Shown here in pieces: positions 1-46,857 of a stretch of DNA of 46,857 nucleotides. Every line of letters begins with the position of its first letter. The first letter of the stretch is position 1. The DNA lies in the NCBI GenBank assembly GCA_028697145.1, contig JAQVFR010000019.1, positions 13,546 to 60,402 of the forward strand. The letters run 5' to 3'. The DNA is from Actinomycetota bacterium. Its GTDB lineage: Bacteria > Actinomycetota > Geothermincolia > Geothermincolales > RBG-13-55-18. A model generated the notes under the pieces. The model saw only the letters and a list, made by a program, of their open reading frames with translations, did no database searches and was not told the DNA's origin. A program made the translations under genes and the position numbers.

Positions 1-57
1 CAAAAAACAAGACCTGACCCCCAGGATGCCAGGATGAGGACCGGGGGAAAAGGCGGG
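1..57. other. Left edge, non-coding; possible REP-like half-site
   Basis: Short stretch downstream of the SPFH gene. It holds CAAGACCTGACCCCC at 8-22. Its complement GGGGTCAGGTCTTG resembles half of the palindromes that accompany REP-associated (Y1) transposases in many bacteria, but no partner half or transposase is in view because the window starts here. No hairpin-plus-T-run terminator for the minus-strand SPFH gene is evident. Confidence 0.25.
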
Positions 58-993
58 CTAGGTCGCTGCTTCGCTGCCGGGCGCCTCGGCCTCCTTGCCG
101 AAGAGTTCGGCTATGCCCCCGATGCTTCCGAGTATGCCCGAGACCTCCATGGGCAGGAATATCTTGCTCGCCTTGCCGTCGGCGACTCGGGCCAGCGTGT
201 CCAGGTACCTGATGGCTATGAGGTCGTTGGTCGGGTCGCCCTCGTGTATGGCGCCGAACACGGTCTTGATGGCGCCGGCCTCTCCCTCCGCCACCTCGAT
301 CAGCTCGTACCTGTGAGCGTCCGCGACCTTTCTTATGGCCTCGGCCTGTCCCACCGCCCTCTGTATCTCCGCTTCCCTGTCGCCCTCGGCGCGCAGTATC
401 TTGGCCTGCTTCTCCCCCTCGGACTCGAGTATGATGGCCCTGCGGTCGCGTTCCGCTTTCATCTGGCGGTGCATGGCCTCGGTCACGTCCTTGGGCGGCT
501 CTATCCTCTGGATCTCCACCCGGCTCACCCTGGTGCCCCACTTGTCGGTGGCGTCGTCCAGGATCTCCCGCAGCTTGGTATTGATGAGCTCGCGCGAGGT
601 CAATGCGTCGTCCAGGTCGAGGTCGCCGATGAGGTTGCGCAGGGACGTCTGGGCCAGCTTGGTGATGGCGGTGTAATAGTCCGCCACGTTGTACGCGAAC
701 TTGTAGGGGTCGGTGACCTCGTAATATACCACCGCGTCCACGGACACCACCACGTTGTCCTTGCAGATGACCGCCTGGGGAGGCACGTCCTCGACCTGCT
801 CCCTGATATCCACCTTCGTTATTATCTCGAAGAAGGGGATGATGAAAGTAAGGCCGCTGTCCGCCGTACGCTGGTACTTGCCCAGCCTCTCCACCAATCC
901 CTTCTGATAGGGACGGATTATCCTTATCCCCATGAAAGCGACGATGAAGAGGACACCCGCTACGACTGCCAGCGCCACTATAAGACCGGTCAT
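58..993 (-). CDS. SPFH/band 7 (stomatin-like, QmcA-type) membrane protein
   Basis: 311-residue protein of the SPFH/prohibitin superfamily, which forms oligomeric rings on the membrane and modulates membrane proteases and lipid microdomains. One N-terminal transmembrane segment (about residues 3-24) is followed by the band 7 domain, with the typical stretches '[14 protein letters not shown]' near residue 30 and '[15 protein letters not shown]' near residue 85. An Ala/Glu/Arg-rich coiled coil lies at about 175-235 and a short hydrophobic Gly-rich tail ends the protein. Start ATG 993 has GGAG seven to eight bases upstream, inside the end of nfeD. The gene lies directly downstream of nfeD on the minus strand, the classic nfeD-slipin arrangement, so the two are almost certainly co-transcribed. 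Assignment to the family is firm; the precise client protease is not shown. Confidence 0.93.
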
Positions 994-996
994 GTC

Positions 997-1434
997 CTAC
1001 TCCTTTCTCACGATGAGGCGGGTGCCTTCGATGCTTTCCACTATTATCCATTCACCTCTCTCGATCGTATCTCCATCCGCGGACTCCGCCCTCCATTCCT
1101 CTCCCTCCACCTTTACCAGCCCCTTTGTCTCGGCGTTGTCGATATCCACCAGGACCACCCCTTTCTTGCCCAGCAGCCTCTCGGCGCCGGCCTTGTAGGG
1201 GGTCTCCTTGGATATCCTCTCGGAGAAGCGGCGGGAACCGAGCACGCATACCAGGGTCACGACGACGAAGACGATCCACTGCCAGTAGGGTGCGAGGTCG
1301 AACGCAGCGATGACCGCGGCAGCGCCGGCGCCCACTCCGAACCAGAAGATGAAGAAGCCGTGGGTGAAGACCTCGGCGATGATGAATACTGCCGCGAAGA
1401 TAAGCCAGATGACCCATGGATCCAGGCTGTCCAC
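997..1434 (-). CDS. nfeD: NfeD family membrane protein
   Basis: Short NfeD (about 145 residues) with two or three hydrophobic helices (about residues 5-65) and a C-terminal OB-fold beta domain ending 'GTRLIVRKE'. Start is GTG 1434: AGGAGGG lies six bases upstream, and translation from it begins VDSLDPWVIW, right at the first membrane helix as in other NfeDs. An ORF reaching back to 1560 is open but its first 42 codons look like leader, not protein. It ends in TAG two codons before the SPFH start, and the two frames are the same, so amber read-through would give an NfeD-SPFH fusion; this is most likely coincidence. Function by family: partner of SPFH proteins in membrane protein quality control. 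Confidence 0.9.
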   Translation of the reverse strand: MDSLDPWVIWLIFAAVFIIAEVFTHGFFIFWFGVGAGAAAVIAAFDLAPYWQWIVFVVVTLVCVLGSRRFSERISKETPYKAGAERLLGKKGVVLVDIDNAETKGLVKVEGEEWRAESADGDTIERGEWIIVESIEGTRLIVRKE

Positions 1435-1784
1435 TTTAAACCCTCCTGGTATATATAGCGCTCCAAAGAGCGCCCCGGTCTCGCTGGGAATGAAGGCGTT
1501 ATCGTTTGCGAAGACAAACCCAGCACCGCCTGTCCATGCTTGATAGTATACCCGATTCATCCCTTTGGAGATTTCCTCGAGCCGGCGATCGGCCTGCGCA
1601 GCATGGCGCGCCTGCTACTGAGCGGAAGGAAATGCCGCGGCTGATACTTCCTCCCCAACGCCCGGCACGAATGTCCTGGGTCTACGGTTTGTTGACCATT
1701 TTGCCGAGATATGTATAGTAGTGCATGCAGGTTCTGGAATTATATCCGCAGGCGGCACAAGCTGACGGAAACAAGGAAATGGAG
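1435..1784. other. Intergenic region between divergent nfeD and flavoprotein genes
   Basis: 350 bases with no convincing gene. It must hold promoters for both divergent flanking genes. On the minus strand TATACT around 1543-1548 is a possible -10 for nfeD, without a good -35. On the plus strand an AT-richer patch (about 1700-1725, with tatgtatagt) precedes the flavoprotein. No strong hairpin was noticed. Confidence 0.3.
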
Positions 1785-3047
1785 ATGAACCCGAAAAAAT
1801 ACAGGGTGATCATCGTGGGCGGGGGGCCGGCGGGTTCCATGACCGCCATGTCTCTTTTACAGCTCAGGCCAGGACTGGCCGGCGACATCCTCGTGCTGGA
1901 AAGCAAGTCCTTCCCGCGCGAGAAGGTGTGCGGCGGCGGCGTCAGCGGCAGGGTCACCTCCTTCCTTGAAGAACTGGGGATACCACTGGAAGGATTACCC
2001 AGGGTTCCAGTGAAGAGGTTCTCCGTCCATTTCGACGAGGAGATATGCAGTCCGGAATTTGGCAACGACAGGTGTTTCGTCACCAGGCGCGCCGACTTCG
2101 ATGCCCTGCTTCTTGCGGAGGCCGCGCGGCGCGGGGCCGAGGTCAGGACCTCGACGCCGGCCGTGGGTGCTTACCGGGAGCGCAAAGGGGTGGCCGTCGT
2201 CGACCGCGACGGCGTCGTCTACCACGCGGATGTCTTCGTGGGCGCGGACGGGGTGAACGGGAGGAGCCGCACCTGGTTCAACCTGCCGCACAGGGGACGC
2301 AAGACGTTGCTGCTCCAGACGGAATTTCCCCGCGATCCCGGGTACCCGCCCCTGCGGGACAGCCTGATGATGGACTTCAGCATACCCAGGTTCGGCATCC
2401 CGGGTTACGCCTGGTTCTTCCCCTCCCTGGGAGAGGGAGGAGAGCCGGTGGTCAATGCCGGGATATCCGGCGGGGCGTTCTCCGGGGGAAGCTACTCCAG
2501 GCTCAAGGAAGCCTTCCTTGCCATCCTGGCGAATCACCCGGAGATCGAGGCCATGGTGCCGTCCGACGTCCATTTCAAGCCGTACCCCGAACGGGAATAT
2601 ACGCCCATTCAGATCGGGGCGCGGGAGCGCGTCCTCTTCGTGGGCGAACAGCTCGGCACGGACCCCTTCACCGGAGAGGGCTTGAGCGTATGCGCGGACT
2701 CGGCGCGGGCCGCGGCGCTGGAGATCGACGAAGCCCTGCGCGCAGAGGAGTTCGCCTTCAAGGGCTACAGCCGCAGGATCAGGGCAGCGCGTTTCTTCCC
2801 GCTCTACGTGGTGGGGAAGACCTACTGCCTGCAGAACGACGGCGTCCAGCCCAACTTTTTCTTCGCCATGTCCACGAGGAAGAAGAGCGGCGGGAAGCGC
2901 AACGTGGTGGATTACTACACCTCGACCTTCTCCGGGAACGAGGACAGCACGGTGCTTTATTCCCCTACCTTCTGGGGGATGGTCATGCGCGATATCGCGG
3001 TGACCCTGCCGGGATGGGTGCGGCTGGTCGGCGGGAAGGCGCCTTGA
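1785..3047 (+). CDS. Geranylgeranyl reductase family FAD-dependent oxidoreductase
   Basis: 420-residue flavoprotein of the geranylgeranyl reductase/PHBH superfamily, which reduces isoprenoid double bonds or hydroxylates aromatics using FAD. The N-terminal dinucleotide fold reads VIIVGGGPAGS, followed by the family's 'FPREKVCGGGVSGR' (P-x-C-G-type) motif near residue 55. 'VFVGADGVNGRSR' (the GD-like motif) lies near 145 and 'VLFVGEQLGTDPFTGEG' near 285, the second FAD-ribityl motif. I prefer ATG 1785 (AAGGA seven bases upstream) over the in-frame ATG at 1725, which would add 20 unconserved residues. Its 3' end overlaps the convergent copper ATPase gene by 65 bases. Isoprenoid quinone or archaeal-like lipid tailoring is possible; the substrate cannot be read from sequence. 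Confidence 0.88.
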   Translation: MNPKKYRVIIVGGGPAGSMTAMSLLQLRPGLAGDILVLESKSFPREKVCGGGVSGRVTSFLEELGIPLEGLPRVPVKRFSVHFDEEICSPEFGNDRCFVTRRADFDALLLAEAARRGAEVRTSTPAVGAYRERKGVAVVDRDGVVYHADVFVGADGVNGRSRTWFNLPHRGRKTLLLQTEFPRDPGYPPLRDSLMMDFSIPRFGIPGYAWFFPSLGEGGEPVVNAGISGGAFSGGSYSRLKEAFLAILANHPEIEAMVPSDVHFKPYPEREYTPIQIGARERVLFVGEQLGTDPFTGEGLSVCADSARAAALEIDEALRAEEFAFKGYSRRIRAARFFPLYVVGKTYCLQNDGVQPNFFFAMSTRKKSGGKRNVVDYYTSTFSGNEDSTVLYSPTFWGMVMRDIAVTLPGWVRLVGGKAP

Positions 3048-5184
3048 GCCGGCGGGCGTTGAAGGCCACGATGATGGTCGAGAGGGACATGAGCACCGCG
3101 CCGACGGCCGGGCTGAGCAGGACCCCGAGAGGATAGAGGACCCCCGCCGCGAGGGGGATGGCCACCACGTTGTATCCGGCAGCCCACCACAGGTTCTGGA
3201 CCATCTTGCGATAGGTGGCCTTGCCCAGGTCCAGCACCTCGCCGACTCCGCGGGGGTCGTTGCGCACGAGGACTATGTCCGCGGCCTCCATGGCCACGTC
3301 CGTGCCGGCCCCGATGGCTATCCCCACGTCTGCCTGGGCCAGGGCGGGGGCGTCGTTGATGCCGTCGCCGACCATCGCCACCACCAGGCCCTGCCCCTGC
3401 AGCTCCTCGATCTTGCGGGACTTCTCTTCAGGAAGAACCTCAGCGAAATGGTCATCGAGCCTCAACTCGGCGGCCACCCTCCGCGCTACCTGTCGGCTGT
3501 CGCCGGTAAGCATCATGCAGCGCACGCCCTCCGCCTCGAGCTGCCGCACCGCCTCCAGGGATTCGGCCCGCACCATGTCGTCGAGGGCCAGGGCGCCGGC
3601 CGGCCTCGTCCCCAGCAGGAGATAGATGACGGTCTTGCCCTGCTCGCCAAGCTCGTTCAGGCGCGGGTCGTCTACGCTTATGCCGTTCTCCTGCAGGTAA
3701 CCCGGGCTTACCACAAAGACCTCGCGCCCGTCGAGCCGGGCGGCGGCGCCCTTCCCGGGCAGGGCCCTGAAGTCCTCGGGTTCCGCCGGACGCAATCCGC
3801 GTGCCTCTGCTTCCGCGGCCACCCCCCTGGCTATGCTGTGTTCCGACCTCGATTCCACCGCCGCGGCCATGCGTACTACGTCGTCCTCGCTCATGCCGCC
3901 TTCGAGGGGTATGACGTCGGTGACCCCGAAGGAGCCCATGGTCAGGGTGCCCGTCTTGTCGAAGACCACGGCGTCCAGAAGGCGGGAGCGCTCGAAGGAG
4001 GAACGGTCGCGGATGAGGAGCCCGTTCCTCGCCGAGAGAGCGGTCGAGACGGCCACCACCAGCGGGATGGCCAGGCCCAGCGCATGCGGGCAGGCGATGA
4101 CCATGACCGCCACCGAACGCTCCAGGCTGAAGTCGAAGGCGCGTCCGACGGTCAGCCAAACGGCGAGGGTCGCGGCTCCCGCGAAGATGGCGACCAGGGT
4201 AAGCCAGAAAGCGGCGCGGTCGGCCAGGTCCTGGGTGCGCGAGCGGCTCTCTTGCGCCGCGCGCACCATCTCGACCACCTGCGAGAGATAGGTGTCCCTT
4301 CCGGTCTTTTCCACCACGACCTCTACCGCCCCGTCGCCGTTGACCGCGCCGCCGATGATCCCGTCCCCGGGTCCTTTCTCCGTGGGTCGGGATTCGCCCG
4401 TGACCAGGGAGAGGTCCACGCTCGTCGCGCCCTTCACCACCTCGCCGTCCGCCGGGAATTTCTCTCCCGGTCTGACCAGCACGCGGTCGCCGGGGAGGAG
4501 TGACTCCACCGCGACTTCCTCCACCGTGCCGTCATCCCGCAGGAGGTGCGCCTGGCCGGGAAGGAGCTCGACGAGCTTCTCCAGGGCGCTGGAGGCACCC
4601 ATCACCGAGCGCATCTCGAGCCAGTGCCCGAGAAGCATGATGTCGATCAGGGTGGCGAGTTCCCAGAAGAGGAGGTTGCCCCGCAGGCCGAAGACCACCA
4701 TCGAGCTGTAAATATATGCCACGGAGATGGCCACGGCCACCAGGGTCATCATCCCCGGCTTCTTCGCGGCAAGGTCGTCCCTCATGCCCTTGAGGAAGGG
4801 CCATCCGCCGTAGAGATAGACCACGGTGGACAGGCCGAAGAGGAGGTACGAATCGCCCCGGAAGGCGAGGGCATCCTCGATGCCCAGCCAGTCCTGGATC
4901 ATGGGGGAGAGAAGAAGGACCGGTACGGTCAGGGCGAGGCAGACCCAGAACCTGCGGCGCATGTCAGCGATCATGTGAGCGTGGTGCGATCCGCCTCCGC
5001 CGCCGCGGTGGCCGCTACCGCTTGCGTGCGCGGAATCATTCGTGCCGTGGCTGGAAGCGGGCTTGTCTCCGCCGTGCAGCTCCATGCCCGGGCGGGTATC
5101 GCCACCCCCGTGCGCTTCGTGACCCCCGTGCGGGGAGGCAGCGGGAGTGCCGTCGTTGACATGTTGATCTTCGCTATCCCTCAT
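2983..5184 (-). CDS. CopB-type (P1B-3) copper/silver-translocating ATPase
   Basis: 733-residue heavy-metal P-type ATPase. The first 70 residues are His/Gly-rich (repeated GHEAH, GHRGGG, SHHAH), a cytosolic metal-binding tail replacing the usual CxxC HMA domain. About eight membrane helices follow. The intramembrane metal motif is CPH (IACPHALGLA) rather than CPC, diagnostic of the P1B-3/CopB class, generally linked to Cu(II)/Cu(I)/Ag export. Other signatures are SLVTGES (actuator), DKTGTLT (phosphorylated Asp), the nucleotide-binding HS dipeptide (SEHSIARG) and GDGINDAPAL. The start at ATG 5184 has only a weak SD. It is 101 bases downstream of the M28 peptidase gene on the same strand and may share its transcript. 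The last 65 bases overlap the oppositely oriented flavoprotein gene. Confidence 0.95.
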   Translation of the reverse strand: MRDSEDQHVNDGTPAASPHGGHEAHGGGDTRPGMELHGGDKPASSHGTNDSAHASGSGHRGGGGGSHHAHMIADMRRRFWVCLALTVPVLLLSPMIQDWLGIEDALAFRGDSYLLFGLSTVVYLYGGWPFLKGMRDDLAAKKPGMMTLVAVAISVAYIYSSMVVFGLRGNLLFWELATLIDIMLLGHWLEMRSVMGASSALEKLVELLPGQAHLLRDDGTVEEVAVESLLPGDRVLVRPGEKFPADGEVVKGATSVDLSLVTGESRPTEKGPGDGIIGGAVNGDGAVEVVVEKTGRDTYLSQVVEMVRAAQESRSRTQDLADRAAFWLTLVAIFAGAATLAVWLTVGRAFDFSLERSVAVMVIACPHALGLAIPLVVAVSTALSARNGLLIRDRSSFERSRLLDAVVFDKTGTLTMGSFGVTDVIPLEGGMSEDDVVRMAAAVESRSEHSIARGVAAEAEARGLRPAEPEDFRALPGKGAAARLDGREVFVVSPGYLQENGISVDDPRLNELGEQGKTVIYLLLGTRPAGALALDDMVRAESLEAVRQLEAEGVRCMMLTGDSRQVARRVAAELRLDDHFAEVLPEEKSRKIEELQGQGLVVAMVGDGINDAPALAQADVGIAIGAGTDVAMEAADIVLVRNDPRGVGEVLDLGKATYRKMVQNLWWAAGYNVVAIPLAAGVLYPLGVLLSPAVGAVLMSLSTIIVAFNARRLKAPSRRPAAPIPAGSPRYRA

Positions 5185-5285
5185 CGCCCCTGCTTCATGA
5201 ACGGCGTTATCGTACGCGCGACCGGTTCAGGCAACGGATTCAATGACTTCAACACCAGTATTCCCTCATGCCTGTCGGAATAACT

Positions 5286-6530
5286 TCAGGAAGCGTTGGT
5301 CTCTTCCCGGGACGGGGCCGCAGCATAACTGTCGCCGTCGATGCGCTTGATCATCTCGATGACCATCTGCAGGGCGACCGCCAGGGATTCGGCCCGGACG
5401 TGTTCGATGGTGTCGTGGCGGGTGTGATAGTTGGGCATGAGGCGGGCCGAGTTGTAGCAGCAGAGGGAGACGGACGGGACGCCTTCGCGGCAGAAGGCGC
5501 TGGCGTCGGTCGCGCCCACCGCCATCACCGCCGTCTTGATCTCGTAATCGTTGACCGCCGCCGCCCTCTGCGCCGCGTCCACCAGGTAAGGGTCCATCTT
5601 CGCCCCGCACCACAGCTCGCGCTTGAAGACAGTGAGGTGGTTCTCGTCGGCGATGTTGTCGAGGAAGATGGCGTAACTGGGGACCTCCCTGTACTCCATC
5701 ATGTGGCGGGCGGCGTAACGCTTGGCCCCCCGCAGGCCGGCTTCCTCGGACGAGAGGGCGAGGAGGACCACCTCGGTCTTGGTGGGGAAGAACTGCCCGA
5801 CCTGGCGCGCGTATTGCAGGTACCTGCCCAGGCCCACCAGGACGCTTATGCCCGCAAGGTCGTCCATGGCCCCGGGCACCACGCGCTTCGTATGGAAGAA
5901 GGCGAAGAGGATGACGACGGGCGAAAGCGCCAGGAGGATTATGCCCAGGACGCCGTAGGCGCCGCTCTCCGGCGTCCCCTTCGAATAGGTTATACTGCGG
6001 GCCAGGCTAGCCGCCAGCAGGAGCAGCGGCGCCAGGAACGCCAGGGCCATGGCGGGGACCGACAGGGACTTCAGCCAGTACCAAACCTTGAACTCGTAGG
6101 CGGAGTCGAGGTGGGCGGAGACGATCACCTGTTTCCATATCTTCCCGCTTGGCTGTATGAAACCGGCGACGTTCACCCCCTTGCGCTTGCGGAACAGGGG
6201 GTCTATCAGTTCCCTGTACCTGATCACCTCGAAATAGAGCACCCCGATGCCGATGGCGGCGAGGAAGACGGAGACGGGGAAATAGATGTAGTAGAAGAGC
6301 ACGCCCAGCAGGTAGAGCGCCACCAGGTAAGGGAAGAACCCCAGGAAGGCCTTGGGGCTGCATGTGAACTCCTGCGTCTCCACCCAGTCGCAGGCGGGCT
6401 CGATCTCCTCCGCGAACATGCGGCCGAGCCCCTCCTCCGCCTCGCCGCATGATTCCCGCGGGCCGGTCTGCGACAGCGCCCGGTCCACAAACTCGTACAT
6501 GTAGTCCGAGTACTCGTCCGCTGTTGCCAA
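5286..6530 (-). CDS. M28 family zinc peptidase with integral membrane domain
   Basis: 414-residue M28-type (aminopeptidase Y/S-like) metallopeptidase. Zinc ligands are visible in order: His-x-Asp in VIVSAHLDSAYE, Asp in VPGAMDDLAGISV, Glu-Glu in LALSSEEAGLRGA, Asp in AIFLDNIAD and the late His in NYHTRHDTIEHV. Unusually, hydrophobic helices lie before and inside the catalytic domain (about residues 65-105 and 150-215), so the enzyme is anchored to the membrane. Start is a TTG at 6530 with GGGAGG six bases upstream; no better ATG exists nearby. It precedes the copper ATPase gene on the same strand. The substrate is unknown; the catalytic set appears complete. Confidence 0.88.
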   Translation of the reverse strand: MATADEYSDYMYEFVDRALSQTGPRESCGEAEEGLGRMFAEEIEPACDWVETQEFTCSPKAFLGFFPYLVALYLLGVLFYYIYFPVSVFLAAIGIGVLYFEVIRYRELIDPLFRKRKGVNVAGFIQPSGKIWKQVIVSAHLDSAYEFKVWYWLKSLSVPAMALAFLAPLLLLAASLARSITYSKGTPESGAYGVLGIILLALSPVVILFAFFHTKRVVPGAMDDLAGISVLVGLGRYLQYARQVGQFFPTKTEVVLLALSSEEAGLRGAKRYAARHMMEYREVPSYAIFLDNIADENHLTVFKRELWCGAKMDPYLVDAAQRAAAVNDYEIKTAVMAVGATDASAFCREGVPSVSLCCYNSARLMPNYHTRHDTIEHVRAESLAVALQMVIEMIKRIDGDSYAAAPSREETNAS

Positions 6531-6774
6531 GGCCCACCTCCCTCGTATCCCCGGCGCGTCTCAACGCCAAGTTTACCATGCAACGCGCGCGCGCGGTCCA
6601 GCCGGGGCAAGCCTTTCCGCAGCCCGTTATATGCGGGTGAAGGGATCTCGCGTAGCAGGCCGTCGGCGCCTGGATATATAATCTACTCGCTTTGTTTGCA
6701 CGCCGCCCCGCTCGGCGCATGATGCGGATTCCGGGCGCGCGGCGCGAGCCGCCGCGGAGGGAATGGAGGTAGGC
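6531..6774. other. Divergent promoter region
   Basis: Gap between the M28 gene (minus) and the QPRTase-like gene (plus). TATAAT at 6677-6682 is a good -10 on the plus strand, but no matching -35 is seen. A run of alternating CG lies near 6583-6592. Confidence 0.3.
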
Positions 6775-7620
6775 ATGGAGGAAGTGCAGGGCGCTCTTGA
6801 CCCCAGAGACGAGTTACTCAGCAGCATCGCGGGCAAGGTGGTCACGGCGGTGATAGTCGCCTCTGGTGACGGCATCCTGTCCGGGGCCGCGGCCGCGGCC
6901 GCGAAGGCGGAGGAGATAGGCCTGGGGCTCGAGCGGATACTGGACGAGGGCAGCGAGATAGCTGAGGGCGACGAGGTGGCCCGTTTCACCGGCACCCCCA
7001 TACAGGTCGCGAAGGCGGAGGAGGACCTGATAGGGCTCATGGCCAAGACCTCAGGCATCGCCACGGCCGCCCGCGATTTCGTCAAGGCGGCGGGAAAGAA
7101 GCCGAGGGTGGTGTGCTGCGCCTGGAAAAAGATGCCGCCAGGCGACAGGGAGGCGGTGCGCCAGGCGGTGGCCAGCGGCGGCATGGACCACCGCCTCAGC
7201 GAGCGCCCTTTCCTGTATCTGGACGAGAACATCATCGAGATGTTCGGAGGTATCAGGGAGAGCATAGCGGCCGTCTCTGGACCGGCCGCGGAGCGCATCT
7301 TCGCCGTGCAGCTCAGGGGAAAGCGCGCGAGCGTAAGCAAGGAGGCGATCGAGGCGGCGGAGTGCGGCGCCGGTATCGTCTGCGTGGACACGGGAGTGCC
7401 CCTGGACTTCATGGAGGCGGCTTTCGAACTGGAGCGGGCCGGTTTGCGCAAAAAGGTCAAGATAGCATTCGGGGGCGACTTGGGCCTGAAGGACTTGCGC
7501 AATATCAAGAAGGACAAGTTCGGGATCGAGATCGTGGACGTCGGCAAGAAGGTCGTGGACGCACCCCTGCTCGACATGCGCATGGAGGTCATCGCCGTCG
7601 CGGACGGCCGGGACGGATGA
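6775..7620 (+). CDS. QPRTase-fold (NadC/ModD-like) protein with altered active site
   Basis: 281-residue protein related to quinolinate phosphoribosyltransferase, recognisable from 'KTSGIATAARDFV' near residue 85, 'KKMPPGDREAVRQAVASGGMDHR' near 115-140 and the barrel strands 'FGGDLGLKDL'. True NadC uses a T-K-T-x-P-G-x-R motif, an HR pair and K-x-N-H. Here one Lys and the HR pair are kept, but the last motif has become LDENIIEMFGG, losing both the Lys and the His. It is therefore probably not ordinary NadC, and no nadA or nadB adjoins. Start ATG 6775 has GGAGG five bases upstream; ATG 6763 is in frame but its SD is too close. ModD, a nicotinate phosphoribosyltransferase relative, or a repurposed paralog are alternatives. 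Confidence 0.75.
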   Translation: MEEVQGALDPRDELLSSIAGKVVTAVIVASGDGILSGAAAAAAKAEEIGLGLERILDEGSEIAEGDEVARFTGTPIQVAKAEEDLIGLMAKTSGIATAARDFVKAAGKKPRVVCCAWKKMPPGDREAVRQAVASGGMDHRLSERPFLYLDENIIEMFGGIRESIAAVSGPAAERIFAVQLRGKRASVSKEAIEAAECGAGIVCVDTGVPLDFMEAAFELERAGLRKKVKIAFGGDLGLKDLRNIKKDKFGIEIVDVGKKVVDAPLLDMRMEVIAVADGRDG

Positions 7621-7627
7621 TTTTCAA

Positions 7628-8926
7628 TCAGAGGTTCCAGCCGGCATGGGCGTCGCAGACTTCCCGCATATAGGGATAGAGCCAGGACTCCGTCTCCGGC
7701 GAGATGTAGAAGGCGGGATAGAGGAGGTTCTGACCGGGCTCTATCACCCCCTCGCGCAGGGCGATGTCGTGCAATTCGCAGCCGGGATAGATGCGTATGC
7801 CCACCGTGACCGAGACCATGTCGGGACCAAGTTCCTCCATGAGTTCGACGCTCTCCTTCACCGTAGCCTCGTTCTCGCCCGGACCCCCCAGGAGCAGGAA
7901 GCAGTTGATACGGAACCCCAGGTCCCTGGCGCCCTTCACCGCCGATATGACCTGCTCACGCGAGAAACCCTTCTTCAGGGACTCCAGCACGTCCTCGGAG
8001 CCGCTCTCGTTACCGATGCTGAGGCTGACGCAGCCGGCTTCCCTCATCATCTCCATGGTGGCGGGGTCGCAGTAGAGCGGGTTCAGGTTGGCGATCCAGC
8101 GCAGGGACACCTTCCTCGCCACGATCTCGCGGCAAAGCTCCCTGGTGTATTGCGCGGGATAGTTGAAGAGTGAGTCCACGAAGGCGGCGGTGCCGATTCC
8201 GAAATCCCACTGCAGCGAGGCCAGTTCGTCCGCCACGGCTCCCGCTTCGCGCACGCGTATCACCCGGCCCTCGACGGTCGGGCTGCTGCAGTAGATGCAG
8301 CGCAAGTGGCATCCTCGCCGCGACTGCAGGTTGGCGACGAAGGGGTGATCGTTGTCGGGCTTCCAGTCGTAGCGGGTGACGTCGAATAGCCTGCGCTCGG
8401 GGGGCGGAAAGAGGCCCGGCCACGCATGCGGTCCGGGGGGGTTGACCCGCACCCCGCCGTCCCTGCGCAACGCCAGGCCGGGCGTATCATCGACGGCAGC
8501 GCCCGGCTCCAGGCGCTCCAGCAGCGCGACGAACGACCTCTCACCCTCTCCCACGATGCCCATCTCCACGTCCATGTACTCCAGGCACTCGGCGGGAAAG
8601 ATGGTGAAGCCCGCGCCGCCCAGGACGACGGGCGCACTCGTCTCCGACCTTACGGCGTCCGCGATCTCCCTGGCCGCGGGGGGGTAGAACTCGCCGGCGT
8701 ACTTGTCCTGGTTGTCGATGTTGCGCAGGGAAAGCCCCACGCAGTCGGGGCGAAACGCGCGTATGCGCTCGACGGTGTCCGCCGCCGGGTCGCGCGAGAA
8801 CATGAGGTCGAGGCAGGAGATCTCGTGGCCGGCCTGGGCCGTGGCGGAAGCCACGCAGGCGATGCCCAGGGGGAAGGGGACAAGGTTATCCCGGCAGCGG
8901 TTGTCGCTTATGAACAGTACCTTCAT
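7628..8926 (-). CDS. B12-binding-domain radical SAM protein
   Basis: 432-residue protein with an N-terminal cobalamin-binding Rossmann domain ('MKVLFISDNRC', 'HEISCLDLMF', 'VGLSLRNIDNQ', 'VVLGGAGFTIFP'; about residues 1-150). A radical SAM/Elp3 barrel follows, with the cluster motif C-x3-C-x2-C (RGCHLRCIYC) near residue 200. Such enzymes run methylations or ring and tail modifications of lipids, hopanoids or antibiotics; the substrate is not evident here. Start chosen at ATG 8926, where the conserved domain begins. An in-frame ATG at 8950 adds eight residues, with AAGAGG directly abutting it. It converges with the QPRTase-like gene with a seven-base gap. Confidence 0.9.
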   Translation of the reverse strand: MKVLFISDNRCRDNLVPFPLGIACVASATAQAGHEISCLDLMFSRDPAADTVERIRAFRPDCVGLSLRNIDNQDKYAGEFYPPAAREIADAVRSETSAPVVLGGAGFTIFPAECLEYMDVEMGIVGEGERSFVALLERLEPGAAVDDTPGLALRRDGGVRVNPPGPHAWPGLFPPPERRLFDVTRYDWKPDNDHPFVANLQSRRGCHLRCIYCSSPTVEGRVIRVREAGAVADELASLQWDFGIGTAAFVDSLFNYPAQYTRELCREIVARKVSLRWIANLNPLYCDPATMEMMREAGCVSLSIGNESGSEDVLESLKKGFSREQVISAVKGARDLGFRINCFLLLGGPGENEATVKESVELMEELGPDMVSVTVGIRIYPGCELHDIALREGVIEPGQNLLYPAFYISPETESWLYPYMREVCDAHAGWNL

Positions 8927-9029
8927 GCGCTGGACATCTTTCCCCGGCATCCTCTTACCGTCGTCTCTAAAATATCACAGCCGTGCGGTGACATCCCTGA
9001 CTTACGGCAACGGGCTGTCCGGTGCGCCG

Positions 9030-9644
9030 TCAGGCCGGGTCGGGGCGCTTCCCGAGGCGCGTGCGTATGGTCAGCTGCAGCCGGTACAGGAAGCCGGCCG
9101 CGACCAGCACGGCATAGAGGTAGAGTATACCCTTGAGGAAGCCCCCGTCTTTCAGGTCTATGCCTACCTGGAAGGCGTGTATCAACCCCACCACGAAGAC
9201 GACGTAGTTCAAGCGGTGGATCATCCTCCAGTACCTCTTCAGGTACTTCCTCAGGAGGACGGCGGCGGTGGTGGCGGTGAGGATGTAGAGGGTGACCGGG
9301 CCGAGCTTCTGGAAACCGGGCCACAGGCCCTCGAAGATCACCAGGACCATGTGGGCGACGGCCATGGAGAATCCCACCAGGCCCGTCGTGTTGTGCAGCC
9401 TGAAGAGGAATTTCGGCTTGAAGGCCTTGACCAGCAGGGGCCTGAACGAGCCGGTCATGATGTTGATAAAGACCACGGTGAGCGCGTAGAGGGCCAGCAT
9501 GCGCAGGGCTGTCCAGGTGGCGGAATATGTGGCGGTGCCGGAGGTCGCAACAACCACGGGAGGTATGACCAGCGTGCCCAGGGTGAGCAACGCCAGCAGC
9601 ACCCGTATCGCTCTGCGATGCGTTCCCCGTTTTGCCCTCGTCAT
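9030..9644 (-). CDS. Ferric-reductase-like transmembrane protein (haem-binding)
   Basis: 204-residue integral membrane protein with about five to six helices and conserved membrane His residues suited to b-type haem: RLHNTTGL, AVAHMVL, MIHRLNYVVF and GLIHAFQVG. This matches the ferric-reductase-like transmembrane (FRD) domain seen in MsrQ and Nox-type proteins, without the cytosolic FAD/NAD domain. Start is ATG 9644 because GGGAG lies seven bases upstream; the longer frame from 9668 has no SD. Likely role: transmembrane electron transfer to an unknown partner. No msrP-like partner is adjacent. Confidence 0.8.
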   Translation of the reverse strand: MTRAKRGTHRRAIRVLLALLTLGTLVIPPVVVATSGTATYSATWTALRMLALYALTVVFINIMTGSFRPLLVKAFKPKFLFRLHNTTGLVGFSMAVAHMVLVIFEGLWPGFQKLGPVTLYILTATTAAVLLRKYLKRYWRMIHRLNYVVFVVGLIHAFQVGIDLKDGGFLKGILYLYAVLVAAGFLYRLQLTIRTRLGKRPDPA

Positions 9645-9951
9645 GTTATAACTCCCAGGTCGGATCAAGCCACCATTCGCGCCATCCGGTCACCGACGTA
9701 ACTATCCTAGCATCTCTAAGTCGACATCGACACTTCCCGACCTTGATATCTCCCGCGTCAGTGACGTCAGCGCAAGTATTGGGTGAGCGCGCTTCATGCA
9801 GGCGATATGGAAAACGGGCGCGGATCAGGCTCATTGATCGGCGGAACCGGTTTATAATTGTGAGACCGTGGCTGTGTCGGGCGGGCAGGTTGCACCCGTA
9901 TTTCGTGGCGCGAGACCAAGGCCTGCCTCATTATCAGTGGGGGGTGCAGGG
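9645..9951. other. Divergent intergenic region with candidate -10
   Basis: 307 bases between the FRD-like gene and the hydrolase gene, without a credible ORF. TATAAT at 9853-9858 on the plus strand is a good -10, leaving a leader of about 90 bases to the hydrolase; no clear -35 is spaced correctly. The palindrome TGACGTCA lies near 9763-9770. Confidence 0.35.
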
Positions 9952-11208
9952 ATGAGCGAGGACACTTCCCTGGGTAGCCAGGCGCTGTTCTCCGATGCCG
10001 GCGGCATGAAGGACTTCGGCAGCGGCGTCTACATGCTGCAGCTCTTCGCCAACGTGTGCATGGTCGATTGCGGCGAGGGCGTCGTCATCTTCGACGCGGG
10101 ACTGCCCACTGACGGGTGGCGCATCGTGAAGGAACTGCGGGCGGTGAGCGACCTGCCGGTGCGCTACATCATCTATGGGCACGGGCACGCCGACCACGCC
10201 TTCGGCACCAAGGCGGTGCTGGAGGACGCCGCCGAGCGCGGGCACCCCAGGCCGGTTATCGTCGCCCACGAGAACCTGCCCAAACGCTTCGACCGTTACC
10301 AGAGGATGCTCCCCTACCACGAGCGCATCAACCGCATCCAGTTCGCCATCCCGGAGGGCATCCCGGCCTTCCCCTGGGATTACATCTATCCCGACGAGAC
10401 CTTCTCAGGCGAGATGACCCTGCGCCTCGGCGATATCACCATCGAGCTGAGGCATGCTCGGGGCGAGACCGACGACCACGTGTGGATGTGGGTACCGGAA
10501 CGCGGGGTCGCGTGCGTGTCGGACTTCTGGGTGTGGTCCTGCCCCAACGTGGGCAATCCCTTCAAGGTGCAGCGCTACGCCCTGGAATGGGCGCAGGCCC
10601 TGGAGGAAGTGGCGGCCCTGAAGCCCGGGTTGATGCTGCCGGGGCACGGCGCCGCCATCGCCGGCACCGCCGAGGTCGAGGAAGCGTGCCTGACAGTGGC
10701 GCGGGCTTTACGGTACCTCGACGAGCAGGTGGTGGAGATGCTGAACCAGGGGAGGTGGCAGGAGGACATCCTGCATTCCTTCGAGTGGCCGGATGAGTTC
10801 GCCGCGAGCCCTTACCTCGCGCCCATCTACGGCCATCCCTACTTCGTGGTCCAGGCTTTACTGCGCCAGTACCACGGCTGGTACGGCGGCAACCCCTCCC
10901 GTCTCTTCCCCGCGAGTGGCGGGGAGGTGGCGGAGCAGGTGCTGGAGCTGGCCGGAGGCGCCGAGAAGGTCATGGAAAGAGCGCGAAAGCTCGCGGGCGA
11001 TGGGAGGACACAGCTGGCGCTGCACCTGGTGGACTTCGTGCTCGAGACCGGTACCGGGCCGCGCCGAGAAGCGCTGGAGCTGAAGTCGTCCCTGCTGGAG
11101 GGCCTGGCCGCGAGGGAGAAAAGCCTGATCGCCAGGAACATCTTCCTGGGGGGAGTGCGGCAGATCGCGAAGGAGATGGAGCAGGTGGGGGGCGAAGAAG
11201 AGACTTGA
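9952..11208 (+). CDS. Alkylsulfatase-like metallo-beta-lactamase hydrolase
   Basis: 418-residue MBL-fold hydrolase. The dinuclear zinc motif reads GHGHADH near residue 75, with a further ligand region at ARGETDDH (about 170) and PGHG (about 230). The C-terminal part (about 280-370) contains 'YHGWYGGNPSRLFP' followed by 'EVAEQVLELAGGAEKVMERARKL', the hallmark of the alkyl sulfatase dimerisation domain (SdsA1 type). The separate SCP2-like C-terminal domain of full-length alkylsulfatases is largely missing, so the protein is shorter than the family norm. Start ATG 9952 follows a G-rich SD; upstream codons to 9868 are unconserved. The TauE/SafE permease gene follows 111 bases later on the same strand, which hints at organosulfur metabolism. 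Confidence 0.82.
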   Translation: MSEDTSLGSQALFSDAGGMKDFGSGVYMLQLFANVCMVDCGEGVVIFDAGLPTDGWRIVKELRAVSDLPVRYIIYGHGHADHAFGTKAVLEDAAERGHPRPVIVAHENLPKRFDRYQRMLPYHERINRIQFAIPEGIPAFPWDYIYPDETFSGEMTLRLGDITIELRHARGETDDHVWMWVPERGVACVSDFWVWSCPNVGNPFKVQRYALEWAQALEEVAALKPGLMLPGHGAAIAGTAEVEEACLTVARALRYLDEQVVEMLNQGRWQEDILHSFEWPDEFAASPYLAPIYGHPYFVVQALLRQYHGWYGGNPSRLFPASGGEVAEQVLELAGGAEKVMERARKLAGDGRTQLALHLVDFVLETGTGPRREALELKSSLLEGLAAREKSLIARNIFLGGVRQIAKEMEQVGGEEET

Positions 11209-11319
11209 CCCCCCGTGGCGGCGCCTCTTCCCGGCGGCGATGAGCAAGCCGCGTTCTTTCCCGGGCAGGGGCGCGAGATAACCGGAGCTGCTGGCGCAGC
11301 GGCATGGAGGTAGCCGAGC

Positions 11320-12066
11320 ATGCAAGTCATCACCATAGCGTTGGCGGCCCTGGCCGTGTCGTTCGTCTTCTCCATGATGGGGGCGGGCGGTTCACAGATA
11401 CTGGTACCCATCCTCTTCTGGCTCGGGTTGGACTTCAAGACCGGCGCCATCCCCATAGGTCTGCTCGCCGCGGCCATCACCTGTTTTTCCGCGGGGGGAG
11501 TGTGCTGGCGGCGGGGGCTGGTGCGCCTGTCCACCGCATGGCCCTTCGCCGTGGCCGTGCTTGCCGGCAGCCCCCTGGGCGCTCTCCTGGCCAGGCCCAC
11601 ATCTTCCACTACGTTGATGATCGTCTTCGCGGCGGTGAATATAGCGGTGGGGCTGCTGGTGTTGCGGGGCCGCAGCATGGTCAGGGGAGAAGAGCTGCCG
11701 CGCCGTAAAGAGCTTACCATCGCCCTTATCGTGGGGTTCGGCATCGGTTTCATGATCGGCTTCATCGCCCGCGACGGCGGGCCTTTTACCATGGCCATCC
11801 TGGTGCTTATGGGATTCGAGGCCAGGGAAGCCGCGGGCACCGCCCCGGTCATCGTCGCCCTGGGCTGCCTGGTCGCCTTCGCCGTGCACGCCTTCGACAT
11901 GACCGCGGGTTGGAACATCGTGCTGGCGGTTTCCGCTGCCAGCCTGGTGGGCTCGCAGGTGGGCGCGCGCTACATGAGCGAGCGCATGGAGTCCCGCACC
12001 ATACGCATAATGTTCACGGCGGTGATGATACTCGTGGGCGTGGTCATCCTCATCCAGGCACTTTAG
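11320..12066 (+). CDS. TauE/SafE (sulfite exporter/DUF81) family permease
   Basis: 248-residue polytopic membrane protein with about eight helices in two homologous halves, typical of TauE/SafE transporters for sulfite, sulfoacetate or other organosulfonate anions. The N-terminal half begins with the characteristic GAGGSQILVPIL and the second half with GFGIGFMIGFIARDGGPF. Start ATG 11320 has GGAGG nine bases upstream. It follows the alkylsulfatase-like gene on the same strand and its 3' end overlaps the read-through frame of the convergent membrane gene by 17 bases. Substrate direction is inferred only from family and neighbour. Confidence 0.9.
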   Translation: MQVITIALAALAVSFVFSMMGAGGSQILVPILFWLGLDFKTGAIPIGLLAAAITCFSAGGVCWRRGLVRLSTAWPFAVAVLAGSPLGALLARPTSSTTLMIVFAAVNIAVGLLVLRGRSMVRGEELPRRKELTIALIVGFGIGFMIGFIARDGGPFTMAILVLMGFEAREAAGTAPVIVALGCLVAFAVHAFDMTAGWNIVLAVSAASLVGSQVGARYMSERMESRTIRIMFTAVMILVGVVILIQAL

Positions 12067-12625
12067 CGCCTATGGGTCCCCACCTGCGGTTGAGCGGCAG
12101 GACCAGGAGATAGAAGACCACGGGAGCCACTACCCATATGAGGATAGGCAGCAAGGTAAAAGGCGAGTCGCCTATCTCGAAAAGGGAGGGATTGTACCAG
12201 CGCGACTGCTATAGCCACATGCCGCCGCCGATGGAGAGCAGCTCCACCGCCACCTCCTGCGCTACCCCCCAGGCGAGCATGACTCCAAGCTCAGGCCAGC
12301 GGAAGCGGGCCAGGTGAGGCGGCTTGAGCAATTTGAATACGAGGGCGACACCCACCATAAACAGGCCCCCGTCCCAGAAGCAGTGGGCAATATGCAATAC
12401 GATCGATGGGAAGGGCGGCTCGGTGCTGAAGACGTAGATGGGAGCGGACGAGAAGCGCGGCCCCAGGAAATAAAAACCTATCTCCCAGGTCGCCCCGATG
12501 AGCACACCGGTCCAGAACATGTACCACACGATGGGAGAGAAACGACGGCTGTAGTGCATGTAAGCGAAGAAGCCCAACACGGTGGCCGCGATGACGATGT
12601 CGACAAGAAAGAAAGCCTTCCCCAC
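12050..12625 (-). pseudogene. Polytopic membrane protein of unknown function interrupted by an in-frame amber codon
   Basis: From GTG 12625 (AAGGAGGG six bases upstream) translation gives 138 residues with three or four membrane helices, then TAG at 12209-12211. The same frame continues for 52 more codons to TGA at 12050-12052, and that extension looks like protein: WYNPSLFEIGDSP, then the hydrophobic helix LLPILIWVVAPVVFYLLVL and a basic tail (NRR). The complete protein would thus be 191 residues with one extra helix. Options are a fresh nonsense mutation, stop-codon read-through or pyrrolysine insertion, or a sequence error. TAG is the ordinary stop of several neighbours, and no pylS/pylT is visible here, so I list it as an interrupted gene. 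No family function recognised. The N-terminal part alone spans 12209-12625. Confidence 0.7.
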
Positions 12626-12806
12626 TTCTCTCCCTCCTTTCGATGCACGGCGTTTCGATTGTATTCGACATCGTTGCGGGGTTTTAGCTCTCCCGGGACC
12701 GAATAAAGCGGGTCGGGAATGCTAGAATAGCTACAGCGGGGGAATCGACTGATGCGGCCTCGGATCCACGGTGGCCGCGATAATCGTATTCAAGGGGGCA
12801 AGCGAC

Positions 12807-14471
12807 ATGGGAGAGGTGCACGGGGGTTCCATCGTAGCCAGGTACCTGAAGGAAGTCGAGGGCATAGACACCATCTTCGCGCTTTCGGGCGGGCATATCC
12901 TGTCCGTCCTGGACGGCTGTATCGATCGCGGCATCCGGGTCATCGACGTGCGCCACGAGCAGGCCGCCGCGATGATGGCCCACGCCTGGTCCATCTACAA
13001 GGGGCAGCCGGGGGTGTGCCTGGTCACCGCGGGCCCCGGCTTCACCAACACCCTCACCGGCGTGGCCAACGCCTACCACGAAGGGGCGCCCATGGTGGTC
13101 TTGAGCGGCGTGGGGTCCATCCGGGAGCTGGACAAGGGGGCCCTGCAGGACGTGAACCAGGTGGACATGATCAAGCCGGCCTGTAAGTGGACGGGGAAGT
13201 GCCACGACGTCACCAGGCTCCCGGAATACCTGCAGGCGGCCTTCAGGCACGCCGTTTCCGGCCGGCCGGGCCCGGTCTACCTGGAGCTGCTCCCGGACGT
13301 CACCTTCGACCGGGTCGAGGAAGAGAGCATCAGCTTCCCCTCCGGCCCCAGCGCCGCGGCCGCCGTGCCGGCCGACGAAGAGGCGGTGGCGGAGGCCGCC
13401 GCGCTGCTCAACCGGGCGGAGAAGCCGCTGCTGCTGGGCGGCGACGGTATCTGCTGGAGCGGCGCAGCGAAAGAAGTGATGGGCCTGGCGGAGAAAGCTG
13501 GCATCCCCACCCTGCTGGCCAACTGCGGTCGGGGCGCCATCCCCGACGAGCACCCCCTCTCCCTGTGGCGCGGCGGCTTCGTGGGGCTGATCACCGCCCT
13601 GGCCATGGCCGACGTAGTGCTGGCGGTGGGGATCAGGTTCAACTGGCTGCTCAACTACGGCGACTACATCGCCAACGCCAGTGTCATCAGGGTGGACATC
13701 GACCCCGTGGAGGTGAACCGCAACCGCACCGCCGACGTCGCCCTGGTCGGCGACGCGGGCACGGTGTTGAGGCAGCTCGAGCCAGCGGTGGAGGCTAAGG
13801 ACCGAGGCGGGTGGCTCGCCGAGCTCGACGGCATCCTGACCGCATTGAGCGCGGGCGACCGGCAGCAGATGGAGAGCCCCGTCCACCCCATCCACCCCTT
13901 CCGCCTCATGCACGGGCTCAGGCAGGCCGTGGGGGACGACGCCATCTACATCATTGACGGGGGAGACACCGTTTACTTCGGCCTCGTCTCCCTGCGCGCC
14001 GGCGAGACGGCGGGTGTCATCGCCAACGGGCTGCAGTTCGGCAGCCTGGGTATAGGCCTGCCCTTCGCCATGGCCGCCAGGCTGGCCCGCCCCGAGAAGA
14101 AGGTGGTCCTGGTCTCCGGCGACGGCTCCTTCGGCTTCAATGCCATGGAGTTCGAGACCGCCGCCCGCCACGGCATCCCGGTCCTGGCCGTCGTGTGCAA
14201 CGACCGGGCATGGGGCTCGGCCAAGCACTCCCAGGAGCTGTGCTTCGCGCCGGACAGGGTGTGCGGCACCGACTTGGGCGTGGTGCACTACGAGGGCATG
14301 GTCGAGTCCCTGGGCGGCCACGGGGAACTGGTGGAGAGGGACAAGGAGATCATACCCGCCATCGAGAGGGCGCTGGCCTCGGGCAAACCCGCCTGCGTGA
14401 ACGTGCTCACCGATCCCACTGTTACCAGCCCCTCGACGCTCATCTACGCCGAGAGCGTTAAAAACTGGTGA
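12807..14471 (+). CDS. Thiamine diphosphate-dependent enzyme, acetolactate synthase/oxalyl-CoA decarboxylase-like
   Basis: 554-residue ThDP enzyme with the three domains of the acetohydroxyacid synthase family. The N-terminal PYR domain has the catalytic Glu in 'VRHEQAAAMMAHAW' near residue 50. The central domain carries 'EKPLLLGGDGICWSG' near 210. The C-terminal PP domain has the ThDP motif 'GDGSFGFNAMEFETAARHG ... VVCNDRAWG' near 440-470. No ilvN regulatory-subunit gene or ilvC lies beside it, and the active-site surroundings differ from IlvB, so 2-hydroxyacyl-CoA lyase or another 2-oxoacid decarboxylase or ligase is equally possible. Start ATG 12807 follows AAGGGGG; GTG 12771 is in frame but lacks an SD. 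Confidence 0.87.
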   Translation: MGEVHGGSIVARYLKEVEGIDTIFALSGGHILSVLDGCIDRGIRVIDVRHEQAAAMMAHAWSIYKGQPGVCLVTAGPGFTNTLTGVANAYHEGAPMVVLSGVGSIRELDKGALQDVNQVDMIKPACKWTGKCHDVTRLPEYLQAAFRHAVSGRPGPVYLELLPDVTFDRVEEESISFPSGPSAAAAVPADEEAVAEAAALLNRAEKPLLLGGDGICWSGAAKEVMGLAEKAGIPTLLANCGRGAIPDEHPLSLWRGGFVGLITALAMADVVLAVGIRFNWLLNYGDYIANASVIRVDIDPVEVNRNRTADVALVGDAGTVLRQLEPAVEAKDRGGWLAELDGILTALSAGDRQQMESPVHPIHPFRLMHGLRQAVGDDAIYIIDGGDTVYFGLVSLRAGETAGVIANGLQFGSLGIGLPFAMAARLARPEKKVVLVSGDGSFGFNAMEFETAARHGIPVLAVVCNDRAWGSAKHSQELCFAPDRVCGTDLGVVHYEGMVESLGGHGELVERDKEIIPAIERALASGKPACVNVLTDPTVTSPSTLIYAESVKNW

Positions 14472-14561
14472 ATATGACCGGTTTCAGGATATGAATCTCT
14501 CCTGAAATGAGATTGTCCCCTGATTGGAGTAAAGGATGATAAATCCCGAGTGCTGGCTCGG
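14472..14561. other. Convergent intergenic hairpin
   Basis: TTTCAGG at 14482-14488 and CCTGAAA at 14501-14507 form a seven-pair hairpin between the converging ThDP-enzyme and activase genes. There is no T-run on either strand, so it is at best a weak terminator. Confidence 0.3.
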
Positions 14562-15482
14562 TTACTCGTTGCATAGGACATCTAGAGAGTGTCGCGCAAT
14601 CGTATCGGCGGCTGCCTGGAGGTCATCCTCGCTAAGCTCGCCCATGTCGGTGAAGCAGTCTCCCCTTCCGACCTTCTCGTACTTGGTTCTGGCGAGCCCG
14701 TTGTAGGGCATCAGATGGACCGTACCGCTATAGCCGGCATTCTTCAGTAAACAAGCTATGTCATCTATCGAGCCGGGGTCGCTGTTGAAGCCGGGTATTA
14801 GCGGGATCCGTGGCACTATTGCCCCATCCCCCGCTTGCCCCAGGATCGCCTTGAAGTTCTCGAGGATAAGCTCGGTCCGGACCCCCGTAAAGGACCTGTG
14901 CTTGAGCGGATCGACGTGCTTGATATCGAAGAGGAAAGTATCCGTCTTTGCCGCGAGGTCGGCGGTGATGGCGGTGTCGAAATAACCGCAGGTCTCGATC
15001 GCGGTGTGGACTCCCGCATCTCTCGCGGCGTCCAGCAGGCTCATCAGGAATTGCGGCTGCATCGTCGGCTCGCCGCCCGAGAAGGTCACGCCGCCCCCGG
15101 AGTTGTTGTAGAAGGGCATGTCCAGCACGACTTCGTCCAGTACGTCTTCGACGCTTACGCGCTGCCCGATTATCTCGGTTGCGCCACTTGGACAGGCCTT
15201 CGCGCACTCGCCGCACGTCCGGCAAAGCTCGAGGTCTCTCCGGATGACACCGTCGGTGACTTTCACGGCTCCGGCGGGGCATGCTTCCGCGCACTGGCCG
15301 CATCCCGTGCAGCGCTCACGCAGGTACGACACCTCCGGCTGGAGCCTCCAGGATTCGGGATTGTGGCACCACCTGCAGCGCAGGGGGCATCCCTTCAGGA
15401 AGACGATGGTTCTTATGCCCGGGCCGTCGTAGAGGGCATAATGCTGGATATCGAATATGGTTCCCCGCACGGCCACCGTCAA
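14562..15482 (-). CDS. Glycyl radical enzyme activating enzyme (radical SAM)
   Basis: 306-residue PflA-family activase that uses S-adenosylmethionine to abstract the Gly H atom of a partner glycyl radical enzyme. The radical SAM cluster motif C-x3-C-x2-C is CPLRCRWC near residue 33. It is followed by an inserted double ferredoxin domain (CTGCGQCAEACP and CRTCGECAKACP, about 60-105) typical of activases for GRE eliminases rather than PFL itself. 'FSGGEP' near 138 is the SAM-binding GGE motif. TTG 15482 overlaps the stop of the upstream enzyme gene in a TTGA arrangement, implying translational coupling. GTG 15476 has the better-spaced SD (AGGAG, nine bases) and may be the real start. It serves as the single activase for both adjacent enzymes (inference). 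Confidence 0.95.
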   Translation of the reverse strand: MTVAVRGTIFDIQHYALYDGPGIRTIVFLKGCPLRCRWCHNPESWRLQPEVSYLRERCTGCGQCAEACPAGAVKVTDGVIRRDLELCRTCGECAKACPSGATEIIGQRVSVEDVLDEVVLDMPFYNNSGGGVTFSGGEPTMQPQFLMSLLDAARDAGVHTAIETCGYFDTAITADLAAKTDTFLFDIKHVDPLKHRSFTGVRTELILENFKAILGQAGDGAIVPRIPLIPGFNSDPGSIDDIACLLKNAGYSGTVHLMPYNGLARTKYEKVGRGDCFTDMGELSEDDLQAAADTIARHSLDVLCNE

Positions 15483-18055
15483 ATGCTCCTGTGCTCCGAA
15501 CGGGAGATTATCTCTTCCTGTATCTCGTGGCCGAGATCGGTGAAATAAGCGCTGTACCCTCCCACCTTGACTATGACGTCACCGTAATCCTCCGGCTCGG
15601 CCTGGGCGGCGCGCAGCATCTCGGTCGAGACTACGGTCGGTTGGAGCTGTGCTCCCCCTAGCTCGAAATAGCTCTTGATGAGCCACATCCACTTTCTGCG
15701 GGCTTCCTCGGTCTTTCCGATGCCCGAGGGGTGCATCCTGATGTTAACCGCGCAGCCCATCACCTCTGAGAAGTCGAGGGCCGAGACGGAGCGCAGTACC
15801 CCCGTTGGGCCGTGCCGGTCGACGTTGTAGGGGTTGCAGCTCGCGGCGAACGGCATGGCCGCCTTCCTGCCGTCGGGCGTGGCAAGCGATATCCGCCCGT
15901 CGTAGGTGTGAGAAGTCATGCTATTGATGAACGGCGCGAAGAAACCTTCCTTGAACGTCCGGTGCCCTTTCATCTCCTGGAATATTCGTGCCGTCACCTC
16001 GCGGGCGAGCTCATCCGACTCGGGGTTGCCGTTGCCCCACTTGCCTTCCAGCTCGTGGATCGCGCGATAGATATCGTCATAGCCGGTGAAGTTGTTGTCG
16101 ACGGCTTCGACCAGTTCCCTGATGGTGAATAACCCCTGCTCGAATACAAGCTTCTTGATCACGTACAGAGAATCGACGGAGTTCGCGATGCTGTTCATCA
16201 CCAGGATGCCCTCGAGGTCATAGACCGCGCCGCCCTGCGTGACGTCTTTCCTGCTCGCGACGCACCCGTCCATGAAAGCGGAGATGTAGGGCGCCGGCAG
16301 GTATTCCGCGAAGAGCCGGTCACGGATCTTTGTGCCCTCGGCTATCTTGTCGATCTGGAACGACACCTGTTCAACAAAGGCATCCACTAGTTCGTCGAAC
16401 GAGGTGAAGCTGTCGGGGTCTCCGGTTTTCGGTCCCGTCCCGGGTATCGTCCCCACCAGCGTCTTCGAATCGCCGTTCCTGAGGGTCATATCCAGGATCC
16501 GGCACAGGAGAATCGCCGAGAACGACTCTCCACCGGTCTTGCCGGGCACGCACATGTCCACGCATCCTGTGACCGCGAAGTCCAGGGCGTCGTCCGTCGG
16601 GATGCCCTTGTTCTCGAGGGCTCGGACGCTCACCTCGTCGTTCATGACCGAGATGCTCGAGTTCCCCTCGTACTGGAGCTCCGCCACCTTCATGAAGAGC
16701 TCCTCGGGCGTATCCTTGTGCAGGCGCACCACGAAATTCAAGGACGCCTTCGACCGGGCCGCGGCCTCCAGCATGACGTACGTGAGGTCGTTGGTGGCGT
16801 CCTTCCCTTCCCTCGTCCGGCCCCCCATAGTCACCGGCTCGGAGCCTTCGTACCGCTGGGCAAAGTATCTGGTGAAGTTCGAGTACGGCCGCATGTTATG
16901 GCTCATCACCTTGAGGAACAGCTCCTCAAGAAGCTCGCGCGCCTCGTCGCGGCTGATCTTTCCGTCACGGATATCCCTCTCGTAGTAGGGGTACAACACC
17001 TGGTCCAGGCGTCCGGGCGAATGGACGTTGAAGGGGATCGCGAGCTCTACCGCCGTCTTCACCGTCCAGTATGATTGGACGGCTTCGCGGAAGTCCTCCG
17101 CCGCATAGAGGGGGACCCTCTCGCACGCGCTAAGCATATCCTGCAAGATGGATCTGCGTTTCGGGTCGACGGCCGACGCGTGCTCCATCCTCACCTTGTC
17201 GGCGAGGCGGCGCGCATAGGTGATCACGCCTTCGAGGGCGATGTCCACCGATGTGAGGAAATCGCGCTCGTCGGTTGATAGCGCGTTTCTATCCGCGAGC
17301 TTCGCCCGGACTTCCTCGCGCATCCGGAGCAGCCCCTTCTCGAGGACCGCCTGGTGGTCGAGCACCAGGTGTCCCTGCCAGGTCCCGAGTGCCGCCCCGG
17401 TCGAGATGATGGTGTCGTTCCTCGAGGTGCTCGATGGGAGCGCGGCCGAAAAGCTCGACATCTCGCCCGGGTATATCTTTGCGTCCGCGAGCCCCCTGGA
17501 GAGCATGTCCGCGATGGTCTTGCCCTTCCAGTAGGGCAGCAGGTCTTTCTTGAGGATTCTCTTGTCGGACCGCGAGATACGGTAGGGATTTATCTTCCTC
17601 TTGTCGAGCGGCTCGAGCCCGATACTGGGCATCGCCGCGCCTACCGCGCTGCTGTTCTTAAGACTCTTGTAGAGAGCCCCGGCCCCGTATTTCTTCAACA
17701 TGAAGATGACGAACCCGGCGTTGGACCTCAACAGGTACGCGAGCATCGAGGCTCTGCCGAGCTCGACCTCCATTACCCGGTTAAACAGGCCGCGCTCGAT
17801 GTCGAGCGGTATCCCGAGGTAGTTCTCCGTCCAGGTGCCTGCGATGCGGTCATCGGGGTCAACGCAGTGGCTCATCTTCTCGTAAACGTGCCCCATGGCC
17901 GTGGCTACCCTGATGCCGCGCGCCAGGCCGCTACCCTCGGTCTCGCGCCAGCTATCGGTGTAGTACCTGGCGCGCTCGATCGAGATGACCGGGACGTCTT
18001 CGCGATAGCGCTTCTTTATGCGCTTTATCCTCTCGCCCGCCTCATTCCCGCTCAT
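15479..18055 (-). CDS. Glycyl radical enzyme, PFL2/eliminase superfamily, unknown substrate (paralog 1)
   Basis: 858-residue glycyl radical enzyme. The thiyl Cys is Cys498 in TGCVDMCVPG; the radical Gly is Gly833 in KVGGYSAYF near the C-terminus, spaced as in the family. Most GRE dehydratases and lyases have Gly-Cys-Val-Glu, where the Glu is the catalytic base; here it is Asp, and a second Cys follows at 502. The N-terminal half has 'DDRIAGTWTENYLG' near 75. Start ATG 18055 has GGAGG eight bases upstream; the longer frame to 18097 is leader. It lies 70 bases after its paralog and overlaps the activase gene by four bases, forming one operon. Substrate unknown; diol, amine, sulfonate and decarboxylase chemistries are all open. 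No microcompartment genes are nearby. Confidence 0.93.
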   Translation of the reverse strand: MSGNEAGERIKRIKKRYREDVPVISIERARYYTDSWRETEGSGLARGIRVATAMGHVYEKMSHCVDPDDRIAGTWTENYLGIPLDIERGLFNRVMEVELGRASMLAYLLRSNAGFVIFMLKKYGAGALYKSLKNSSAVGAAMPSIGLEPLDKRKINPYRISRSDKRILKKDLLPYWKGKTIADMLSRGLADAKIYPGEMSSFSAALPSSTSRNDTIISTGAALGTWQGHLVLDHQAVLEKGLLRMREEVRAKLADRNALSTDERDFLTSVDIALEGVITYARRLADKVRMEHASAVDPKRRSILQDMLSACERVPLYAAEDFREAVQSYWTVKTAVELAIPFNVHSPGRLDQVLYPYYERDIRDGKISRDEARELLEELFLKVMSHNMRPYSNFTRYFAQRYEGSEPVTMGGRTREGKDATNDLTYVMLEAAARSKASLNFVVRLHKDTPEELFMKVAELQYEGNSSISVMNDEVSVRALENKGIPTDDALDFAVTGCVDMCVPGKTGGESFSAILLCRILDMTLRNGDSKTLVGTIPGTGPKTGDPDSFTSFDELVDAFVEQVSFQIDKIAEGTKIRDRLFAEYLPAPYISAFMDGCVASRKDVTQGGAVYDLEGILVMNSIANSVDSLYVIKKLVFEQGLFTIRELVEAVDNNFTGYDDIYRAIHELEGKWGNGNPESDELAREVTARIFQEMKGHRTFKEGFFAPFINSMTSHTYDGRISLATPDGRKAAMPFAASCNPYNVDRHGPTGVLRSVSALDFSEVMGCAVNIRMHPSGIGKTEEARRKWMWLIKSYFELGGAQLQPTVVSTEMLRAAQAEPEDYGDVIVKVGGYSAYFTDLGHEIQEEIISRSEHRSI

Positions 18056-18125
18056 CCTCTGCACCTCCGCTGAGCTTGAAGTGGATCGAGCCGTCATTCC
18101 GCCTCGATCCAGACGCTTCCCACGG

Positions 18126-20702
18126 TCACAAGGCGACGTGCTCGGACCTGGAGATGATCTCGTCCTGTATCTCGTGGCCCAGGTCGACGAAGCATGCGCT
18201 GTAACCCCCGACCTTCACTATTATGTCCAGGTGGCGCTCCGGGTCCTGCCGGGCCGTCTCGAGCATCTCGGTGGACACGACGGTAGGCTGGATCTGCTCT
18301 CCTCCCATATCGAAGTAGGTCCTGATCAGCGAAACCCACTTGCGCCGTGCTTCCTCACCCTTGCCGATGGCCGAGGGGTGCATGCGCAGGTTGACCGGCG
18401 CTCCCATCACGTTGGAGAAATCGATTGCCGCCACGGACTTCAATACTCCGGTGGGGCCGTGTTCGTCGACGTTGTACGGCGTGCAACTGGAGGCGAACGG
18501 CTTGCCGGCCCTCCTGCCGTCGGGGGTCGCGATGCAGATGCGCCCGTCGTAGGTGTGGCTGGTCATGCTGTTCACGAACGGGGCTATGAAACCACCTTTG
18601 TGCGTTCGATACTTGAAGGTCTCCTCGAAGATCCTGGAGGTGACCTCACGTGCAATCGCGTCTGACTCGGGGTTCCCGTTTCCCCATTTCCCCTCGACGC
18701 CCTTGATCTCCTCGAGCATCCCCTCGTAACCCTCGAAGTTGCAGTCGATCGCGGTGAGCAACTCCTTGAACGTGAAGCTCCGGCGCTCGAAGATACATCT
18801 CTTGATGACGTAGAGCGAATCGACCAGGTTCGCGATACTGTTCATGAAGAGAATCCCCTCAAGGTCGTAGATCCCGCCGCCGGCGGTTACGTCGGCTTTC
18901 TTCTCGAGGCACCCGTCTATGAATGCGGAGAGGTACGGGGCGGGCAGTTTCTCCTCGTATATCCTGTCTCTGAGCCGGGACGCCTCGGCGATCTTTCCTA
19001 CCTGGAGCGCGACCTGCGCGACGTAGGCGTCAACGAGTTCCTCGAACGAGGTGAAGGCGTCGGGGTCGCCGGTGTCGAGCCCCACCCCCTCCACCGTTCC
19101 GACAAGGGTCTTCGCGTCCCCGCTTCGCAGGGTGATATCAAGTATCCGGCAGAGCAGCACCGCGGAGAACGCCATGCTCCCCATCTTGCCGGGCACGCAG
19201 AGGTCGACGCAGCTTGCCATGGCGTATCCCGTCGCCTCGGCGTGGGGATACCCGCGCTTCTCCATGGCCTTCACGCAGATGTCGTCGTTTAACATGGAGA
19301 GGCTGGAGTAACCGTTGTAGTAAATATCGGCCACCTTCATGTAGAGCTCGTCCGGTGTGTCCTTATTGAAGCGCACCGCGAAATTGAGCACGGCCTTTGA
19401 TTGCTCGGCTGCATCGAGCATCACGAAGGTCAGCTCGTTCGTCGCGTCGTCTCCTTTTTCGTCTAACCCGCCGAGCGTCACTGGTTCGGAGCCCTCGTAC
19501 CGGCTGGCGAAATACCCGGTGAAGTTGGAATAGGGTCTCATGTTGTGGCTCATGACCTTCAGGAAGAGTTCCTGCAGGAGCACGCATGCCTCGTCCGGCT
19601 GGATACGACCCTGCATCAGGTCGCTCTCGTAATAGGGGCAGAACACCTGGTCGAGCCGCCCGGGCGTGTTCACGTTGAACGGCAGGGCCAGGTCCACTGC
19701 GGTCTTCACCGTCCAGTACGATTGAACGGCCTCGCGGAAGGTGCTTGCCGGGTAATCGGGAACGCGTCGGCAGGCTTCGAGCATCTCCGAGAGGACCCGC
19801 TTTCGCGCCTCGTCGGGCGCGCTGTCGAGCTCTGCGGAAATTCTCTCCCTGAGTCTTTTCGCATATGTCAGCACTCCCTCCAGGGCTATCTCGAGTGACC
19901 GCAGGACGGCCTCCTGCCTCGAAGTGAGGTCCCAAGTCTTTTCCCTTGTCGCCCGGACCTCGTCGAGCATCGCCGCGACGCCTTCACGCAGGTACTTCTC
20001 GTGATCGAGGATGACGTGGCCCTGCCAGACGCCCAGCGCGGCGCCCGGTGACACGATCGTCTCGTTCTTCGAATTGGTAGAGGGAAGCGCCGCGGAGAAA
20101 GCAAGCATGTCCCCCTGGAAGATGGCCGAGCCCTCGAGCTCTTTCTGCAAGAGGTCGGCAACATTCTGGCCCTTCCAGTACGGCAGCAGCGTCCCCTGGA
20201 GCAGCTTCCTGTCCCCGGAGGCGATTCTGTACGGGTTTATCTCACGTTTGTCGATGGGCTTGAGCCCGATGCTGGGCATGGCCGCACCGACTTCGCTCGT
20301 GTACTTCAGATTGCGGTAGAGGGCCAGCACCCCATACCGCCTCAGCATATATACTACGAACCTCAGGTTCGAACCCAGCAAAGAGCGCAGCATCGAAAAA
20401 CGGCCGAGCTCGATCTCCATGACCTCGTTGAAGAGCCCGCGCTCGATATCGAGCGGGATTCCGAGGTAGTTCTCGGTCCAGGTGCCGGCTATCCTATCAT
20501 CCGGGTGGATGCAGATGCCCATGTTCTCATAGACGTGCTTCACCGAGAGAGCGACCCGCACTTCGGTCGGCAGGTCGCCTGCCTCGGTCTCTCGCCACTT
20601 CTCGGTGTAGTACTTAGCGCGCTCGATGGAAATGGTTGACGGATCCCTGAGGAAGCTCCGGTGGATTCTCCTTATCCGCTCCTGTTCCTCTTGGCGAATC
20701 AT
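18126..20702 (-). CDS. Glycyl radical enzyme, PFL2/eliminase superfamily, unknown substrate (paralog 2)
   Basis: First enzyme gene of the operon and also 858 residues. It is collinear with paralog 1 along its whole length and clearly homologous (long shared blocks such as RIAGTWTENYLGIPLDIERG). Active-site Cys498 lies in ASCVDLCVPG and radical Gly833 in KVGGYSACF, the same positions as in paralog 1, but with Ser for Gly before the Cys and Cys for Tyr after the radical loop. The Glu normally found two residues after the thiyl Cys is again Asp. ATG 20702 is preferred (GGGG eight bases upstream); upstream in-frame GTGs at 20711 and 20705 have poorer spacing. Two paralogs could form a heteromer or act on different substrates; both keep a full catalytic Cys/Gly pair. 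Confidence 0.93.
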   Translation of the reverse strand: MIRQEEQERIRRIHRSFLRDPSTISIERAKYYTEKWRETEAGDLPTEVRVALSVKHVYENMGICIHPDDRIAGTWTENYLGIPLDIERGLFNEVMEIELGRFSMLRSLLGSNLRFVVYMLRRYGVLALYRNLKYTSEVGAAMPSIGLKPIDKREINPYRIASGDRKLLQGTLLPYWKGQNVADLLQKELEGSAIFQGDMLAFSAALPSTNSKNETIVSPGAALGVWQGHVILDHEKYLREGVAAMLDEVRATREKTWDLTSRQEAVLRSLEIALEGVLTYAKRLRERISAELDSAPDEARKRVLSEMLEACRRVPDYPASTFREAVQSYWTVKTAVDLALPFNVNTPGRLDQVFCPYYESDLMQGRIQPDEACVLLQELFLKVMSHNMRPYSNFTGYFASRYEGSEPVTLGGLDEKGDDATNELTFVMLDAAEQSKAVLNFAVRFNKDTPDELYMKVADIYYNGYSSLSMLNDDICVKAMEKRGYPHAEATGYAMASCVDLCVPGKMGSMAFSAVLLCRILDITLRSGDAKTLVGTVEGVGLDTGDPDAFTSFEELVDAYVAQVALQVGKIAEASRLRDRIYEEKLPAPYLSAFIDGCLEKKADVTAGGGIYDLEGILFMNSIANLVDSLYVIKRCIFERRSFTFKELLTAIDCNFEGYEGMLEEIKGVEGKWGNGNPESDAIAREVTSRIFEETFKYRTHKGGFIAPFVNSMTSHTYDGRICIATPDGRRAGKPFASSCTPYNVDEHGPTGVLKSVAAIDFSNVMGAPVNLRMHPSAIGKGEEARRKWVSLIRTYFDMGGEQIQPTVVSTEMLETARQDPERHLDIIVKVGGYSACFVDLGHEIQDEIISRSEHVAL

Positions 20703-20825
20703 CACGATCACCCCACAATGATCTGAGAACCGACCGCTATCTATGAAGTGATTTCACCCGTGGCATTGCCTGCGGAAAAGCACCGACTCGAACCTGACGC
20801 GTCAAGAACACCACCACTTGCGTTC

Positions 20826-20854
20826 AATATAAATGAATCACATTCAGTAGTCAA
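20826..20854 (-). promoter_or_regulatory. Promoter with operator palindrome for the glycyl radical operon
   Basis: On the minus strand TTGACT (20849-20854) and TATATT (20826-20831) are separated by exactly 17 bases, close to the sigma-70 consensus. The spacer contains the perfect palindrome TGAAT-3-ATTCA (20834-20846), centred within it. A repressor bound there would block polymerase. The TetR gene immediately upstream is the obvious candidate regulator (inference). The predicted transcript leader is about 115 bases. A related half-site pair TGAA-5-TTCA lies at 20899-20911 around the TetR stop codon. Confidence 0.7.
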
Positions 20855-20904
20855 TCAGGGGAAGCGGAAACAGAGGAACAATTTATTAAAGCTCATCATG
20901 AACG

Positions 20905-21555
20905 TTATTCACTTATCCTGTCGCTCCGTGCTATGCCGTAGAACGTCATCTCGAAGGCCACTTTGACCAGTTCCTCGATCTCGACCCCGACAACATTCTG
21001 CATATTGTGCCTCTCGGACATAAGGATCAACCCGTCCATTATTCCCCAGTAGACGTTCGTCGCCTTCCATGTGTCGATGGGGACTATTTCGCCGTTTTGG
21101 ACACCCTCTTTTACGACCCCTTCGATGAGCTTCAAGAGCTGGTAGGTCTTGCCGTCGATGACGTGGCTTATCTCCGTCTCGGTCTCTTTGAGCTCAGCAG
21201 GTGTCGCACACAGAACGGCGATGATGTCGAAATACTCGCGGTATTCATCGTAAAACCTGAAATAGGTGGAAGCTATCGCCGACATCTTGGCGAGCGCGGT
21301 CATCCCCGGCCAGGAGATGGTCTCCTCTACCATGCTTACGAGAATATCCAGGCCCTCGTTCTGGATCGCCTTGTAGAGTTCGATCTTGCTCTTGAAGTAG
21401 AGATAGATAGTGCCGGTTCCGACACCCGCTCTCTCCGCAATCGTCTCGATCCTCGTGCCGTAATACCCCTTTTCGAAGAAGACCTCCTTGGCGGCCTCGA
21501 GGATCTTCGCTGCCTTGACCTGCTTGTCCTTGTTGTTGACAGCCCTTCTAATCAT
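20905..21555 (-). CDS. TetR/AcrR family transcriptional regulator
   Basis: 216-residue TetR-type repressor. The N-terminal helix-turn-helix (about residues 14-60) shows the usual signature 'ILEAAKEVFFEKGYYGTRIETIAERAGVGTGTIYLYFKSK'-like pattern, split here as AAKEVFFEKGYYGTRIETIA and GTGTIYLYFKSK. The all-helical C-terminal ligand-binding half is divergent, as normal. Its gene lies 202 bases upstream of the glycyl radical enzyme operon on the same strand and ends just before that operon's promoter, making it the likely local regulator responding to the pathway substrate. Start ATG 21555 has AGGA/AAGGA upstream. Confidence 0.92.
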   Translation of the reverse strand: MIRRAVNNKDKQVKAAKILEAAKEVFFEKGYYGTRIETIAERAGVGTGTIYLYFKSKIELYKAIQNEGLDILVSMVEETISWPGMTALAKMSAIASTYFRFYDEYREYFDIIAVLCATPAELKETETEISHVIDGKTYQLLKLIEGVVKEGVQNGEIVPIDTWKATNVYWGIMDGLILMSERHNMQNVVGVEIEELVKVAFEMTFYGIARSDRISE

Positions 21556-21683
21556 GTCCTTGGTCCTGGTTGTGATGTCCTCGACAGTCCACTCGGCGAA
21601 TGAACTATATTAAGCCGACATTTCCCCATCTGCACCTCCAGATACAGGTTTCTACCTCTTATCAAATGAGTTCAGCAGCTGCG

Positions 21684-22904
21684 TTACGTGATCTCGTCGA
21701 TGGTCAGGGGGGTCTTCGAGGTCAGCTCGCAACCATCTTTGGTGATGACGATGGGGTTCTCGTAGCGGAAGCCCACGTCGTCCTCGTTCGCGGCGTACTG
21801 CATGGCCAGGATGACCATCTCGTTCTCCTGGTAGGAGTGGTCGGGGTCGGTCCAGTAGGGGATGGGCACGTCCATGCTGGCCCCCACCCGCCACTCGTCG
21901 CCGAAGAGGCCGATCCCGTGTTCCACCCCGGGCAGGATGAAGTCCGAGCAGCCGCGCTCCTCCGCGAACTTCCCGCATTCGGTGATGAGGTCGCCCGGCG
22001 TGGCTCCCGCCTTGTAGCTGTCGGCCACGAATTGCACGCAAGCCGTGAAGTTGTCGGCATGCCAGCGCGCTTTTTTCGAGGCCGGGGCGATGATGTAGTT
22101 GCGGGAGTGGTCGCCCAGGGCCAGCTTGAACATGGCGTGCAGGTCGAACATGAGCGCCTCTCCCGCCTCGAACTCTTTGGTGGTGGGAGGGGTGCAGGCG
22201 CCGAGGCCGGTGCGCCAGCCACTGGATATCTCGTTGAGGCCGGCGAAGTTCCACTCTGACACGCTGCCCTCGCGCCGCATGGCCAGGGCCGCTATCCCGG
22301 CCAGCTCGGTCTCGGTCATGCCCTTCCACCCGCCGTTCTCGATGGCCTCGCGCGCTGCCTTGTGACCCGCGTCCACGATGCGCCCGGCCTCGCGGAAACG
22401 GTTGATGGTGCCTTTGTCTTTGACGAGGGAGGCGGTGTCCACGATGTCGTGGGCGTTCTCGAACTCGAAGTCGGGCAGGGCATCGCGGAAGCGTTCGTAC
22501 TCGTAGTGGGTCATCCAGCCCTCCGCAGTGTAGGTGGCCATGCCGGTCTCGTAGCCGATGCGGCCCCTCGAGAGGCCCAGCTCGTCCTCGATGAAATACT
22601 GGATGACCTCTATCTGGTCGGCCCCGCCGGCGCCGAAGTAGCCGCGCACGTGGTCCTCGTCCAGCCAGGTCTCGCTGAGCAACCTCGCCGAGTCGATGAC
22701 GAAGGTAAAAACGGTGGGCAGCCCCTCGGCGGGGATGACCATGAAGCTGCGCCAGGGCACGAAGGCGTCGAGGACGAAACTCATGGTGCGGATGCGCGAG
22801 CCGAGATAGACGTCGATATCGCGCGCGTGCATCCCGGCCTGGATATCCACCAGGCGCGTCTCCAGGTCTACGGCGTAGGGGTCGTTGGGATCGTATTCGG
22901 GCAT
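21684..22904 (-). CDS. M24 (creatinase/prolidase fold) family protein, one metal ligand apparently missing
   Basis: 406-residue protein with an N-terminal creatinase-type domain (about 1-170) and a C-terminal pita-bread domain. Expected metal ligands can be traced: Asp in MFDLHA, Asp in LGDHSRN, His in VEHGIGL and the last Glu in FRYENP. The Glu normally found in the 'MVFTIEPG' stretch is not seen; the aligned segment reads NEMVILAMQYA, with Met at the Glu position. It may therefore be a creatinase-like or metal-poor hydrolase rather than a true Xaa-Pro peptidase. Start ATG 22904 has AGGAG nine bases upstream; two closer ATGs (22913 and 22910) are too near the SD. It follows the SCP2 gene on the same strand. 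Confidence 0.85.
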   Translation of the reverse strand: MPEYDPNDPYAVDLETRLVDIQAGMHARDIDVYLGSRIRTMSFVLDAFVPWRSFMVIPAEGLPTVFTFVIDSARLLSETWLDEDHVRGYFGAGGADQIEVIQYFIEDELGLSRGRIGYETGMATYTAEGWMTHYEYERFRDALPDFEFENAHDIVDTASLVKDKGTINRFREAGRIVDAGHKAAREAIENGGWKGMTETELAGIAALAMRREGSVSEWNFAGLNEISSGWRTGLGACTPPTTKEFEAGEALMFDLHAMFKLALGDHSRNYIIAPASKKARWHADNFTACVQFVADSYKAGATPGDLITECGKFAEERGCSDFILPGVEHGIGLFGDEWRVGASMDVPIPYWTDPDHSYQENEMVILAMQYAANEDDVGFRYENPIVITKDGCELTSKTPLTIDEIT

Positions 22905-22989
22905 GGTCATCATCTCCTGTACTCTTGTTGCGATGCCTGGAGCATCGGCATTCCCGTTGTGTTCCAGTCAGCCTCCGCTGTTTGGCCGA

Positions 22990-23388
22990 TCAGTAATCCG
23001 TGGGGATGGTCGCGATGACCTTGTTGAGTTTGTCCACCAGCGGTGCCAGGCGCAGCGCCTTGGCCATGTTGCCCCGCAGCGACAGCTTGCGCGAGGTCAG
23101 CGCCCTTACCGCACCGAGTTCCGCCCGGCTTATCCTGGCGAAGGTGTCGTAGTCGGCGATGATCCTGAATTCCGCCTTGGGGCCCTCGCCCTCGCCGGTC
23201 TCGAAAGCGGATATCTTGCCGTCCTCGAACGCCACGTAGAAATAATGCTCTTTTCCGTCGGGGCAGTTCCTGTAGATGTTGTTCATGGAGCTGGTCACGT
23301 TGTGCAGTACCTCCGGCGTAAGCTCCGCCTCGGCGCGTCTGCGCCCCTCCTCGGCCCATTCCTTGCTCAGATAGACAAGATTGGCCAT
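22990..23388 (-). CDS. SCP2 sterol-carrier-like domain protein
   Basis: 132-residue single-domain protein resembling the SCP2/sterol-binding fold: an alpha/beta sandwich with 'HYFYVAFEDGKISAF' (about 48-62), 'AEFRIIADYDTFARI' (about 71-86) and the C-terminal helix 'LSLRGNMAKALRLAP'. Such proteins bind lipids or acyl-CoA and often accompany lipid degradation enzymes. AGGGGG precedes ATG 23388 by five bases. The M24-like gene follows 85 bases downstream, likely on the same transcript. Ligand unknown. Confidence 0.78.
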   Translation of the reverse strand: MANLVYLSKEWAEEGRRRAEAELTPEVLHNVTSSMNNIYRNCPDGKEHYFYVAFEDGKISAFETGEGEGPKAEFRIIADYDTFARISRAELGAVRALTSRKLSLRGNMAKALRLAPLVDKLNKVIATIPTDY

Positions 23389-23690
23389 CGCGGCCCCCTT
23401 TCCTCACTCCAGGCAGATGCTATCCGCTAATGCCATGTTATCACGCGCCCCGCCGTTACGGGTTGACCTTCGATTATCAACCGGAAAGTGTCATTGGCGT
23501 TCCCCATCGATGTATCATTTGCGCGTATCGCCGGTCTCAGCCTTCATCCGGAGGCGCGCACGATGCCGCATCCGCGACGGTGTTGGTATACAAGGCTGAA
23601 AGTGGTCGTAGATGGTATATTATAACTGCCTTCGTGGCGGAATCTGAAATCCGGGAGCCTGCCCGGAGCGGGAGCGAGGGAAGGTGTCGC
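23389..23690. other. Divergent intergenic region
   Basis: About 300 bases between the SCP2 gene (minus) and the DUF2284 gene (plus). An AT-rich block, TATATTATAAC around 23616-23626, is a likely -10 region for the plus-strand gene. Open frame continues upstream of the chosen DUF2284 start to 23430, but that sequence has no protein-like character. Confidence 0.35.
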
Positions 23691-24200
23691 GTGGCCATCG
23701 AGAAAGACCTGGAGGAACTCAAGAGCCGGGCGGTGGACGGAGGGGCACTTACGGCGGAGGTTATTCCGGCGCACGAGGTGGTCTTCGACGAGAGGACCGT
23801 CCACAAGTGCCAGTACGGCTGCCCCGAGTACGGGCGCTTCCTCACCTGCCCCCCTTACACTCCGGCGCCCTCGGAGTTCGAGAAGGCCCTGCGCAGCTAC
23901 AAGTGGACGATCATGTTGGAGTGCGAACTCGCCGACCTCAACCGCCTGGTGGTGGAGGTGGAGAAAGCCGCCATGCGTATGGGATACTACCTGGCCCTGG
24001 GGTTGAAAGGCCAGCGCTGCCTCCTGTGCGAGGAATGCGTGCCGCCCGGAGAGCCGTGCCGCGACCCCCTCAATGCCCGCCCATCCATGTCCGGGCTGGG
24101 CATCAACGTCTTCGCCACCCTGAAGAACGCCGGGATAGAGCGCAAGCTGGCCATGGACGGGGAGGACTATACCTCCTGGGGCCTGGTCCTCATCGACTGA
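23691..24200 (+). CDS. DUF2284 family cysteine-rich metal-binding protein
   Basis: 169-residue protein with the DUF2284 pattern: 'KCQYGCPEYGRFLTCPPYTP' near residue 38 and 'CLLCEECVPPGEPCRDP' near 108, giving eight or so Cys suited to an iron-sulfur cluster or zinc. The closing 'SMSGLGINVF' block is also conserved in the family. GTG 23691 is the start: GGAAGG lies six bases upstream and the conserved domain follows at once. It converges with the CrtI-like gene, one base apart. Biochemical role unknown; the family is common in anaerobes. Confidence 0.85.
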   Translation: MAIEKDLEELKSRAVDGGALTAEVIPAHEVVFDERTVHKCQYGCPEYGRFLTCPPYTPAPSEFEKALRSYKWTIMLECELADLNRLVVEVEKAAMRMGYYLALGLKGQRCLLCEECVPPGEPCRDPLNARPSMSGLGINVFATLKNAGIERKLAMDGEDYTSWGLVLID

Positions 24201-24201
24201 T

Positions 24202-25707
24202 CTAAGCTTCGCTGGTGGTGAAGGGGCGTCTGTCCCTGTGGCAGATGATCTGGATGACATCGCGTCCGGACTGGGCCGCGGGGGGGAGGCCGCCCCCGGG
24301 CATGACCCACTGGCCGATCATAAAGAAGTTGTCCAGGCCGGGCAGGGTCTTGTCCATACCCCTGGCCATGCTCTCGCCCATGTTCCCCGTGGTCAGCAGC
24401 CACCCCTCGAAACTGCCCTGCCAGTTATTGGTATAACGCTTGTAGGTGACGGGCGTGGCTACGTCAACCATCTCGACGCGGCCCGCTATGGCGGGAAAGC
24501 GCCCCTCGACCGCCGCGACCACGGCGTCGGCTATGCGCTGTTTCTCCGCCCGGTAGCGCTCCGGGTCGCGGTACAGTTCCTCCCAGTAGGCGTACGTGGT
24601 CGTGAAGGTGGCGATGAGCACTGTCTTGCCCTCCGGCATCTGGACGGGGTCGAACCTGTGGTTGACTACCCCCATGCGGTGGTGCTTTACCCCCGCGACC
24701 TCTATGGGGCTGGCCAGCGGAAACATTATCGTCTGCGGTTCGCCCTCCAGTTCGCTGGCAATCCCCAGGGACACCTGGACCAGCGGCTCGAATATGGGCT
24801 TGTTCTTATAGCGGTCGCGGATCTTCGCGTCCGCGTACTTCCCCTCGAGCATGTCGAAGATGGTGGCGTGTCCGTCCGCCGCGGAGATGACGGTATCGGC
24901 GCGGTGTTCGCTGCCGCCGGCCAGGCGCACACCTACCGCGCAGTCGTTTTCCACCAGGATATTCTCCACCCGGGCCTTGTAGTCGATCTCGCCGCCAAGG
25001 TCCAGGTAACGCCGTTCGATGGCGCGCGAGAACTCCAGCGAACCGCCCACGGGATAACCGGCATCGCGGTTGTGCAGCCAGGCCATGGTGAACATGAGGC
25101 CGAGCAAGGGAAAGTCCGGCAGGTCCATGAAGCTGGAGAAGGCCTCGTGCAGCAGGGGGTCCGTGAAACGCTCCGCGAACGCCGCGGTCGAGACCTTGCG
25201 CCACTTCATGAGCGGCCGCGCGAGGGGAAGCATCCGCGGCAGCATCTTCAGCCCGTCCAGGGGCGATGAGATCTCCCGCGGCCTGGGCAGAGGCATATCG
25301 ACGCGGCTGATAGCCCGGACCGCTGCGGTGAACTCCTCTATGGGGGCGGAATCGGCGGGCGCCAGTTCCTTCAGGTGGCGCTCCAGGCGGTCGACGTCGG
25401 TATAGAGGTCCAGGGCCTTCCCGCCGCTGCCCTCGAAGCGGATGAACACCTCGTGGTTGACGATATCCTTCCCCTTCAGCGCCCCCAGTTCCCTCCAGAT
25501 GCGGTTGAAACTGGAGGAGGGATTGGTTCCCACCAGCCAGTGTATGCAGCCGTCGATGGTGTAGTCCTTGCGCTTCCAGGCGGTGCAAAGACCTCCCGGT
25601 TTGTCGTGCAGCTCGAAGATGCGGGTATCGTAGCCGTTCATCTGCCCGTAGCAGCCCGCGGACAGTCCGGCTATACCCGCCCCGATGATAATGATCGACT
25701 TTGCCAT
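24202..25707 (-). CDS. Phytoene-desaturase-like (CrtI family) FAD oxidoreductase
   Basis: 501-residue flavoprotein with the N-terminal FAD motif IIIIGAGIAGLSAGCYGQMNG and the second glycine-rich arginine region 'FELHDKPGGLC' expected of CrtI/CrtN, carotenoid isomerases and retinol saturases. The C-terminal FAD-contact block reads NFFMIGQWVMPGGGLPPAAQSGR, written here as IGQWVMPGGGLPPAAQSG, the classical closing motif. Start ATG 25707 follows GGGAGG by four bases. No crtB or other carotenoid gene is nearby, so the substrate is probably another polyene or lipid. The gene is alone on its strand. Confidence 0.9.
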   Translation of the reverse strand: MAKSIIIIGAGIAGLSAGCYGQMNGYDTRIFELHDKPGGLCTAWKRKDYTIDGCIHWLVGTNPSSSFNRIWRELGALKGKDIVNHEVFIRFEGSGGKALDLYTDVDRLERHLKELAPADSAPIEEFTAAVRAISRVDMPLPRPREISSPLDGLKMLPRMLPLARPLMKWRKVSTAAFAERFTDPLLHEAFSSFMDLPDFPLLGLMFTMAWLHNRDAGYPVGGSLEFSRAIERRYLDLGGEIDYKARVENILVENDCAVGVRLAGGSEHRADTVISAADGHATIFDMLEGKYADAKIRDRYKNKPIFEPLVQVSLGIASELEGEPQTIMFPLASPIEVAGVKHHRMGVVNHRFDPVQMPEGKTVLIATFTTTYAYWEELYRDPERYRAEKQRIADAVVAAVEGRFPAIAGRVEMVDVATPVTYKRYTNNWQGSFEGWLLTTGNMGESMARGMDKTLPGLDNFFMIGQWVMPGGGLPPAAQSGRDVIQIICHRDRRPFTTSEA

Positions 25708-26034
25708 GATGCCTCCCGGTACAGGATCCGCCCTCAGCCCATCATCCTAGTATATAGCCTGTGGGGTTACGGATTGACATACATTTCATCGTGAACCGTT
25801 TAGCCGCGGTTTCGCCGCGGGCATGACCGTATGCCGCGGGGGGCGGCCCATCCGCGCGGCATAATCGACCGCATACCCCTCCAGGGGCACCTCTTGCCGG
25901 GCGCTGTATACCGCTGGACGGATCGGCTGGGAGGCCCCGGGCGCTCCCCAGAAAATAATTCCACCTTTGTATGCCTTGATCTAACCTGTAAACGTACGAG
26001 CACGTTCTCTATCTCGGGTAAGGAGGTGAAAGAA
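25708..26034. other. Divergent intergenic region with hairpins
   Basis: 327 bases with no gene. TATACT at 25749-25754 (minus strand) may be a -10 for the CrtI-like gene; TTGACA at 25774-25779 (plus) is a perfect -35 without a clear -10. Two adjacent hairpins follow: CCGCGG-tttcg-CCGCGG (25804-25820) and GCAT-6-ATGC (25821-25834). Their role is unknown; they lie too far from the next start (26035) to be an SD-masking element. Confidence 0.35.
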
Positions 26035-26559
26035 TTGGAGACCCAGGAGGAAGCCGTCAAGAAATGCGAGAAACAAACCGTCAACTGCTGGAGCTTCTTC
26101 TCGAAGAAACTCCAGCAACACCTGGCGGCAAAGGGCATCTCGATCCCGGAACGCATCTTCCATCTCTTCGACACTCCGTTCAGCGCGTTCACGCCCGAGT
26201 ACGCGAAGATGTACGAACAGAAGGTCAAGGGGCAAGCGCTATTCCATATCTTCTCCGACATGCTGGTGGAGATCTACCAGCAGTTGAACGCCGACAAAGC
26301 GGGCTGGGAAGCGGCGGCGAATTACCTCGAGGACACTCCCATGAGGATCTGCGCGCTGCAGGCCTTGAAGAGGATAGACCAGCTCGAGGAGATGCCCGAA
26401 AACGATTACCTTTTCATGGTGGAACAGCTGAGCGGCGTCTCGACCGAGGGGATCACTCCCAGTAACAAGAAGTTCGGCGTGCGTCCCTACGGGGGAATGG
26501 CCAAGAACCGCTGGTGGAAGCGGGAGGAGCCGAGGATGGCGAGCAGCGGGAGCAATTGA
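26035..26559 (+). CDS. Hypothetical helical protein, TTG start with perfect Shine-Dalgarno
   Basis: 174-residue soluble, mostly helical protein; family not recognised. The start is TTG 26035, preceded by AAGGAGGTG six bases upstream, the best ribosome-binding site in the window. Visible features: an early Lys/Glu/Cys-rich segment, 'AFTPEYAKMYEQKVKGQALFHI' (about 62-83, shown in two parts AFTPEYAKMY and EQKVKGQALFHI), and a basic C-terminus (NRWWKREEP). No signal peptide or membrane helix. It stands alone on the plus strand. Because the SD is so strong, the gene is probably well expressed. Confidence 0.7.
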   Translation: METQEEAVKKCEKQTVNCWSFFSKKLQQHLAAKGISIPERIFHLFDTPFSAFTPEYAKMYEQKVKGQALFHIFSDMLVEIYQQLNADKAGWEAAANYLEDTPMRICALQALKRIDQLEEMPENDYLFMVEQLSGVSTEGITPSNKKFGVRPYGGMAKNRWWKREEPRMASSGSN

Positions 26560-26608
26560 GGCCGTATATCATAAACGAGCATTCGTCCATCATCTTTTAT
26601 CGACAAGG

Positions 26609-26627
26609 CCCCGGTCTCCCGCCGGGG
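26609..26627. other. GC hairpin downstream of hypothetical gene
   Basis: CCCCGG (26609-26614) and CCGGGG (26622-26627) form a six-pair stem with a seven-base loop, between the converging hypothetical gene and the membrane protein gene. No T-run follows on either strand, so termination activity is uncertain. Confidence 0.3.
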
Positions 26628-26721
26628 GGTAAGCGCACAACACTTCGCATAAAGCCCCTTCCTCCCATCTGGAAGAGCAACCCGCCGCCGCCCCGGAGGG
26701 GCGGTAGTTGCCTGCCTGCGC

Positions 26722-27411
26722 CTATACCCCGGGCGGCCGAACGGGTCCCGGGACCTGTGCGGGCTGCAGGACCGGCTCCGCGGCCGCGCCGTACTCCAGC
26801 CTGCGGTAGACGTAAGCGTAGGCTATCCAGACGGTGGGGATGGCGGCGAACAGGCCCACCCCGCAGGCGATGGCGCCCAGCAGGGTGATCCCGAAGAAGA
26901 GCAGGCCCAGCAGGAAGAGGTTTCCCTTGTTGCCCTTGGTTATCTCCCCGCTCCTCTTCAGGGCCTCTACCGGACCCATGTCGCGATCGATGATGAGGTA
27001 ACCGAAGAATGAATACTTGATGGCCCAGATGATTCCGGGGACGATGAGCAGGATCAGGCCCCCGAGCACGATAAGCCCGTAGAGGATGGATCCCACCAGG
27101 TAGTTGAGGAAGAAGGGATAGCCGGACCAGGTATCGGATACGTCGAAGGTGGCTCCCGCCGCCGCGCTCAGGCGCAGCCCGATCTTGATCACGGCCATGT
27201 TTATAAAGATCGATACCACCCATCCGAGCACAGAGAACAGGAAGGGGAAGAAGAGGTGTTTCGAGCCCGGGCGGGCACTTCCCACCCAGGATATCCCGCC
27301 GGGTATCGCCCATGCCACGATGAGGAAGACCAGGAAGAACACGAAGTTGTTCTTCATCGCCTCCCAGCCGAACTTGACCGCCTCGCTCTTGGAGAACCCG
27401 TCATCGGCCAT
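26722..27411 (-). CDS. Polytopic membrane protein, DUF975/YciC-like
   Basis: 229-residue membrane protein with five to six helices and the layout of the DUF975/YciC/glycerophosphodiester-associated membrane domain family. The start 'GFSKSEAVKFGWEAMKNN' is a cytoplasmic amphipathic helix. 'LLIVPGIIWAIKYSF' and 'PVEALKRSGEITKGNKGNL' (about 140-175) are the most conserved-looking blocks, followed by a Pro-rich tail. Start ATG 27411 is preceded by AAAGGAGGGG. Function unknown; such proteins are sometimes linked to secretion or envelope stress. Confidence 0.75.
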   Translation of the reverse strand: MADDGFSKSEAVKFGWEAMKNNFVFFLVFLIVAWAIPGGISWVGSARPGSKHLFFPFLFSVLGWVVSIFINMAVIKIGLRLSAAAGATFDVSDTWSGYPFFLNYLVGSILYGLIVLGGLILLIVPGIIWAIKYSFFGYLIIDRDMGPVEALKRSGEITKGNKGNLFLLGLLFFGITLLGAIACGVGLFAAIPTVWIAYAYVYRRLEYGAAAEPVLQPAQVPGPVRPPGV

Positions 27412-27499
27412 ACCTTCCCCTCCTTTTTCTCAACACCCTTCAGCCGCGCCATCCGCCTCCAGGCAAGAACACCCGGATGATGTTTCACGCGGACGCGGT

Positions 27500-27952
27500 T
27501 CAGAGCTGCGCCTCGAAGTAGGTGCGTTCCTGGGTGAACCCCATCTTCTTGTAGAAGCCCGTCGCTCCCGCGTTGTCCAGGTCGGTGGCCACGGCCATGA
27601 TGGAGCACCCCGATTGCAGCGCCTGCTTCCTGGCTTCCTCGATCAAAACGCGCCCCACGCCCTTTCCGCGGGCTTTTTCGGTGACCACCATCTCGGTGAT
27701 GATGGCCTTGTTCATGCCGGTGGTGAGGGTTGGCCTCACGTACAGGAGCACCAGGCCCAGGGATTCGCCGTCATCGCTGGCGAGCAGGAAGATCCAGTCC
27801 GGCGAGTCCAGCATCCCCTTGAGCGTCCTTGACCAGATCCCAATATCGATGAGAGGCGCCTGTTCCGCGAACCCCACGGTTTCGGCCAGCTCCCGGATGA
27901 GCCTGAAGATCTTCTCCTCGTCTTCACCCGCGGCTTTTCTTACTTCCAGCAC
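27500..27952 (-). CDS. GNAT family N-acetyltransferase
   Basis: 150-residue Gcn5-related acetyltransferase that moves an acetyl group from acetyl-CoA to an amine. The fold begins LEVRKAAGEDEEKIFRLI. The acetyl-CoA-binding motif A is 'VVTEKARGKGVGRVLIEEA' (about 80-98), followed by 'CSIMAVATDLDNAGATGFYKKMGF', seen here as MAVATDLDNAGATGFYKKMG. Start GTG 27952 has GGGAGG four bases upstream. The longer frame to 28015 runs across a TATATT-like -10 and is not coding. It lies 88 bases upstream of the DUF975-like gene on the same strand. Substrate unknown. Confidence 0.87.
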   Translation of the reverse strand: MLEVRKAAGEDEEKIFRLIRELAETVGFAEQAPLIDIGIWSRTLKGMLDSPDWIFLLASDDGESLGLVLLYVRPTLTTGMNKAIITEMVVTEKARGKGVGRVLIEEARKQALQSGCSIMAVATDLDNAGATGFYKKMGFTQERTYFEAQL

Positions 27953-28157
27953 TTCCCCTCCCTTCCGCTTGCAAACAAACGTTCCAGGCCCCTTTATAAT
28001 ATAGCGCATAACCACGTCCGGAAAGGCGTCAAATGCGAACCTGCGGCTCGATCAATGGCATGTGGGCCGCGCCCGTGATGATAGCCTGCATCGGCATCAC
28101 GGGTTATCATAACCATAGTGGTTCTCGCCGAGACGTCCTCTTGATCGGATTCCCGGG

Positions 28158-29000
28158 GTGATTGCCGTGAAAGCAGAAGAACTGATAGCAGAGGCGGCTT
28201 CCATTATCGGCAAATCCAGGAGGCTGGTGGCCTTCTCGGGCGCGGGGGTGTCGGAGGAAAGCGGCATACCCACCTTTCGCGACCCGGGCGGCCTCTGGGA
28301 CCGCTTCGATCCGCTGGAACTGGGCGGCGGCGACATATTCACCTCCATGTTCGGCGGGGCCGCCATCCCCCAGGCGGCGGTCGACTTCGTCGCGGAGATG
28401 GTGGCGGTACTGGAGAGAGCCCACCCCAATCCGGGGCATTATGCCCTGGGCGAGCTGGAGAAGATGGGTATCCTCAGGTCGGTCATCACCCAGAACATCG
28501 ACAACCTGCACCGCGAGGGGGGAAACACGAGGATTATCGAGGTGCACGGCAACCTTTTCCGCCTGGTATGCATGGCCTGCGGCAGCAAACTGCTGCTCTC
28601 GCGGGACGAGCTCTTCGCCCTGGGGAGGGAGCTGGTAGAGCTCATGATGAAGGGGGACCTGCAGGGGATCGTCAAGCTCGTCTCCAGGTGCCCGGAATGC
28701 GGCGGCCCCTGCAGGTTGGACGTGGTGGGGTTCGGCGAGCCGGTTCAGGACATGGGACTGGCGATGAGCGAGGCAAGGGATGCGGACGTCCTGCTGATCC
28801 TGGGGACGTCGGGGATGGTCTACCCGGCCGCCTACATCCCGGAACATGCTAAGAAGACCGGCGCGAAACTCGTCGAGATAAACGCGACCGGCATCTACTT
28901 CTCCGACCTGGTAGATGTCGGTATCGTCGGGAAGAGCGGCGAGGTACTGCCGCCGATCGTGGAGCGGGTAAAGGACATAAAGAGCTACAACATCTTCTGA
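28158..29000 (+). CDS. Sir2-family NAD-dependent protein deacylase (sirtuin)
   Basis: Sirtuin of 277-280 residues that removes acyl groups from lysine using NAD. Motifs: GAGVSEESGIPTFRD (NAD-binding, near residue 27), TQNIDNLH (near 113), catalytic His in EVHGNLFRLVC (near 131), zinc ligands C-x2-C (CMACGS) and CPECGGPC near 180, and 'GTSGMVYPAA' near 218. GTG 28158 or GTG 28167 may be the start; GGGGTG sits six bases before the latter. Next on the strand, 58 bases downstream, is the dehydratase gene. Some sirtuins regulate acetyl-CoA synthetase; none is adjacent here. Confidence 0.93.
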   Translation: MIAVKAEELIAEAASIIGKSRRLVAFSGAGVSEESGIPTFRDPGGLWDRFDPLELGGGDIFTSMFGGAAIPQAAVDFVAEMVAVLERAHPNPGHYALGELEKMGILRSVITQNIDNLHREGGNTRIIEVHGNLFRLVCMACGSKLLLSRDELFALGRELVELMMKGDLQGIVKLVSRCPECGGPCRLDVVGFGEPVQDMGLAMSEARDADVLLILGTSGMVYPAAYIPEHAKKTGAKLVEINATGIYFSDLVDVGIVGKSGEVLPPIVERVKDIKSYNIF

Positions 29001-29058
29001 TCGACCGCGAAGCCGAGCGTGGTCCGACCGTTTCGGAAATGCCCGAAGGAGGTATGCC

Positions 29059-30702
29059 GTGAGCAAGCCCAAAAGCGCACCCATTTTCGACGAGAGCGAT
29101 TTCCCGGTGAGCGTGGCCCGCCTGGCCATCATGCAGGGGCTCGGGATCGAGATCGAGGAGCTCAAGGGCAAGCCCATTATCGCCGTCGCCAATTCCCACA
29201 CCGAGATGAACCCCGGACACATGCACCTGCGCGGGCTGGCGGAACGCGTGAAGGAGGGAGTGCACGCGGCGGGCGGCATACCCTTCGAGTTCAACGTGCC
29301 AGCTCCATGCGACGGCTTCACCGAGGGCAACGAGGGCATGCGCTTCGTGCTCCCCCAGCGGGAGCTCATCGCGGACATGGTTGAGACGCACGTGCGCAGC
29401 ATGCTTTTCGACGGTTTGGTCCTCATCGCGTCGTGCGACAAGATCATCCCGGGCATGATCATGGCGGCCGCGCGCCTGGACCTTCCCGCCATCATGCTCA
29501 CGGGGGGACCGGGCTCGTTCCAGATAAGGTTCTCGCACCGCAGCACGGGCAGCATCTTCCACAAGGACTACCCCGATCTGCTGGACAAGCTTGCCTCGGC
29601 GACCTGCGCCACCTGCGGCTCGTGCGAGCTGATGGGTACTGCCAATACCTTCCAGTGCCTCGCCGAGGCCATGGGGCTGACCATCCCCGGCTCCGCCAAC
29701 GTGCCTGCCTACTTCTCGGAGAGACTCCTCTTCGCGCGGAGGGCGGGCAAGCGCATCGTGGAGATGGTTGAGGAGGGTTTGAGCGCCCGAAAGATACTGG
29801 GTGGGAAGGCGGTGGAGAACGCGCTCATGGTCGACCTGGCCATCGGGGGCTCCACGAACTCCACCCTGCATCTCCCGGCCATCGCCCACGAGCTGGGGTT
29901 CGAACTGCCCCTGTCGCGATTCAACGATTTCAACCGGCGCATACCGACTCTCTGCTCCATCGCCCCCAACGGGCCCCACGGCATCCCGGACCTCCACCGC
30001 GCCGGCGGCGTGCCGGCGGTGATGAAGGTGCTCTCAGGCGACCTGCACCTCGACGCGGTAAACGTCATGGGCCAGACCCTGGCGGAGGTGGTCGAGGCGG
30101 CAGAGGTCAAGGATGGCGAGGTCATACGCGACCGGGAGAATCCCTACTTTGCGGAAGGGGGCACGGTGGCGCTCTTCGGGAACCTGGCACCGGAGGGGGC
30201 GGTGGTGAAACAGTCCGCGGTATCCCCGGAGATGCAGCGCTTTTCGGGACCCGCCCGGGTCTTCGAGTCGGAGGCGGAGTGCCTGGCCGCCCTGCGCGAA
30301 GGGAGCCTCAACGAGGGAGAGGTGGTGGTCATCCGCAACGAGGGGCCCAGGGGAGGACCCGGGATGCCGGAGACCCTGGCCGTGACCATGGGCCTGGAGC
30401 TGCACGGCTTTACGCGCGTGGCCCTCATCACCGACGGCCGTTTCTCGGGAGCGACTTCCGGGCCGTGCATCGGGCACGTTTCGCCGGAAGCCGCCGCGGG
30501 TGGGCCCATCGCCGCACTGCGTGACGGCGACGAGATAAGCATAGACATCCCGGGACGGCTGCTGGAAGTGCGGCTCTCGCCGGAGGAGATCGCCTCGCGC
30601 CTGGAGGAAAGCCCTCCCCTCGAGCCGGAGGTGCCCCCGGGATTCATGCGGCGTTACGTGCGGTCGGTGAGCTCCGCCGCCCGCGGCGCCGTGTTGGGCT
30701 AG
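29059..30702 (+). CDS. IlvD/Edd family dehydratase (dihydroxy-acid dehydratase-like)
   Basis: 547-residue iron-sulfur dehydratase. The three family Cys positions are visible: PAPCDGFTEGNEGM near residue 80, 'ASCDKIIPGMIMAAARLDLP' near 125 and CGSCELMGTANT near 195. The Mg-binding and active-site blocks 'RFSGATSGPCIGHVSPEAA' near 460 and GGSTNSTLHLPAIA near 265 also fit. Canonical IlvD has CGGMYTANTM at the third Cys; the changes here and the lack of ilv neighbours mean a sugar-acid or other hydroxy-acid dehydratase is possible. GTG 29059 start has AGGAGG six bases upstream, and the gene closely follows sir2. Confidence 0.88.
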   Translation: MSKPKSAPIFDESDFPVSVARLAIMQGLGIEIEELKGKPIIAVANSHTEMNPGHMHLRGLAERVKEGVHAAGGIPFEFNVPAPCDGFTEGNEGMRFVLPQRELIADMVETHVRSMLFDGLVLIASCDKIIPGMIMAAARLDLPAIMLTGGPGSFQIRFSHRSTGSIFHKDYPDLLDKLASATCATCGSCELMGTANTFQCLAEAMGLTIPGSANVPAYFSERLLFARRAGKRIVEMVEEGLSARKILGGKAVENALMVDLAIGGSTNSTLHLPAIAHELGFELPLSRFNDFNRRIPTLCSIAPNGPHGIPDLHRAGGVPAVMKVLSGDLHLDAVNVMGQTLAEVVEAAEVKDGEVIRDRENPYFAEGGTVALFGNLAPEGAVVKQSAVSPEMQRFSGPARVFESEAECLAALREGSLNEGEVVVIRNEGPRGGPGMPETLAVTMGLELHGFTRVALITDGRFSGATSGPCIGHVSPEAAAGGPIAALRDGDEISIDIPGRLLEVRLSPEEIASRLEESPPLEPEVPPGFMRRYVRSVSSAARGAVLG

Positions 30703-30714
30703 GTCACTGACCGG

Positions 30715-31671
30715 TCAGGCGCGGAAGGTGAGGCGCGTCCCCGCCATGTTCAGGATGAACTCGTCGGGCATGGCCTCCTCGAAGGCCATCACCGCCTTGC
30801 GGCCGGTGCAGTGGGTGGGCACCACGTAATCCGGATCGAATGCCTGCAGGCCCGCGATGGTCCTGTCGATGATGGCCTCGAAGGCGGGACCCGTGAGATG
30901 AAAGCCCCCCATGACCACATGGACCTTATCCACACCGGTGACTTTCCTGGCATGGGCCACGGTGTTCACGATGCCGGAATGCGAGCATCCTGAAAGGATC
31001 ACGAGCCCCTTGCCGCGCAGGTTAACGGCTATGCCGCTGTCCTCCTCGATGGGGTCCCAGGACTCCGCGCCGTTTTTCTCGAAGTAGGCGTTGGGCATGC
31101 CCTTCTCGAAATCGGTAAGCCTCTCTATCTCGCCCAGGAAAAGAACGGTGCCGCCCGCCAGGAGGCTCGGCCCCGTGCTCTCCACGATATCCGCCCCGGC
31201 CTTCTCCCATGCGGCACGCTCCGCGGGAGGGAACTTGATCCTTATCTCGCCCACCCTGAGGTAACGGTTCTCCTTGAAGGCGGATGGGTGCACGTAAAAG
31301 GGCAACGGCTTGTTAGGTATGGCCTCGATCATCGGGATAAGCGCGCCGAAATGGTCCATGTGCCCGTGCGAGAGCACGGCGGCCTCGATTCCCGACAGGT
31401 CCACGCCGAGCTTCTCGGCGTTATAAGGCACGGCTACGTCCGAGAGGCCGAAATCGAAGAACAGCTCGTGGGTTTCCTCTCCAGCAGTGGTCTTTACCAC
31501 GGCGGAATAACCGTGCTCGGCCAGGATGGAGCCTTTTACCTCCATGTCCTTTATGGGGGCGGCGCGGGTGATTATCTCGTTGGAGTCCATGGTCACGATG
31601 TCGTTGTAGTTGTCGGAGAGGGAGAGTATCTCCACCTGGTCGACTTCCTTCAGCTCTATGCGGTCGCTCAT
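30715..31671 (-). CDS. MBL-fold metallo-hydrolase, dihydropterin/ribofuranosylaminobenzene-phosphate-synthase-like
   Basis: 318-residue metallo-beta-lactamase-fold protein with the zinc motif SHGHMDHFG near residue 100, 'LSGCSHSGIVNTV' near 210 and 'PTHCTGRKAV' near 285. The S-G-C-S-H-S-G-I-x-N block is typical of the subfamily annotated as 7,8-dihydropterin-6-yl-methyl-4-(beta-D-ribofuranosyl)aminobenzene 5'-phosphate synthase, an MBL group widespread in anaerobes with largely unproven chemistry. Start ATG 31671 has AAGGAGG six bases upstream. Converges with the IlvD-like gene 12 bases apart. Confidence 0.87.
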   Translation of the reverse strand: MSDRIELKEVDQVEILSLSDNYNDIVTMDSNEIITRAAPIKDMEVKGSILAEHGYSAVVKTTAGEETHELFFDFGLSDVAVPYNAEKLGVDLSGIEAAVLSHGHMDHFGALIPMIEAIPNKPLPFYVHPSAFKENRYLRVGEIRIKFPPAERAAWEKAGADIVESTGPSLLAGGTVLFLGEIERLTDFEKGMPNAYFEKNGAESWDPIEEDSGIAVNLRGKGLVILSGCSHSGIVNTVAHARKVTGVDKVHVVMGGFHLTGPAFEAIIDRTIAGLQAFDPDYVVPTHCTGRKAVMAFEEAMPDEFILNMAGTRLTFRA

Positions 31672-31834
31672 GAGAGGCCTCCTTCTCACCGGGAATCAGG
31701 CATATGTAAAATTAATCATAACCCGCCCGAGACGCCCGTGGGAATAGCAAACGGGGCACAGGTCCTCGTTCCAGGCAGGGCAGGATCCGCCCCCGGCTAT
31801 CCGGTGGGCGGAAGCTGGGGGGCAGAGAGCCCCC

Positions 31835-31859
31835 GCCGGGCGCACCCGGCGCCGCTTTT
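31835..31859 (+). terminator. GC hairpin with short T-run
   Basis: GCCGGG (31835-31840), loop CGCA, CCCGGC (31845-31850), with flanking C-G extending the stem, then gccgcTTTT (to 31859). It looks like a weak intrinsic terminator or attenuator just before the small Cys protein gene, with a TATATTATT -10-like box directly after it. Confidence 0.35.
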
Positions 31860-31908
31860 CCTATATTATTGTCTGAAGGAGTGCGAACGGGAAGAAAGGT
31901 GGGTCATC

Positions 31909-32208
31909 ATGACCGCGGAGGCCTACAGGTGCGCTTATTGCGAGAAAGAGATGCGCTCGGGCGACGAGGTCTTTGGCCTGGGCGTTAAACTCAGGGAGGA
32001 GCTTGAATATCCCGGCGCGATAGGCAGGACGACAACCGTGCATCTGCCCGTCGAGGGCAGGGAGATAGAGTGCATGGCAGCCGCGGACGCCTCGCAGGCC
32101 AAAGCGGAGGGTTGGGACCTCATCTTCATGGTCTGCAGCGAAGAGTGCGGTGCCGCGCTCAAGGCTCTGCTTGAAGCTGAGGAAGGGCTCTTCGAGAAGA
32201 TCATGTAG
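31909..32208 (+). CDS. Hypothetical small cysteine-pair protein
   Basis: 99-residue protein of unknown family. CAYCEKEM near residue 8 and 'VCSEECGAALK' near 79 form two C-x2/3-C pairs that could bind one zinc, and the middle holds charged beta-strand-like sequence (VHLPVEGREIEC). Start ATG 31909 follows AAAGGTGGG. It is 22 bases upstream of the acyl-CoA dehydrogenase gene on the same strand, so it heads or joins that short operon (protein, dehydrogenase, thioesterase). Function cannot be stated. Confidence 0.7.
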   Translation: MTAEAYRCAYCEKEMRSGDEVFGLGVKLREELEYPGAIGRTTTVHLPVEGREIECMAAADASQAKAEGWDLIFMVCSEECGAALKALLEAEEGLFEKIM

Positions 32209-32230
32209 AGCGGCAGTAAAGGGGGAGGAC

Positions 32231-33415
32231 ATGTCACCGACTCAAAGCCAGGGTGGGATAAACCTCGAACTTACGCCGGAACAGAAGATGGTGCGGGATT
32301 CGACGGCCGAGTTCACGGACCGCGAGATACTCCCCGGGATAACGGAGCTGGACCAGTCGCACACCCTGGACATGGGCATCCTGCGCGGTATGGCGGAGCA
32401 GGGGATGCTGGGGGCGCCCATACCCGAGGAATACGGCGGCCAGGGACTTGACTTCGTCTCTACCGCCCTGATCTGCGAGGAGATCGAGAGGGGGGACGGC
32501 GGCTTCCGCACCCTGCTCTCCGTGCACCTGGGCCTCAACTCCCTCACCTTGCTGGAATTCGGGAGCAAGGAGCAGAAGCGGAAATACCTCGTGCCCCAGG
32601 CGCGGGGCGAGAAGATCGCCTGCTTCGGGCTCACCGAGCCCAACGCCGGCTCGGACGTTGCCTCCATGGAATCCACCGCTCGCCGCGACGGCGACCGCTA
32701 CGTCCTGAACGGGCAGAAGGAATGGATCTCCTACGCAGGCGTGGCCGACCACTTCCTGGTCTTCGCCAAGACGGACAAGGCGGCCGGGCACCGCGGCATA
32801 TCCGCCTTTCTGCTGGACCGCTCCATGCCGGGCATCGAGACCAGGGACATCGAGCGCAAGCTGGGGGTGTGGGCCGGCTCCACCGGCGAGATATTCCTCT
32901 CCGACGTGGAGGTCGGGGCGGAGAACCGCCTGGGCGAGGAGGGGGAGGGTTTCAAGATAGCCATGTACGCCCTGGACATGGGGCGTTTCACCGTGGCGGC
33001 GGGAGCCCTGGGCACTATCCGCGCCGCCATGGACGCGGCGGTCAAGTACGCCAACCAGAGGGCGACCTTCGGGCAGCCCATCGGAAGGTACCAGTTCGTG
33101 CAGGACATGATCGCCGAGATGGTGAGGGGATACGAGACCTCCCGCCTGCTGGTGCTGCAGGCGGCATGGCTCAAAAACAAGGGGGTGCGCAACACGCGCG
33201 AGACCTCCCTCGCCAAGTGGCACGCCACCGAGTGCTCTTTCCAGGCGGCCCACATGGCGCTGCAGATCCACGGGGCCTACGGCTACTCGGCGGAATACCC
33301 CGTGGAGCGGTTGTTCCGCAACGCCCGCGCGCCCCTGCTCTACGAGGGCACCACGGAGATACACAAGATGATGCAGGCCGAGCACGCCCTGGGGTACCGC
33401 AGGCTCAACGGGTAG
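32231..33415 (+). CDS. Acyl-CoA dehydrogenase
   Basis: 394-residue flavoenzyme oxidising acyl-CoA to enoyl-CoA. Signature blocks: 'CFGLTEPNAGSDVASMESTA' (about 131-150), FAD-binding 'WISYAGVADHFLVFAKTD' near 170, and the C-terminal 'QIHGAYGYSAEYPVERLFRNAR' and 'LLYEGTTEIHKMM', the latter containing the position of the catalytic Glu (YEGTTEI). Full family length. Start ATG 32231 with GGGGGAGG just upstream; upstream in-frame codons to 32150 overlap the previous gene. The stop TAG lies ten bases before the thioesterase start. Glutaryl-CoA- or short-chain-type substrate possible; not resolvable. Confidence 0.95.
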   Translation: MSPTQSQGGINLELTPEQKMVRDSTAEFTDREILPGITELDQSHTLDMGILRGMAEQGMLGAPIPEEYGGQGLDFVSTALICEEIERGDGGFRTLLSVHLGLNSLTLLEFGSKEQKRKYLVPQARGEKIACFGLTEPNAGSDVASMESTARRDGDRYVLNGQKEWISYAGVADHFLVFAKTDKAAGHRGISAFLLDRSMPGIETRDIERKLGVWAGSTGEIFLSDVEVGAENRLGEEGEGFKIAMYALDMGRFTVAAGALGTIRAAMDAAVKYANQRATFGQPIGRYQFVQDMIAEMVRGYETSRLLVLQAAWLKNKGVRNTRETSLAKWHATECSFQAAHMALQIHGAYGYSAEYPVERLFRNARAPLLYEGTTEIHKMMQAEHALGYRRLNG

Positions 33416-33424
33416 GCGGTACGT

Positions 33425-33862
33425 ATGATCCGGGCAGCGAGAAGCGAGGAAGAGGAGGCCCTCTTCGGGAAGATCGTGGAAGACCGCGTGAAGCACTCGC
33501 CGTTCTACGCCCTTATCGGCATGGAGGTTGCAGGACTGGCCCGCGGGGAGGCCCGCATCCGGGTCGACGCGGGGCCCCGGCACTGCGACGAGAGCGGCTA
33601 CGTGCACCCGGGCGTCGTCTTCTCCCTGGCGGACGCCGCATCCGGCGTGGCCATGGCCACGTGTATCCCCCGCGGCTCGCGCCGGGTGGTGACGGTGGAG
33701 ATGAAGGCAAATTTCATCGCGCCGGCCGGCCGGGGTGAGCTCACCGCCGTGGGAAAGGTCCTCCAGACCGACGGCGACATCGCGGTTTCCGAGGCCCAGG
33801 TCCGCGACGAGGCCGGCGACCTGGTGGCCACGAGCATGGCCACCTTCATGGTCCTCCGCTGA
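33425..33862 (+). CDS. PaaI-family hotdog-fold thioesterase
   Basis: 145-residue hotdog domain protein: 'FYALIGMEVAGLARGEARIR' (about 23-42), then 'ESGYVHPGVVFSLADAASGVA' (about 58-78), where Asp and the HPG-type turn are typical of PaaI/YbgC-like acyl-CoA thioesterases, and 'VTVEMKANFIAPAGRGEL'. It immediately follows the acyl-CoA dehydrogenase gene with nine bases between stop and start, so the two are surely co-transcribed. It may hydrolyse the acyl-CoA product or rescue CoA. SD is weak, consistent with translational coupling. Confidence 0.9.
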   Translation: MIRAARSEEEEALFGKIVEDRVKHSPFYALIGMEVAGLARGEARIRVDAGPRHCDESGYVHPGVVFSLADAASGVAMATCIPRGSRRVVTVEMKANFIAPAGRGELTAVGKVLQTDGDIAVSEAQVRDEAGDLVATSMATFMVLR

Positions 33863-33960
33863 GATCCCCGGGCTTCGAGCGAGGCATAATCCGATCACCC
33901 CGCATAACTCAAAGACGACCCCAGATGACTGCGTGCATCAGGGCATGATTTCCGAGAGGG

Positions 33961-34440
33961 CTATATGTCCAGGCCAGCGAGGTCTTTGTAGTATAACCGC
34001 ATCTCCGGACAGGTGACGGCATCGCTGCTGAAGCCGAAGCTCTCGTACAGGGGCCTGCCCATGCCGGTGGCGTAGAGGGACACTCGACCGACCCTGCGCT
34101 CGCGGCACATCCGAAGCACGTGTGAGAAGAGAGCCCTGCCGATCCCCTGGCCGCGGTATTCCTCGTAGACGGCGAAGTTGTGGACATCCGCCAGCAGCCC
34201 CGTGGGGTTTTTCGCCCCCGGGAAGAGTCGGTAGAAGGACGCCGCTATGCACCCCATCACCTTTCCATCCTCCTCCGCCACCAGGCACAGGGGGTCGTCG
34301 TAGTCCCAGTGCCCGAAGAACTCCTCGATCACCTCAAGGTCTTCCCGGGGAACGGGACCCCCGATGACCTGCTCGAGCATGATCGACCTCAACCTGACCA
34401 GGTCCCCGGCGTCCGCGGATTCGGCTTTTCTTATGCTCAT
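33961..34440 (-). CDS. GNAT family N-acetyltransferase
   Basis: 159-residue acetyltransferase with the acetyl-CoA motif 'FAVYEEYRGQGIGRALFSHV' (about 83-102) and the downstream 'RVGRVSLYATGMGRPLYESFGF' (about 110-130). N-terminus SIRKAESADAGDLVRLRS is the usual first strand and helix. Start ATG 34440 with GGAG eight bases upstream; the frame to 34470 has no SD. It runs divergently from the structured RNA region. Substrate unknown. Confidence 0.88.
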   Translation of the reverse strand: MSIRKAESADAGDLVRLRSIMLEQVIGGPVPREDLEVIEEFFGHWDYDDPLCLVAEEDGKVMGCIAASFYRLFPGAKNPTGLLADVHNFAVYEEYRGQGIGRALFSHVLRMCRERRVGRVSLYATGMGRPLYESFGFSSDAVTCPEMRLYYKDLAGLDI

Positions 34441-34491
34441 GAGATATTCTCCATTGCGTTCCCCGGGCACTTCGGGCGCGGATTATAGATA

Positions 34492-34497
34492 TATAAT
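34492..34497 (+). promoter_or_regulatory. Candidate -10 box upstream of structured RNA region
   Basis: TATAAT within an alternating AT stretch (atatataatgag). It could serve the plus-strand RNA candidate. The AT stretch is nearly symmetric and could also supply a -10 for the minus-strand acetyltransferase. No convincing -35. Confidence 0.35.
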
Positions 34498-34574
34498 GAG
34501 CGCAACCGGTGCCGCTTGGCAATGATGACGGAGAAGCCTGGCTTGCGGGCTGCCCGGCGGCGTATAAAGGTCAA

Positions 34575-34790
34575 CCATCGGAGCTAAGTGACGTTACATA
34601 AGAGGAAACTGAACGAGAGGGAAAGAGCGGATGCGTCATGAATATCTTCGCGGGGAAGACGTTCAGCGCAACACACGAAAGGTTGCATTGCGAGTCATGC
34701 CCGATAAGGCATAGAGCCCCTGGACCGTGGTTCCCGTGAGGGGAAGGCCACGAGAGCAGGGGCCCGTATAGGCTTATGGAGAGCTTCTAA
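34575..34790 (+). ncRNA. Candidate structured RNA (multi-helix, unknown class)
   Basis: A 353-base stretch without ORF contains many complementary segments that nest into one fold. Outer closing pairs: GAGCT 34581-34585 with AGCTT 34782-34786 and CATAAG 34597-34602 with CTTATG 34773-34778. Inside: GAACG 34611-34615 with CGTTC 34660-34664 enclosing TCTTC/GAAGA (34645-34659); GCAAC 34668-34672 with GTTGC 34682-34686; ATGCC/GGCAT (34697-34712); and a long arm GCCCCTG 34716-34722 with CAGGGGC 34757-34763, containing CGTGG/CCACG and TTCCC/GGGGA capped by GTGA. GNRA loops (GAAA, GTGA) read correctly only on the plus strand. No known riboswitch, RNase P, tmRNA or SRP signature is recognised. Flanking genes point away (left) and toward it (right), so it would be a free-standing RNA. 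Confidence 0.55.
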
Positions 34791-34793
34791 CGC

Positions 34794-35942
34794 TTATTCC
34801 ACCGTCACGCTCTCGGGGAGCTTCTTGGTGAGGATGTCTGCGGCTTCCTCCACCATCTCCTCCAGCACCTGGCTGGCGGGCTTGATCTCCTTGATGATGC
34901 CCGATATCTGCCCGGCGAAACCGCCGATGTACTCGTCCTTCTCGGCCTTGATGAACGGGCTGAGCAGTGCCGAGGCGACGAGCATCTGCAGGGGGAAGGG
35001 CAGGGGCTGCAGCCCGGACTCCTCCCACATGGCCATGAACTGGCTGTAGATGGAGCGCAGGGTCTTGCCGGTGAACATGGTGCTTACGCGGGTGTCCTCG
35101 TCGGAGGCCTCCACTATATGGCGCTTGATGGCGTCCGGGGCGCCCCCCTCGTTGGTGGCGAGGAAGCGCGTCCCCACCCATACGCCCACGCATCCCATGG
35201 CCAGCGCCGCCGCCAGGCCGCGGCCGTCGCCTATGCCGCCGGCCGCCAGCACCGGAACGGGATAGGCGGCATCGATGCATCCGGGGACAAGGGCCATGGT
35301 CCCGATCCTGCCGGTGTGGCCTCCCGCTTCGTGTCCCTGGGCCACCAGGAGGTCGATGCCGGAGTCCGCCATGCGCTTGGCGTTCTTGATGTTGCCGGTT
35401 ATGGCCAGCACCTTTATGCCGGCGGCGTGGGCGTCCTCCACCATGAAACCGGGGTTACCCAGACCCGCGGCGAAGAGGGGTATCTTCTCCTCGATGCATA
35501 CCTTCACCGCCTCGTTGGGCATGGTGGCCGTGGAGTTCATCTTCACCATGATCTCGACATCCGGCAGGTTGAGGTCCTTTTTCGCCTTGGCTATGAAGTC
35601 CTGGTGTGACTGGGGGAGGCTCTTGAGCAAATCGTCCAGGGGCACCTCGCCCGGCCCCCCGGTATCCGGGAGCTCTGTGAGGTTCTTGGGCAGCAGCAGG
35701 TCGACCCCGAAGGGCTTGTCCGTGCGTGACCTGATCTCGTGGATGGCGTCGCGCATCTCGTCGATGGAGTAACCGCTGGCCCCCAGCACTCCCATTCCGC
35801 CGGCCTCGGATACCGACACCACAAGGTCCACCGGTGCACCGGTCTCCTCGCCCAGCAGGTTAGGCCCCATACCCGCGCTGAGTATGGGATACTCGATGCC
35901 CAGCATGTCGCACAGCTTGGTCCTGAGAACTCTCTTGGCCAT
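34794..35942 (-). CDS. Nitronate monooxygenase / FabK-like FMN enzyme
   Basis: 382-residue TIM-barrel flavoprotein of the 2-nitropropane dioxygenase/FabK family. Markers: 'YPILSAGMGPN' at the N-terminus, GHEAGGHTGRIG near residue 200 containing the His (HEAGGH) used by nitronate monooxygenases, and 'AGGIGDGRGLAAALAMGCVGVWVGTRFLAT'-type phosphate-binding block near 235 (GGIGDGRGLAAALAMG). Start ATG 35942 with AGGGG six bases upstream. Enoyl-ACP reductase (FabK) is the alternative; lack of fab neighbours favours the monooxygenase-like group. Confidence 0.88.
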   Translation of the reverse strand: MAKRVLRTKLCDMLGIEYPILSAGMGPNLLGEETGAPVDLVVSVSEAGGMGVLGASGYSIDEMRDAIHEIRSRTDKPFGVDLLLPKNLTELPDTGGPGEVPLDDLLKSLPQSHQDFIAKAKKDLNLPDVEIMVKMNSTATMPNEAVKVCIEEKIPLFAAGLGNPGFMVEDAHAAGIKVLAITGNIKNAKRMADSGIDLLVAQGHEAGGHTGRIGTMALVPGCIDAAYPVPVLAAGGIGDGRGLAAALAMGCVGVWVGTRFLATNEGGAPDAIKRHIVEASDEDTRVSTMFTGKTLRSIYSQFMAMWEESGLQPLPFPLQMLVASALLSPFIKAEKDEYIGGFAGQISGIIKEIKPASQVLEEMVEEAADILTKKLPESVTVE

Positions 35943-36175
35943 GACTTTCCCCTTTCGATCGAAAAACAAGGATCGCACCGCAGCAGAAGCGCGCTCCGCA
36001 GGTCCCTCCCACGCGTTTGTTCCACCTCATTATAATCCCGGATCAACCCTACCTGAAGTAAATATTGGACGCGCCCGGCCGGCAGCGACACGGAAGAGAC
36101 CCGTGGTGCGCCAGCCGGATGGTAAAATAAATGTCATCAGCGCGTTGATATGGAAAATATCGGCTAAGGTTGTGA

Positions 36176-37087
36176 TCATCGATCGCTCTAGAGAACGCGG
36201 TAGAAAGAGCAAGAAACGCCATCTCCAGGCTGCGCCGTCTGTTATCCGGGGTATGGAAGGACTTCTCGGACGATAACGGTCCGCAGGCCGCCGCCGCCTT
36301 TTCCTTCTACTGCTTCCTCTCCATCATAGCGCTCCTGATATTCTCGGGGGCTGTCCTGGGAGTGCTCCTGAAAGGAGATACAGATCTCCTGCAGAGGATC
36401 ATAGACTATATCGCGGAGAAAGCCCCGGGGCTGTCGAACACAGTCTCGGATGCCCTCAACTCCTCTATAGACCTGAGGGGAGTGCTGGGCGTCGCCGGTT
36501 TCCTGGGCCTGCTCTACAGCGGCACCAAGGTCATGGACTCACTCCAGATCTGGCTGAACGGCATTTGGGGCGCCGAGAAGCCCGGGTACCTCAGGAAGAA
36601 GGCCAGGAGCCTCCTGTCGCTCCTGGCGCTTGGTTTGATCGGCATGGTGGGAGTGGGCATGCACGTCACCTTCATGCTGCTGAGCGAGCGCTTGAAGTGG
36701 CTCAACGTCTTCGCGGGCATACTGGTGTTCCTCATCACCTCGCTCGTGCTCTTTGCGGCCCTCTCTTTTATCTTCTCTTACGCGGTCGAGGACAAGCTGG
36801 GCTTCAGGAGGGTGTGGAGGGGCGCTCTCTTCGTGGCCCTGCTGGCGAACCCCATACAGATGCTCCTCATCTGGTACTACACGAACATGGGGAATTTCTC
36901 CGCCATTTACGGCTCCTTCGCCGGTGTGGTGCTGACGGTGATCGTCATCTACTACTTCGGCTATATCATCTTTCTCGGGGCGGAGCTCAACCGCTTCCTG
37001 GACAGGACGTCAGGAAGGGAGGAAGCGGACGAAGGGGAGGCGGCGCCATGCGGCGACGGCGGTGTTCCTCCATCCTTGCATGGATGA
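36176..37087 (+). CDS. YihY/BrkB family membrane protein, start codon unresolved
   Basis: About 300-residue integral membrane protein of the YihY/virulence factor BrkB family, six helices. The N-terminal family block is readable as 'VWKDFSDDNGPQAAAAFSFY' near 36254-36313, followed by 'GVLGVAGFLGLLYSGTKVMD' and 'YYFGYIIFLGAELNRF' near the end. The first in-frame GTG is at 36362, which would remove 62 residues including the conserved start. Upstream the frame is open only to TGA 36173-36175 and has no ATG, GTG or TTG. Either a non-standard start (for instance ATC 36182) is used, or an upstream frameshift or base error hides the real one. Coordinates give the open frame, not a proven start. Confidence 0.75.
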   Translation, partial: SSIALENAVERARNAISRLRRLLSGVWKDFSDDNGPQAAAAFSFYCFLSIIALLIFSGAVLGVLLKGDTDLLQRIIDYIAEKAPGLSNTVSDALNSSIDLRGVLGVAGFLGLLYSGTKVMDSLQIWLNGIWGAEKPGYLRKKARSLLSLLALGLIGMVGVGMHVTFMLLSERLKWLNVFAGILVFLITSLVLFAALSFIFSYAVEDKLGFRRVWRGALFVALLANPIQMLLIWYYTNMGNFSAIYGSFAGVVLTVIVIYYFGYIIFLGAELNRFLDRTSGREEADEGEAAPCGDGGVPPSLHG

Positions 37088-37167
37088 GACACCCCCCTGC
37101 TGGCTCCGCCCTCCATCTGCGAGCCGGAAAACAGGATGGGTCCGGATATGATCCCCGGAAAAGCGGC

Positions 37168-38976
37168 CTAGCTGCGCTTGCGGCGCGAACTTCTCAGTCG
37201 CAGCGTGCCGGCCGCCGAGACGAGGCCGAGCATAAGGCCCGTGGCCAGCAGCGCGGTGCCGCTTCCCGCCCCGCACAGGGAGATGACCCTGAAACCGTCT
37301 TCCAGCTTTGCCCGCGAGCCGTCTGGGTTGATGACCACCACGTCGTAAGCGCCGGGCTCCACTCCGAAGAATCCCACCGTGCAGGTTATCTGCGCAGGCG
37401 AAACCACGTTTACGCCGTAGGCGCTGATTACCTTCCCGTCCATTTCCAGCCGCACCTGTGCCCCGGGCTGAAAGCCCGAGCCTGCCAGGTCGTCTATGGT
37501 CATCGCGAAGCTGTGCTGGTAGGCCTGGTTGGGGGTCACGGAGGTGACGGCCACCTTGTCCAGCCGCAGGATCACCGGGGTCTTGCCGATGGGCAGGCCG
37601 GATAAGATGATGCCCCCGGCCTCGTCGCGGGACACCCCGGGGGTGGGGCTCTCCGCCCCGGAGGCCGGGTCCACGAGCACCGGATCGGCCAGGGAGGGAT
37701 CGGGCACGTAGGCGGTGAGGGTGTCCGTGGCGTCGTCGGCTTTCCAGGCGGCGAGGGCCAGGCCCCCGTCCGGGAGGCGGAAGGCGTGGGCCTCCAGGCC
37801 GGGACTCACGCAGGAGAAGGAGGCCGCGCCGGGGGCGAGGCCGCTGGCGGGCCCGAAGACATCCATGAAGGTGGAGTAGTACCCGTAGGAGGGCTTGGGG
37901 GTGAAGTCCAGCTCGAGCAGGCCGTAGCGGTCCCAGTCGTTGAGCCAGGTGTCCCTTAAGTTGAACCATATCACCCGGTCCACGTCCGTGGTGGCGTAGT
38001 CTATGAGGGTGCGCAGCAGGTAGGCGGCCTGGGTATCCTCGTCCAACCCCGGCGGAGTCTCGGCGCAGGTAGTCCAGCCCACCTCGGTGAGCCAGACCTC
38101 CAGGTCTTTGGTGGTATGCTGGGCGATGAGCCAGTGCGCGAAGGTGACCAGGTAGCGGCACAGGCTCTCCTTGGGCCGCAGCAGGTCCTCCTCGGGTTGG
38201 CCCTCCACCCCGATGGTCTCGGCGTAGGGATGGTATGCGATGGCGTCTATGTATGCGGCCGCCCCGGAGCTGAGGCAGGCGGCGAGGTAGTCCGAGCCCA
38301 GGCCGGCCACCCCTCCCATGACGATGGTGGCTGAAGGATCGGCCGAGCGGATGCGGGGCGAGGCCGCGGCGAGCAGGGCCACGTAGGCGGCCGCGTCCGG
38401 GGCGGGCTGCCAGAAGGCGTCGATGTTCTCCTCGTTCCACACCTCCCAGGCGGATACCCGCCCGCTGTAGCGGGAGGCCACGGTGGATACGTAGTTCTCC
38501 CAGGCCCCTATGTCGGTGGGGGGCCAGTTCCACAGGTTACCCCCGTTGGCCCAGGCGGGAGAGGTGCCCAGGACGCCCAGTAACTTTATCCCCCTCGCCT
38601 CGGCCCCCGCCACCACGCGGTCGGCCTCGGCAAAGTACCATTCCCCCGGGGCGGGCTCCAGGTCGGCCCAGGCGAAGTCGCAGCGCAGCCAGCCCGCGCC
38701 GGCGCCCGCCATGGCGTCCAGCTCCGCCTCGACCGTGGCGGCGCCGAAGAATTTGATGTGGCTGGAGGCGGCGCCGAAGATCTCTCCCACCGTGCCGGGG
38801 GCCGGTACGGCCTCAGCCTCAGCCGTGCCCGGCTGTGCCATGAGCGCGGGGGGGAAAGCGGAGGCGGCGAGGGCCAGCACGGCGAACAGGCATAACGCGT
38901 GAGCCCAGGCGGTCCTGCGAGAGGTATTCATCCTTGATCTACGTCGTCCACCACCTGAAACGATCGCACTCATCAT
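37168..38976 (-). CDS. Secreted glycoside hydrolase (GH39/GH5-like clan A) with IPT/TIG-like domain and C-terminal membrane anchor
   Basis: 602-residue exported protein. A Sec signal (AHALCLFAVLALAASAF...) is followed by a TIM-barrel glycosidase with acid/base in WEVWNEENID and a nucleophile-like Glu in EVWLTEVGWTT, plus WNWPPTDIGAWENYV, all clan GH-A features. After about residue 400 come a beta-rich domain and an IPT/TIG-like module ('VTSVTPNQAYQHSFAMTID', 'AYDVVVINPDG'). The C-terminus ends with Cys-Gly-Ala-Gly-Ser-Gly, a hydrophobic helix and RRKRS, a layout of CTERM sorting signals. ATG 38976 (AGAGGTG upstream) is preferred; ATG 38931 is an alternative that starts directly at the signal peptide. 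Polysaccharide substrate unknown. Confidence 0.85.
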   Translation of the reverse strand: MMSAIVSGGGRRRSRMNTSRRTAWAHALCLFAVLALAASAFPPALMAQPGTAEAEAVPAPGTVGEIFGAASSHIKFFGAATVEAELDAMAGAGAGWLRCDFAWADLEPAPGEWYFAEADRVVAGAEARGIKLLGVLGTSPAWANGGNLWNWPPTDIGAWENYVSTVASRYSGRVSAWEVWNEENIDAFWQPAPDAAAYVALLAAASPRIRSADPSATIVMGGVAGLGSDYLAACLSSGAAAYIDAIAYHPYAETIGVEGQPEEDLLRPKESLCRYLVTFAHWLIAQHTTKDLEVWLTEVGWTTCAETPPGLDEDTQAAYLLRTLIDYATTDVDRVIWFNLRDTWLNDWDRYGLLELDFTPKPSYGYYSTFMDVFGPASGLAPGAASFSCVSPGLEAHAFRLPDGGLALAAWKADDATDTLTAYVPDPSLADPVLVDPASGAESPTPGVSRDEAGGIILSGLPIGKTPVILRLDKVAVTSVTPNQAYQHSFAMTIDDLAGSGFQPGAQVRLEMDGKVISAYGVNVVSPAQITCTVGFFGVEPGAYDVVVINPDGSRAKLEDGFRVISLCGAGSGTALLATGLMLGLVSAAGTLRLRSSRRKRS

Positions 38977-39215
38977 CAGCACCTCTTTTCGCGAGTAGAT
39001 GGTGGGAAAAGGAAGACGACCCTTAAACGTCACCCCTCAAACCCCCATGCCCTTGCCGCCGCGTTTTGTGGGAGGAGAAGCCCACACCGATGCACCCTAC
39101 GTATAAATCAATATATAAAACAATCGGTAACATACGGCAAGGGCGATGCTGTTCAGCGGTATCGGGATTGACGCTGCGCCTTATCCTTCCGCGGCTTTGC
39201 TGTTAGACTAAAGCG
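38977..39215. other. Divergent AT-rich promoter region
   Basis: 239 bases between the divergent glycosidase and deacetylase genes. An AT-rich block (39101-39125, with tataaatcaatatataaaa) probably supplies -10 boxes for both directions. TTGACG at 39169-39174 is a -35-like hexamer without an obvious -10. The deacetylase start has no SD. Confidence 0.35.
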
Positions 39216-41003
39216 ATGAGCCTGGGTAAATGGAAGGCCGGACCGCTTGGCGGGCTTGCGGCAAAGCTCACTTTAACCACGTGCTTCTCCCTGATCTTGC
39301 TCATCTCACCCCTCGCCGCCATTGAACCGGCGCATGCCGCGTGGAGCGGCGGGCACGACGTGATGGGTAGCGGTGGCGCGCGCAGGACCTGGTTCTTCGC
39401 CGAGGGCTGCACGCGCACCGGGTTCGAGGAATGGGTCTGTCTTTTCAATCCCGGCGCGGCGGAGGCCATCGCTACCTGCACCTACATGCTGGGAGATGGG
39501 CAGGTCGTAGCGAGGGACGAGGTCCTGGCGCCGCGGAGCCGCACCACCATAAACGTGGGGGCGGTCGTCCCCGCTGGCAGTGATGTCTCCCTGGCCATCG
39601 AGGCCTCGCAGGATATCGTCGCCGAACGCCCCATGTACTTCCGCTACCAGGGCACCATAACCGGAGGGCACAACGTCATGGGGGCGGAAGCCCCCCGCGA
39701 GGAATGGTTCTTCGCCGAGGGCTGTTCCCGCGAAGGATTCGATACCTGGCTCTGCCTGCAGAACCCCACGGGCGAGGCCGCCGTATGCGACATCAGCTAC
39801 TACTGCGGCGACGGCACGAGCGAGGAGAGGGTGGGCATCGGCCTGGCCCCCAACTCCCGCTCCACCATCCCCGTGCACGAGACCGGCCTGGGCCTGGGGC
39901 GCGCAGGCGACGCCCGCGGCGATTTCTCCATCGCGGTGCGCTCGACCAACTGCGTGCCCGTAGTCGCCGAACGCCCCATGTACTTCCGCTACCAGGGCAC
40001 CATAACCGGAGGGCACAACGTCATGGGGGCGGAAGCCCCCCGCGAGGAATGGTTCTTCGCCGAGGGCTGTTCCCGCGAAGGATTCGATACCTGGCTCTGC
40101 CTGCAGAACCCCACGGGCGAGGCCGCCGTATGCGACATCAGCTACTACTGCGGCGACGGCACGAGCGAGGAGAGGGTGGGCATCGGCCTGGCCCCCAACT
40201 CCCGCTCCACCATCCCCGTGCACGAGACCGGCCTGGGCCTGGGGCGCGCAGGCGACGCCCGCGGCGATTTCTCCATCGCGGTGCGCTCGACCAACTGCGT
40301 GCCCGTAGTCGCAGAGCGTCCCATGTACTTCCGCTACCGCAGCCTGCAGCCGGAATGGATGAGCGTGGACCGCGACGCGCTGGTGCGGTCACTGGGGACG
40401 GGGGAGATAGCGAGCGGCAATACCGCGCAGAAGCGCGTAGCCCTGACCTTCGATGCCGAGCAGGACCGCGCCGCGACCACCGCCATCCTCGACGCACTCA
40501 GGGCCTGCGATGTCCACTGCACCTTCTTCGTGCTGGGCGGATACGCGGACCAGTATCCGGACCTGGTCAAACGCATGGCCGACGAAGGTCACGAGGTGGC
40601 CAGCCACTCCTACAGCCACGCTGACTTCGCAGCTTCTTCGGCGGAAAAGCGCCGGGCCGAGCTGCTTTCAGCGGAGGCCGCCATATCCCGCATAACCGGA
40701 TATTCACCCCGGCCGTATTTCCGTTTTCCTTACGGGTCCAGGAACGCCGCCGCCATTTCGCAGCTCAACTCCATGGGATATATAAGCGTCTACTGGAACG
40801 TAGACCCCTGGGACTGGAAAGGGATAAGCGCGGGAGCCCTCTACTCGCGCATCATGTCCGCGGTGAGGCCGGGAGCCATCGTGGTCATGCACACGGTATA
40901 TGCGTCCCAGAAGGCCGGGGCCCTGCCCGCCGTCATCCGCGACCTGCGCGCCTCCGGCTATGAGCCCGTGACCGTGACCGAGGTCCTCCTGGCGGACGAC
41001 TGA
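39216..41003 (+). CDS. Secreted polysaccharide deacetylase with three N-terminal WFFAEGC-type repeats
   Basis: 595-residue exported protein. The signal peptide (hydrophobic CFSLILLISPLAAI, cleavage near AHA-AW) precedes three copies of a Cys/Trp-rich beta module (WFFAEGC...GFxxWxCLxNP...). The second and third are identical at protein level. The NodB deacetylase domain (about 405-590) keeps the metal and catalytic pattern: Asp in ALTFDAEQD (usual TFDDGP altered), H-S-Y-S-H near 473, RFPYGSRN near 510, DPWDWK near 540 and VVMHTVY near 565. It would act on peptidoglycan or surface glycan, with the repeats as binding or spacer modules (inference). The CDF gene starts one base after its stop. Confidence 0.9.
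   Translation: MSLGKWKAGPLGGLAAKLTLTTCFSLILLISPLAAIEPAHAAWSGGHDVMGSGGARRTWFFAEGCTRTGFEEWVCLFNPGAAEAIATCTYMLGDGQVVARDEVLAPRSRTTINVGAVVPAGSDVSLAIEASQDIVAERPMYFRYQGTITGGHNVMGAEAPREEWFFAEGCSREGFDTWLCLQNPTGEAAVCDISYYCGDGTSEERVGIGLAPNSRSTIPVHETGLGLGRAGDARGDFSIAVRSTNCVPVVAERPMYFRYQGTITGGHNVMGAEAPREEWFFAEGCSREGFDTWLCLQNPTGEAAVCDISYYCGDGTSEERVGIGLAPNSRSTIPVHETGLGLGRAGDARGDFSIAVRSTNCVPVVAERPMYFRYRSLQPEWMSVDRDALVRSLGTGEIASGNTAQKRVALTFDAEQDRAATTAILDALRACDVHCTFFVLGGYADQYPDLVKRMADEGHEVASHSYSHADFAASSAEKRRAELLSAEAAISRITGYSPRPYFRFPYGSRNAAAISQLNSMGYISVYWNVDPWDWKGISAGALYSRIMSAVRPGAIVVMHTVYASQKAGALPAVIRDLRASGYEPVTVTEVLLADD
39633..40322 (+). repeat. Two tandem near-identical 345-bp units
   Basis: Units 39633-39977 and 39978-40322 (115 codons each) match base for base by eye, except for three silent changes near the end of the second (gcc/gca, gaa/gag, cgc/cgt before ATG 40323). 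A third, diverged copy precedes them. Near-complete DNA identity points to a recent duplication or ongoing gene conversion; such units may vary in number. Confidence 0.95.
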
Positions 41004-41004
41004 G

Positions 41005-42009
41005 ATGAAGAGACGAGCCAGCCCCAGAAAGCCCACCCCGTCTCACGATCACGACCACACCCACGGCGTTACCGACCCCGTCATCCTCTCCACGGAGCGG
41101 GGGATAAGGGCGGTGAAGTGGTCACTGCTCGCCCTCCTGGTCACGGGCGCCATCCAGGTGGCGGTGGTGCTGCTTTCCGGGAGCGTCGCGCTCCTCGCCG
41201 ACACCATACATAACTTCGGGGACGCCTTCACCGCCGTGCCGCTGTGGATCGCGTTCCGCCTGGGCCGACGCGAGCCCACCCGGCGTTTCACCTATGGACT
41301 GGGCAGGCTGGAGGACCTGGCGGGAGTGGCCATCGTGATCATCATCCTGGGGAGCGCGGCCTTTGCCGCCTACGAGTCCGTGAACCGCATCCTCAACCCC
41401 CGGGACTTGAGCAACCTCTGGGTGGTGGCGCTAGCGGCCGTGGTAGGTTTTGCCGGCAACGAAGCGGTGGCCATCTTCCGTATCAGGGTAGGGAAGGAGA
41501 TCGGCAGCGCCGCGCTGGTCGCGGACGGCTACCACGCGCGCGTGGACGGCCTCACCAGCCTGGCCGTCCTGGCCGGGGCCATCGGGGTGTGGCTCGGGTT
41601 TCCCCTGGCGGACCCCATCGTTGGCCTGGTCATCACCGCGGCCATCCTGCGCATCGTCTGGCAGTCGGGCAAGGCCGTCTTCACCCGGCTCCTGGACGGC
41701 GTCGACCCGGAGGTGACGGGCGAGATAGCCCATGCCGTCTCGCACGTCACCGGCGTGCGGGAGGTCACGGGGGTACGCGTGCGGTGGCTGGGCCACCGCC
41801 TGCATGCCGAGCTGAACCTCAGCGTCCGCGCGGACCTCTCGGTCGAGGAAGGACACGATATTGCCGTGGAAGCGCGCCACCAGCTCCTGCACCACCTCAA
41901 ATACCTCTCGGATGCCACAATCCACGTGGACCCCGAGCACGCCTCCGGGGGCGAGTACCACTGCATAGGCGGTCACGAGCACGACGATTATCCCTTGCAT
42001 TCACACTGA
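41005..42009 (+). CDS. Cation diffusion facilitator (CDF/ZnT) metal transporter
   Basis: 334-residue CDF exporter with a His-rich start (SHDHDHTHG), six membrane helices and a C-terminal cytoplasmic domain. Metal-site motifs: 'LLADTIHNFGDAF' (H-x3-D in helix II) and 'ADGYHARVDGLTS' (the second H-x3-D in helix V). The tail ends in a His-rich run (GHEHDDYPLHSH). The start ATG follows the deacetylase stop by one base, indicating translational coupling. Zn, Fe, Co or Mn export; metal specificity not resolved. Confidence 0.93.
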   Translation: MKRRASPRKPTPSHDHDHTHGVTDPVILSTERGIRAVKWSLLALLVTGAIQVAVVLLSGSVALLADTIHNFGDAFTAVPLWIAFRLGRREPTRRFTYGLGRLEDLAGVAIVIIILGSAAFAAYESVNRILNPRDLSNLWVVALAAVVGFAGNEAVAIFRIRVGKEIGSAALVADGYHARVDGLTSLAVLAGAIGVWLGFPLADPIVGLVITAAILRIVWQSGKAVFTRLLDGVDPEVTGEIAHAVSHVTGVREVTGVRVRWLGHRLHAELNLSVRADLSVEEGHDIAVEARHQLLHHLKYLSDATIHVDPEHASGGEYHCIGGHEHDDYPLHSH

Positions 42010-42101
42010 GGGGCTCCGCTCGCGAAACGCGGGCTTTCACGGTGCATGCCTCAGGCACGAGGCGAGGCTTGACCCCAGTGCCTCAGGTCTGACCCATATC
42101 A

Positions 42102-42131
42102 TTTACCATTATATGTTATTATGTTTATATA
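42102..42131 (+). promoter_or_regulatory. Candidate promoter of hsp20
   Basis: TTTACC (42102-42107) and TATATA (42126-42131) are 18 bases apart in a strongly AT-rich block. A start near 42138 would leave a leader of about 165 bases that begins just before the long inverted repeat. No CIRCE or HAIR (HspR) operator was seen. Confidence 0.45.
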
Positions 42132-42150
42132 TGGTTGGAGGCGAAGTTTC

Positions 42151-42247
42151 GGCGAAGGGCCGTTGAGCGTCGTCTTAAACAGGACTCGATAACGAGTAGA
42201 ACCTCAGTGGGGACGCAAGGGGAGCCTGAAGACCGCGGCCCTTCGCC
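42151..42247 (+). ncRNA. Structured 5' leader RNA of hsp20 (three-way-junction candidate)
   Basis: GGCGAAGGGCCG (42151-42162) is perfectly complementary to CGGCCCTTCGCC (42236-42247), a 12-pair stem. Inside, GTCTT (42172-42176) pairs with AAGAC (42229-42233) and, after an aaa bulge, CAGG (42180-42183) with CCTG (42225-42228). This encloses hairpin ACTCG-ataa-CGAGT (42184-42197) and a possible CCTC/GGGG hairpin (42202-42222). Closing stem, bulged stem and two inner hairpins make a three-way junction. It could be a thermosensor, riboswitch or stabiliser; the SD is about 43 bases farther and not obviously sequestered. No known class recognised. Confidence 0.6.
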
Positions 42248-42302
42248 GGAACCAGGTAACAATGGCGAAGAATGAGATATCACGTGAAGGGAGGTGTGAG
42301 AG

Positions 42303-42755
42303 ATGGCTATAGTGAGATGGACGAACCCGTTCCTGCCGGCGACGTACCGCGAGTGGTTCCCACGGGGCTTCCTCTTGAGTGACCTGGCCGAGTTCCCGCT
42401 GCGTTCGGAGCACTTCGTGCCGAGGATGGACATATACAGCGAGGACGCGGACGTGATGGTGAAGATGGACCTTCCTGAGTTCAAGGCGGAGGACGTCGAC
42501 GTGAGCGTGGAGGAGTCGTGCCTGACCATCTCGGGCAAGAGCGAACACGAGGAGAAGGTCGAGGAAAAGGACTATTATCGCAGGGAGCGTTATTCCGGCG
42601 CCTTCACTCGCACCGTGCAGCTGCCTCCGGACGTCAAGGAGGAGGACATCTCGGCGGACCTCAAGGACGGGATCCTGGAGGTGCGCATAAAGGGCGCCGC
42701 CGAGAAGGCCTCGGCCGTCACCGGCAAGAAGAAGATAGCGATCTCCTCGTCGTAA
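42303..42755 (+). CDS. Small heat shock protein, Hsp20/alpha-crystallin family
   Basis: 150-residue holdase chaperone. The alpha-crystallin domain spans about residues 38-135: 'PRMDIYSEDADVMVKMDLPE' at its start, 'YYRRERYSGAFTRTVQLPPDV' (about 80-100) and the family's 'ADLKDGILEVRIKG' near 120. The short C-terminus is Lys/Ser-rich. ATG 42303 has GGGAGGTG six bases upstream. A small overlapping reading frame (ATG 42262 to TAG 42312, 16 codons) runs through its start and could couple translation. A strong terminator follows at 42784. Confidence 0.95.
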   Translation: MAIVRWTNPFLPATYREWFPRGFLLSDLAEFPLRSEHFVPRMDIYSEDADVMVKMDLPEFKAEDVDVSVEESCLTISGKSEHEEKVEEKDYYRRERYSGAFTRTVQLPPDVKEEDISADLKDGILEVRIKGAAEKASAVTGKKKIAISSS

Positions 42756-42783
42756 CGGCAGGCGCCGCCAGGCGAGACAGTTG

Positions 42784-42823
42784 ACGCGGGCTTTCCTGCG
42801 GAAGGCCCGCGTTTTCTTTCTTT
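42784..42823 (+). terminator. Rho-independent terminator of hsp20
   Basis: ACGCGGGCTTTCC (42784-42796), loop TGC, GGAAGGCCCGCGT (42800-42812) form a 13-pair stem with one wobble, followed by TTTTCTTTCTTT up to 42823. The clearest intrinsic terminator in the window; it ends the hsp20 transcript. Confidence 0.9.
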
Positions 42824-42943
42824 AACCCCTCGCTCCCGGCGCATATCGCCGGCTTTCGGGGGCATGGAGGCGCGGGAATCGCGGGCCTCACCCGTATTTA
42901 AAAGGCAGTGAAGGTCGCGGTTCGGGCGGGAGGGGATGCCGAC

Positions 42944-43492
42944 ATGAAGAAGCTCCGTTACGATACGGCGCCCCGGACCCAGACGCCTGTCATGAACAAG
43001 GCGATTGTCCTGGAGTCTTACAAGGCCGTCTGCCTCCTCATCGACTGGGTGAGGGCGGTCGTGGCGGAGCGCGAGGGCCGGGTTCCCGCGCATTGCGGAG
43101 AAGGCCTGGACAGATGGTCTTTCCTGGAACACATATCCGGACCGGAGGTCGTCAACTACGGGCAGATCGATAGTCCCGAACGGCTGCGGCGGATCATGGC
43201 CGGCCTTGAACTGGCCCTGCTGCTCACGGCCGAGAAGGACGAGGCGTTCGAGGTCCGCAGGGAATGGCAGAAGTTGTGGAGATGGATGAACGAGCGCTAC
43301 GATTCGGACCCCGCGGCATCAGGGCTGACCTTTATCAACTTCATGACCGGTGAGGGCGAAATGGCGGTGTCCGAGGCCCTTCTATTCATGATCGAGCATT
43401 TGCCCGAGATGAAGTCGGGGTGGAGCGAGGGAGGAGCGGATGCGCTCAACGATTACCTCTATGTCATGTGGCTGGAGGCGCGGGGCGTGTAG
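42944..43492 (+). CDS. Hypothetical helical protein upstream of sortase
   Basis: 182-residue soluble, helix-rich protein with many Trp and Glu residues (WVRAVVAEREG, REWQKLWRWMNERYDSDP). No signal peptide, membrane helix or recognised family. Start ATG 42944 with GGGAGG ten bases upstream; GTG 42908 is in frame with poorer spacing. The stop TAG lies 81 bases before the sortase start in the same reading frame; the gap codons (Ala/Arg-rich) do not look like protein. Likely first gene of the sortase/sigma unit or an independent gene. Confidence 0.7.
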   Translation: MKKLRYDTAPRTQTPVMNKAIVLESYKAVCLLIDWVRAVVAEREGRVPAHCGEGLDRWSFLEHISGPEVVNYGQIDSPERLRRIMAGLELALLLTAEKDEAFEVRREWQKLWRWMNERYDSDPAASGLTFINFMTGEGEMAVSEALLFMIEHLPEMKSGWSEGGADALNDYLYVMWLEARGV

Positions 43493-43573
43493 GGGGTGCG
43501 TGCCTGTCTCGCCGCGGGGGACGCGGCGCCCGCGGCATGCGGCACGGCGCCCGTGCGCAGGAGAGGACAGAGG

Positions 43574-44164
43574 ATGAGGAAGGCGGCGCTTCGTACCGTG
43601 AAGGCCTTGAGGATCACCGTGCTCCTCGCCCTGCTCCTCACGTTGGCATGTATAGGCGCCTGGTACGGCGCGCAGTTGCTGCGGGGGAACGACGCCAGGG
43701 CGGAACTGGAATCGCTCTGGCATGACTCCGGGGAGGCCCCGGCGCCCCCTTCCTTCAACCCCGGAGATGTGGTGGGGAGGATTGTCGTGCCCAGGATAGG
43801 CCTGGATGCCCCCCTGGTCGAGATGGCGGACGTCGATGACCGGGAGAACCTCAACAAGGGGCCAGCGCACCTCGCCGGCAGCGCCTGTCCCGGGCAGGCT
43901 GGGAACTGCGTCATCTCCGGGCATCGCACCACCTATACGCGCCCCTTCTTTTCTTTGGACGCGATGCGGGAGGGGGACGAGGTCATCCTCATCGATCTCA
44001 CGAGGAGCAGCTATACCTACCGGGTGTCCCAGGTGTTGATAGTGGAACCGCAAGACGTTTGGGTGATGGACCCTACGCCCGAGCCCAGCGTGACCCTTAT
44101 CGCCTGCCACCCCCTCTTCTCCGCCCGCAACCGCATCGTGGTGAAGGCGGTGCTGGAGGAGTGA
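43574..44164 (+). CDS. Sortase, class E-like
   Basis: 196-residue transpeptidase anchored by one N-terminal helix (about residues 14-35, LLALLLTLACIGAWYGAQ). The catalytic triad is visible: His in CVISGHRTTY (about 119), Cys in TLIACHPLF (about 178) and Arg in ARNRIVVKAV (about 187). The 'LIACHP' box and 'GPAHLAGSACPGQAGN' upstream fit the actinobacterial class E/D sortases. Start ATG 43574 follows an AGGAG-rich SD. The membrane-tethered sigma gene begins 82 bases later. No LPxTG/LAxTG substrate was recognised in the window; the glycosidase C-terminus is of a different type. Confidence 0.88.
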   Translation: MRKAALRTVKALRITVLLALLLTLACIGAWYGAQLLRGNDARAELESLWHDSGEAPAPPSFNPGDVVGRIVVPRIGLDAPLVEMADVDDRENLNKGPAHLAGSACPGQAGNCVISGHRTTYTRPFFSLDAMREGDEVILIDLTRSSYTYRVSQVLIVEPQDVWVMDPTPEPSVTLIACHPLFSARNRIVVKAVLEE

Positions 44165-44170
44165 AATGTT

Positions 44171-44199
44171 TTCTTAATATTGTATGGATGAGTTATAAT
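44171..44199 (+). promoter_or_regulatory. Candidate promoter of the sigma-factor gene
   Basis: TTCTTA (44171-44176) and a consensus TATAAT (44194-44199) are 17 bases apart, just after the sortase stop codon. The sigma gene can therefore be transcribed separately from the sortase. Confidence 0.5.
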
Positions 44200-44245
44200 A
44201 ATTGCGAACGCCGGGCACGAAACTATATGAAAGCGGTGCTCGAGA

Positions 44246-45805
44246 ATGAGGGTGGAAACAAAGAACACTGACGATATCCGCAGCATTTCTTCGATCGAGG
44301 ATCTCTATCGCCTCTACCATCGCAAGCTCATCCACTTCTTCACGGCAAAGGGGCTCGAGTGGGAGGTCGCGGAGGACTTGAGCCAGGAGGTCTTCTTCCG
44401 TTTCCTGCGCTGCAACAAGACCATCGAGGGAAAGGACCACGCCCGCAACCTTCTCTATCGTATCGCCCACAACCTGGCCATCGATTATTTCCGCAAGCAC
44501 AACGGCAGCGTCAGGGAAAGGGCGCTGTCCCCGGACGGCCTGACGGAGGAACAACCCTACATGGTTGCGGAGGAAGATGGGCCGGAGGACAGGCTCATCA
44601 GCAACGAGACCTCGCAGGACATCCGTTCCGCCGTGGCCAGGCTTCCCCTGCGTTACGCGCAGGCCATAATGCTCAAGGAATACGACGGGCTTTCCTACCG
44701 GGAGATCGCCGAGCACATGGGGGTATCCCAGAAAGCCGTGGAGAGTCTGCTGTACAGGGCGAAGTCACAACTCAAGGAGGACCTGGTGGAGTCCGGGAGG
44801 AAGCGCGGCGGATGGTGGTCCGGCATCCTTCTGGGTCTTCACGGCTTCAGGGAGCGTGCCGCCCTCAAGCCGCTGCAGGCGCTCGGCCGCATTGGCTGGA
44901 AATGGCAGGGCATGTCGTTGGGCCTGGGGTCCGTGGGTGTGGGGAAAGGCTTATTGAACCTTGTCGCCGTCATCCTGCTGGTGGGGTCGGTGGTCGGCAC
45001 CGGGGCGGCGGCGACCGTGTCCGCGTGCCGCGAGGCGCCCGCGACTGAGCGGGGGGCTGAAGCCCCTCCGGTACCAGTCTCCAGCGAGAACACCGCGGAG
45101 GTGATGGCCACGGAAGATGCAACGGATGGTCCCGCCCTTGATAAGGGGCGGACGGAGGAAGGCGAGCATGCCCCCGCTCCCGCCGCGGAAGCTGAGCCTG
45201 CGCCGGAAAGTGGCATGCTTGCGGGACCGGGTGTGTTGCTTACCAGGGCCGGCGATGCACTGCGCGAAACGATCACCACGGCCGGCTCGGGCCTGGACCT
45301 CATACTCGCGGACCTGGGTCAGCTCGTCAGCGCCCTGACCGAACCCCTCGCGGGTCTCCTGTCCTGCATCGGAGTGCCGCAACGCCTGCTCGGCGTGATT
45401 GCGGATTTAGCCAGCCTGGAGCCGGTGCGGGACCTGACCGCCGGACTCGTACAAGGCGTGGCGGACGCGACCCAGGTACTGGACGGCGTAGCGGGACTCC
45501 TGCCGTCTCTCCCGCCCGCTCTGCCAGGTGGGACAGCCCAGCCCGCGGAGAGCGATGAAGACGAGGTTGGCGAGAGGAGCGTGGCGCCTGGCGTGACCCC
45601 CACCGACGGCGCCGACGCGACCCCGACCCCGACCCCGACCCCAGTGCTATCGGCGCCGGCTCCCGTGGAGCAGGGCGATGCGGCCGATCACCAGGAGGAT
45701 GACACCGGCGGAGAGGAAGCGGAGGAAACGACGACGGTCGGAGGCATCGTCACCGATCTGCTCGACACCGTCATCGTCGTGGTGGGCAACCTCCTCCCGT
45801 TCTAA
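44246..45805 (+). CDS. ECF-type sigma factor fused to a transmembrane segment and long extracytoplasmic domain
   Basis: 519-residue protein. Residues about 15-85 are sigma region 2 (LYHRKLIHFFTAKGLEWEVA, DLSQEVFFRFLR, RIAHNLAIDYFRKHN) and about 130-175 are region 4 with its helix-turn-helix (LPLRYAQAIMLKEYDGLSYR, EIAEHMGVSQKAVESLLYRA). After a basic linker comes one membrane helix (about 230-255, LLNLVAVILLVGSVVGTGAA). Then about 260 residues of Ala/Pro/Glu-rich, low-complexity sequence with PTPTPTP and several amphipathic or hydrophobic stretches, ending VIVVVGNLLPF. Ordinary ECF factors are about 190 residues and soluble. The SD before ATG 44246 is weak. The sigma domain is certain; signalling by the outer domain is inference. 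Confidence 0.88.
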   Translation: MRVETKNTDDIRSISSIEDLYRLYHRKLIHFFTAKGLEWEVAEDLSQEVFFRFLRCNKTIEGKDHARNLLYRIAHNLAIDYFRKHNGSVRERALSPDGLTEEQPYMVAEEDGPEDRLISNETSQDIRSAVARLPLRYAQAIMLKEYDGLSYREIAEHMGVSQKAVESLLYRAKSQLKEDLVESGRKRGGWWSGILLGLHGFRERAALKPLQALGRIGWKWQGMSLGLGSVGVGKGLLNLVAVILLVGSVVGTGAAATVSACREAPATERGAEAPPVPVSSENTAEVMATEDATDGPALDKGRTEEGEHAPAPAAEAEPAPESGMLAGPGVLLTRAGDALRETITTAGSGLDLILADLGQLVSALTEPLAGLLSCIGVPQRLLGVIADLASLEPVRDLTAGLVQGVADATQVLDGVAGLLPSLPPALPGGTAQPAESDEDEVGERSVAPGVTPTDGADATPTPTPTPVLSAPAPVEQGDAADHQEDDTGGEEAEETTTVGGIVTDLLDTVIVVVGNLLPF

Positions 45806-45806
45806 G

Positions 45807-45821
45807 CTCCTCGATGAGGAG
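45807..45821 (+). other. Hairpin directly after the sigma gene
   Basis: CTCCTC-gat-GAGGAG, a six-pair hairpin starting three bases after the stop codon, without a T-run. A weak terminator or RNA-stability hairpin. Confidence 0.35.
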
Positions 45822-45948
45822 ATCGTTAAGCGCGGGGACACAGTGGAGAATCCGACCATTTACCGTTCCCTTCACGCAAGGCAACTTTGAGAAAGGGCGT
45901 TCGGGCGGGGGCCCGGATTCTCCCGCACAGGGAAACTGGCGGGATGAT

Positions 45949-46569
45949 TCAGGGTCGCGGATCCGCCTGCGTAAGCGACCTGCCTAGCTCGCGGGCCCTG
46001 CGCCTGTCTTTGTCCTTCAACCCCTTGAAGGTCAGCTCTCCGGCGTATAGAGTCCCGATGGTCTCCGCGTTGAAGGAGAGCCTCGACAGCTCCTTCATCT
46101 GCTTTGTAGCGACGTCGCACAACTTGCGTAGGTAGGTGGGCATGGTACCGGCCGTGGCGATGGTGACGGCGTATCGCTGCTTGTCGGTGAAGCGGCTTGT
46201 CGGAATACCCTTGAGCCACAGGATCTTTCCCCTGGATGAGCCGGCCGTATAGGCGCATCGCTCGAAGAAAGTCTTGAAGATGGCGTTGCCATGGCCGCTG
46301 CTCACGGGCGTTGCGATTATATACGCGTCGGCCAGCCTCAGTCTCTCGAGGATCCACATCATATCGTCCTCCTGCGAGCAGCGCCCTATGGGTGATTCGG
46401 TGTCCCTGTAACATGTCATGCAGAACTTGCAGTACCCGATGTCCAGGTCGGCCAGCCTCAGCTCCTCGACCTCTGCGCCCCCCTCCGATGCGCCCGAGGA
46501 CGCCTCCTCGATGAGGGTCGCGAGGGCGCCCTTCTTCTTGGGATTGGCGTTGATAAGCACAACTTTCAT
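45949..46569 (-). CDS. Flavodoxin-fold NAD(P)H/FMN reductase (iron-sulfur flavoprotein-like)
   Basis: 206-residue protein starting MKVVLINANPKKKGALATLI, the FMN-phosphate-binding loop of the flavodoxin-like reductase family. A Cys cluster 'DIGYCKFCMTCYRDTESPIGRC' (shown as GYCKFCMTCY, about 47-56) matches the iron-sulfur flavoprotein (Isf) pattern from anaerobes. 'ADAYIIATPVSSGHGNAIFKTF' near 85 is the second FMN contact. Start ATG 46569 has AGGAG seven bases upstream; the frame to 46707 is unconserved. Likely electron transfer or oxidative-stress reduction; partner unknown. Confidence 0.9.
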   Translation of the reverse strand: MKVVLINANPKKKGALATLIEEASSGASEGGAEVEELRLADLDIGYCKFCMTCYRDTESPIGRCSQEDDMMWILERLRLADAYIIATPVSSGHGNAIFKTFFERCAYTAGSSRGKILWLKGIPTSRFTDKQRYAVTIATAGTMPTYLRKLCDVATKQMKELSRLSFNAETIGTLYAGELTFKGLKDKDRRRARELGRSLTQADPRP

Positions 46570-46857
46570 CTCAGGTCTCCTTTCGCCCCGGGCGCATATA
46601 GTCATGGCGGCCTCCAGATATAAATCGGCATCCATACGTGAAATACTCAACAATCTTGTTAAGGCGCAGAATAAGCGGGGAAAGCCGATAAGAAGGGATG
46701 CGGTCACGCCGGCTACCCCTCAGAGCGCAGCGCCTTTCGAGCCAGGCGAGCCTTATCAAGTGGGCTATTTGGGGGAATTACTTATCGCGGTATGAGATCG
46801 TGAAGTCAGATTTATCACGGGCCGAGGCGCGTCAGGGCTTCCCGGGTACGGGTGAGC
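46570..46857. other. Right edge, no supported gene
   Basis: About 290 bases upstream of the flavoprotein gene. An AT-rich stretch (46609-46660) probably holds its minus-strand promoter. On the minus strand the last 39 bases could encode the C-terminal tail of a further gene (LTRTREALTRLGP then TGA), too short to support. Confidence 0.25.

Follow-up and report, generated by a model that had tools for sequence, protein, structure and literature searches.

A probable structured leader RNA with a covarying closing helix upstream of hsp20 in an uncultured actinobacterial genus

To our knowledge, the leader-RNA controls described for small heat-shock genes come from proteobacteria and cyanobacteria, and mostly act by melting over the ribosome site. 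ROSE elements mask the Shine-Dalgarno sequence by heat-labile pairs, and the fourU and Synechocystis hsp17 thermometers are short hairpins that pair with it. By definition, the ribosome site of an RNA thermometer is base-paired and is opened by temperature; small heat-shock genes are the commonest targets (PMC4166951). In gamma-proteobacteria IbpA binds directly to its own 5′ UTR and acts there as a repressor (PMC10474464).

Here we describe the leader of an hsp20 gene from an actinobacterial genome, which is probably a real, conserved and previously uncatalogued leader RNA, found on present data in one genus. Like ROSE, it is a 5′ leader that belongs to a small heat-shock gene and has several stem-loops and expected translational control; unlike ROSE, its main helix, P1, is GC-rich and stable and ends well before the Shine-Dalgarno sequence. 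It shares its position in a small heat-shock leader with the fourU and hsp17 thermometers, but here the Shine-Dalgarno site lies outside P1. A preliminary description had set the leader apart from ROSE and fourU and had called for a scan of Rfam. The distinction is borne out: Rfam gave no match at the gathering threshold in the window, and with the cut-off relaxed to E 10 neither of the two species examined below had a relevant one, consistent with an uncatalogued element; the four consecutive U residues of a fourU element do not occur in 42124-42302.

The hsp20 locus and helix P1

The window, meaning the whole stretch of DNA analysed (46,857 nucleotides; G000:C48:13546-60402), is part of a 2.98 Mb assembly of the species referred to here as G000. 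The hsp20 gene (42303-42755) lies on the + strand, as do the signals and leader elements described below, and encodes a 150 aa small heat-shock protein with an alpha-crystallin domain (Pfam HSP20, E 2.9e-22). Its Shine-Dalgarno sequence, GGGAGG, is at 42289-42294, and an intrinsic-terminator-like hairpin at 42783-42813 marks a monocistronic end. The initiation region is conserved in a congeneric genome, G001, and in a second hsp20 paralog of G000 (G000:C42; L002:1501-1531), where it is 90% like that of the window gene over 31 bases. No leader comparable to that of the window gene was found at the paralog.

The segment GGCGAAGGGCCG (42151-42162) is perfectly complementary to CGGCCCTTCGCC (42236-42247), with a spacing of 73 bases. 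This 12-pair stem, exactly as first reported, forms part of a longer helix, P1, of 18 continuous pairs including two G-U pairs, between 42146-42163 (5′ arm) and 42235-42252 (3′ arm). The 12-pair part ends 41 bases 5′ of the Shine-Dalgarno sequence, close to the approximately 43 bases originally given. No other perfect inverted repeat of at least 12 bp with a loop of up to 150 bases exists in the whole window. Repeats of this kind arose by chance at a mean of 0.4 per shuffle of the whole window, and of 4000 sequences made by shuffling just the leader, one contained such a repeat. The fold energy of the leader surpassed chance only moderately (z -2.5): 2 of 200 shuffles did as well. The preliminary description had called the folding far beyond chance, which is justified for the stem but not for the fold energy.

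An 18-base conserved element, TGACCCATATCATTTACC, at 42090-42107 is likely to be the promoter or operator region (TGACC...TATGTT/TATATA), and a consensus promoter scan gave no strict sigma-70 match. As this element lies upstream of P1, transcription would start 5′ of P1, at approximately 42124-42138. A start downstream of 42247 had been raised earlier as an argument against the structure; the likely promoter lies upstream of P1 instead. The pattern TGACCNANNTCATTTANC has a single occurrence in each of G000, G001 and a third genome, G003, always near an hsp20 gene, and no further one in the 31 class genomes. It is thus confined to sequence upstream of hsp20, in three genomes from two genera, and is possibly an hsp20-specific operator. 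In G003 the element is followed by a leader of approximately 100 bases that lacks P1.

Conservation of the leader in a congeneric genome

G001 is the one congeneric genome that holds this hsp20 (81% protein identity; record JAFGDU010000083.1, 'MAG: Actinomycetota bacterium isolate Zod_Metabat.1188'). The leader adjoins hsp20 in both species, although the immediate upstream gene and the downstream genes differ. In the window, hsp20 is preceded by a histidine-rich CDF, cation-efflux-type transporter gene (41005-42009; Pfam was run on the window protein only), and in G001 by a PadR-like gene and a different CDF-like protein (L036:1970-2602). A polysaccharide deacetylase gene is common to both, with the differing transporter genes between it and hsp20. 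The window copy (39216-41003) has a near-identical tandem duplication of approximately 115 aa in its N-terminal half (DUF5719-like).

Covariation of the stem had been set beforehand as the test of the structure. On a plain sequence alignment of the two leaders, P1 was in register and free of gaps, with arms GGCGAAGGGCCGU/GCGGCCCUUCGCC in G000 and AAGGGGAGGUCGU/AUGACCUGCCCUU in G001. Only 10 of the 26 arm bases are identical, yet 12 of the 13 pairs of the inner part of P1 (5′ arm 42151-42163) are kept in G001, the exception being a G.G mismatch, and six of the pairs have changed on both sides. P1 thus covaries. None of 6000 column shuffles gave an in-register helix as good as P1. Given the G000 stem and substitutions of the number and kind observed, at least 12 standard pairs would be kept with a probability of 0.011; when at least 11 Watson-Crick pairs are required in addition, the probability is 4e-4. 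For the whole structure, pairing fell from 97% in register to 33-52% when partners were slid by one to three columns.

The 53-base core enclosed by P1 behaves differently from the arms, with 42 of 53 bases identical (79%). Its 5′ part, TGAGCGTCGTCTTAAACAGGACTCGATAACGAGTAGAA (42164-42201), contributes 29 of 38 and its 3′ part, GGGAGCCTGAAGACC (42220-42234), 13 of 15. For comparison, identity between the two species at fourfold sites of hsp20 is 59%. The arms have diverged with their pairs kept while the core has changed little; what has been retained between G000 and G001 is thus pairing in P1 and sequence in the core. It is very probable that the RNA structure is real.

The further stems and two inner hairpins of the preliminary description fared less well, as the exact inner hairpins of the minimum free energy fold are not conserved and its inner stem GCGUC/GACGC is not kept in G001. 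An alternative three-way junction fits both species, with 96.6% of cells paired. It consists of GUC/GAC (42172-42174 with 42231-42233; invariant), CAGG/CCUG (42180-42183 with 42225-42228; one mismatch in G001), the P2 hairpin ACTCG-ATAA-CGAGT (ACUCG-AUAA-CGAGU in the RNA; 42184-42197), and P3, a hairpin of variable length (42202-42222). The base of P3 is CCUC/GGGG in G000 and CUUU/AGGG in G001, where P3 is 12 bases longer, and it covaries at one pair. As the helices within the core are mostly invariant, covariation is uninformative for them, and the three-way junction is a modelled fold consistent with both sequences. Two other readings of the core were rejected. A hammerhead-like reading of the conserved CUGANGA was dropped because inspection showed the GAA(A) partner segment to be missing at the required place, and a kink-turn or box C/D reading because the UGA is not retained in G001.

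A different account of this structure is that it serves mRNA stability or processing, a stable 5′ structure protecting or marking the hsp20 mRNA with no sensing involved. The great stability of P1 and its position near the inferred 5′ end fit this, but a structure that did no more than stabilise the mRNA would not require 79% identity in a core whose enclosing stem has turned over in sequence, and we regard the account as very unlikely.

Distribution of the leader and its counterpart in sister genera

The covariance model, run on approximately 460 genomes of the phylum, returned G000 and G001 alone. The search took in the 31 genomes of the class and a draw of 396 from across the phylum, followed by 64 from two further classes, which partly overlap that draw and yielded no match. 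A weak match in G011 (E 1.57) was not credible. The 22-base core pattern, searched in approximately 85,000 species, recovered only the G001 record (records of the leader's own genome were possibly omitted from the scan), and it had no match in viral contigs. Several independent homologues across taxa, as expected of a riboswitch, were not found by either search, G000 and G001 being the only members. A third congener, G002, lacks this hsp20, and the dyad ACTCG-N4-CGAGT in that genome lies near an unrelated ORF. Comparative support comes from two sequences of one genus, together with a hairpin shared with a second genus; both assemblies are incomplete drafts, that of G001 being metagenome-assembled.

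The shared hairpin was found in the sister genus g4, in two genomes (G005 and G009) whose hsp20 proteins are 60-61% identical to that of the window. Weak model matches (15.3 and 10.6 bits) were obtained immediately upstream of hsp20; GGACTCGANNNCGAGTA is present exactly in both, approximately 110-120 bases before hsp20 and inside a small Cys-rich ORF. From the leader, g4 retains only the ACTCG-N4-CGAGT hairpin, with an identical stem and a variable loop. As the P2 sequence also occurs in this sister genus, P2 predates the genus, and P1 and the 3′ core were seen only in the genus of G000 and G001. A P1 equivalent was sought in G005 and G009 and rejected: the predicted rods that enclose the hairpin share no common register and lie within coding sequence.

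In g4 and a further genus, g5, an ORF of 70-85 aa precedes hsp20 (L008, L009, L010, L011, L012, L013), with the motif CxxCGSxGSIEFDMCQVC(L)(F/Y)(D/E), which reads CxxCGSAGSIEFDMCQVC in the ORF that contains GGACTCGANNNCGAGTA. The Pfam zinc-ribbon matches of this zinc-ribbon-like ORF are weak and below cut-off. Relatives occur in 13 genomes of the class, with one family member elsewhere in G000, and the ORF looks like an undescribed partner of hsp20.

The leader might then be a remnant of this ORF, or encode a leader peptide derived from it, with the core conserved as coding sequence. The GGACTCGANNNCGAGTA stretch of G000 does fall within the ORF in G005 and G009, and by hand count one frame has five of the seven differences between the G000 and G001 cores at its third positions. 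This bias is not significant (estimated at approximately 0.1-0.3 after choice of frame), the frame has a stop in G001, differs from that of the sister-genus ORF and has poor start codons, and P1 evolves by pairing rather than by codon. An origin of the conservation in coding is highly improbable.

The identity of the P2 stem in genera g1 and g4, with a loop that varies, points to base-specific recognition, and raises the possibility of a protein site: Hsp20 could bind the leader RNA, for which the direct binding of IbpA to its own 5′ UTR offers a precedent, or a DNA-binding regulator could bind the dyad ACTCG-N4-CGAGT, with P1 presenting or protecting the site. The dyad is no commoner than a reversed control in the 31 class genomes, so it does not define a regulon, and it was rejected as a regulon operator. 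The HrcA/CIRCE box TTAGCACTC-N9-GAGTGCTAA occurs at two other places in the genome and not at this hsp20, and CIRCE and HspR boxes were rejected as the cause of the dyad because their spacing or orientation is wrong. A DNA operator would in addition leave the covariation of P1 and the second conserved block unexplained. We consider a protein site of either kind unlikely.

The preliminary suggestion of a new regulatory RNA for a chaperone gene is partly supported, in that the leader is conserved and structured, has a covarying P1 and is absent from Rfam. A regulatory function is likely, and a role acting in cis is reasonably well favoured.

Pairing with the ribosome site and relation to known systems

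In G000, P1 had a predicted probability of 0.98 at every temperature from 15 to 60 °C when up to 30 nt of coding sequence were included. Because the Shine-Dalgarno site is outside P1 and no melting is predicted at 60 °C, a melting thermometer is disfavoured. A Shine-Dalgarno sequence or start codon paired in the cold and freed by melting was not found in G000, where the Shine-Dalgarno sequence is only partly paired elsewhere.

Part of the P1 3′ arm has a possible alternative partner in the Shine-Dalgarno region. In G000, 42239-42246 (CCCUUCGC) is complementary to 42284-42291 (GUGAAGGG), which overlaps the Shine-Dalgarno sequence; the corresponding pairing in G001 is ACCUGCCCUU/GAGGGGAGGU. In both species the P1 3′ arm outperformed shuffled arms in pairing with the Shine-Dalgarno region (P 0.045 in G000 and P 0.019 in G001), in registers that differ. 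No terminator-like hairpin was seen between P1 and hsp20.

The same complementarity would permit a two-state RNA thermometer, in which the P1 3′ arm masks the Shine-Dalgarno sequence in the cold, and P1 wins and opens the site on heating. The G001 models show such an indirect, refolding version of thermometer behaviour when the coding sequence is short. There the P1 and anti-Shine-Dalgarno folds have almost equal energies, and warming moves the balance to P1, which is not the case in G000. With 15 nt of coding sequence, the predicted probability of P1 in G001 was 0.13 at 15 °C, 0.52 at 37 °C and 0.78 at 60 °C, while pairs between the 3′ arm and the Shine-Dalgarno region fell from 8.2 to 1.1 between 15 and 60 °C. 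The gene is also of the kind that thermometers most often control (PMC4166951). Against this, P1 of G000 is predicted to stay formed throughout with short coding sequence, and the energy needed to open its Shine-Dalgarno site changes modestly, from 3.2 to 1.4 kcal/mol between 15 and 60 °C; extending the coding sequence to 60 nt weakens the trend in G001 and leaves the Shine-Dalgarno sequence masked by coding sequence; and there is no ROSE or fourU match. A refolding thermometer is therefore quite unlikely.

With 60 nt of coding sequence in G000, the 3′ core competes by pairing with codons at approximately 42340-42363, and the predicted probability of P1 falls to 0.33-0.90 at 15-25 °C. Three blocks are complementary between 42220-42250 and 42340-42363 (GGGAGCC/GGUUCCC, CGCGG/CCGCG and UCGCCGG/CCGGCGA), of which only the first is possible in G001.

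The best explanation overall, to which we give a probability of roughly 0.4, is a genus-restricted structured 5′ leader that acts in cis on hsp20 translation, in which helix P1 would present the conserved three-way-junction core and the 3′ arm of P1 would double as an anti-Shine-Dalgarno strand. With P1 formed, the ribosome site would be free; if the core or P1 were remodelled by a bound factor or other signal, the 3′ arm would be released and could mask the site. The complementarity of the arm is observed, whereas its use, the sensor and the direction of the response are what we infer. The particular switch between P1 and the anti-Shine-Dalgarno fold is put forward only tentatively. P1 of G000 is so stable that a change to the other fold looks hard, the register differs between the species, and a pyrimidine-rich arm tends to resemble an anti-Shine-Dalgarno sequence. 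A broader and rather doubtful proposal is that the leader represents a new cis-regulatory RNA class of uncultured Actinomycetota, a junction sensor with a long P1 and an anti-Shine-Dalgarno 3′ arm that would respond to a bound molecule or protein and not by melting, and that may have arisen where the zinc-ribbon-like ORF precedes hsp20 in sister genera.

In this uncultured actinobacterial lineage, a leader that is conserved, covaries and has a junction core would represent a route to small heat-shock control other than melting. Such RNAs can be very narrowly spread, in this case one genus among the approximately 85,000 species scanned, and a small reporter construct could test the leader without culturing the organism.

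Among systems with two conformations, the lambda cIII and cspA thermosensors resemble the leader in that mutually exclusive folds freeing or masking the Shine-Dalgarno sequence are possible, most clearly in G001; they differ in that the models confine G000 to a single fold, and no sequence relationship was found. Autoregulation at the IbpA 5′ UTR likewise has a small heat-shock mRNA leader as its target, but concerns another phylum and another leader, and is a candidate parallel only. Translational riboswitches share the closing P1, the conserved junction core and a 3′ arm capable of anti-Shine-Dalgarno pairing, and the two sequences do display such a core, conserved and enclosed by a P1 that covaries. 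The leader differs from them in that its target is a chaperone gene and not a metabolic one, P1 of G000 is unusually long and the known distribution is one genus. By analogy, the leader most resembles a translational riboswitch or a protein-responsive leader.
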